Source: Synechococcus sp. M44_DOE_062 (GTDB taxonomy: Bacteria > Cyanobacteriota > Cyanobacteriia > Thermostichales > Thermostichaceae). Taken from it: a stretch of DNA of 44,739 bases. This document shows positions 1 to 44,739 of this stretch, in pieces (within the stretch, counting starts at the first letter, position 1; each line of letters starts with the position of its first letter). The DNA lies in the NCBI GenBank assembly GCA_015295985.1, contig DVDX01000032.1, positions 1 to 44,739 of the forward strand, written 5' to 3'. The notes under the pieces were generated by a model. The model did no database searches, was not told where the DNA came from, and worked only from the letters and a program-made list of their open reading frames with translations. Position numbers and translations under genes: made by a program.

Positions 1-7
1 AGCACTG

Positions 8-30
8 TCGCGTTAGCGGTGCGGAGCACT
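8..30 (+). repeat. Dispersed ~24-bp repeat, copy 1 (variant B)
   Basis: A copy of the dispersed repeat whose core reads CGCGTTAGCGG, then GCGGAGCAC. It matches the copy at 18279-18300 (minus) at 20 of 22 positions and shares a 14-base identical stretch with the copy at 1930-1952. It ends with GGAG just before an ATG, the same arrangement as the copy near 1930. It lies upstream of the response regulator gene. Confidence 0.6.
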
Positions 31-61
31 ATGATGTGGGCGGGATCCCAACCGGACAGCC

Positions 62-871
62 ATGCAACCCTTGCACATCTTGCTGGCAGAAGGCAACCCT
101 CATCTGCGCAGCTTGCTGTGTTGGCATTTGCAACAGGCCGGACACCAAGTTTGGGCAGCAGAGACCCTTCGCCAAGCAAAGACCCTGCTGCAACAGCAGC
201 CCATTCACCTGCTGATTTTGGATGCGGAGCTGTCTAACCGCGGCGGGCTACAACTGTGCCAGTGGGCTCATCGCCAGTGCGATTTGTTGATTTTGCTACT
301 CTCCCACCGGGGATCCGAAGTGGACATTATCGCTGGCCTAGAGGCGGGGGCAGACGATTACCTTACCAAGCCCTTTAGCATGCAACTGCTGGATGCCCAC
401 CTTCTAGCCTTGGCCCGGCGGCGACAGCGGCATATCCCTCCCACCTTTCTGCAGTATGGGGATCTCAAAATTGACCTGGTGCAACGGCGTGTCACTGTGG
501 CCGGGGAAGGGATCGACCTCACGCCTCAGGAGTTTAGCCTGCTGATGGTGCTGGTACAGGCGGACGGCGATCCCGTCTCTCGTCTAGAGCTGCTGGAGCG
601 AGCGTGGCCGGATTCCACCGATAACCCTCGCACCGTCGATACCCATATCCTCTCGTTGCGCAAAAAGCTAGAACGGGATCCGCGCCAGCCCAGCTTGATC
701 CACACAGTGCGCAATGTCGGCTACTGCTTTGGTCTCAACCCCCCGCTGCTTCAGGAACAGAAAACTCTGTCAGCCGCTGCAGGTGGTTCAGGATCTGGGC
801 CTCAGCGGCAGCGTCGTGGAGTCGCAGCGTCAGGGGAGGCACCTGCAAATAAATCAATCAAATCCCGCTAG
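62..871 (+). CDS. OmpR-family DNA-binding response regulator, atypical receiver
   Basis: The 269-residue protein has an N-terminal receiver domain (about residues 4-118) and a winged-helix trans_reg_C domain (about 128-225), the layout of OmpR/PhoB transcription regulators. The phospho-acceptor is probably D54 in LLILDAEL, the switch Ser is S81, and the conserved Lys is K103 in LTKPF. The metal-binding acidic pair is degraded: where family members have E-D-D the sequence reads A-E-G-N, leaving only E10. Phosphorylation may therefore be weak or absent. The C-terminal ~45 residues after GYCFGLN are low in conservation and rich in Ser/Gly/Gln. The gene is convergent with the TPR gene and overlaps its end by 4 bases. 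No sensor kinase is adjacent. The family is clear; the exact orthologue is unknown. Confidence 0.9.
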   Translation: MQPLHILLAEGNPHLRSLLCWHLQQAGHQVWAAETLRQAKTLLQQQPIHLLILDAELSNRGGLQLCQWAHRQCDLLILLLSHRGSEVDIIAGLEAGADDYLTKPFSMQLLDAHLLALARRRQRHIPPTFLQYGDLKIDLVQRRVTVAGEGIDLTPQEFSLLMVLVQADGDPVSRLELLERAWPDSTDNPRTVDTHILSLRKKLERDPRQPSLIHTVRNVGYCFGLNPPLLQEQKTLSAAAGGSGSGPQRQRRGVAASGEAPANKSIKSR

Positions 872-2052
872 GCAGATTGCGCAGGATCCCCATCGGGATC
901 GCTCAGTTGCAGCAGAGACCGGCGCACCCGCTGCTCCAGAGCCAGGTTGTGATGTTGGCGGCTGACCTGCAGAGCTGCTTGCAAATCCGAAAAAGCTGTC
1001 GCTTTATCCCCCATATTCCAGTAGGCCAGCCCTCGTCCATACAAGCCATACTCGTCGGAGAGGTCGATGCGGTTCATATCCGCTTCCAGGCGAAAGGCCC
1101 GCTCGTAGTCGTCTAAAGCGGCTTTGATCTCCCCCAGCCCATAGAGAAGGTTGCCCCTGTTGTAGAGAACGTTGGGCTGTTGGGGTTCTCTTTCTAGGCT
1201 GCGGCTGAGGTCGGCAATGGCCTCGTCAAAGTGATCGCCACAGGCGTAGGCCACCCCCCGCTGGTAGTAGTGGGCCGGGCTGGGATCCCAGTCAATAGCC
1301 TGCGACCAATCGGCCAAAGCCGCCTCCCATTCGCCCAGGTAGCTGTGCAAACGGGCTCGCTGGGAATAGGCAAGTGCTGAGGTGGGATCCAAGCGAATGG
1401 CTTCGTCCAGGTGGGCTAGGGCCAAAGGCAGGGATCCCTGTTGCACGAGCAGGTTGGCCAAGCTGAGGTGGTGGGGGACGTTGGGGTGTAGGCGCACCAG
1501 TTCAGCAAACTCCGCCGTTGCTCCTTGGAGATCTCCCAGAGACTGACGAATCAGCCCGCGGTAAAAATAGGGTTCTGGACGGTGCGGAGCCAACCGGATT
1601 GCTTGGCCAAAATCCTCCAAAGCTTGAGGAACTTGGCCGAGGGCAAAGTAGGCTTCTCCCCGCAAAATGTAGGCGTTGGTCAGGCAGGGATCCCGTTGCA
1701 GAGCCAAGCTGAGCTGTTCAATAGCCCCTGGCATATCTCGGTTCAGCCACCGTTCCCGACCACGGTTGTAAGCCAAGATGGCAGGACGGGTGAAGGCAGA
1801 AATGGCCGCTGCACCTGCCAGACCCATCACTGCCAAAAGGCGATCCTGCCGCCAACTCGCCATGCTCCCCAGCAATAGGGCAACCGCAATCAAAACGCGC
1901 AAGCCGGCAGAGTCGTGGGCTCTGAACATACTGCTCCGCACCGCTGTTACGAACACATCCCGTTTTTTCAATTTCTCTCCGATTCTGCCCGATTGGGTTG
2001 CCCTCCCTCCTGGCCTGCTCAGGCGAGCGTGCTCTGGATCCTGGCTCCCCAT
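868..2052 (-). CDS. TPR-repeat membrane-anchored protein
   Basis: The 394-residue protein has one or two hydrophobic segments (about residues 50-93) followed by a tandem array of tetratricopeptide repeats (about 97-385), with recurring patterns such as Y-x-x-R-G-x-A-Y-x-x-G and A-x-x-D-x-x-x-A-I-x-L-x-P. TPRs are protein-binding scaffolds, and the specific role is unknown. The ATG at 2052 overlaps the stop of the upstream phosphorylase gene as TGATG, suggesting translational coupling. A second plausible start is the ATG at 1929 (M42), which has GGAG four bases upstream. That GGAG belongs to a dispersed-repeat copy, so the first 41 residues may not be translated. Confidence 0.85.
   Translation of the reverse strand: MGSQDPEHARLSRPGGRATQSGRIGEKLKKRDVFVTAVRSSMFRAHDSAGLRVLIAVALLLGSMASWRQDRLLAVMGLAGAAAISAFTRPAILAYNRGRERWLNRDMPGAIEQLSLALQRDPCLTNAYILRGEAYFALGQVPQALEDFGQAIRLAPHRPEPYFYRGLIRQSLGDLQGATAEFAELVRLHPNVPHHLSLANLLVQQGSLPLALAHLDEAIRLDPTSALAYSQRARLHSYLGEWEAALADWSQAIDWDPSPAHYYQRGVAYACGDHFDEAIADLSRSLEREPQQPNVLYNRGNLLYGLGEIKAALDDYERAFRLEADMNRIDLSDEYGLYGRGLAYWNMGDKATAFSDLQAALQVSRQHHNLALEQRVRRSLLQLSDPDGDPAQSA
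1930..1952 (-). repeat. Dispersed ~24-bp repeat, copy 2 (variant B, degenerate)
   Basis: On the minus strand it reads AGCGGTGCGGAGCA, a 14-base exact match to the copy at 8-30, then runs into the ATG at 1929. Its 5' half (CGTAAC) has diverged from CGCGTT. It lies in the N-terminal region or leader of the TPR gene. Confidence 0.5.
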
Positions 2053-4652
2053 CAGGCCCAGAGCATTAACCGCAGCTCATAGGGATCGTGCATATCGGGG
2101 TGAAAGGGGAGCAGGCGGATGGCCAACCCTTGCAAGCCGCTGGCCTCATAGCAAATCTGGCCGGAGAAGATGGCCCGATCCTCCACCGTCTCCACATAGC
2201 GCAGGGGGGTTGCCTGTCCCTTCTGAATCTGGCCGTCCTCATTGACCGGCCCCTGGTAAGCTTGCACGATTACATCCTGAGGTTGCAGGGATCCCAGCCG
2301 CACTTCCACCGTCACGGTGAGGGGCTCCCTGGCCATCACCACTTGGTCATTCTGTGCCAAGGCAAGGCCAGTAGTGGAAGCTTTCTTCGGGGTTTCAATT
2401 TGGACGTGGAGAACCTGGATGTTGTACCAGTGCTCCTGCAGGTGGTTTTGCCAACGAACGAACTGGCGGGCCGACTCAAAGTGGTCGCGGCGCATGCGGT
2501 CGAAGTAGTTGCTCAGAGGAATGTAGGCTCGCTGGACGTACTCCAGCACCATGCGCTGCGTGCTGAAGCGGGGACAATTGAGGCGAATCGCCTGCTTCAT
2601 GCGCTGGATCCACTGGTGGGGTAGGCCATCGCTGCCGCGCTGATAAAAGAGAGGGGCAACCTCCTGTTCCAGCAAGTCGTAGAGGGCATTCGACTCCACC
2701 TCATCTTGATAGGCGCGATCCTCATACTCCTCGCCGCGGCCAATGGGCCAGCCGGTCTGGTAATAATCGGCCTCATCCCACCAGCCATCCAAAATACTTA
2801 GGTTCTGTCCGCCGTTGGCTGCTGCCTTCATGCCGCTGGTGCCGCTGGCTTCACGGGGGCGCAAGGGGTTGTTCAGCCACACATCCACTCCGGCCACCAT
2901 CAAACTGGTGACATACATGTCGTAGTCCTCAATGAAGACCAAGTGCTGGCGAAACTCCGGCTGCCGTGACACCTGCACAATCTGGCGGATCAACTCTTTA
3001 CCGGGTATGTCGCGGGGGTGAGCCTTGCCGGCAAAGATAAACTGCATCGGGTACTGAGGATGGTTGAGCAAAGCCTTGAGCCGTTCCAGGTTGTGGAACA
3101 AAAGGGTGGCCCGCTTGTAGGTGGCAAAGCGGCGGGCAAACCCAATGGTGAGCACCTCGGGGTTGAGGGCCTCTGAGGCCCGTTGGATCTCAGCCGCTGA
3201 GGCAGCCCGTTTCTGGAGCTGTGCCATCAAGCGCTCGCGGGTAAAGTTAATCAGGCGGGAGCGGCTGCGCTCGTGGGCCCGCCACAATTCCCCATCCGGG
3301 ATCCGATCCACCTTCTGCCAGAGGGGATCCGAAGGAGGAGCTTCTGCCCAATCCGGCCCCAGGTAGCGGTCGTAGAGGGCTTGGTTCTCCTCTCCCACCC
3401 AGGTGCGGACATGTACCCCGTTGGTGATGGAAGTAATCGGCACTTCCTCCAGCGGGATCCCAGGCCACAGCCGGCTGAACATCTTGCGGGAAACTGCCCC
3501 ATGCAGCTTGCTCACACCGTTGACAAAAGAGGCCATGTTGATGGCCAGCACCGCCATGCTGAAGGGAGATTGGAAGTCGCCGGTATTTTCCCGTCCCAAA
3601 GCCAAAAAACGCTCCCGGCTCAGGCCCATCTGGCTGTAGTAGAAGCCGAGGTAGTAATCGATTTTGTCAGGCGGGAACAAGTCAATCCCGGCAGGTACCG
3701 ACGTGTGGGTGGTAAACATCTGGCTGGACTTGGCCACTTGCCAAGCCTCTTCAAAGCTCAGCCCCTGCTCGGCCATCAACAGGCGAATCCGCTCCACCGC
3801 CAAAAAGGCCGAATGCCCTTCGTTCATGTGGTAGACAGTGGGATGGATCCCAAGGGCCCGCAAGGCCCGCACGCCGCCGATCCCCAGCATGATCTCCTGG
3901 TGGATGCGCAGGTCTTGGTCGCCGCCGTACAGCTCATCGGTGATGTCTTGGTCGTACTGGCTATTGGGCTCGATGTTGGTGTCCAGAAGATAGAGGGGTA
4001 CCCTCCCCACCATTACCTTCCAGATGCGGGCGAACACCTTGCGGTTGGGATAATCCACCTCAATCCGAATTTCTTGACCCTCCGCATCTTTTTGCAGCTC
4101 CAGAGGCATGTTAAAAAATTCATTGATTGGGTAGCGCTCCTGCTGCCAGCCGTCGGGGTTAAGGTACTGGCGAAAATAGCCCTTCTGGTAGAGCAAGCCC
4201 ACGCCCACCAAGGGCAAGCCCAGATCGCTGGCCGCCTTGAGGTGATCCCCGGCCAGAACCCCCAAGCCTCCTGAGTAAAGGGGCAGACAATCGGCCAAAC
4301 CAAACTCTGCCGAAAAATAGGCATAGCACTCCCCTTCCACCGCTTGGGCCGAACGATACTTGCGGTACCAGGTGTCTTTCTGCAGGTAGCTCTGCAGTTG
4401 TTGGCTGGCCCGCTCCAACTGGGCCAAAAAGCCGGGATCTTCCGCCAGTTCATCCAGCCGTTCCTGCCGGATCCGACCCAGAAAAGCCACCGGGTTGTGA
4501 CCGCAAGCATCCCACAGATCCGGATCCATGCGACGGAATAGGCTGCGGGTTTCCACGTTCCAACTAAAATGCAGGTTATAAGCCAGCAAGCGCAGACTTT
4601 CCAGCGGAGCAGGCAGGTAGGGAGTGACTTTGAACGTGCGTAGCGGCTTCAT
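2052..4652 (-). CDS. glgP: Alpha-glucan (glycogen) phosphorylase, GT35
   Basis: A PLP-dependent phosphorylase of about 866 residues that releases glucose-1-phosphate from glycogen. It begins with the short N-terminal domain typical of the bacterial 'alpha-glucan phosphorylase' subgroup (DUF3417-like, MKPLRTFKV, SWN), then carries AEFGLADCLPLYSGGLG and HLKAASDLG. The C-terminal half has the phosphate/PLP region (NNPLRPREASGTSGMKAA), whose SGMKAA lysine region is the cofactor site of the family. An upstream GTG at 4682 would add ten residues. The ATG at 4652 fits the usual N-terminus better, although no strong ribosome site is visible at either. The downstream TPR gene overlaps its stop. A functional partner, pgm, lies at 40399-42030. 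Confidence 0.95.
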   Translation of the reverse strand: MKPLRTFKVTPYLPAPLESLRLLAYNLHFSWNVETRSLFRRMDPDLWDACGHNPVAFLGRIRQERLDELAEDPGFLAQLERASQQLQSYLQKDTWYRKYRSAQAVEGECYAYFSAEFGLADCLPLYSGGLGVLAGDHLKAASDLGLPLVGVGLLYQKGYFRQYLNPDGWQQERYPINEFFNMPLELQKDAEGQEIRIEVDYPNRKVFARIWKVMVGRVPLYLLDTNIEPNSQYDQDITDELYGGDQDLRIHQEIMLGIGGVRALRALGIHPTVYHMNEGHSAFLAVERIRLLMAEQGLSFEEAWQVAKSSQMFTTHTSVPAGIDLFPPDKIDYYLGFYYSQMGLSRERFLALGRENTGDFQSPFSMAVLAINMASFVNGVSKLHGAVSRKMFSRLWPGIPLEEVPITSITNGVHVRTWVGEENQALYDRYLGPDWAEAPPSDPLWQKVDRIPDGELWRAHERSRSRLINFTRERLMAQLQKRAASAAEIQRASEALNPEVLTIGFARRFATYKRATLLFHNLERLKALLNHPQYPMQFIFAGKAHPRDIPGKELIRQIVQVSRQPEFRQHLVFIEDYDMYVTSLMVAGVDVWLNNPLRPREASGTSGMKAAANGGQNLSILDGWWDEADYYQTGWPIGRGEEYEDRAYQDEVESNALYDLLEQEVAPLFYQRGSDGLPHQWIQRMKQAIRLNCPRFSTQRMVLEYVQRAYIPLSNYFDRMRRDHFESARQFVRWQNHLQEHWYNIQVLHVQIETPKKASTTGLALAQNDQVVMAREPLTVTVEVRLGSLQPQDVIVQAYQGPVNEDGQIQKGQATPLRYVETVEDRAIFSGQICYEASGLQGLAIRLLPFHPDMHDPYELRLMLWA

Positions 4653-4805
4653 AAAAGAATCCGGGAAGAGCGTTGGTTCCACTGTCAGGCTACCTTGGCC
4701 TCAGCCTGAGGGGGCGGCTTTTTAACTTGAATGCTGATTTGTAATCCGGTGGATGCTGATCGGTAATCCAACGGCTGCTCGAACTCCCTTAGGGCCTCAT
4801 TTGGG

Positions 4806-6185
4806 ATGGATCCAACTGCCCCACTGGCCGATACCATCGCTGCCATTGCCACTGCGGTAGTGCCTGAGCAGGGCAGTGTGGGGATTGTGCGCCTTTCCGG
4901 GTCACGATCCCTTCCCATTGTCCAGGCCATCTTCACCCCTGCCCGCCGCAACGCAGTTTGGGAAAGCCATCGTCTCCTCTACGGCTGGATCCACGATGAG
5001 AAAGGCCAAATCTTAGACGAAGCGCTGGCCGTCTGGATGCAAGCCCCCCGCTCCTACACCCGCGAAGATGTGGCAGAGCTGCATTGCCACGGCGGCATCA
5101 TGGTGGTTCAGGCCACGTTGCAACAATGCCTGCGGCAGGGGGCACGGTTGGCCCAGCCGGGGGAGTTTAGCCTGCGCGCTTTTCTAAATGGCCGCATCGA
5201 CCTCACCCAGGCCGAGAGTGTGGCCGATCTGGTGGCGGCCCGCTCCCCTCAGGCAGCCCGGATGGCCTTGGCGGGCTTGCAGGGCAAGTTAGGGGGATCC
5301 ATTCGCGCCCTGCGCCAGGAGCTGCTGGGTTTGTTGGCAGAAATTGAGGCTCGCATCGACTTTGAAGAGGATCTGCCCCCCTTGGACGTTGCCGCTTGGC
5401 AGGCCCGGCTCCAAGCTACTCAAGCCCAGATCCAAGCCCTGCTGGCCACGGCAGAACGGGGACAACTGCTGCGCACCGGCGTGAAGGTGGCCATCGTCGG
5501 GAGGCCCAATGTGGGCAAGTCCAGCTTGCTCAATGCCTGGTCAGGACAGGATCGCGCCATTGTCACTGATCTGCCCGGCACCACCCGCGACGTGGTGGAA
5601 TCCCACCTGGTGGTGAAAGGGATCCCCGTCCAGCTTCTGGATACTGCCGGCATCCGCGCCACCGAAGATCCGGTGGAACGGCTGGGGGTGGAGCGCTCCC
5701 AACGCCTAGCCCAGGCTGCCGATGTGCTGGTGCTGGTCATCGACGCCCAAGCGGGCTGGACGGCTGCCGACGCCGCCATTTACGAGTCCGTCCGCCATCG
5801 CCCCCTTATCTTGGTGATCAACAAAACCGACCTGACCCCGCCAGAGGGGATCCCCCTCCCTGCCGAAATTGCCCACCGCGTCCCCACCGTTGCCGCCCAG
5901 GGGAAAGGGATCCCAGAGCTGGAAGAAGCCCTGGAGCAGCTCGTCACCCAGGGACGTCCCCAGCCCAACCTGGAGATCAGCCTGAACCAGCGGCAGGCCG
6001 CTGCCCTCCGACAAGCCCAAGCCAGCCTGGAACAGGTGGGGCAGGCCATCCAAGCTCAGCTTCCCCTGGACTTTTGGAGCATTGACCTGCGGGGTGCCCT
6101 GCATGCCCTTGGCCAGATCACCGGCGAGGAGATCTCGGAATCGGTGCTGGATCAGATCTTCAGCCGCTTCTGCATCGGCAAGTAG
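4806..6185 (+). CDS. mnmE: tRNA uridine-5-carboxymethylaminomethyl modification GTPase MnmE
   Basis: The 459-residue protein works with MnmG to modify U34 of tRNAs. It has an N-terminal tetrahydrofolate-binding domain (about 1-125, with the LHCHGG motif), a helical domain, and an inserted G domain (about 225-380). Visible G motifs are GRPNVGKSS (G1), DLPGTTRD (G2), DTAGI (G3) and NKTD (G4). It ends in the diagnostic FCIGK, whose Cys is the catalytic residue of the family. Length and order match the family. The start ATG at 4806 gives [16 protein letters not shown], a normal N-terminus. It is divergent from glgP with a short spacer. Confidence 0.97.
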
Positions 6186-6211
6186 CTCCCCAGATTTCCC
6201 TACTAACTCAT

Positions 6212-6224
6212 ACTCATTCTGAGT
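6212..6224. promoter_or_regulatory. Palindrome upstream of dps, candidate operator
   Basis: ACTCA-TTC-TGAGT is a perfect 5-bp inverted repeat with a 3-base spacer, nested in a second inverted repeat AACTCA...TGAGTT (6205-6225). It lies about 75 bases before the dps ATG and within the only AT-rich stretch of the mnmE-dps spacer. Stress and iron regulators often bind such sites upstream of dps genes; the cognate regulator here is unknown. Confidence 0.4.
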
Positions 6225-6296
6225 TTGTGTTACCATAAGCTCAGTTGGGAACCCGAAGCGGATCCCTGATAATGGAAACACACTAGGAGATTGGCC

Positions 6297-6797
6297 ATGG
6301 TTACCGCTGAGAAAACCCGTTTGTACCCCACCCAGATCGACTTGCCGGCAGAGGCCCGCGCGCAACTGGTGGAACTGCTCAACCAGTCCTTGGCCGACAC
6401 CTTGGACTTGAAGACCCAGGTGAAGCAGGCCCACTGGAATGTCAAGGGCATGCACTTTATTGCCCTGCATGAGATGTTCGACACCTTCGCCGGTACCTTG
6501 GAAAACTACGTGGACATGCTGGCGGAACGGGTTACGGCTTTGGGGGGCATTGCCCGCGGCACCGCTCGCATCGTTGCCCAAACCTCCACCTTGCCGGAGT
6601 ACGATCTGGCGGCTGAAGAGGGCCGGGATCACCTGCAGGCTTTGGCAGCCCGCTACGCTCAATATGCAGCTTCCGTCCGCCGCAACATCGACCGCACCAC
6701 GGAACTGGGCGATGCCGATACGGCAGACCTGTTCACTGAGATCTCGCGCCAGATCGACAAAGATCTTTGGTTCATCGAGGCTCACCTCCAGGCGTGA
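6297..6797 (+). CDS. dps: Dps-family ferritin (DNA-binding protein from starved cells)
   Basis: A 166-residue four-helix-bundle protein expected to form a dodecameric shell that oxidises and stores iron and protects DNA from peroxide. The inter-subunit ferroxidase motif is visible as QAHWNVKGMHF followed by HEMFD (H46, H58, D62). The ATG at 6297 is chosen over the in-frame TTG at 6291 because AGGAGA (6285-6290) is six bases before the ATG and abuts the TTG. There is no long Lys/Arg-rich tail, so DNA binding is not obvious from sequence. The gene has its own AT-rich upstream region with a palindrome. A separate iron import operon is at 16.6-19.6 kb. Confidence 0.95.
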   Translation: MVTAEKTRLYPTQIDLPAEARAQLVELLNQSLADTLDLKTQVKQAHWNVKGMHFIALHEMFDTFAGTLENYVDMLAERVTALGGIARGTARIVAQTSTLPEYDLAAEEGRDHLQALAARYAQYAASVRRNIDRTTELGDADTADLFTEISRQIDKDLWFIEAHLQA

Positions 6798-6836
6798 CGC
6801 CAGCAAGGCCAATCACAGGCAAGTGGGGCAAGCAAA

Positions 6837-7343
6837 ATGGGCGTTAACGTTCCCCTCCTGTATCTGGCGGCTTTGGCCAGTATCCTTAGCGTGGCGGGCT
6901 TCTTTGTCCTGCGGGAGGTGCTGCGGGTACGGGCCCAGGAAAAGGTGATCCGCGAGCTGCAGCCCCGCTTGAGCAAAGGCAAGGGATCCCCGCAGGAGCA
7001 CTACGAGTTGGGCAGCGTCTATCTGCAAAAGGGCCTCTACGACCAGGCGATTGCCCAGCTCAAAAAAGCCCTAGAAGTGGCCGGGGAGAACATTCCCCCC
7101 GTTTGCAACGCTCTGGGTTTTGCCTACTTCAGCCAGGGGCAGTATGACTTGGCCATCCGCTACTACAAGGATGCCGTGGCTGCGGATCCCCGCTATGTAA
7201 CCGCTTGGAACAATCTGGCTCATGCCTATGAGAAGAAAAATCTCTATGGCCCAAGCCTGGAAGCTTACGAAACTGCCCTGAAGTTGGATCCCCAAAATGC
7301 CATTGCCAAGCGCCGCTCCCAGTCTCTGCGTAAACGATTGTAG
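6837..7343 (+). CDS. TPR protein with N-terminal membrane anchor
   Basis: The 168-residue protein has one N-terminal hydrophobic segment (about residues 4-25, LYLAALASILSVAGFFVL) followed by a charged linker and about three TPR units (residues 55-160, e.g. YELGSVYLQKGLYDQAIAQLKKAL and YVTAWNNLAHAYEKK). It resembles small cyanobacterial TPR proteins with an inner-membrane anchor. The start ATG at 6837 lies 40 bases after the dps stop, so co-transcription is possible. The specific function is not known. Confidence 0.85.
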   Translation: MGVNVPLLYLAALASILSVAGFFVLREVLRVRAQEKVIRELQPRLSKGKGSPQEHYELGSVYLQKGLYDQAIAQLKKALEVAGENIPPVCNALGFAYFSQGQYDLAIRYYKDAVAADPRYVTAWNNLAHAYEKKNLYGPSLEAYETALKLDPQNAIAKRRSQSLRKRL

Positions 7344-7569
7344 CCCAGCCCCTGAGGATCCCATTGGCAATTCCATCCGCAGAAATACTCTTGACCGCAG
7401 CACAGTTGTCCACAGGGGTTGGCGCTAAAGACTCCATCCTGCCTTTATAGGCTCCTCCTTATCCTCTCAAAAGAAGATGGAAATATTGAAATCTTGAGCG
7501 TAAATGTAAGATCCGGTATCGTGTTGCCTGGGCTGGTATTATGTCTTAACTAAAACGAGAGGCCATTTC

Positions 7570-9162
7570 ATGGATTCGCAATCGGTAGCACCTGTGGTTT
7601 TGGTGATCCTGGATGGCTGGGGTTATCGGGATGCTCTCGATGGCAATGCAGTGCTGGCTGCGGAAACCCCTGTCCTGGATAGCCTTTGGGCTGCCTATCC
7701 CCACACCCTGCTGCAAGCTTCGGGTCGGGCCGTGGGCCTGCCAGCAGGACAGATGGGCAACTCTGAAGTCGGGCACCTGACTTTGGGGGCAGGGCGGGTG
7801 GTGCCGCAGGAATTGGTGCGCATCAGCGACGCGATAGAGTCGGGATCCCTCTTCCAGGATCCCTTGTTGATGGAAGTTTGTCGCCAGCTCAAAGAGCGAG
7901 GGGGCCGTTTCCACTTCGTTGGCCTTTGCTCCGAGGGGGGGGTTCACTCCCACATCGACCATCTCTATGGGTTGCTCAAGCTGGCAGCCCAGACCGGGAT
8001 CCCGACCTATGTCCACGCCATCACCGATGGCCGCGATACCTTACCCCGCGACGGTGCCAGGGTTCTGGCCGCCCTAGAAAAAGAGCTGCAATGGCTGGGC
8101 AATGGCGTCATCGCCACCCTGAGCGGACGCTACTACGCCATGGATCGGGATCGCCGGTGGGAGCGCACCCAAAAAGCCTATGAGATCATGACCCAAGACG
8201 GCCCTGGCTGTGGACAAAGCGCCGCGGAGGTGATGGAAGCTTTCTATGCCCAGGATCTCACGGACGAGTTCATCCCGCCCACCCGTCTGGCTCCAGGGGC
8301 TGTGCAACCTGGCGATGCGGTGCTTTTCTTCAACTTCCGCCCAGATCGCGCCCGCCAACTTACCCAAGCCTTTGTCTGCCCAGATTTTTCGGGTTTTCAG
8401 CGCCCCTTGCTGCCGGATCTCACCTTCATCACCATGACTCAGTACGAGGCGGAGCTGCCGGTGCAGGTGCTTTTCAAGCCGCAGAACCTGGATCACCTGC
8501 TGGGCCAAGTGGTGAGTGAGGCTGGCCTCAAGCAATTGCGCATTGCCGAGACGGAAAAATACGCCCATGTCACCTACTTCTTCAATGGCGGCATTGAGCA
8601 GCCCTTTCCCGGTGAGGATCGCATCCTGGTGCAAAGCCCGCTGGTGACCACCTACGACCAGGTGCCGGAGATGTCGGCAGTGGAAGTGACCCACAAGGCA
8701 ATAGAGGCCATTGCCCGCCGCGAATACAGCCTCGTGGTGCTCAACTATGCCAATCCCGACATGGTGGGCCACACCGGCAACTACGAAGCCACCATCCGCG
8801 CTTTGGAGACGGTGGATCGCTGTTTGGGCCGGCTGCTGGCGGCAGTGGTGGATGCAGGAGGCACCACTTTGATCCTGGCGGATCACGGCAATGCAGAGCT
8901 GATGTGGGATGAAAACGGCAACCCCTGGACGGCCCACACCACCAATCCCGTTCCCTGCATCCTGGTGGAGGGGGAAAGGCGTAAAATCCCCGGCTGTGGC
9001 GGCGATGCCAAGTTGCGCTCCGACGGCACTTTGGCCGACGTGGCCCCCACCCTTCTGGAGATCTTGGGCCTGCCTCAACCCCCCGAAATGACAGGACGCT
9101 CGCTTTTGCAGCCGGCAGAATACACCATTCTCCAGCGGCAGCCCAGCCCTGTGGGGCGCTAG
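7570..9162 (+). CDS. gpmI: 2,3-bisphosphoglycerate-independent phosphoglycerate mutase
   Basis: The 530-residue enzyme interconverts 3- and 2-phosphoglycerate in glycolysis and gluconeogenesis using two metal ions and a phosphoserine. It belongs to the alkaline phosphatase superfamily. Visible motifs are ILDGWG (metal Asp near residue 15), MGNSEVGH with catalytic Ser near 65, DGRD, RYYAMDRDRRWER, NYANPDMVGHTG and DHGNAE. The length is normal. The start ATG at 7570 has GAGAGG about eight bases upstream. A 226-bp spacer separates it from the TPR gene and includes an AT-rich tract around 7536-7556 that may hold its promoter. Confidence 0.97.
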   Translation: MDSQSVAPVVLVILDGWGYRDALDGNAVLAAETPVLDSLWAAYPHTLLQASGRAVGLPAGQMGNSEVGHLTLGAGRVVPQELVRISDAIESGSLFQDPLLMEVCRQLKERGGRFHFVGLCSEGGVHSHIDHLYGLLKLAAQTGIPTYVHAITDGRDTLPRDGARVLAALEKELQWLGNGVIATLSGRYYAMDRDRRWERTQKAYEIMTQDGPGCGQSAAEVMEAFYAQDLTDEFIPPTRLAPGAVQPGDAVLFFNFRPDRARQLTQAFVCPDFSGFQRPLLPDLTFITMTQYEAELPVQVLFKPQNLDHLLGQVVSEAGLKQLRIAETEKYAHVTYFFNGGIEQPFPGEDRILVQSPLVTTYDQVPEMSAVEVTHKAIEAIARREYSLVVLNYANPDMVGHTGNYEATIRALETVDRCLGRLLAAVVDAGGTTLILADHGNAELMWDENGNPWTAHTTNPVPCILVEGERRKIPGCGGDAKLRSDGTLADVAPTLLEILGLPQPPEMTGRSLLQPAEYTILQRQPSPVGR

Positions 9163-9200
9163 AGCCAGGGATCCCTTCGCCCTGTAGGGTGGGGAGCAGG

Positions 9201-9515
9201 TCAATCCGCCACCGGGATCCCTTCTTGGGCCAGCCATGCCGTCAGCTCTTCCCAGTTGCGATAGATGGCCAGAACCCGTGAGCGCTCCGGGTGATAGGGG
9301 GCAGCCAAGCGCTCCAACTGCAGGAAGCGAGCCTGAGGGAGAATCACCGCCGCTTCGGGGTCGCTGGGGGTAGCTCGCCTCAAAGAGCTGCTGTAGCCCC
9401 GATAGATGAGAACCAAGTCCGTTTCTCCCTCGCTTTCCACCTCAACCCGGAGCACCTCTTGCGGGTGGTCTTGGCTATAGCGCTCCAGGGCCAAGGGCCA
9501 GGGCAGGGCCCTCAT
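9201..9515 (-). CDS. Conserved cyanobacterial hypothetical protein
   Basis: A soluble 104-residue protein with alternating strand-like hydrophobics (LRVEVESEGETDLVLIYRGYSSSL) followed by a segment with PEAAVILPQARFLQLERLAAPYHPER. I recall similar short proteins in cyanobacteria and plastid lineages (possibly the DUF7734 group), but I cannot confirm this from sequence alone. Its start overlaps the stop of the upstream DUF3177 gene as ATGA (9512-9515), so the two are probably translated together. No catalytic motif is visible. Confidence 0.75.
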   Translation of the reverse strand: MRALPWPLALERYSQDHPQEVLRVEVESEGETDLVLIYRGYSSSLRRATPSDPEAAVILPQARFLQLERLAAPYHPERSRVLAIYRNWEELTAWLAQEGIPVAD

Positions 9516-10099
9516 GCTTCCAGTTCCCCCTTATCAGTTCCAGGCCGCAGCCGCCAGACGAAATAGACGCTGTAAAGCAAATAGGCCACCAGCCCCCAAG
9601 CCCCCACGCTTCCCAACAGCTCCAGGGGCACCTGGGGGTGGAAAATTTCCCGAAACTCCAGCGGCGGCCCAAACCAGGCCCGGCATTCCTCCGACAAAGA
9701 AGCGCGGAAAGCACAGGGCACAAAGGCCCCCGAAAAGAGGATCCCGGCTCCCATATAGCCGGTCAAGCTCCACCGCCAGAGCCGAAAGACCCGCGCCGCC
9801 CAGCTTCTCGACTGCTCGAGAGCAGCACTCCAATCCCGCCAAAACCAAAGACAAACCACGATCAACAGTCGTGCCATCGCCCCACTGAGAAAGCTAACGG
9901 GCAGGCCCCCCATCATCAGGTATACCGTCACCGCCAAGAGGCTCGATACCCGCCAATAAACGATTAAGAACTGAATCAAGGGCCGCAACCCCACCGCAAA
10001 AGCCCAAACCAGCAGCAGCAATGGCATCACCACAGTTAGCGCCACTGCCAAACGGTAGTCCAGCCAGATCGCATCCACTAGCCAACTCTGGGGAGTCAT
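9512..10099 (-). CDS. DUF3177-type multi-pass membrane protein
   Basis: A protein of about 195 residues with four or five hydrophobic segments (e.g. LAVALTVVMPLLLLVWAFAVGL, LLAVTVYLMMGGLPVSFL, GAGILFSGAFVPCAF, LGSVGAWGLVAYLLYSVYFVW). It resembles the cyanobacteria-restricted DUF3177 family, whose function is unknown to me. A TTG at 10150 is in frame, but the ATG at 10099 is preceded by GAGGGTGAGG at good spacing and gives the expected start MTPQSWLVDAIWLDYRLAV. A TATACT-like -10 element lies just upstream near 10130. It is coupled to the 104-residue gene by an ATGA overlap. Confidence 0.8.
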   Translation of the reverse strand: MTPQSWLVDAIWLDYRLAVALTVVMPLLLLVWAFAVGLRPLIQFLIVYWRVSSLLAVTVYLMMGGLPVSFLSGAMARLLIVVCLWFWRDWSAALEQSRSWAARVFRLWRWSLTGYMGAGILFSGAFVPCAFRASLSEECRAWFGPPLEFREIFHPQVPLELLGSVGAWGLVAYLLYSVYFVWRLRPGTDKGELEA

Positions 10100-10452
10100 C
10101 CTCACCCTCTGCCACCCCTGCCCCTTAGTATATAGAGCTGCGGGATCCAAAGTGGGATCACACAGAGTTGCGGAATATTAACGCCTTCCGGCTATCCCAA
10201 GCAAAACTTTACACCCAGGAGGCTTCAGAAAGTTTTCCGATTCTGCCACTGCCGATCCGCGAAAGTGGTAGATTCTTAGCTAGATCCTCAGAAGAGGAAG
10301 AGTATCCCTGTCGTTCGGAAGGCTAGCTGCCTGTCTGAGCGACGACCTGAGTTCCCTTCAGACCTTGACCCGGTTTAATCTCGTTAAGTATTGTTACTTA
10401 ATCGTGTTACCTTGGGTTAAGGTCAAACCTCGAGAGGCATGACCTCGAAACC
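10100..10452. other. Divergent intergenic region between DUF3177 gene and atp operon
   Basis: About 350 bases without a gene. It should hold promoters for the minus-strand DUF3177 gene (TATACT-like element near 10130 on the minus strand) and for the plus-strand atp operon. Its striking content is the self-complementary element at 10361-10424. I could not assign a convincing -35/-10 pair for the atp operon. Confidence 0.6.
10361..10424 (+). promoter_or_regulatory. 64-nt self-complementary leader element before atpI
   Basis: Outer arms GACCTTGACCC (10361-10371) and GGGTTAAGGTC (10414-10424) pair over 11 positions as RNA, with one G-U pair. Inner arms TTAAGTA (10384-10390) and TACTTAA (10395-10401) are a perfect 7-bp inverted repeat around TTGT. 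The two 12-base segments between the arms are equal in length and can form several further U-A and G-U pairs. The whole thing would fold as one long imperfect hairpin about 28 bases before the first atpI start. It lacks a T-tract, so it does not look like a simple terminator. Confidence 0.55.
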
Positions 10453-11028
10453 ATGGCCCGTTCTTCCAGACTCCTCTCTCACAGTGCTGCCCGCTGGAAG
10501 GCGACCCAGTGGAAGCCCAGACCACTGCCTCCCTTGGAGCATGCACCTCTTTCTCCGAAGCAGGAGGGAGGGACAAGGGATCCAGTCAGGTCGGAGTCAT
10601 CACCTGCCTTGGGGAAGCCTGATTTGCCAGGGAACGTGAAGAGTGGAGCCAAGCAGGCGGCAGTTGCTGGCGGCGGGAGCTACGAAGCGCTGCAGCTATG
10701 GCTGGCGCTGGTTACCTTGGGGGTGAGTCTGGCCATCGCCGTGGGGGTGGCCCTGGTTTACTCCCTGGGGGTAGCTGCCAACTACTTGCTCGGGGCAGTC
10801 GTCGGCGTGGTTTATCTGCGCATGCTGGGCCGCGGCGTAGCGGAGCTGGGCAAAAGCCGCAACCGTTTGGGGGTGACGCGCTTGGCTCTGTTTGTTGGGC
10901 TGATCATTTTAGCCACTCAGGTGAAGTCTTTGCAGATTTTGCCCATTTTTTTGGGGTTCATGACCTACAAGGTCACCCTGCTCATTCATCTTGTCCAGAC
11001 CTTAACCCGTTCATCTTCTTCTGTGTGA
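10453..11028 (+). CDS. atpI: ATP synthase subunit I (AtpI/Atp1)
   Basis: The 191-residue protein is the small membrane protein that begins cyanobacterial atp operons and is thought to assist c-ring assembly. The C-terminal ~120 residues contain four hydrophobic helices ([76 protein letters not shown]), matching the family. The N-terminal ~65 residues are Pro/Arg/Ser-rich and not typical. The true start may be downstream, for example the GTG near 10637, so the ATG at 10453 is only one possible start. Its stop overlaps the atpB start as TGATG. Confidence 0.85.
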
Positions 11029-11780
11029 TGCCCATGAACCTGTCCTTCTTCTCTACTCCTCTTTTGGCAGAACTCGAGGTTGGCCATCACCTCTACTGGC
11101 ACCTAGGCAAATTCACCGTTCACGGGCAGGTTTTGATCGCCAGTTGGATCGCCATTGCCCTAATCTTGACGGTGGTCATCTTGGGCACCCGTCAACTGCA
11201 GCGGGAGCCGGCTGGCCTGCAAAACTTTGTCGAGTATGCCCTGGAATTTGTGCAAAGCATTGCCCGTGCCCAGATTGGTGAGAAAAACTTCCGGCCCTGG
11301 GTACCCTATGTCGGCACCTTGTTCCTGTTTATCTTTGTCTCCAACTGGATGGGCAACCTCTTCCCGTGGAAGCTGATTCCTCTGCCGGAAGGGGAGCTGG
11401 CCTCTCCCACCAACGACATCAACACCACTGCCGGCTTGGCACTCCTCACCAGCATCATGTATTTCGTGGCTGGCATCAGCAAGCGGGGGCTGTCTTATTT
11501 CAAAAAGTACATCGAACCTACCCCGATTCTGCTGCCCATCAATGTTTTGGAAGATTTCACCAAGCCCCTTTCCCTGAGTTTCCGTCTATTCGGTAACATC
11601 CTGGCGGAAGAGCTGGTGATAGCGGTGCTGGTGCTGCTGGTGCCTCTGTTTATCCCGGTGCCGGTGATGGTTCTGTTTCTGTTTACGGGGGCAATTCAGG
11701 CTTTGATCTTCTCAACCCTCTCGGCAGCTTACATTGGAGAGGCACTGGAAGGTCATGGAGGAGGGGATCACCACGATTGA
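11028..11780 (+). CDS. atpB: ATP synthase F0 subunit a
   Basis: The 250-residue membrane subunit forms the proton half-channels against the c ring. The segment [14 protein letters not shown] carries the essential Arg and partner residues of subunit a, and the end region [17 protein letters not shown] is also typical. The ATG at 11028 overlaps the atpI stop by one base (TGATG). A second ATG at 11034 is possible. The reading frame is open further upstream, but that part overlaps atpI and has no family similarity. It is the second gene of the atp operon. Confidence 0.97.
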
Positions 11781-12229
<449 letters not shown>

Positions 12230-12331
12230 TGCCCTACGGGGGCGGGCCGCAGCAATGGCTGAGGTAAGCCATATCCGCCCCCCAACCTGGCTTGATGGTA
12301 AACCTAAGTTCTGTTTGGGGTTACAACACCC

Positions 12332-12805
12332 ATGCTCTTCCAAACTCTATTGGCTGTTGAAGCGGCTGAAAAAGGTGGTCTTTTCGATCTGGATGCCACC
12401 CTACCCCTGATAGCCATTCAGTTTTTGCTGTTGGTGGCGGTGCTCAATTCTCTTTTCTATGAGCCGGTCAGCCGAGCCATCGATAGCCGCAGCGACTACA
12501 TCCGCACCACTCAAGCGGAAGCCCAAGAGCGGTTGGACAAGGCGGTGTCCCTGACCCGACAGTACGAGGCTGAGATCAGCCAGGCTCGCTTGCAAGCTCA
12601 GCAGGTGATCGCCGAAGCGGAGGCCAGTGCTGCCCGCATTCGCTCTGAGAAGCTGGCTGCTGTGCAGGCGGAGATCCAGCAGAAGCTGGAGGCGGCACGG
12701 CTACAAGTTGAGCGGGAGAAGCAAGCAGCTCTTGCCGAATTACAGCAGCAGGTGGATGTGATCGCTGCCCAGATTACCCAGAAGCTGTTGAGCGGTGCTC
12801 GTTGA
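12332..12805 (+). CDS. atpF': ATP synthase F0 subunit b'
   Basis: The 157-residue protein has one N-terminal transmembrane segment (about residues 25-45, [18 protein letters not shown]) followed by a long Ala/Glu/Gln-rich coiled coil. It lies before the b gene, which is the photosynthetic-type arrangement of paired b' and b in the peripheral stalk. Its start at 12332 follows a ~100-base spacer from atpE. This gene is also called atpG in some cyanobacterial annotations. Confidence 0.95.
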
Positions 12806-12839
12806 TTGCCGGTTGGAAGTGCTTTGGGAGGAGCGTGCG

Positions 12840-13403
12840 ATGCCTGTGTGGAGTTGGGTGGCCGGTTGGAGCTTGGCTGTGGCCGAGACGACGGAGCTAT
12901 CCCCAGAAGCCGAGGCAGGAGGGGGAGATCTCTTGGCCAGGATTCTCGAGAGCAACCTGATCAACATTGCCATCATTCTCACCTTGCTGTTTATCTTGGG
13001 TCGCAAAGTAGTGGGAGAAGCTCTGGCCAAGCGGCGGGAGGGAATCCTAGAAGAATTGCGGCAGGCGGAGCAGCGCAAGCAGGAAGCCATCGAGAGACTG
13101 GCGGAGGAGCAGCAAAAGCTGGCCCAGGCTCAGCAGGAGGCTGAACGTATCCGCAAGCAGGCGGAAGCCAACGCCGCAGCCCGTCGGCAAGAGTTGTTGG
13201 AGCAGGCGGAGCGGGAAGTGGAGCGGCTGCGGGCCAATGCTGAGAAAGAGTTGTCCAGCGAGCAGGAGCGGATTCTTCAAGAGTTGCGTCGGCAGATCGT
13301 TCGCCAAGCCCTGAGCAAGGTGGAGCAGGAGTTGCCGCAGCACCTCAACGAAGAGGTTCACCGCAGCTTGATCGAGAGAGGGATCCAAATGATTGCCCGC
13401 TAG
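12840..13403 (+). CDS. atpF: ATP synthase F0 subunit b
   Basis: The 187-residue peripheral stalk subunit has an N-terminal segment followed by the membrane helix [19 protein letters not shown] and a long charged coiled coil rich in EQ/KQ/ER. The ATG at 12840 is chosen because GGGAGGAG (12826-12833) lies six bases upstream. An in-frame ATG at 12795 would overlap the b' gene and lacks such a site. The spacing fits operon translation. Confidence 0.96.
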
Positions 13404-13423
13404 CTCTCAAGGAGGAGAAAGGT

Positions 13424-15537
<2,114 letters not shown>

Positions 15538-15565
15538 CGTGACGCGGATCCCTGTCAACCACCAT

Positions 15566-15589
15566 TCGCGTTAGCGGGACGGAGTCCTT
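15566..15589 (+). repeat. Dispersed ~24-bp repeat, copy 3 (variant A)
   Basis: This copy is exactly identical over 24 bases to the reverse complement of 37511-37534. The core is GTTAGCGGGACGGAGTCC. It sits in the atpA-atpG spacer, four bases before an ATG (15594) that is out of use, and 19 bases before the gamma start at 15608. Confidence 0.85.
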
Positions 15590-15607
15590 AAATGGAGGGA
15601 ATAGGTT

Positions 15608-16552
15608 ATGGCAAACCTCAAGCGTATTCGCGATCGCATCAAGGCGGTCAAAAACACCCGCAAAATCACTGAGGCCATGCGGCTGGTGGCAGCAGCCCGG
15701 GTGCGGCGTGCCCAAGAGCAAGTGATGGCCACCCGTCCCTTTGCCGACCGACTGGCCCAGGTTTTCTATCGGCTGCAAACTCGGCTGCGGCTGGAAGATG
15801 TCAACTTGCCTCTGCTGAAGCAGCGCCCCATTCAAACGGTAGGGCTGTTGGCGGTGGCCGGGGATCGGGGCCTGTGCGGAGCCTACAACGCCAATGTAAT
15901 CAAGCGTACCGAAGAGCGTATCCGCGAACTGCAGGAGACGGGGCAGCAGGTGCAGCTTTACCTGGTAGGCCGCAAGGCGGTGCAGTATTTTCAGCGACGC
16001 TCTGCTCCCATCGCCAAGACTTACGTGAATTTGTCTCAGATCCCCACGGCGGCTGAGGCTGCCCAGATTGGGGATCAGCTCCTCTCGGCCTTCTTGTCGG
16101 AGAAGGTGGACAAGGTAGAGCTGCTCTATACCCGCTTTGTCTCTTTGATCAGCTCCCGTCCGGTGGTGCAATCCCTGTTGCCCCTCGATCCGTCGCGGCT
16201 GGCCACTCAAGACGACGAAATCTTTCGCCTTTTGGTGCGGGGCGGAGAGTTTACCGTTGAGCGCAGCAAAGTCATCGCAGCGGTCTCGGCCCCACCTCAG
16301 GACATGATCTTTGAGCAGGATCCCGTGCAGATTCTGGATGCGCTGCTGCCGCTGTACTTGAACAACCAGTTGCTGCGGGCCTTGCAGGAGGCGGCGGCCA
16401 GCGAATTGGCAGCTCGCATGACGGCCATGAACAACGCCAGCGACAATGCCAGCGAGCTTATCCGCACGCTGGGTCTTGCCTATAACAAAGCTCGCCAGGC
16501 GGCCATTACTCAGGAGATCCTGGAGGTGGTGGCCGGAGCAGAAGCTCTGTAG
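15608..16552 (+). CDS. atpG: ATP synthase F1 subunit gamma, cyanobacterial type
   Basis: The 314-residue central rotor subunit has the typical N-terminus [25 protein letters not shown] and C-terminus [30 protein letters not shown]. The length matches cyanobacterial gamma, which is longer than the E. coli protein because of a regulatory insertion in the middle (near [17 protein letters not shown] to APPQDM). The chloroplast redox Cys pair is absent, as in other cyanobacteria. It is the last gene of the operon. The beta and epsilon genes are not in the window, as expected, since cyanobacteria usually carry them elsewhere. It is often named atpC in cyanobacteria. Confidence 0.97.
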
Positions 16553-16557
16553 ATTTC

Positions 16558-18267
16558 TCAGAGGGGATCCCCTGAGGAGCCGAGGTTGCGTTGTCGCGCC
16601 ATCTGGGAGTTGAGCAGAATCACCGGCAAGATCCCCACCAAGACGATGGCCAAGGCCGGTGCCCCTGCTTCCGCCAGACGCTCATCGGCTGCCAAACGGT
16701 AGGTCTGCACCGCCAAGGTGTCGAAGTTGAAGGGCCGCAGCACCATCGTGGCCGGCAGCTCCTTCATCACATCCACAAATACCAGCAGCATGGCCCCCAA
16801 GATGCCACCGCTCATCAGGGGCAAATGCACCCGCCAGAGGGTACCCAGGGATCCCTGTCCCAGGCTGCGGGCTGCCTCATCCAAACTGGGGGGAATGCGC
16901 AGCAGCGTGGCCTCGACGGTGGCCAAAGAAACGGCCAAAAACCGCACCAGATAGCCGAACACCAAAGCTGTGAGGGTGCCGCCGATCACCAGGCCAGGCG
17001 GCTGTTGCAGCACCACCTGCCGCAGGTAGCTCAGCAGTTGATCCAACCACCCTAGGGGAATCAGAACCCCCACCGCAATCACCACCCCGGGCAGCGCGTA
17101 GCCCAGAGAAGACAACTGCACCGCCAGCCGCAGGCCCCACGGGGATCCCCCCTGCAGCCGCAGCCCGTACAGCACCACCACCGACACGGAAACGGCAATA
17201 GCAGCCGTGATGATGGATAGCAGAAAGCTGTTCTGGGCGTAGCTCCAAAAGCGGCGACCCAGCTCCCCCTGGCGCAGGGTCATATTGAGCAGAATCAAGG
17301 CCGGAACGACGAAGCCCAGCCCAATCGGGATCCCACAGGCCAGCCAGGCCCCCACTGCCCGGATCCCTTGTAGGCGGTAACGGGTTGGGGAGGGTTTAGA
17401 CCCTTGGCGATAGTAGCGCGCCCGCCGGCGGGAGAATTGCTCCACCGTCATCAGCAGCAGCACCAGCAGCAACAGCAGAGCGGAAAGCTGAGCCGCCGCC
17501 ACCGGATTGCCCAGAGCTGTCCAGGTGCGGTAGATGCCCGTGGTGAAGGTGTCTACTCCGAAATAGCTGACCGTACCAAAATCATTGAGGGTCTCCATCA
17601 AGGCCAGCAGACAGCCGGCCACAATGCCCGGTCGGGCCAACGGCAACGCCACCTTACGAAAGCTGGCCCAAGGCCCATAACCCAGGGAGCGACTCACCTC
17701 CAAACAGGCCACCGACTGTTCCTGAAAGGCCAACCGGGCCGAGAGATAAACATAGGGATAGAGGGCGAGGATAAGCAGCAGGATTGCCCCCCACAATGAG
17801 CGAATGTTGGGGAACCAGTAGTCGCCAATCCCCCAACCCGTAATCCGCCGCAGCCAGATCTGGAAACCGCCGGTCACCTGCAAAAAATCGGTGTAGGCAT
17901 AGGCCAACACATAGGTGGGAGCCGCTAGAGGCAGCACCAACATCCACTCCAGCCAGGCCCGCCCCCAAAACTGACACATGGTCACCAGCCAGGCGGTGCC
18001 ACTGCCCACCAGGATGACCCCCACCGCCACCCCTGCCATCATCACCAGGCTATTGCGCACGTAGAGCCCCAAGACGGTGTCGGCTAGATGTTCCCAAACC
18101 TGCCGCTCGTCCGCAAAAAGGCTGAGCAGCACCGTCAGAGTGGGAATCAAAATTAAGCCCGTCAAGGCTAGGGTCAGCAGCGTCCAACCCCTGAGCCAGC
18201 GCAGCCAGGCCCCCTTGAGAGAATGGTCAAGGCGTTTACCCAGATTCAGCCAAGCCAGCTTTTCCAT
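16558..18267 (-). CDS. futB: Ferric iron ABC transporter permease (FutB/FbpB-like)
   Basis: A protein of about 569 residues with two fused binding-protein-dependent permease domains, about 12 transmembrane helices in all. Each half has an EAA-type loop (e.g. EVSRSLGYGPWASFRKVALPLARPG and DEAARSLGQGSLGTLWRVHLPLMSGG). This fused layout is typical of Fe3+ permeases of the FbpB/FutB/SfuB group. The frame extends to a TTG at 18348, but the first ATG at 18267 (MEKLAWLNLG) is preferred; the extension overlaps a dispersed-repeat copy. It is the second gene after the substrate-binding protein, 230 bases downstream. The ATPase subunit (futC) is not adjacent. Confidence 0.92.
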   Translation of the reverse strand: MEKLAWLNLGKRLDHSLKGAWLRWLRGWTLLTLALTGLILIPTLTVLLSLFADERQVWEHLADTVLGLYVRNSLVMMAGVAVGVILVGSGTAWLVTMCQFWGRAWLEWMLVLPLAAPTYVLAYAYTDFLQVTGGFQIWLRRITGWGIGDYWFPNIRSLWGAILLLILALYPYVYLSARLAFQEQSVACLEVSRSLGYGPWASFRKVALPLARPGIVAGCLLALMETLNDFGTVSYFGVDTFTTGIYRTWTALGNPVAAAQLSALLLLLVLLLMTVEQFSRRRARYYRQGSKPSPTRYRLQGIRAVGAWLACGIPIGLGFVVPALILLNMTLRQGELGRRFWSYAQNSFLLSIITAAIAVSVSVVVLYGLRLQGGSPWGLRLAVQLSSLGYALPGVVIAVGVLIPLGWLDQLLSYLRQVVLQQPPGLVIGGTLTALVFGYLVRFLAVSLATVEATLLRIPPSLDEAARSLGQGSLGTLWRVHLPLMSGGILGAMLLVFVDVMKELPATMVLRPFNFDTLAVQTYRLAADERLAEAGAPALAIVLVGILPVILLNSQMARQRNLGSSGDPL

Positions 18268-18278
18268 CAACTGCAAAA

Positions 18279-18300
18279 GTGCTCCCCACCGCTGACGCGA
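18279..18300 (-). repeat. Dispersed ~24-bp repeat, copy 4 (variant B)
   Basis: On the minus strand it reads TCGCGTCAGCGG, then TGGGGAGCAC, matching the copy at 8-30 at 20 of 22 positions. It is located 11 bases upstream of the preferred permease start, so it is probably leader sequence. Confidence 0.7.
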
Positions 18301-18499
18301 ATGAAACCCGCAGGATCTGGCAAAGACTTTTTCTTCACCGCTTCCCAATTGTCAGGCAAATCCTAGGAAAAAATGAAGAGATTAGTCTCAAGACCAAAAT
18401 CTAAGACTTGGTTTTGCCCTATAGTCAAGCCATAACCTATGCCGGGGAGCCAATAAAGAAGACTCTCGGCCACCCCGGCGCTCTGGGCGATCCCAACCC

Positions 18500-19546
18500 C
18501 TATCGCCAACCTGCCCGATCCATGACCCTCAATGCATCAGGGGTGACACGGCCAATGCTAGCAGCGTTGATTGTATCTTCCTTAAAGGTGCCAAGGCTGG
18601 CCACCACCGAGTCGATCTCGGCCCCCGGCAGTACCGGGTACTCGTTGTTGCTCTGGGCAAAAATGGCCTGTGCCTCTGGCCCGGAGAGAAACTCCAAGAA
18701 TTGGATGGCTGCTTCTTTGTTGGGAGCTGTTTTCAGAATGCCGGCCCCGCTGATGTTGACGTGGGTGCCGCGATCCTGTTGATTGGGGAAGAAAACACCG
18801 ATTTTCTCGGCTACAGCGCGATCTTCGGGCTTGTCAGATTTGATCAAACGCGGCAGATAGTAGGTGTTGGACAAAGCTACGTCTCCCACTCCGGCAGCCA
18901 CCGCTTTGATCTGATCGGTGTCCCCCCCTTCCGGCGGGCGGGCAAAATTGGCCACCAAACCTCGCGCCCACTTTTCGGCCTCGGAGATCCCATGAGCCAA
19001 GATGATCGAGGCCGTCAAAGATTGGCTGTAGACGTGGTTGGACGAGCGGGTGAGCACCTTGCCCCGCCATTTGGGGTTCGCCAAGTCCTCGTAGGTGGAC
19101 AACTCCTTGGGATCCACCTTGTCTTTGTTGTACATGATCACCCGCGCCCGCTTGGTGAGGCCAAACCAGTACCCCTCTGGATCCCGTAGAGACTCAGGAA
19201 TGTTCTTGGAAAGTGTCTCGGACTGAATGGGCTGAAACAAACCTTCGTTTTGAGCCCGCCACAGCCGGGCCGCATCCACTGTCATTAAGATATCAGCAGG
19301 GCTGTTGGATCCCTCGCTGCGGATGCGCTGGACGAGCTCGTCGGCTATGCCCTCCAGCCAGTTGACCGTAATGCCTGTTTTTTCCTTGAAAAGCTCGTAC
19401 AACTTTTCGTCTGTGCCGTAGTGACGGGATGTGTAGAGGTTTACTTCCCGATTGGCGCCATGGGCCGGACGCAGAAGAGACCCTGCTGCCAGAGCCGCAG
19501 AACCCAGCGTGGCTCCACTGACAAATTGCCGTCGCGATAAGCGCAT
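18500..19546 (-). CDS. futA: Ferric iron ABC transporter substrate-binding protein (FutA-like)
   Basis: A 348-residue extracytoplasmic Fe3+-binding protein. The N-terminus MRLSRRQFVSGATLGSAAL is a twin-arginine (Tat) signal with an RRQF core followed by a hydrophobic stretch and an AHGA cleavage region. The mature part has the FutA features NLYTSRHYGTDEKLYELF, YWFGLTKRARVIMYNKD and the tyrosine pair in LSNTYYLPRL used for iron binding. The ATG at 19546 is chosen because AGGAG (19553-19557, minus) lies six bases upstream; the in-frame TTG at 19552 abuts that site. A Fur-box-like sequence is about 150 bases upstream. Confidence 0.95.
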   Translation of the reverse strand: MRLSRRQFVSGATLGSAALAAGSLLRPAHGANREVNLYTSRHYGTDEKLYELFKEKTGITVNWLEGIADELVQRIRSEGSNSPADILMTVDAARLWRAQNEGLFQPIQSETLSKNIPESLRDPEGYWFGLTKRARVIMYNKDKVDPKELSTYEDLANPKWRGKVLTRSSNHVYSQSLTASIILAHGISEAEKWARGLVANFARPPEGGDTDQIKAVAAGVGDVALSNTYYLPRLIKSDKPEDRAVAEKIGVFFPNQQDRGTHVNISGAGILKTAPNKEAAIQFLEFLSGPEAQAIFAQSNNEYPVLPGAEIDSVVASLGTFKEDTINAASIGRVTPDALRVMDRAGWR

Positions 19547-19698
19547 ACCCAACTCCTAAGTTCAAAAACATCTCAAGAGACAGAGCTCCACCGGCCAAGC
19601 TGGCCATGCCTCTCTCTGAGAAAAAACCTGAAAGCTACGCCCAAAGGACAAAGGCGGTTCCCGCAAATCTTACTCTGTTGACCCTCATCTTAGGCCAG

Positions 19699-19718
19699 CT
19701 TTATTGAGACTTTTATTC
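19699..19718 (-). promoter_or_regulatory. Fur-box-like site upstream of futA
   Basis: On the minus strand the site reads GAATAAAAG followed by TCTCAATAAA. From memory, FurA sites of Anabaena iron genes resemble AAATAAAT followed by TCTCAATAAA, so about 15 of 19 positions agree, including the complete TCTCAATAAA half. It is AT-rich in a GC-rich genome and lies about 150 bases before the futA ATG. Iron-dependent repression of futA-futB is a reasonable inference. Confidence 0.55.
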
Positions 19719-19860
19719 AAGAACCTCGCCTTGGGGCAATGATAGAGGATCTCAAGTACAGGGTCAAGCTCTTAGAAGTTTTTCTCATCTCTCACCCTTT
19801 GGGATGGAACTGGGTAACTTCACCTTGTCCTCGACAGCGCCTGAGATAGCCGGCAACCCA

Positions 19861-19886
19861 GCCAATCTTGTTGGCCAATCTTGTTG
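19861..19886 (+). repeat. Perfect 13-bp tandem duplication
   Basis: GCCAATCTTGTTG occurs twice in direct succession (19861-19873 and 19874-19886). It lies about 120 bases upstream of the RCK channel gene. Confidence 0.9.
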
Positions 19887-19936
19887 AGCAACCGGTCTGT
19901 GGTTGGAACCCTGCGGTCAGCAGTATTGACAACACC

Positions 19937-19964
19937 CGCAAAAGCTGGAACGCAAAAGCTGGAA
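19937..19964 (+). repeat. Perfect 14-bp tandem duplication
   Basis: CGCAAAAGCTGGAA occurs twice in direct succession (19937-19950 and 19951-19964), ending 39 bases before the RCK channel start and so probably within its promoter or leader. Confidence 0.9.
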
Positions 19965-20003
19965 AGGCTTCGGGTATAACGGGAGCAGGGTAGATGGCGG
20001 AGT

Positions 20004-22214
20004 ATGGTGGGCTCCCTTTCTGGACTACCTCAGGCGCAGGTGCAAGAGAACGGCAGGGATCCGGGCGTCTCCATCCTTGTCTGCGGCTACAACGACTTGG
20101 TGGAGCTCACTCTCCAGGCCCTAGAGGCTTTTGGACAGCGGGCTGTGGTGGTGGCTCCCGGCCCACGGCCCTATCCGAAAGAGGACTGGGAATACCTGCA
20201 GGGGGATCCGCGACAGCCGGAGATGTTACGGCAAGCTGGGATCGAGCGGGTCAAGGTGGCGCTGCTGCTGGAGGACGATGACCAAGCCAACTTTGAGCTG
20301 GCTTTGCTGATTCGAGATCTCAACCCACAGGTGCGCGTCGTCTCGCGTCTGTTCAACCACAGCCTTGCCCGCTATCTCGACTCGGTTTTGCCGCAGCATT
20401 TTTCCCTATCGGTGGCGGCTTTGGCTGCCCCGGCTTTTGCCCTCAAGGCCGTTTCCGACGAATTTGTTGGCTACTTTGAGCTGCCCCAGTTGGAAGCCCA
20501 GCCGGCCACACTCCCGCCAGAGCTGGCAGATCCGGCTTATTTCGTCTCAGACCAAGAGACCAGCCTCTGGAACGTGGTGGAGCTGACCATCGGATACAAC
20601 TCCCGCCTGCTGCATATGTCCCTCTCGGAGCTGGAGGAAACTTTTGGGGCGCGGGTGCTGTTTCATTACCCGGTGGATGGGCTTTCCGACTTTTCCAAGC
20701 AGCGAGTTTTCGACGACTTTGACCACGAGGCAGAGCTGCTGGAGGGGGATCGCATTTTGGTCATTTGCAATCCCAGAGCCTACCTGCAACTGTTGGAACG
20801 CAACGGGCGACGGGGCTCCTCACGGGCACAGCGCTGGGCCAGCGAACAGGTGCAGGACAAGCGACAACAACGGCAAGGCAGGTTGCTGGGGTGGGGATCC
20901 CTCATGTCTTGGCTGCACAGGGGAGTGCAGGGACTGCTGCAGGTTAAGCCCATCGTGCGCACCCTCACCTTCACCTTGGGGGCCATGTTGGTGCTGGGGG
21001 TGATCAACTTCCGGATGATCGGCAAACCCGTCTTCGATGGGCTGTTGCTGACGATTGTGGTGCTGACAGGGGGCTACGGGGATATCGAGGCTTTTCAACA
21101 GCCAGAGACGCCCCTGGGGGTGAAGGTGCTGGCGGTGATGATGACCTTGGTGGGGGCTGCCCTGGTGGGATTGATTTACGGCTTGGTGACCGACAAATTG
21201 GTGAGCAGCCGCTTTGGCTTGGGCCAGGCTGCCCGTATGCCCAAACAAGATCATGTGGTGATCGCAGGGTTGGGGCGGCTGAGCTATTTGGTGCTGCAGT
21301 TGTTGCGGCAGATGGGCTATGAGGTGGTGGCTGTGGATCCTCATACCGAGAACCCTCTGCTGGAGGCGGCGGAACGGGAGGGGGCAGTGGTGATTCGTGG
21401 GGATTACGCCCTGGCAAGCACGCTGCAACAGGCTCGCATTCAAGGCAGCCGCTGCCTAATCTGCACCACCCCTGACGATCTCACCAATCTGGAGACGGCC
21501 CTGACGGCCCACAGCCTGCAACCGGGGATCCGCACCATTTTGCGGGTTACCGATCCCGAATTGGCCGCTCGGATGCAGCGGCACATGCAGACCCTGGGGA
21601 TCAGCTACAGTGCTACCGGATTGGGGGCACGGGCTTTTGCCACAGCAGCACTGGTGGGATCCGTCTACGGCACTCTGGCTTGGCAAGGCGAAACTCTGCT
21701 GGTGACGCTGCTGGAGGTCTCGGCCCATTGCCACTACCTGGGGCTATCCTTGCACCAACTGGCCCAGGATTATGACCTGGTAATCTTGCTACACCGCTCC
21801 CGACCCGGCAAACCCTGTGTTTTTCCCAAGATCTGGCAGAAAGAGGGCAAGACCCTGTTGAAAGAAGGGGATCAACTCTATGTGATGGGAACGGTGGGAT
21901 CCCTGATTCGCCTGACCCAAGGACGCCCGCTTCCCCCAGAGCTGTATCAAGTGCGCCTTTTGGAGTATCGCAACCCCTATTTCGAAGATGAGATCCTTTC
22001 AGCCTTATCGTTCTATGCACGCCTGCCCAAGACAGCCCTGAAACCCCTATTGCGCTGTCTGCCGGCGGTGGTGAGCCCGCCCCTTCCCCGTGACAAGGCA
22101 ATCAAGTTGGCCCGCCAACTGCGCAAAATGAGCACCGAAGTGCAAGTGTTTGCTCAGGCGCAGCCTGCCCATCGGATCCCTGCAGCCATGAGCGAAAATA
22201 GTGAAAGCAATTAA
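20004..22214 (+). CDS. RCK-2TM-RCK potassium channel-like protein
   Basis: The 736-residue protein has an N-terminal TrkA-N/RCK Rossmann domain (about 21-150, VSILVCGYNDL) and a TrkA-C-like region (about 185-265). It then has a two-helix pore module (TM1 about 318-338, TM2 about 373-394), a second TrkA-N domain (about 415-545, VVIAGLGRLSYLVLQLL, acidic residue in AVDPHTEN) and a C-terminal TrkA-C-like region. Between the helices is TGGYGD (355-360), which aligns with the K+ filter T-V/I-G-Y-G-D but has Gly at the second position. It probably gates K+ or another cation in response to nucleotides; selectivity is uncertain. The start ATG at 20004 is preceded by a GGGAGCAGGG region. Confidence 0.85.
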   Translation: MVGSLSGLPQAQVQENGRDPGVSILVCGYNDLVELTLQALEAFGQRAVVVAPGPRPYPKEDWEYLQGDPRQPEMLRQAGIERVKVALLLEDDDQANFELALLIRDLNPQVRVVSRLFNHSLARYLDSVLPQHFSLSVAALAAPAFALKAVSDEFVGYFELPQLEAQPATLPPELADPAYFVSDQETSLWNVVELTIGYNSRLLHMSLSELEETFGARVLFHYPVDGLSDFSKQRVFDDFDHEAELLEGDRILVICNPRAYLQLLERNGRRGSSRAQRWASEQVQDKRQQRQGRLLGWGSLMSWLHRGVQGLLQVKPIVRTLTFTLGAMLVLGVINFRMIGKPVFDGLLLTIVVLTGGYGDIEAFQQPETPLGVKVLAVMMTLVGAALVGLIYGLVTDKLVSSRFGLGQAARMPKQDHVVIAGLGRLSYLVLQLLRQMGYEVVAVDPHTENPLLEAAEREGAVVIRGDYALASTLQQARIQGSRCLICTTPDDLTNLETALTAHSLQPGIRTILRVTDPELAARMQRHMQTLGISYSATGLGARAFATAALVGSVYGTLAWQGETLLVTLLEVSAHCHYLGLSLHQLAQDYDLVILLHRSRPGKPCVFPKIWQKEGKTLLKEGDQLYVMGTVGSLIRLTQGRPLPPELYQVRLLEYRNPYFEDEILSALSFYARLPKTALKPLLRCLPAVVSPPLPRDKAIKLARQLRKMSTEVQVFAQAQPAHRIPAAMSENSESN

Positions 22215-22229
22215 ATTGATTTGGACATT

Positions 22230-22254
22230 GTTTTGTTTATTTGTTTTGTTTATT
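22230..22254 (+). repeat. AT-rich 13-bp-period tandem duplication
   Basis: GTTTTGTTTATT is present at 22230-22241 and again at 22243-22254, giving a 13-base period, immediately after the RCK gene stop. It is conspicuous in a GC-rich background. Confidence 0.8.
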
Positions 22255-22334
22255 CTGCACTCCATAGTCCAAAATATCTAGTTATGCGCAGTTAGTGGTC
22301 GTTTCAGGTTAGGGTGAGATGCCTGGGCTATTGA

Positions 22335-22358
22335 TCGCGCCAGCGGGAGGGAGTCCTT
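22335..22358 (+). repeat. Dispersed ~24-bp repeat, copy 5 (variant A)
   Basis: It reads TCGCGCCAGCGGGAGG, then GAGTCCTT, differing from the copy at 15566-15589 at three of 24 positions. It lies in the spacer after the RCK gene. Confidence 0.75.
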
Positions 22359-22425
22359 GAAAAGCCTTTGGCCGCCTGCATTATTGCTCGGCAACGCTAT
22401 TGCTATGCCTACAGCACCCTGACGG

Positions 22426-22445
22426 GAACCGCAACGCTGACGCGA
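22426..22445 (-). repeat. Dispersed ~24-bp repeat, copy 6 (degenerate)
   Basis: On the minus strand it reads TCGCGTCAGCGTTGCGGTTC, similar to the copy at 18279-18300 through the TCGCGTCAGCG part and drifting afterwards. It lies about 70 bases from copy 5 and in the opposite orientation. Confidence 0.4.
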
Positions 22446-22510
22446 CGACGCGACCAATGTTTTAGGTGTGTGCACAGTGTCCTAGTTTGAATCGAAATGA
22501 CCACAGACAT

Positions 22511-23215
22511 TCAAGAGATAGGCTTTTCGGCCACAAGTCGCACAAAGCGATTTTGGTTGTAGAGCTGCTGAGCCACCACTGCAAAACCCACCTTCTCCAA
22601 CAACCACACCAAGTCTTCGGCACTGAAGCGATTGTGCTCGTAGAAGTGGGTGAACTGATCCAGCAGTGTTTCCAAAGGCGTATCGGGCTGGAAGAGTTGG
22701 GCCTCTGTATCGGCGTCGAAGTAGAGGCTTAGAGGAGCCCGCACCCAATCCACCAGCAAAAATCGCCCCCCCGGCTTGAGTAGACGCAACACCTCCTGCA
22801 ACAGGCGCAAGGGCTGCACCATCTCGTGCAACACCACCACTGCCTGAGCCGCATCGATGCTGTTGGCCTCAAGCGGCAAGTGAGGGTCATGCAAGTCAGC
22901 CTGCAGCAAATGGACTCCAGGGATCCCTTTCAAATCTGCCGCCGCTCGCTCCAACATGTAGGGCATCACGTCCACCCCGATGAAGTACCCTCCGGGATAG
23001 CGTTGCGCCCACTGACCCAGAGCAAAGCCCGGCCCGGTTCCCAGGTCCAGTAAGCGCGGTGCAGGAGGCAGACAGGGCTCAATGTGCATCTGCCAGAACT
23101 GCCAAAACGCCTCGTTAAAGCGCCCAGGAGCCGTCGCCACCATGCGCTCGCAGAAGCTGGGGCCACGGTGGTGCTGGTAGAGAAGCTGAAAGGTATCGAG
23201 GCCGGTCTGGGGCAT
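22511..23215 (-). CDS. Class I SAM-dependent methyltransferase
   Basis: The 234-residue protein has a Rossmann methyltransferase fold. Motif I is LLDLGTGPGFALGQW (about residues 75-90), followed by an acidic strand end in FIGVDVMPYMLERA. Motif post-I/II is VHLLQADLHDPHLPLEANSIDAAQAVVVLHEM, and motif III is LKPGGRFLLVDWVR. This resembles UbiE/Methyltransf_11-type enzymes. The substrate is not evident: the N-terminus (TGLDTFQLLYQHHRGPSFCERMV) and the C-terminal part do not match a well-known specific family that I recognise. It precedes no operon partner closely; the STAS gene is 100 bases upstream on the same strand. Confidence 0.88.
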   Translation of the reverse strand: MPQTGLDTFQLLYQHHRGPSFCERMVATAPGRFNEAFWQFWQMHIEPCLPPAPRLLDLGTGPGFALGQWAQRYPGGYFIGVDVMPYMLERAAADLKGIPGVHLLQADLHDPHLPLEANSIDAAQAVVVLHEMVQPLRLLQEVLRLLKPGGRFLLVDWVRAPLSLYFDADTEAQLFQPDTPLETLLDQFTHFYEHNRFSAEDLVWLLEKVGFAVVAQQLYNQNRFVRLVAEKPIS

Positions 23216-23315
23216 GGCTAGAAGTTGTCAGAAGACTGTTAGAGGGATCACCAGAATCCGCTGATGGACTGAAAAGAGCATCGGGGGATCCCCAAAAGAA
23301 AGCTCGAATGTCGGC

Positions 23316-23711
23316 CTAACGAGTGGTGGGAGCGCTGGAAAAGTTGGCAATGCCGGTTTCCAGGTCGCTAAAGCAGGTCAGCACCTTCTCCATGGAGGTG
23401 AGGTTGAGGACGAGGGCCACATTTTCCTGCACACAACAAAGGCTGAGGTTGCCCCCAGCAGCACGGCACTTGCGCAAAGCAGAGATCAACACCCCCAGCC
23501 CAGAGCTGTCCATGAAGGTGACCGACGACATATCGATCAACAGATTGGTGTAACCGAAATCTATAACTTGCTGGAGCAACTGCCGAGCTTCTGAGGCAGC
23601 CTTGGCATCAAAACGACCTTCCAGCGGCACAATCGCCAGCTTTTGCCCTTGCGGAGTTTCAGCAGTACGGATGCGCGGCTTAAAATTCATCGTTTCCGGT
23701 AAAGACCTCAT
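23316..23711 (-). CDS. STAS-domain anti-sigma factor antagonist-like protein
   Basis: A protein of about 131 residues dominated by a STAS domain (LAIVPLEGRFDAKAASEARQLL to the end). The motif FMDSSGLGVLISALRKC carries the phosphorylatable Ser region of SpoIIAA/RsbV-type antagonists, so regulation by a serine kinase and phosphatase is expected. The ATG at 23711 has AAGGTGGGG upstream; the ATG at 23690 (MNFKPRIR) is an alternative. A longer frame reaching 23852 adds residues unlike the family. Its partner switch proteins are not in the window. Confidence 0.85.
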   Translation of the reverse strand: MRSLPETMNFKPRIRTAETPQGQKLAIVPLEGRFDAKAASEARQLLQQVIDFGYTNLLIDMSSVTFMDSSGLGVLISALRKCRAAGGNLSLCCVQENVALVLNLTSMEKVLTCFSDLETGIANFSSAPTTR

Positions 23712-23922
23712 GCCCCACCTTAGCACCATCCGCTGCCTCGCACCAGGAAATCTTGGAAGATCCGCGGGGGACAGTACGGCTCCATCCCAAAACACCTGCT
23801 CCCCCACCCCAGGAGCCGGAGAGAAGTCTGATGGAACCCAATATCTCTCCACTAATGACTACACCCTCCGCAGAGAAGGGATCCCACCTCGGCCACCCAT
23901 CTCAGGTTCCAGCCAGATCTAC

Positions 23923-24867
23923 CTACAGCATGGGCTGCAGGGTTAAAGCCTCTGAGCTGATTGCAGGAAGGGACACATGCAAACGGGGGCGGTGCATAGA
24001 GAGCAACTGGGCCAGGCGCTTGCGCAGCTCAGTACGGGGTACAATTGCGTCGATAAGCCCTTGGGCCAGCAGATACTCGGCGGTTTGGAAGCCTTCGGGA
24101 AGCTTGCCCTTGCCGATGGTTTGCTCGATTACATTCGGCCCGGCAAACCCCACCTGAGCGCCCGGCTCGGCCAGGATCAGGTCTCCCAACATGGCAAAGC
24201 TGGCAGTCACCCCGCCATAGGTGGGATGGGTGAGCACAGAGATGAACAATTGTCCGGCGTCGCGGTGCCTTTGTAGGGCGGCTGAGGTCTTGGCCATCTG
24301 CATGAGGCTGAGGATCCCTTCCTGCATGCGGGCTCCCCCCGAAGCCGAAAAAAGGATCAAAGGCAAGTGATCGCAGGTGGCCCGTTCCGTGAGGCGGGCG
24401 ATCTTCTCCCCCACCACCGAGCCCATGCTGCCACCCATGAAGCGAAAGTCCATCACCCCAATCGCTACTGGGATCCCCTCCAGGTTTCCCAGCCCTGTCA
24501 GGACAGCATCCTTGAGCTGGGTGCGCTCCTGGTAGGTGGCCAAGCGCTCGGAGTAGGGCTTTTGGTCGAAAAAGTGTAGGGGATCGGTGGGAGCCAGGTG
24601 TTCGTTGAGGGGTTGCCAGGATCCGGGATCCAAAAGCTGCTCTAGCCGCTCTGGAGCTGTAATGCGATGGTGATGCCCACAGCTAGGGCAGACTTGCCAG
24701 TTTTGCTGCAGATCCTTGGTGTAGGTCAGAGTGTCACAGGCAGGACACTTTTGCCAGAGGCCGTCGGCAATCTCTCTCACCTGACGCTCTTTGTCGAAGG
24801 GGCTGCTACCTGTCAGGTTCAGAGAGGTTTGTTTGCGCCGCTCCGCAAACCAATCCAGTAGAGACAT
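23923..24867 (-). CDS. accD: Acetyl-CoA carboxylase carboxyltransferase subunit beta
   Basis: The 314-residue subunit transfers the carboxyl group from carboxybiotin to acetyl-CoA in fatty acid synthesis. The N-terminal zinc ribbon is complete (C41, C44, C60, C63 in CPACDTLTY...CPSCGHHH). The crotonase-fold core contains [30 protein letters not shown] and [16 protein letters not shown]. The length and start ([13 protein letters not shown]) are typical. It is divergent from the MnmC-like gene across a 124-base spacer. Confidence 0.97.
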
Positions 24868-24991
24868 AGCTGTTGAAATACCCTCCCTCCTCAGGGATGT
24901 CTAGAGCCCTGCCGGTGAGCTGCGAAACACATCTCAACGTTCTCAAGCTATCAAAGAATCGCCCGACTGAAAATAGAGACAACAGCAAGCG

Positions 24992-25858
24992 ATGGAGACT
25001 CGGTGGCAGGTGCTGACCACAGGGGATGGATCCCTGACCTTTTTCTCGGAAGAGTTTGGCCAGGCTTTTCACAACCTCAGCGGGGCCGCCCAGGAGGCTT
25101 TGGAGAAGTTTGTCCGCCCTTGCCGGCTGGATCGGCTGCCGTTGGAACGGGATCCCGCCCAGCCCATTTGCCTTTTGGATATTTGCTTTGGCCTGGGCTA
25201 CAACTCCGGCCTTGCCCTAGAAACCATTTGGCATATCCGGCCCGATTGTCCTGTAGAGGTAATCGGCCTGGAGCGATCCCCGGAAGTACCCCGGCAGGCT
25301 TGGCGGGCAGGGGTGGGATCCAACTGGAGCTTTGGACAGGAATGGCAACACTGGATTGAACAGGGATCCTGGCAATCGGAGCGCTGGTGCGGAACACTGC
25401 TGTGGGGTGACGCTCGCCAAACGGTGTTGCAGGTGCCGCTGGGGTGGGCAGATGCGGTGTTTTTGGATCCCTTCTCCCCTTCTGTTTGCCCAGAGCTGTG
25501 GACGGTGGATTTCCTGCGGGCGGTGGCCGAACGGATGCGACCAACCGGCATTTTGGCCACCTATTCCTGTGCAGCGGCGGTGCGAGCGGCTCTGTTGGAA
25601 GCAGGGCTTTTTATTGGCTCTACTCCCCCGGTAGGTCGTCCTTGGCCGGGGACAGTGGCCTCGCCCCAACCTGACCACCTGCCGCCTCTTTCCCCCATGG
25701 AGTGGGAACACCTAAAAACCCGCGCTGCCGTGCCCTACCGGGATCCCACCTTGAAAGGAGATAGAGTGCAAATCCGGCTGCAACGCCAACGGGAACAGCA
25801 GGGATCCCCTTTGGAGCCCACTTCCGCTTGGAAACGCCGCTGGCCTGTGCAAGCCTAG
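24992..25858 (+). CDS. MnmC-like (DUF752) SAM-dependent methyltransferase
   Basis: The 288-residue protein matches the methyltransferase half of MnmC (Methyltransf_30/DUF752). It has the conserved opening TGDGSLTFFSEEFGQAFHNLSGAAQEALEKFV, the SAM motif LLDICFGLGYNSGLALE, an acidic strand end in EVIGLERSPE, and DAVFLDPFSPSVCPELWTVDFL. The C-terminus GLFIGSTPPVGRPWPGTVAS is also family-like. In E. coli MnmC this domain makes the last methylation of mnm5s2U34. A stand-alone version in cyanobacteria could complete the pathway started by MnmE (4806-6185). The FAD oxidoreductase half is absent. Confidence 0.88.
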   Translation: METRWQVLTTGDGSLTFFSEEFGQAFHNLSGAAQEALEKFVRPCRLDRLPLERDPAQPICLLDICFGLGYNSGLALETIWHIRPDCPVEVIGLERSPEVPRQAWRAGVGSNWSFGQEWQHWIEQGSWQSERWCGTLLWGDARQTVLQVPLGWADAVFLDPFSPSVCPELWTVDFLRAVAERMRPTGILATYSCAAAVRAALLEAGLFIGSTPPVGRPWPGTVASPQPDHLPPLSPMEWEHLKTRAAVPYRDPTLKGDRVQIRLQRQREQQGSPLEPTSAWKRRWPVQA

Positions 25859-26017
25859 AGAGCGGCAAATCCCTTGCTGGAGTTCAGATCTGGACAACTT
25901 TTCCCAGGCTTGCTGCCTGAGTGTATCCAAGACACCTGGGCTATTCCCGTACCCTTACGCAAGCCACCGTTTCTTGACAAAGTTAAGCTAAAATGAAGCC
26001 TTTCTGACGTGAGTGCC

Positions 26018-26626
26018 ATGTCCTCTTCAGCCTCTGCCGGTACGCTGGTTGCCCTTTGTGCTGAACAGCACCGCGTCATCCTGCAGTTTTTGACTCGCCT
26101 ATCTCGAGCAGCGGAGCTGGATCTGGAGCAGCGACGCCTCTATGTGCAAAGGTTGCGGCAGCGCCTCTCCCGCCACATTCAACTGGAGCGCCATGTTCTC
26201 TATCCCCTGCTCAGGTCGGCCCTCCAGGGGGAACCCCACCTTAGCGCCCAAATGGAGGGGCTGGAGCAACATCTGCGGGATCAGATCCCAGAGCTGACGC
26301 GCTTTTTGCACCAAGCAGAGCGCACCCCGCAGCAGGTGGATCCCTCTGCTGCCCTTTACTTCTACCGGCAACTGCGGGCCCAGTTTGAGCAGGAAGAGAA
26401 GGTCTTGCATCCCCTCTTTGCCCAGCATGTTTCCCCTGCCGCAGAGCAGCAGCAGTTGCGCCTATTCCGAAGACGTCTGCAGGCCAGCGCTGCTTCCAAC
26501 AGCTCTGCAGATAGCCGTCGCGTTGCTTTGGAGGAGCTGGAACGGCAAGCGGTAACTCGTCCTATCTTGCCTAACGAGCGCTTCTGGTCGCTGCAGGGCA
26601 ACGCCGTGCAGATGGCCGCTCCCTAG
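26018..26626 (+). CDS. Hemerythrin-like (HHE) protein
   Basis: A protein of about 202 residues, mostly helical. Segments EQHRVILQFL, SRHIQLERHVLYPLL, GLEQHLRDQIPEL and QFEQEEKVLHPLF resemble the H, HxxxE/H and EExxLxP motifs of hemerythrin HHE cation-binding domains (residues about 10-145). In the last motif a usual His position is occupied by another residue, so the metal site may be altered. The C-terminal ~55 residues are Ser/Arg-rich and unassigned. A GTG at 26009 is also in frame, three codons upstream. It is followed 94 bases later by the AtzG/AtzE-like pair. Oxygen, NO or iron handling is possible but not shown. Confidence 0.7.
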   Translation: MSSSASAGTLVALCAEQHRVILQFLTRLSRAAELDLEQRRLYVQRLRQRLSRHIQLERHVLYPLLRSALQGEPHLSAQMEGLEQHLRDQIPELTRFLHQAERTPQQVDPSAALYFYRQLRAQFEQEEKVLHPLFAQHVSPAAEQQQLRLFRRRLQASAASNSSADSRRVALEELERQAVTRPILPNERFWSLQGNAVQMAAP

Positions 26627-26719
26627 GCAACGACGGTCTTGTCGTCGAAGGCTGCCCGGTGGTTTTCGCAGGCGAGCCTGTGGTATTTTTGCCGCAACCG
26701 GCCTGCTGACCTTAGAACC

Positions 26720-26908
26720 ATGCAACCCTGGGATCCCGAAACCTACGTCGATCAGATGGCCCAACTGCTGCAACTGCCCCTGCATCCCGACCATCGAGCA
26801 GGGGTGATTGAAAACTTTGCCCGCTTTTTGCCCATTGCTCAACAGGTGCTGGAGTTCCCCCTGCCGCCGACGGTTGAGCCAGCTCCCACCTTTGACCCGC
26901 AGCCATGA
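26720..26908 (+). CDS. AtzG-like small subunit (DUF4089)
   Basis: A 62-residue protein, MQPWDPETYVDQMAQLLQLPL followed by HPDHRAGVIENFARFLPIAQQVLEFPLP. It matches the small DUF4089/AtzG type, which binds an AtzE-family amidase. The ATG at 26720 is preferred; a longer frame to 26639 adds a region unlike the family. Its stop overlaps the amidase ATG (ATGA, 26905-26908), consistent with equal production of the two subunits. It is small enough to be missed by automatic annotation. Confidence 0.8.
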   Translation: MQPWDPETYVDQMAQLLQLPLHPDHRAGVIENFARFLPIAQQVLEFPLPPTVEPAPTFDPQP

Positions 26909-28305
26909 CTGGGGATCCCCATCTTCTCGGCAGAGCCGACGCAGTCTCTATTGCCAGGGCTGTCCGCCAGGGATCCGTGAGCGCCCAAGCGGTGGTGGCC
27001 GCCTGTCTGGAGCGGATTCGCCAGCGGGATCCCCAGCTCAATGCCTTCACAGCCGTGCTGGAAGAATTGGCCCTGCAAGCAGCAGAGCAGGTGGATCGAC
27101 AGGTGGCTCAAGGGATCCCAGTAGGCCCGCTGGCAGGGGTGCCCTTTGCCGTCAAGAACTTGTTTGATGTGGCTGGCCTCACCACCCTAGCCGGCTCGGT
27201 GATCAATCGCGAGAATCCCCCGGCCACCCAAGATGCAACGGTGGTGGCTCGTCTCAAGCAGGCAGGGGCAATCTTGGTGGGCACCCTCAACATGGACGAG
27301 TACGCCTACGGCTTCGTAACCGAAAACAGCCACTACGGCCCCACCCACAATCCCCACGATCTCAATCGCAGTGCAGGGGGATCCTCTGGCGGCTCGGCAG
27401 CCGCGGTGGCAGGGGGTTTGGTGCCCCTCGCCCTGGGCAGCGACACCAACGGCTCGATTCGGGTACCGGCCTCTTTGTGTGGCGTCTATGGCCTCAAGCC
27501 CACCTATGGCCGTCTGTCGCGGGCAGGGGTGGCTCTGTTTGCCGCCAGCTTTGACCACGTGGGCCCCTTGGCCCGTTCGGTGGCCGATATTGCCCTCAGC
27601 TTCGATGTCATGCAAGGGCCGGATCCCCAAGATCCCGTCTGTACCCGGCATCCTGGGGATCCCACCTTTGGGCAGTTGGGGCAGGGGATCGAAGGCTTGC
27701 GCATCGCAGTGGCGGATGATTACTTTGCCCGAGGGGCAGAGCCCCCCATCTTGGCCGGAGTAGAAAAGGTGGCCCAAGCCCTGGGGGCCCGCCAGACTGT
27801 GCGGATCCCGGAAGCCCAGCGCGCCCGCGCTGCCGCCTACTTGATCACGGCTGCCGAGGGAGCCAACCTGCACCTGCCCAACCTACGAACTCGCCCCCAT
27901 GACTTCGACCCGGCCACCCGGGATCGCTTTTTGGCCGGCGCTTTGCTGCCCGCCAGTTGGATCTTGCAAGCACAGCGCTTCCGCCGCTGGTATCGCCAGC
28001 AGGTGCAGACCATTTTTCAGGAGATTGATCTGTTCATTGCCCCCACCACCCCCTGCTCTGCCCCCTTACTCGGCCAAGAGAAGATGGTGATCGATGGGGT
28101 AGAAGTTCTCACCCGGCCCAACCTCGGCCTCTACACCCAGCCTCTCTCATTTATCGGTCTGCCGGTGCTGTCACTGCCGTTGCGCGAGAGCGGATCCCTG
28201 CCTTTTGGCGTACAACTGGTGGCCGCCCCCTATCAAGAAGCCAAACTGCTGCGAGCAGCCGCCTATTTGGAGCAGCTAGGGATCCCTAACGCGCAGCCGG
28301 TTTGA
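26905..28305 (+). CDS. AtzE-like amidase (amidase signature family)
   Basis: The 466-residue Ser-cisSer-Lys hydrolase has its catalytic Lys at about K84 (FAVKNLFDVAG), the cis-Ser region GGSSGGSAAAVAGG (about 158-171) and the nucleophile in DTNGSIRVPASLCGVYGLKPTYGR (about S184). The DTNGSIRVP version, the length and the paired small upstream AtzG-like gene point to the AtzE group (1-carboxybiuret hydrolase type) rather than GatA. In the cyanuric acid pathway AtzE/AtzG hydrolyse 1-carboxybiuret; the substrate in this cyanobacterium is not known. No other cyanuric acid genes are in the window. Confidence 0.88.
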   Translation: MTGDPHLLGRADAVSIARAVRQGSVSAQAVVAACLERIRQRDPQLNAFTAVLEELALQAAEQVDRQVAQGIPVGPLAGVPFAVKNLFDVAGLTTLAGSVINRENPPATQDATVVARLKQAGAILVGTLNMDEYAYGFVTENSHYGPTHNPHDLNRSAGGSSGGSAAAVAGGLVPLALGSDTNGSIRVPASLCGVYGLKPTYGRLSRAGVALFAASFDHVGPLARSVADIALSFDVMQGPDPQDPVCTRHPGDPTFGQLGQGIEGLRIAVADDYFARGAEPPILAGVEKVAQALGARQTVRIPEAQRARAAAYLITAAEGANLHLPNLRTRPHDFDPATRDRFLAGALLPASWILQAQRFRRWYRQQVQTIFQEIDLFIAPTTPCSAPLLGQEKMVIDGVEVLTRPNLGLYTQPLSFIGLPVLSLPLRESGSLPFGVQLVAAPYQEAKLLRAAAYLEQLGIPNAQPV

Positions 28306-28642
28306 GCCCTGAAGAGCCCTACTTTTGCAGCACATCTAGCGTTAGAGCTGGCGGACATCTTCTCATGAACACTAAATGCGTAGATGAACCGATGGTGTGG
28401 TCAAGACAAGATTTCAATTGCTTTTGAGGAGCCGCTTTAGTCTCTATATGGCCTGTGGGTAATGTCTAAAGCTGTATTTGGGCAGAATCTTTGGCCTTGG
28501 CCCACAAGAGAGATAGTGGCACTGGATATTAAAGTAAAATTAAACCCCCAGTTGTTGTATCGAATGCCTCCTTTTCCAGACTTGGCCGATAGAATGAACG
28601 GCATAAAATGGACACGGCACCCCCACCTGGACTCGTATTCCT
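28306..28642 (+). other. Intergenic region after the amidase gene
   Basis: A 337-base spacer with lower GC than its surroundings. A 64-codon frame (28462-28656) starts in it but overlaps the next gene and has no recognisable features. I see no RNA gene, clear promoter or terminator. It presumably carries the promoter of the coiled-coil gene. Confidence 0.5.
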
Positions 28643-29530
28643 ATGGATCATTCTGATTCTGTGGCCCGGCGCTACATGAAACTGTGCGAGGCCTATCTCT
28701 CTCTCAACGAAGCCTTTGACAAATTGGATCAGTCCCACAGCCGCCTACAGCGCCGCTTCAAGCAACTCTTGGGCTACTTCAGTGCTGCCCTGCCGCCCTT
28801 GCAACAGCGGATTGAGCAGAGCGACCGCTTGATAGACTCCTTGCGAAAAGAACTGCAAGCCAAAGAAGCCCGGCTTGGCGAGCTAATCGCCAACTACGAT
28901 CAAGTCTGTGGCGAGCTGGACTCCACCAAAGCAGAACTGTTGAGCGCTCAAGCGCTGATTGAGAAACTTGAAGCGGAAAATGCTCAGGTTTTGGAACGCT
29001 TGAGTCGGCTTACCAACATGGAAGAGGAAATGGCAAACTTGGCGGAACAGCTAGCCCAAGCGAACGAAGCTCGTCAGCAGATGGAAGTTCGAAATCGCGA
29101 GCTGGAGCGAGCTTTGGGAGACCGGGATCAGCACATTTACAGCCTGCAGGAGCGATTGGCCCAATTGGAGCAAGAGATGGCCTTCTTGAAAGCTCAGCGG
29201 GATGAGGCCCAGCAGGCTGCACAACTGGCCATGTCTCGCGCGGAGCAGGCGGAAGCCGGGCTGAAGGCACAGACCGAACAACTTCAGACTTTACGAAATA
29301 AGCTCCATCAAGCCGAACGGCAACTGGCCATGGTAACCCTGAACGAGCTGGAGCTCCTGCTCGGCCATGACTCGATGAGCCTCTTGCAGGAAGCGGAGCA
29401 GGCTGCGGAAGTAGATGCCCAGGTGCTGGCAACCGTACCGGCCTCTCTGGCTGAGGCAGAACGGATTCTGCTGGAGATTGACCAGTTCATTTTGGCCTGC
29501 TCGGAGCCCATGAGGTCGCAGGCTGCCTGA
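28643..29530 (+). CDS. Coiled-coil protein of unknown function
   Basis: A 295-residue protein that is almost entirely heptad-rich coiled coil (about residues 25-235), with long runs of Glu/Gln/Leu/Ala such as LIEKLEAENAQVLERLSRL and LAQLEQEMAFLKAQRDEAQQ. No membrane segment or signal peptide is seen. The N-terminal 40 residues (VARRYMKLCEAYLSLNEAFDKLDQSH) and the C-terminal 50 (LNELELLLGHDSMSLLQEAEQ) are probably folded ends. It is convergent with thrC. I do not recognise the family; a scaffold or cytoskeletal role is only a guess from the fold. Confidence 0.8.
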   Translation: MDHSDSVARRYMKLCEAYLSLNEAFDKLDQSHSRLQRRFKQLLGYFSAALPPLQQRIEQSDRLIDSLRKELQAKEARLGELIANYDQVCGELDSTKAELLSAQALIEKLEAENAQVLERLSRLTNMEEEMANLAEQLAQANEARQQMEVRNRELERALGDRDQHIYSLQERLAQLEQEMAFLKAQRDEAQQAAQLAMSRAEQAEAGLKAQTEQLQTLRNKLHQAERQLAMVTLNELELLLGHDSMSLLQEAEQAAEVDAQVLATVPASLAEAERILLEIDQFILACSEPMRSQAA

Positions 29531-29547
29531 CCGGGCATCGATCCCTC

Positions 29548-30660
29548 CTAGAAGCCCATTAGGCGGGCAACAGCGGACAGCTCAGGGACAACGCCGGTGT
29601 GGATGGGAGTGGATCCCTGATGGGTGGCCGTGTCGGGATCCTTAAGGCCATTGCCCGTCAGCACGCACACCACCTGAGATCCGGCAGGTACCTGCTCCCG
29701 CCATTTCAGCAATCCCGCCACCGAGGCTGCACTGGCTGGCTCGCAGAAGATCCCCTCTTCTGCCGCCAGGAGACGATAGGCCGCCAGGATTTCCTCATCG
29801 GTGACGCTATCCACTTGGCCGCCGCTCACCTGCACTGCCGCTTTGGCCTTCACCCAACTGGCAGGGTTGCCGATGCGAATGGCTGTGGCCACGGTTTCTG
29901 GGTGCTCCACCACCCGGTTCAACACCATGGGGGCGGCACCGGCAGCCTCGAAGCCGTAGAGACGAGGGCGACGGGTAGCCTTGCCCTGCTGGCGGTACTG
30001 GCAAAACCCCATCCAATAAGCCGTGATGTTGCCCGCGTTACCCACGGGAATACAGAGCCAATCGGGGGCATCCCCCAAAGCATCCACCACCTCGAAGGCA
30101 GCGGTTTTCTGCCCTTCCAAGCGGAAGCGGTTGACCGAGTTCACCAAGGCCACCGGGTAGGTTTCCGCCAGTTGCCGCACCATGGCCAGCGCTTGGTCGA
30201 AGTTGCCCTGAATGGCGATGATTTCCGCTCCGTACATCAGGGTTTGGGCCAGCTTGCCCTTGGCCACATAGCCATCTGGGATCAGTACATAGGCCCGCAG
30301 GCCCCCTTTGGCCGCAAAGGCAGCGGCAGCCGCCGAGGTGTTGCCGGTACTGGCGCAGATGACGGCCTCTGCTCCGGCCTCTTTGGCCTTGGATACTGCC
30401 ATCGTCATACCCCGATCCTTGAAGCTACCGGTGGGGTTGAGGCCCTCCAGCTTTAGGTAAACTTGGCAGTCTCGCCCCAGCCGTTGGCTCAAAGCCGGGG
30501 AAGGCACCAGAGGTGTGTTGCCTTCATGTAGCGTGACCACAGGCGTGCTGGCGCTGACGGGCAGCCATTCCCGATAGTGCTGGATCAGGCCGGGCCAAAG
30601 CCCCACTTGCGCGCGGGATCCGACCATACGAGGGGGATGGGTGGGATTCAGGGTCGCCAT
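29548..30660 (-). CDS. thrC: Threonine synthase
   Basis: A PLP enzyme of about 370 residues that converts O-phosphohomoserine to threonine. PLP-binding features include [22 protein letters not shown] (Schiff-base Lys) and [19 protein letters not shown], with [11 protein letters not shown] near the N-terminus and [16 protein letters not shown] in the core. It is a short fold-type II threonine synthase. The frame reaches a TTG at 30687; the ATG at 30660 ([10 protein letters not shown]) is preferred, although neither has a strong ribosome site. It follows menF on the same strand with about 115 bases between. Confidence 0.95.
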
Positions 30661-30775
30661 GCCGCAGAGAACACTGAGGCCAATCAAAAACCAGCTTTCT
30701 CACTGTAGCTGTTCGTGAAGCGGTTCGTATCAGCCTCAGGCAGCAGCGGCAGAAACATCTTCCCGATCCCTTCTC

Positions 30776-32422
30776 TCAGAGGCTTGGGAGCAAAGGAGCC
30801 GCAGGGCGTAGGGCCAGAGCTTGCACCAGAGAGCGCAGCTTCAAACGAATCTCGGCCAGCTCCTGCTCTGGGTTGGAGTCGGCTACAATCCCGGCACCGG
30901 CATACAGGCGGGCTCGATCCCCTTGAATCAGAGCCGAGCGGATCCCGACCACAAACTCGCCATTGCCCTGTAAGTCTACCCAGCCCAAAGGAGCGGCATA
31001 ACTGGAGCGATCAAAGGGTTCCAACCGCTCCAGCCACTGCAGCGCCGCCTCTTGGGGATACCCTCCCACTGCTGCCGTCGGGTGGAGCTGGGCCAGCAGG
31101 TCGAACAGATGCACATTGGCGGGGAGCTCTGCCTCAATCAAGGTTTGCAGATGCTGGATGTTGGCCAAACGGAGCAGCCGAGGCTGAGGGGAAATGCAGG
31201 GATCCATCCCCAGCCGACCCAGAGCCTCTTGAATCGAGCGCACCACCCACTGATGTTCTCGGCGGTCTTTGGCGCTGCCAAGCAACCTCTCGGCCAGCAC
31301 CTGATCCTGGTGGCCGGTGGCTCCACGAGCTGCAGAGCCAGCCAAGGCATCGATCTGCACCCGGCCTTGCCACACGGAAAGCAAACGCTCTGGGGTGGCC
31401 CCCAAGAAAACCTGGGGATGGATCCCCTCTTGGGTCAGAGGGAGAGGACTGGCCGGCGAACTCCCCCGACTGGCTGCCCCAAAGGACTCTGTGCCCCTGA
31501 CGCGAGCGGCAAAGGCAAAGATGCTGCAATCAGGATGATGTTTTTCCAGGTAGGCCAGTAGAGACGGGATTGATGGCGGGGCAGGCAAGTGCAAATCCAC
31601 AGCCTCTGCCAGCACCAGCTTGTCTAAGGATCCCGCCTGAATCGCCTGCAGGGCTTTTTGGATGCGTGCCAAGAGGGGGGCTTCCTCGACATCCACCGGC
31701 ACAGGAGCTTGCAGTTCCCATGAGGGCAAGGGGGAGGGAGAAAGGCGCTCCATTTGGGCAAAAAAGGTGGTGATCTGGTTGGCCAAAGCCGCTAGGTCAC
31801 TCTCAGGATCGATTTCCAGATTGAGCCGCGCCACCGCCAGGGATCCCCAGGAGTCTGGCGCCTGCAACAGTTGCCAGCGCGGCAGCACCAGCGCTGCCCC
31901 CCCATCACTCCTGGGGCTAAAACCGAGGCGACAGAAACACAGGGGGCGTTCCTGCCGGCTGCCTGGGAATCCATCCACCTGCAAGAGCTCCCTTCTGCTA
32001 ACGCAAGCGGTATGCACATGAGGCTGTAGCTCTTCTACAAAGCTCCGCGCCGCCCGCAAGCCCCCTTCTCCTGACAGATCGACCTGCCGCAGGGATCCCC
32101 ACCCCAACACCCGCACCCTTTCCCCGCGGGCCTTGTGGGAGAGATACCAATAGCTCGGGAATCGGTTCGGGGGGAGCGAACCCAGCTTCTGGGCCAGCAC
32201 CGCCAGCGGATCCAGCTCTGGGATGGGCTGAGACAAGCTGAGAATTTGGGGCGCGCCCCGCACCCGCGCCATCTGTTGGCAGGCAGTTAGGAAGGGATCC
32301 CAGTGGCACCGATCCTTGGTCTCCTCTGTCCAAGCACAAGTGCGAATCGGCGGCCATGCTCTCGGCCACTCCAGGCACCCAAGCGTACCGTGGGCATTCC
32401 AAGGGGAGAGAGAAGGGGTCAT
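30776..32422 (-). CDS. menF: Isochorismate synthase (MenF-type)
   Basis: The 548-residue chorismate-utilising enzyme is expected to make isochorismate for phylloquinone (vitamin K1) synthesis. Family motifs are LDKLVLAEAVDL, GATPERLL, AGSAARG, EHQWVVRSIQEAL, NIQHLQTLIEAEL, LHPTAAVGGYPQEAAL and PLGWVDLQGNGEFVVGIRSAL. Between FAFA and VFLGATPERL there is an extra stretch of about 30 residues (RVRGTESFGAASRGSSPASP and onward), where most relatives have a short loop. This insertion contains a dispersed-repeat copy (31482-31505). It is divergent from menA, which works later in the same pathway. Confidence 0.93.
   Translation of the reverse strand: MTPSLSPWNAHGTLGCLEWPRAWPPIRTCAWTEETKDRCHWDPFLTACQQMARVRGAPQILSLSQPIPELDPLAVLAQKLGSLPPNRFPSYWYLSHKARGERVRVLGWGSLRQVDLSGEGGLRAARSFVEELQPHVHTACVSRRELLQVDGFPGSRQERPLCFCRLGFSPRSDGGAALVLPRWQLLQAPDSWGSLAVARLNLEIDPESDLAALANQITTFFAQMERLSPSPLPSWELQAPVPVDVEEAPLLARIQKALQAIQAGSLDKLVLAEAVDLHLPAPPSIPSLLAYLEKHHPDCSIFAFAARVRGTESFGAASRGSSPASPLPLTQEGIHPQVFLGATPERLLSVWQGRVQIDALAGSAARGATGHQDQVLAERLLGSAKDRREHQWVVRSIQEALGRLGMDPCISPQPRLLRLANIQHLQTLIEAELPANVHLFDLLAQLHPTAAVGGYPQEAALQWLERLEPFDRSSYAAPLGWVDLQGNGEFVVGIRSALIQGDRARLYAGAGIVADSNPEQELAEIRLKLRSLVQALALRPAAPLLPSL
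31482..31505 (-). repeat. Dispersed ~24-bp repeat, copy 7, inside menF
   Basis: The plus strand reads AAGGACTCTGTGCCCCTGAC, then GCGA, differing from the copy at 37511-37534 at four of 24 positions. In menF it is read as RVRGTESF (about residues 306-314), in a loop insertion just before the GATPERL motif. The gene remains open. Confidence 0.75.
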
Positions 32423-32695
32423 GCGAAAGAAAATAAAAAAGAGTACGATCCCACCTTGGCCGAAAACAGGACACCCGTCGATGGAGACCGGTAGAAGATG
32501 ACCTTAGGATAAGAGATTAGAAGAGGGGCGGGCAGCCTGGGCTTGTAGGGGCTGGATCAGAGGAGCTTCTTCACGGACTGCAAAGTTTCTTAGCATCCTG
32601 GGGGATGCTTTCTAAGGCGCTCTACCTTACAGAACAGATATGAACAGATCCGGAGACAAGCCCTAGAGTAGGCTTACTCCCCAAGGAGAACTCGC
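32423..32695. promoter_or_regulatory. Divergent menF-menA promoter region with a hairpin
   Basis: A 273-base spacer that must hold both promoters. AGCATCC (32592-32598) and GGATGCT (32603-32609) form a 7-bp inverted repeat around a 4-base centre, flanked by CTT and TTCTAAG, which adds further symmetry. Because genes diverge here, a transcription terminator is unlikely and an operator is more plausible. AAGGAG precedes the menA ATG. Confidence 0.45.
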
Positions 32696-33637
32696 ATGCA
32701 TCCAGATGTTAGCCACGTGCAGCCAGCAGCAGAGGCCGCATTGAGGGATCGCTCTCGCCGGCAATTGTGGATGGCTGCCCTCAAACCCCCCATCTACAGC
32801 GTGGCGATCATACCCATTTGGGTGGGATCCGCCATTGCCTATGCCCAGTCAGGGGTGCTGGATTTGGAGGTTTTGGGGGTGTTTTTGGGAGCTGCCATCT
32901 CCATCTTGGCCTGGGTCAACATCAGCAACGACGTGTTCGATGCCCAGACAGGGGTGGACAAAAACAAACTCCACTCCCTGGTCAACCTGACAGGCAAGCC
33001 GGGGCAGGTGTTTTGGGTGGGGAATGCCTTTTTGGCTTTGGGGCTGCTGGGGATCCTGTGGCTGAGCTGGCGGCAATCGGATCCGACGGTGTTGCTGTTG
33101 GTGTTGATGGCCTGCGGGCTGGGCTACGCCTACCAAGGGCCGCCCCTGCGCCTGGGCTACCAGGGCCTGGGGGAGATCCTCTGCTTCTTCAGCTTTGGGC
33201 CGCTGGCGGTTTTGGCTGCCCACTACAGCCAAAGCCAAACTTGGTCGCTGCCGGGGTTAGCAGCCTCACTGGTGGTGGGGATGGCGACCAGTTTGATCTT
33301 GTTTTGTTCCCATTTTCATCAAGTGCAGGATGACCTAGCCTGCGGCAAGCGCTCGCCAGTGGCCCGCCTGGGAACCTTGCGCTCGGCCCGCCTCATCCCC
33401 TGGCTCTGCGGCAGCCTTTTTGGCCTGATGCTGCTGTTTGTGGGGCTGGGGATCTTTCCAGCGTGGACACTGCTGAGTTTGGCGGGGATCCCGTTTGCGG
33501 TGCAGCTTTCCCACCTGCTGGGCACCTATCACGATCAGCCGCAGCGAATCAGCCATTCCAAGTTCATCGCCGTCAGTCTCCACTTTTGGCTGGGGCTGTT
33601 TCTGGGGTTGGGGTTCATCCTCAGTCGCCATGGCTGA
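32696..33637 (+). CDS. menA: 1,4-dihydroxy-2-naphthoate phytyl/prenyl transferase
   Basis: The 313-residue UbiA-family membrane prenyltransferase attaches the phytyl chain in phylloquinone synthesis. It has about eight or nine hydrophobic helices. The first Asp-rich motif is NISNDVFDAQTGVDKNK (NDVFD at 78-82), and the second region is FHQVQDDLACGKRSP, as expected for MenA. The ATG at 32696 has AAGGAG nine bases upstream. It is divergent from menF. Confidence 0.93.
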   Translation: MHPDVSHVQPAAEAALRDRSRRQLWMAALKPPIYSVAIIPIWVGSAIAYAQSGVLDLEVLGVFLGAAISILAWVNISNDVFDAQTGVDKNKLHSLVNLTGKPGQVFWVGNAFLALGLLGILWLSWRQSDPTVLLLVLMACGLGYAYQGPPLRLGYQGLGEILCFFSFGPLAVLAAHYSQSQTWSLPGLAASLVVGMATSLILFCSHFHQVQDDLACGKRSPVARLGTLRSARLIPWLCGSLFGLMLLFVGLGIFPAWTLLSLAGIPFAVQLSHLLGTYHDQPQRISHSKFIAVSLHFWLGLFLGLGFILSRHG

Positions 33638-33791
33638 AGGCTGAAAAGTCGGCTCAAGGCTAGGTGTGCGCGGGATCCCCCCGGTGCAGCCGGCAAAATG
33701 GGATAAGCTACAGCCTAGAGCGCTAGCTCAGAGCGTTGGCTCCAAGGGGAGTGGTCAGTTCGGGTCGAGGTGAGGCGGCAGCGAAAACAGG

Positions 33792-35645
33792 ATGCGGCGA
33801 TTCTTCAATTCCAATCTGGGGGTGGCGCTGTTGGGGAGCAGCATCTTGGCTGCTTTGGTGGGCTGGGCCTTGTTGATCGATATTGAAGAAGTAAAGGTAG
33901 AGTCTCCTCCCCCCGATCAGCCCCTCTCGGTCAGCCGCAGGGTAGATATCTTGGGTCGTCGAGGCGGCCATCAGCGGTGGCGGTTGATTGCCGAGCAGGT
34001 GGATCTGGCAGCCGGGCAACAGGTATTTGAGCAGGGAGCGCACGGCTACTTCTACGGAGAAAGCGCTGACCGACAGGAAGGGGTGCCGGATCCCTTTTTC
34101 AATAGCAGCGAGCAAATGACTTGGCGGGCCAAGCGAGCCCGCTACAATGCCACCGCCGACGAGCTGTATTTGGATGACGAGGTGGAGGTCAGGAGTGACG
34201 ATGGCAGCCTACTCTTGACCAGCGCCTTGAGAGTTACCCCCGAAGAACGCATCGAGGTGCCGGCGGAGTTCACCCTCAAAGGCCGGGAAATGGTGCTGCA
34301 GGGCCGCTCCGGTTCGTTTAACTTTCAGTTTGCCCTTCTTAGCGCTCAGCAAGGTAAGCTGGTGGTGCTACGCACCGACAGCCTGGCAGCCGCCCCCATG
34401 ACCGATCCCGCCAGCGCCTCCCAGTGGGTGGCCAATGCCGCAGCGGATCCCGCTTCCATCACCATCACCGCCGACCAGATCACCTACGACCGCACCCAAC
34501 AAGTGGCTGAGGGGAAAGGGAACCTGCGCATTCGCGAACGTGGCATCGAAATTCGCGCTCCCCAAGGCACCTACCTGCGGCAACAGGCCCAAAGCATTCT
34601 CTCAGGCGGTGTGGTGTTGCAGGAGGTAGCCAGCGACGGCAGCCGGGATCCCCTGTTGGCGGATCTGCGCTTGGCTCAGGCTTCTCCCGGCCCAGAGGCG
34701 ACCCCCAACCAACAGGATCAAGAGGTCACCATCATCGCCGACCGCCTCACCTACGACCGCAACACGCAAATTGCCCAAGGGGAAGGCAACCTGGAGATCC
34801 ACCAAGGGGAGACCATTATTCGGTCGGCCCAGGGCACCTACCGCCGCCGCGAATCCCAAAGTCTGTTGACCGGAGGGGTTACCCTGGAGGAGCCCGGACG
34901 GGTGCTTACCTCAGCTCGCCTGGAGGGCAACCACCGCGATAAGATCTTCCTCTTTGAAGAAAACGTCCTTTACCGGCAGATGGCTGCCTCTACCCCGACG
35001 CCCGGCGGGGGATCCCTGACGGAAGAACTGCGCCAAGCCGAAACCGAAGTGCGGGCTGCCCGCCTGGTTTACAACTCCCGCACCGGTACTTCCGAGTTTA
35101 GCGATGCCGTCGAGTTTATCCAGCGGGGACGTAGGGCCAAGGCCAACCAAGCCACCATCACCTCTGAAAAGGTGGAGCTGCGGGGAGAGGTGGTAATCGA
35201 GCAAATCGAAGGGGACTGGCTGGCGCGGCGCTTGCAAAACTCAGAGACGCAGGCGGATGTGGATCAGCCGACGGTGATCTATGCTGACCGGGTGGAGATC
35301 GACCAAGCCAGCGGCGATGCTCGCTTCTTCGGCAATGTGGTTATTGTGCAGGCCAACCGCGCCATCGAAGGGGATCGCGCCGATTACTTTGACCGAGAAC
35401 AAATTTTCAAAATCAGCGCCGAACAGGCTCCCGTGGTGCTCTGCGATCGGGGAGAGGTCAACCGCCTTTTCGGGGAGAGTGCTCAAGCCCTGCCAGGTCG
35501 CAATGCGCTGGATCAGATGTGCCGGGGTGCCAACCGCCTCAGCGGCAAGCTGGTCACCCTGAACATGAAACGGGATGAATACACCGTCGAAGGGGACGAG
35601 CAGCAGCAGGGGATGTTTCAGTTTCGCATCACCGACGCCCTCTGA
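33792..35645 (+). CDS. LptC/LptA-type fused periplasmic LPS-transport protein
   Basis: The 617-residue protein has an N-terminal membrane anchor (about 9-30) and an LptC-like domain (about 30-200, with QMTWRAKRARYNATADELYLDDEVEVRSDDG). It then has repeated OstA/LptA-like modules: ITITADQITYDRTQQVAEGKGNLRI (about 225-285), VTIIADRLTYDRNTQIAQGEGNLEI (about 315-370) and VIYADRVEIDQASGDARFFGNVVIV (about 495-560). LptC and LptA are separate proteins in E. coli. Here one polypeptide appears to provide anchor and several bridge modules. It is followed by the permease and LptD genes in the same direction, which supports the role. Confidence 0.88.
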   Translation: MRRFFNSNLGVALLGSSILAALVGWALLIDIEEVKVESPPPDQPLSVSRRVDILGRRGGHQRWRLIAEQVDLAAGQQVFEQGAHGYFYGESADRQEGVPDPFFNSSEQMTWRAKRARYNATADELYLDDEVEVRSDDGSLLLTSALRVTPEERIEVPAEFTLKGREMVLQGRSGSFNFQFALLSAQQGKLVVLRTDSLAAAPMTDPASASQWVANAAADPASITITADQITYDRTQQVAEGKGNLRIRERGIEIRAPQGTYLRQQAQSILSGGVVLQEVASDGSRDPLLADLRLAQASPGPEATPNQQDQEVTIIADRLTYDRNTQIAQGEGNLEIHQGETIIRSAQGTYRRRESQSLLTGGVTLEEPGRVLTSARLEGNHRDKIFLFEENVLYRQMAASTPTPGGGSLTEELRQAETEVRAARLVYNSRTGTSEFSDAVEFIQRGRRAKANQATITSEKVELRGEVVIEQIEGDWLARRLQNSETQADVDQPTVIYADRVEIDQASGDARFFGNVVIVQANRAIEGDRADYFDREQIFKISAEQAPVVLCDRGEVNRLFGESAQALPGRNALDQMCRGANRLSGKLVTLNMKRDEYTVEGDEQQQGMFQFRITDAL

Positions 35646-35708
35646 CGGGATCCCTCTGGGGTTCTCTATCGTCTAGGTCTGGCTGAGCGTGTGATCTGAG
35701 GTGATGTA

Positions 35709-36887
35709 ATGACGGCTCCAGTCGCCGAGGGTAAACTGCGCAAAGCTCCTGCTCAAACGGGCAGCTTTTGGGGATCCCTGAAATTGGGGGCTGCCTTTTT
35801 GGAGTTTTATCTCTTCAAAGAGATGATTCGCCCCTTCTTTCTGGGGGTGGCCGGGGGGACGGTGATGATGCTGGGCAACCAGCTCTTTATCTACGCCGAT
35901 CTGCTGGTGAAAAAAGGCGCTCCTCCGCTAACCATTTTGCACATTCTCATCCTTAACTTGCCCGCCATTTTGGTGGTCACCTTTCCCATTGCCGGCCTCT
36001 TTGCCACTTTGCTCACCCTGGGCAAAATGGGAGCCGACAGCGAGATCACCGCCCTGCGTGCTGCCGGGATCCCTTACCGCAAAGTGTTTATTCCCGTGCT
36101 CTGTATTGGCCTGCTGATCAGCGGCTTGGCGCTGTTGACCAATGAAGTCATTGTGCCGGAAACCAACCAAAAGGTGAAAACCCTGAACAAGAACCTCATC
36201 TTGGCTCAGGATGCCCTTTTGTTTAATCCAGAAGAGATCGTGCGGGTGGATGATGAGCTCTGGTTTCATGTGGGATCCCTCGACCCGAAAACCGGCCTGA
36301 TGCGGGATTTGCTGATCCTGGATCGCAAGGCCGAGACCGGCCACCTGCGCTATCCCCAAGTAATCTCCGCCCAAACCGCGCAGCAGGTGGGCCAATCGTG
36401 GCAACTGCGAGACGTGGTGATCCGTCGTTACGATGAGCAGGGGCGCACCTACTACGAAGGCCAGGTGGAAGAAATGGAGTTAAACATCGTCAACAAACTG
36501 GTGGGCCTGGTGTACGCGGAAAAAGTGCCCCAAGAGCAACGGGCGGGGGAGCTGTGGGAGCAGTGCCAGCGATATCGAGCGGAGCAACGTCCTTCTGCTG
36601 ATGTGGCCCGCTGCCTGACAGAATACCACCTCAAGTTCGCCATTCCTTTGGCCAGCTTCTTCGCCATCTTGGTGGCTGCCCCCTTGGGCCTGCAAACGGT
36701 GCGGCAAACCGGGCGGTACGGCGGCGTGGCGCTAGCGATCGTTCTGGTGTTTATTTACTATGTACTGATGAGCCTGGGACGAGCGATGGGTCGAGTGGAG
36801 CATATCGATCCCTGGCTGGCTGCCTGGTTGCCGAATATGATTTTTGGCGGGGTGGGTCTCTGTTTACTGTGGCGGTTTTTACGGTGA
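35709..36887 (+). CDS. LPS export permease, LptF/LptG (YjgP/YjgQ) family
   Basis: The 392-residue inner-membrane protein has three N-terminal helices (about 38-60, 75-100, 120-145), a periplasmic beta-jellyroll-like middle part (about 160-290) and three C-terminal helices (FAIPLASFFAILVAAPLGLQ onward), matching YjgP/YjgQ. A single permease gene of this type is usual for cyanobacteria, and probably forms a homodimer. A strong GAGGTGAT ribosome site lies just upstream of the ATG at 35709. Its stop overlaps the LptD start as GTGA. The LptB ATPase gene is not in the window. Confidence 0.93.
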   Translation: MTAPVAEGKLRKAPAQTGSFWGSLKLGAAFLEFYLFKEMIRPFFLGVAGGTVMMLGNQLFIYADLLVKKGAPPLTILHILILNLPAILVVTFPIAGLFATLLTLGKMGADSEITALRAAGIPYRKVFIPVLCIGLLISGLALLTNEVIVPETNQKVKTLNKNLILAQDALLFNPEEIVRVDDELWFHVGSLDPKTGLMRDLLILDRKAETGHLRYPQVISAQTAQQVGQSWQLRDVVIRRYDEQGRTYYEGQVEEMELNIVNKLVGLVYAEKVPQEQRAGELWEQCQRYRAEQRPSADVARCLTEYHLKFAIPLASFFAILVAAPLGLQTVRQTGRYGGVALAIVLVFIYYVLMSLGRAMGRVEHIDPWLAAWLPNMIFGGVGLCLLWRFLR

Positions 36888-39800
36888 AATCCTGCAACTT
36901 CCCCCATGACTTCAGCCCTTGGGCAAAGTGGTTGGCCCTTTGCTGGGGTGGCTCCCTGTGGTTGGGGACGGGAGGGGCCGTCTTTGCCCAGTTGGATCCC
37001 CTGCCCACCACTGGCAGCGGTGGGAGGGAGTTCTCTCTGGAGGGCTACCAGCGCTTTTGGGCAGCGCAAACACCCGCTCAGCGCCTACAACCGGCTCGCC
37101 GGGCTTCCAGTCCAGAACCGATTGCTCCTAACGATGGGGATCCCATTACCCTGGTTGAGGCGCAATCCTCTCCGCCGGCGGCTGCTTCTCCTCTGCCTGC
37201 TACGGCCTTGACTGCGGCAACCGTACCTCCTGCGGCCCCGGTCTCTCCTCCCTCTGCCAACTCTCCTGAAAAGGCCCTCACGCCAGAAGAATTGAACCGA
37301 CAGCGGCTGCAACGGCTGTTGGCGGAAGGGGCAGCGGCCCATGCTCGGCGACAAGCGCAGCAGGCTCAGGCAACACCGGCTCCCCAGCCCGCTTCACCGG
37401 TGACGCCCACTGCGGCAGTTCCCACGCTGGACTCTCTTCGGCTCTCCCAGCCCATGACTTCTCAGGCTGAGGCCCTGCGGGTGGAAGAGCAACCCTGGCT
37501 GCGCCCCACCAAGGACTCCGTCCCGCTAACGCGATCGGAATCCAATGCCGAGAACCGGGCTACGGCCCAACTGCAAGGTGGAGCCGGTTCAGAGGCAAGG
37601 TTGCATCGGATCCCAGCTTCCCCCAAGACCGTTCCTCCCCTGATCTCCCAAGCCGGTGGGAGTTTGGATTTGGGCAGTGTTGTGTTGGCGGATGCCGCCC
37701 CTGCGTCGGGGCTGGCGGGATCCCCTCCCCCCACGGCCACTCCAAGGGGAACGGAAGCCTTTGTCCCCACTGCGGGCTCACCCCTGGCTCCTCAACTGCT
37801 GGAGCGGTTCCCGCTTCTACGGGATCTGGGCACCGGGGCAGATGCCGTCTCGGCGGCAGGGAACGTTAGCCAGGGATCCCAAATCCGCCAGCAGCTCTCG
37901 GCCACCGCGCAGCGGCAAATTCCCCTCGACCCAGATCAAATCAACGTGAGTGGGGATGTGCTCAGCTACATTGCTGAACAAGATCTGGGCATTGCCGAGG
38001 GGAATGCTTCGATCCAATTGGCCGACGGCACCCGCATCACCGGCGACCGGCTGCTGTTTTATCGGCGGGAGCGACGCCTGCGCAGCGAGGGCCCTTTTCG
38101 CATGGAACAGCCCCCTGGCCCCCAAGGGCGGGGAATCCGGCAAATCGAAGGGCGAAACCTAGATCTGGATATCCCCGGTCGCACCGCCCAATTTGAAAGC
38201 TCGCTGGTCATTCTGCCGGGGGAGGAGCCGGGCACCAAGGTTTTTGTGCGCAGCCAAGAGACCACCGCCATTTTGGGGGATCAGATCTTTTTCGAGAAAG
38301 CCACCGTCACCACCTCACCAGAGCCGCCCATCACCCACTACGTGCAAGGGGATCGGGTGGAGGTGTTTCCCGATGACCGGGTGATCGTCCACGACGCCCG
38401 CGTGTTTGCCGGTGGCGAGCTGACAGAAGCAGGGGATCTGCGGGCGGGTCTTCAGGTTGCCTATTTCCCCCTGTTCATCTACAGCCTGCGAGATCACCAA
38501 TGGGTGCTGCCGGGGCGCAGCGAGACAGAGGGAGTGTTTGTCAAATCCAGTTGGGCCTACCGCTTCGACGAATACAACTTCGGCGGCCTGCGGCTGGATG
38601 CCATCCAGAAAAAAGGGGTGGGCATCGGTTTCTTGCACGACTACATCCTGCCCATCCCAGACAGCGTCAACTACGGGCGAGCCCAGTTTTACTTGGTTAC
38701 CGAAGCCGACCAACAGCGCTTCTCCAGCCGCTTCCGCATCGACCACAACTTCGACTTCTACGCTGCCAACCTGTTTGGGCAGGAAGGCCAACTGCGAGGA
38801 CAGCTCAACCTCAACCTGGACAACACCTACCGTCCTGCCGGCGGACGCAACGACAACGCCGATCTGCGTCTCAACGCCACCTTTCAGGGGGATCTCTCCA
38901 CCACCACCCTCAACATCAGCCGCACTGGATCCCAGGAACGGGGCATCTACAGCTTCCCCCTTACCCTCAGCCACACTCAGCGCTACGGGGGTGTGCATTG
39001 GCTGCAATCGGATCTGCGCTTGGACTACAACCAGCGGGTGAGCGTTAAAGATAGCCCCGACTTTGCCGATGCGCGGTTGACGCTGGGCACTCAACTGACC
39101 CCACCCGGCTGGGGAGGTACCTATCGCCTGGCCTACCGTGCCTACAGCAGTTCCAATGGTGACAACGAGCCGCGTCGCAACTTCGAGCTGGCCTTTAACC
39201 CCGACCTCATTCGCATCACGCCCGATATTGCCCTCAGCAGCGCCCTCACCCTGACTCAAGAGCAACAGCCGGATCAAGAGGTGGGGGCAGGTCTCCACTT
39301 TTTCAATCGCTATGAGCTGCGCTCCAGCCTCCAGTTCAACGATATTCAGCCGGCTCCCTGGATCACCTTCATGCCGGGTTCTATTGATTACACTCAAGTT
39401 CTCTACTCCACTCCTGACCAGGAGTCTACTGTCAGCCTCAACCCTCGCCTCAGCCTCAGACCCGCTGACTGGAATACCATCGACCTGCGCTACAGCCGCA
39501 CTTTCTACGGCAACAATTCTGTGCCCTTCCAAACCCTCTCCACCAGCCCTAAAGACGTGGATCGCATCAACGCCAACATCAGCTTCTTTACGCCCCGCGA
39601 TCCCTTGCCCAATGTGCCCCCCGGCTACATTGCCTTTGAAGATGATTTGCCCGGCGAGCTGCCGATAGCCCTCACCTTCCCCGACGATACTCCAGAGGAT
39701 TTGCAGGCCATTGCCTCCCGCAACTTGCAGGAGCTGCAGGCAGAGGTAAAAAACTTGGTGCGCCTGGACACTAACCTTGGCTACGACTTTGTCGCCCAGA

Positions 39801-40354
39801 GGTGGGATACCCTTACTGCCAACTTCACCTGGAGCACCGCCCCCGATCTGTTCAACATTCAGTTGCAGACGGCCTACGACCTGAACCAGGGACAACTGCA
39901 GCCCGTTCGTCTGGAGTATCGGGGACGCAGCAGCACCACGTTTAACCAGGAGCAACGCTCCGGTCTGGATGTGTATGAGCCAGGGATCAGCTACGCGCTG
40001 CAGGCGGTTTACGATCCCCGGTTGGGCCAGATCTCTACCTATGGTCTGGAGCTGGATGCTACCCTCGGCACGCAATGGCAAAATCACTGGCGGCTGCGCT
40101 TGGGCCTGACGGAAGAAGGGATCCGCCGTGTGGAAGTCCGCCGCGACCTGCGGGATTTTGAGCTGCGCCTGGCCTACGATCCGGTAGCCGAGTCGCTGCG
40201 CTTGGAAGGGATCCTGGTGGCTTTCCCCAGTCGCCCGGTGGGCCTCACCCAAGAGCGGGGAGATTTTCAACTCACCTCTCCCATCACCTCTCCCGTCGGC
40301 ACCTTTTTGCTCCGCGACGCCGACGCAAGCGGCTTGGATGGCCTCAGGCCCTGA
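36884..40354 (+). CDS. lptD: LptD-like outer-membrane LPS assembly protein (DUF3769 type)
   Basis: A protein of about 1156 residues with an N-terminal signal-like segment (WLALCWGGSLWLGTGGAVFA). A long Pro/Ala/Gln-rich linker follows (about 50-340), then an OstA/LptA-like domain (about 355-510, VSGDVLSYIAEQDLGIAEGNASIQL, ITGDRLLFYRRERRLRSEGPF), and a C-terminal region rich in alternating aromatic/polar strands expected to form the outer-membrane barrel (about 545-1150). It matches cyanobacterial DUF3769 proteins. The start is taken as GTG at 36884, giving a GTGA overlap with the permease; a GTG at 36869 is also in frame. The linker contains dispersed-repeat copy 8, read as KDSVPLTR. Confidence 0.88.
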   Translation: MKSCNFPHDFSPWAKWLALCWGGSLWLGTGGAVFAQLDPLPTTGSGGREFSLEGYQRFWAAQTPAQRLQPARRASSPEPIAPNDGDPITLVEAQSSPPAAASPLPATALTAATVPPAAPVSPPSANSPEKALTPEELNRQRLQRLLAEGAAAHARRQAQQAQATPAPQPASPVTPTAAVPTLDSLRLSQPMTSQAEALRVEEQPWLRPTKDSVPLTRSESNAENRATAQLQGGAGSEARLHRIPASPKTVPPLISQAGGSLDLGSVVLADAAPASGLAGSPPPTATPRGTEAFVPTAGSPLAPQLLERFPLLRDLGTGADAVSAAGNVSQGSQIRQQLSATAQRQIPLDPDQINVSGDVLSYIAEQDLGIAEGNASIQLADGTRITGDRLLFYRRERRLRSEGPFRMEQPPGPQGRGIRQIEGRNLDLDIPGRTAQFESSLVILPGEEPGTKVFVRSQETTAILGDQIFFEKATVTTSPEPPITHYVQGDRVEVFPDDRVIVHDARVFAGGELTEAGDLRAGLQVAYFPLFIYSLRDHQWVLPGRSETEGVFVKSSWAYRFDEYNFGGLRLDAIQKKGVGIGFLHDYILPIPDSVNYGRAQFYLVTEADQQRFSSRFRIDHNFDFYAANLFGQEGQLRGQLNLNLDNTYRPAGGRNDNADLRLNATFQGDLSTTTLNISRTGSQERGIYSFPLTLSHTQRYGGVHWLQSDLRLDYNQRVSVKDSPDFADARLTLGTQLTPPGWGGTYRLAYRAYSSSNGDNEPRRNFELAFNPDLIRITPDIALSSALTLTQEQQPDQEVGAGLHFFNRYELRSSLQFNDIQPAPWITFMPGSIDYTQVLYSTPDQESTVSLNPRLSLRPADWNTIDLRYSRTFYGNNSVPFQTLSTSPKDVDRINANISFFTPRDPLPNVPPGYIAFEDDLPGELPIALTFPDDTPEDLQAIASRNLQELQAEVKNLVRLDTNLGYDFVAQRWDTLTANFTWSTAPDLFNIQLQTAYDLNQGQLQPVRLEYRGRSSTTFNQEQRSGLDVYEPGISYALQAVYDPRLGQISTYGLELDATLGTQWQNHWRLRLGLTEEGIRRVEVRRDLRDFELRLAYDPVAESLRLEGILVAFPSRPVGLTQERGDFQLTSPITSPVGTFLLRDADASGLDGLRP
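37511..37534 (-). repeat. Dispersed ~24-bp repeat, copy 8 (variant A), inside lptD
   Basis: It is identical over 24 bases to the reverse complement of 15566-15589. In lptD it is read in frame as KDSVPLTR within the Pro/Ala-rich linker, before the OstA-like domain. An insertion there would be well tolerated. Confidence 0.85.
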
Positions 40355-40398
40355 TCCCAGCTTCCCTGGGAAGGATCCCTGTCCACTGTGACGCCGGG

Positions 40399-42057
<1,659 letters not shown>

Positions 42058-42192
42058 CTACTATCTACTATCTCATTGTTGGGCTTCTCGTTTCTTCTGG
42101 GTTCGCCTCGGCAGCGCCGACTTCTTTCCCCTTCACTCAGTTGTGGATGGGCTGAATGGATCCCATCGATCTCGGCTGGTGGCTCTCCATCC

Positions 42193-43479
42193 TCAGTCCC
42201 CTGGCTTAACCACCCACTCCACCAGGGTTTTGCTCGGATCCGGCAATTTCAACGAGAACAGCCCCGCCGCCAAGATCAAGAGGGTGGAAAACCAAAGGCA
42301 GCCCTCCAACCCGTAGAACTGGAAGAGGATCCCAGAAGTTACCGTCCCCAACAGCCGCCCGCCGGAATTGGCCATGTAGTAAAAGCCCACATTGAGGGCT
42401 ACGTCGTCATCTTCCGTGTAGGCCAGCACCAGGTAGGAATGCACCGCCGAATTGAAGGCAAAGACGATCCCAAACAGAATGAGCCCACCGGTCACCACCC
42501 ATTCTGGGGGTAGGCCGGCCATGAATGCAGTGGCAATCAGAGCAGGCACTGCCGTCAACGTAAACGTCCAGATTTGAACAGTGCGGGCTTTGGGAGCCCG
42601 ACCAGGGCGACCTCCCCCCAGGAGTTGAGGAGCAAGAAATTGGATAATCCCGTAGCCAATGACCCACAGGGCCATGTAGCTGCCCACCTGCATAAAAGTC
42701 CAGCCCAAGCGGTCGTAGAGAAACACCGGCAGGGCCACCACAAACCACACATCCCGCGATCCAAACAGGAAAAAGCGGGCCGCCGAGAGGATGTTGATCT
42801 CCCTGCTCTTGGAAAACAGCCGCTTGAAGGGGATCTTGGACTTGATTTTGCCCATGTCTGCTGGCAGCAGGGCCCCCGAACAGAAGATCACAGCCAACGC
42901 CCCCGCCTGCACAAAGTTGGCCAGGCGAAAGCCGAGGATCTCCCCGTACAGCTCCCCAAATACCTGCAGCAGAGCGGCTCCCACAAAGAACCCCACCCCC
43001 TTGAGGGCATTTTTGGATCCGGTGAGCATAGCCACCCAACGAAACAGGCGGGATTCCGCTTCTTTGGGCACCACCAGGCGGATGGCGCTTTTGGAGCTCA
43101 TCTTGGTGAGATCTTTGGCAATCCCGGCCAGAGCTTGAGCAGTCATCACGTAGGCCACCTGACCCCAGACCGGCCACTGCATGTTCAACACGCCCAGCAT
43201 CACCAAGCCAAAGATCTGGATGGCAATACCGCCATACAGGGTCAGCCGCAGGCCAAACAGGGATCCAATCCACCCGCCCAGGAAGTTGGTAACAACCCCG
43301 AAGATCTCGTAGAAGAGAAACAGCATGGCAATTTGAATCGGGGTAAAGCCCAACTTGTGGAAGTGCAGCAGCACCAACATGCGGATGGCGCCATCGGTGA
43401 TGGTGAACCCCCAGTAGGCGGCTGTAACCAGAGCATAGTTGCGAACCGCAGAGGCTTGAGCTGTTGAAACAGAAGTCAT
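42193..43479 (-). CDS. arsJ: ArsJ-like organoarsenical efflux MFS permease
   Basis: A protein of about 428 residues with roughly twelve transmembrane helices. The segments RNYALVTAAYWGFTITDGAIRMLVLLHFHKLG, FLFYEIFGVVTNFLGGW, QALAGIAKDLTKMSSKSAIR and TGSKNALKGVGFFVG are those I recall for ArsJ. The ATG at 43479 (MTSVSTAQAS) has GGAG about eight bases upstream; the frame continues to 43563 but overlaps gap. ArsJ exports 1-arseno-3-phosphoglycerate, made by the GAPDH encoded 27 bases upstream, and so removes arsenate. No arsR, arsC or arsB is visible. Confidence 0.9.
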   Translation of the reverse strand: MTSVSTAQASAVRNYALVTAAYWGFTITDGAIRMLVLLHFHKLGFTPIQIAMLFLFYEIFGVVTNFLGGWIGSLFGLRLTLYGGIAIQIFGLVMLGVLNMQWPVWGQVAYVMTAQALAGIAKDLTKMSSKSAIRLVVPKEAESRLFRWVAMLTGSKNALKGVGFFVGAALLQVFGELYGEILGFRLANFVQAGALAVIFCSGALLPADMGKIKSKIPFKRLFSKSREINILSAARFFLFGSRDVWFVVALPVFLYDRLGWTFMQVGSYMALWVIGYGIIQFLAPQLLGGGRPGRAPKARTVQIWTFTLTAVPALIATAFMAGLPPEWVVTGGLILFGIVFAFNSAVHSYLVLAYTEDDDVALNVGFYYMANSGGRLLGTVTSGILFQFYGLEGCLWFSTLLILAAGLFSLKLPDPSKTLVEWVVKPGD

Positions 43480-43505
43480 GAGCAGGTCTCCAGGGGGGGA
43501 CGTTT

Positions 43506-44516
43506 CTATAGGCTGCGGGCCACCTTGCGGGCCAGTTCCGCCATGCGGTTGGCGTAGCCCCACTCGTTGTCGTACCAGGCCAGGATCTTCACTTGGGCAC
43601 CATCCACCACCATCGTCGAGGGGGCATCCACAATGCTGGAGCGGGGATCCCCTTTGAAATCCACCGAAACCAAGGGCAGCTCCTCATAGCCAAGGATCCC
43701 CTTGAGTTCGCCCTCGGCTGCAGTTTTTAAGAGGTAATTAACTTCTTCCACAGTGGTGGGCCGCCTGACCTCGAACACCGCATCGGTCAGGGAAGCATTC
43801 AAGAGGGGAACGCGCACCGCAATGCCGTTTAACTTGCCGTTGAGTTCGGGGTAAATCAGCCCAATGGCCGTGGCAGAGCCGGTGGTGGTGGGCACCAAAG
43901 ACAGCAAAGCGGAGCGGGCCCGCCGCAGATCTTTGTGGGGGGCATCCACCATGGTTTGCGTATTGGTGACGTCATGGATGGTGGTGATCACCCCGTGAAC
44001 AATGCCGATCCCCTCGTGGATGACCTTCACCAGGGGAGCCAGGCAGTTGGTGGTGCAGGAAGCCGCCGTGAGCAAATGGTGCTGGGCCGGGTCGTACAGG
44101 TGATCGTTGACACCCATAACGATGTTGAGGGCCGTCTTGTCTTGGACGGGAGCAGCCACAATCACCTTGCGCACCCCCGCCTTAAAATAGGGATCCAGAT
44201 CCGCTGCCTTGACAAATTTGCCCGAGCATTCCAACACCAGCTCGATCCCCAACTCTGCCCAGGGCACTTCGCCGGGGGACTTGTGTTCGCTAAAGGTAAG
44301 GGTCTTGTCCTGAATGCGCAGCCGGCTATCGGATCCTTCGATGTCGATGGTCCAGCGGCCCTGCACCGAGTCAAACTTCAACAGGTGGGCCGCCGTCGCC
44401 GCTCCCCCCTTAATCTCGTTGATGTGGGCAAATTCCAGCTCTTCCCAGCCCCAAGCAGCCCGCAGCACCAGCCGTCCGATGCGGCCAAAACCGTTGATGC
44501 CCACCCGCACTGCCAT
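43506..44516 (-). CDS. gap: ArsJ-associated glyceraldehyde-3-phosphate dehydrogenase
   Basis: The 336-residue GAPDH has its catalytic Cys at C154 in [10 protein letters not shown] and the NAD-binding [15 protein letters not shown] motif. Its sequence (AHINEIKGG after the second strand, [40 protein letters not shown]) is consistent with the GAPDH type encoded with arsJ. With arsenate in place of phosphate it yields the unstable 1-arseno-3-phosphoglycerate. The arsJ gene follows at 27 bases, so the pair is probably one operon. It is likely a dedicated copy distinct from the main gap genes, but this cannot be proved from the window. Confidence 0.93.
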
Positions 44517-44739
44517 GTTTGGTTGCCCCCAGACTCGCCCAGAAGGGATCCTGCTCTCTTAGGACAAATCCCGCCTCGACTCTATCAGAACGTCCTAATC
44601 ATTTCAAGACAAGTTGATGGGTAGGGTCGGGGGAGACTGGCCAGTGGGTTCGCGGTTGGCCTTGGGAAATCTTGCCGAATGTCTGAAACCAAAAGGGATC
44701 CACTGAGGCAGTCCCAATCGACAACAGGGCCCCTTCCCT
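44517..44739. other. Region upstream of gap-arsJ, partial
   Basis: The last 223 bases hold no gene. An imperfect inverted repeat ATCA-N13-TGAT lies at 44598-44618. On the minus strand TTGAAA and TGATAG about 14 bases apart are a weak promoter candidate next to it. An arsenic-responsive ArsR/SmtB-type operator here would be expected but is not proved. The window ends before any neighbouring gene. Confidence 0.4.
44598..44618. promoter_or_regulatory. Imperfect inverted repeat upstream of gap-arsJ
   Basis: ATCA at 44598-44601 and TGAT at 44615-44618 are inverted copies across 13 bases, with two further symmetric matches inside. It overlaps a possible -35 element for the minus-strand gap gene. 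It resembles the general shape of ArsR/SmtB-family sites, but the symmetry is partial. Confidence 0.25.

Follow-up and report, generated by a model that had tools for sequence, protein, structure and literature searches.

An imperfect inverted repeat before the ATP synthase operon of a Synechococcus encloses a probable proximal promoter with a box conserved among cyanobacteria

ATP synthase has a central place in photosynthetic energy balance, and little was found in the open literature on the promoter architecture of the main atp operon. What, then, is the long hairpin that stands just upstream of this operon in the window, that is, in the whole stretch of 44,739 nucleotides analysed here, which comes from Synechococcus sp. 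M44_DOE_062? A preliminary description had seen in it an RNA leader, a protein-binding operator or a small RNA. The genus concerned we take to be that of the hot-spring Synechococcus now called Thermostichus. The elements that frame the question are the following:

10361 to 10424, forward strand: imperfect inverted repeat (hairpin) of 64 bp, genus-specific, enclosing the probable proximal atp promoter; seen by sequence and folding, at the same position in six of six species
10453 to 11028, forward strand: Atp1/UncI gene (match to CGL160_C) that opens the atp operon; its N-terminal extension is shared across the genus
11028 to 11780, forward strand: second gene, ATP synthase subunit a (PF00119), named atpI in cyanobacteria
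10434 to 10446, forward strand: GAGG...CCTC inverted repeat that spans what is likely the ribosome-binding sequence of the first atp gene, kept in six of six species

The hairpin is real. Inspection of the sequence finds its anatomy as first described, with an outer stem of 11 pairs including one G-U (10361-10371 with 10414-10424), an inner stem TTAAGTA/TACTTAA (10384-10390 with 10395-10401), two equal segments of 12 bases between the stems (10372-10383 and 10402-10413), no T-tract, and 28 bases between its end and the ATG at 10453. That ATG had been assigned to atpI; the gene that it opens matches CGL160_C, an Atp1/UncI-like family, and atpI is the next one. The thermodynamic folding that had been suggested gives -27.5 kcal/mol for the RNA of the 64 bases, against -11.2 +/- 2.7 in dinucleotide shuffles (z -6.1), not one of 200 shuffles folding as well, and the predicted stability is still high at 60-70 C. 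Folded as single-strand DNA, the element is also significant (z -4.7). It is the strongest fold among the 209 sampled 64-base stretches of the window with a GC fraction of at most 0.45, and belongs to the top 1.5% by fold strength of all 64-mers sampled there. The genome holds one full copy, as do the other genomes of the genus, one each, which rules out a dispersed repeat or mobile element.

The immediate neighbourhood deserves a few words. The GAGG...CCTC repeat could limit translation of the operon's first gene. The start of that gene is overlapped by a frame of 66 codons (10439-10639), out of frame with it, whose ATG at 10439 some of the relatives do not share. On the other side, the divergent upstream gene (9515-10099, reverse strand) codes for a DUF3177 protein and is followed by a gene for a DUF7734 protein; the DUF3177 gene and the atp operon possibly share a regulatory region.

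Comparison of six species of the genus, the window and five more, finds the hairpin before the first atp gene, at the same position, in every one of them. Upstream of atp, two islands are conserved, at about 10201-10278 and 10383-10423. Within the second, an invariant core, TTAAGTATTGTTAC-N10-TACCTT, spans 10384-10413. The parts from there to the end of the hairpin are:

10384 to 10397, forward strand: conserved box TTAAGTATTGTTAC, 14 bases, at about -36 to -23 relative to the predicted start; identical in six of six species and found phylum-wide at atp loci
10405 to 10413, forward strand: extended -10 element TGT-TACCTT (TGA-TATGAT in most cyanobacteria), its hexamer exactly 10 bases past the box
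10402 to 10424, forward strand: 3' arm of the repeat, within which the -10 element and predicted start both fall
10418 to 10422, forward strand: predicted transcription start region, about 10420, within the 3' arm, placed from the position of the -10 element and from a G/T-G conserved at equal offset in distant species

Because an extended -10 element is combined there with a fixed upstream box, we regard this core as very probably the proximal promoter (P2) of the operon. The TG at 10405-10406 lies one base before the hexamer (10408-10413), as in extended -10 promoters of the sigma-70 type. In this arrangement the box would replace a good -35 hexamer, with a constant 10 bases between it and the extended -10 element, and transcription would start near A10420, a position deduced from that of the -10 element, leaving a short P2 leader of about 33 bases. 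Protein binding at the box is plausible: it most likely binds an activator overlapping the -35 position, and its direct TTA repeat, with a period of 10 bp, would suit a regulator of the OmpR family. It may also bind no regulator and just contact RNA polymerase. Two points sit uneasily with the promoter reading. The hexamer of the window itself, TACCTT, is a poor match to TATAAT (the five relatives, all different from the window, have TATNTT and distant species TATGAT), and a promoter does not explain why the genus keeps an inverted repeat around it, whereas distant species show no trend towards one.

The promoter reading finds support far beyond the genus. In many distant cyanobacteria the region before the first atp gene carries TTAAGTATTGTTAC-N10-TATGAT, with an extended -10 element cGTGATATGAT, usually as CGTGATATGAT. 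A position weight matrix trained on 20 distinct distant sites, with reverse-strand, shuffled and downstream sequences as controls, ranks 38 of 77 atp loci higher than any control; the score of the window is 22.2 and that of the best control 8.6, and many of the atp loci that remain below the controls retain a -10 element resembling CGTGATATGAT. When the exact composite pattern was looked for in 376 genomes from 155 genera, its spacer left free, it came up in 77 genomes and 51 genera, almost invariably in a single copy and almost invariably with one and the same spacing, while the reversed pattern gave 2 matches in the same scan. We inspected 30 of these sites: 29 directly precede the first atp gene and share its strand. 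With 3 mismatches, the window contains the composite element once, for 0.01 expected by chance. The TG is invariant in 52 distant sites, part of which were selected by a pattern containing TG, and the G/T-G at the offset of the predicted start is conserved in distant species. Four distant loci (L028, L038, L055 and L079) have a spacer of about 5 bases between box and -10 element instead of 10, about half a helical turn less. A search of open-access papers did not turn up the string AAGTATTGTTAC, and on that basis the box is only possibly new.

Could the box be a site already known? The obvious candidate is HLR1, the site of the redox regulator RpaB, which would overlap the promoter. HLR1 reads KTTACAWW-N2-KTTACAWW, and RpaB activates from sites at -66 to -45 and represses from sites at -38 to +23 (PMC13421787). 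The box fits HLR1 at 13 of 16 specified positions (3 mismatches), and the same review lists the F0F1 ATP synthase among the RpaB targets, namely those that RpaB activates from -66 to -45 (PMC13421787). This last position differs from that of the box, at about -36. Matches of that quality number 3 in the window where chance predicts 1.5, and two KTTACAWW repeats 2 bases apart are not present in the box. Furthermore, the phylum-wide consensus reads AAG in the first half in place of the ACA of HLR1, and C for A in the second repeat; these departures stand at conserved positions of the consensus and argue that the conserved box is not HLR1. We consider an RpaB site improbable here.

A strong stem-loop upstream of an operon also evokes an intrinsic terminator, an attenuator or a free small RNA, the last having been put forward in the preliminary description. 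The element lacks what such roles would call for: no run of T follows the hairpin as it would follow the G+C-rich stem of an intrinsic terminator, a search for a terminator-like site returned none, no Rfam family reached its gathering score over the entire window, and conservation follows the promoter box. The small RNA thus finds no support, and we hold this whole group of explanations to be highly improbable.

The part of the hairpin that a promoter leaves out is its other half:

10361 to 10382, forward strand: 5' arm, with few invariant positions; its complementarity to the 3' arm holds in each species of the genus (arm-only shuffling)

This arm lies between the two conserved islands, and about 20% of positions are invariant across 10360-10374. 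The inverted repeat nevertheless folds at z -4.8 to -8.1 across the six species. When the 5' arm alone is shuffled, the promoter half being kept fixed, z ranges from -3.1 to -5.2, and in no species do more than 5 of 500 shuffles fold as well. The two arms are paired in 90% of the alignment cells, as against 20-48% when one is slid along the other, and the former figure, which includes a column pair (15/50) that is never paired, rises without it. From the shuffling and this pairing it follows that the complementarity is real and has been maintained through divergence. Conservation across relatives had been proposed as a check, together with compensatory base changes; the first is found across the genus, and the second is thin, with one two-sided change, C-G to U-A, probably a single event, most other changes retaining a G-U pair. 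The covariation score is reached by 18 of 500 shuffles. Comparing counts of G-U and A-C mismatches was dropped as a means of telling RNA from DNA: T and G abound in the 3' arm, so that an excess of G-U over A-C is expected without selection and is not informative.

Beyond the genus the repeat fades. At the sister-genus locus (L012) it is not significant, 50 of 500 shuffles being as good, and in distant species the sequences flanking the composite element follow no trend (mean z -0.25 +/- 0.17). Three distant loci (L018, L051 and L057) look convincing by eye; the set as a whole has no trend, and the inverted repeat was rejected as a phylum-wide feature. The surrounding inverted repeat is a feature of the genus. 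This distribution would suit a repeat without function, generated by template switching, its complementarity kept by quasi-palindrome correction and selection acting on the promoter half only. Template switching can keep quasi-palindromes complementary. Two further observations go in this direction: the 5' arm tracks the promoter half instead of preserving a sequence of its own, and in JA-3-3Ab (which we take genome G001 to be) the register has shifted and pairing has been regained. Yet many imperfect and G-U pairs persist in place of perfect complementarity, and the repeat is kept in six of six species, despite a first atp protein that is only 70-89% identical among them. On balance we find a functionless repeat rather doubtful. 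Selection on an RNA structure and template switching fit these data alike.

Would the hairpin then act as RNA? The idea of a leader element fails for the proximal promoter, because the predicted P2 start leaves most of the element upstream. With a start near 10420, within the 3' arm, mRNA from P2 would carry just a few bases from the end of the hairpin; the 5' arm would be missing from it, and a role as RNA would be restricted to longer transcripts. It is possible that such transcripts exist, as a candidate for an upstream start is at hand:

10201 to 10278, forward strand: conserved upstream block with an extended -10-like TGG-TAGATT (10266-10274), candidate distal promoter P1, present in six of six species
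10309 to 10344, forward strand: second stem-loop, between P1 and P2, its pairing partly kept in the genus

A sequence similar to that of the candidate P1, GTGGTA(A/G)A, is found in two other genera of the family. In the same block of the window, just upstream of the candidate promoter P1, an inverted repeat AAAACTTT...AAAGTTTT (10202-10238, about 20 bases apart) is present in all six species. Transcripts from P1 would carry the hairpin some 28 bases ahead of the start codon; there it might affect stability or processing or link the outputs of P1 and P2, a proposal compatible with the promoter reading. We entertain it tentatively. It draws on the conservation of the P1 block in all six species, on a 5' arm that stays complementary (z -3.1 to -5.2) while free of core-promoter constraint, on the one two-sided change among others that mostly preserve G-U, on the presence of the second stem-loop within the same leader, and on a stability predicted up to 70 C. 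Against it, P1 is a candidate, compensation amounts to a single event with a G-U excess expected from the composition of the 3' arm, and the ribosome-binding site stays outside the hairpin. Also, in genome G004, which we take to be JA-2-3B'a, a mobile element separates P1 from the hairpin, which is nonetheless the most significant of all there. This element, of roughly 276 bp (locus L150, about 251-526), has about 40 similar copies in G004 and many in G001. Of the leader RNA first proposed, there remain conservation in the genus and a possible role in transcripts from an upstream promoter; the core itself is better read as a promoter.

The repeat might also work as DNA, supercoiling extruding it as a cruciform that would hide the -10 element and turn P2 off. 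The significant DNA fold (z -4.7), the AT-rich centre and the placing of the -10 element in a stem would agree with this; internal mismatches disfavour extrusion and no test made here favours DNA over RNA. We know of no citable cruciform at an atp promoter, and find this mechanism very unlikely.

Taken at its widest, the picture would be that of a control box dedicated phylum-wide to the ATP synthase operon, with a regulator yet to be assigned, enclosed in Thermostichus in a selected hairpin that couples RNA from the upstream promoter to the proximal one. As a whole this remains an unlikely, speculative construction. Its parts are useful by themselves: a fixed box with an extended -10 element, shared by distant cyanobacterial families, makes a precise target of 30 bases in the search for a regulator, and the hairpin, specific to one genus, offers a clear-cut case for learning whether such repeats are under selection or are by-products of mutation.

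How does this locus compare with known systems? It is closest to the sigma-70 promoters with an extended -10 element (TGN-TATAAT type) and an activator box over the -35 position: here likewise TG stands one base before a TATGAT-like hexamer, the -35 element is weak or missing, and a box occupies about -36 to -23. Unlike these promoters in general, it ties an exact box, TTAAGTATTGTTAC, and a spacer of 10 bases to the atp operon phylum-wide. With HLR1/RpaB sites it shares two half sites containing TTA, 10 bp apart, near a promoter. The promoter of atpT (AtpTheta) in Synechocystis, which has an HLR1-like element, is likewise related to ATP synthase, but it serves a different gene, with its element at -45 to -60, and atpT is regulated mostly through mRNA stability (PMC9241938). 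Finally, as in the structured 5' leaders of cis-regulatory RNAs, a stable stem-loop stands near a start codon; unlike them, it lies mostly upstream of the predicted P2 start, away from the ribosome-binding site, and matches no Rfam family.
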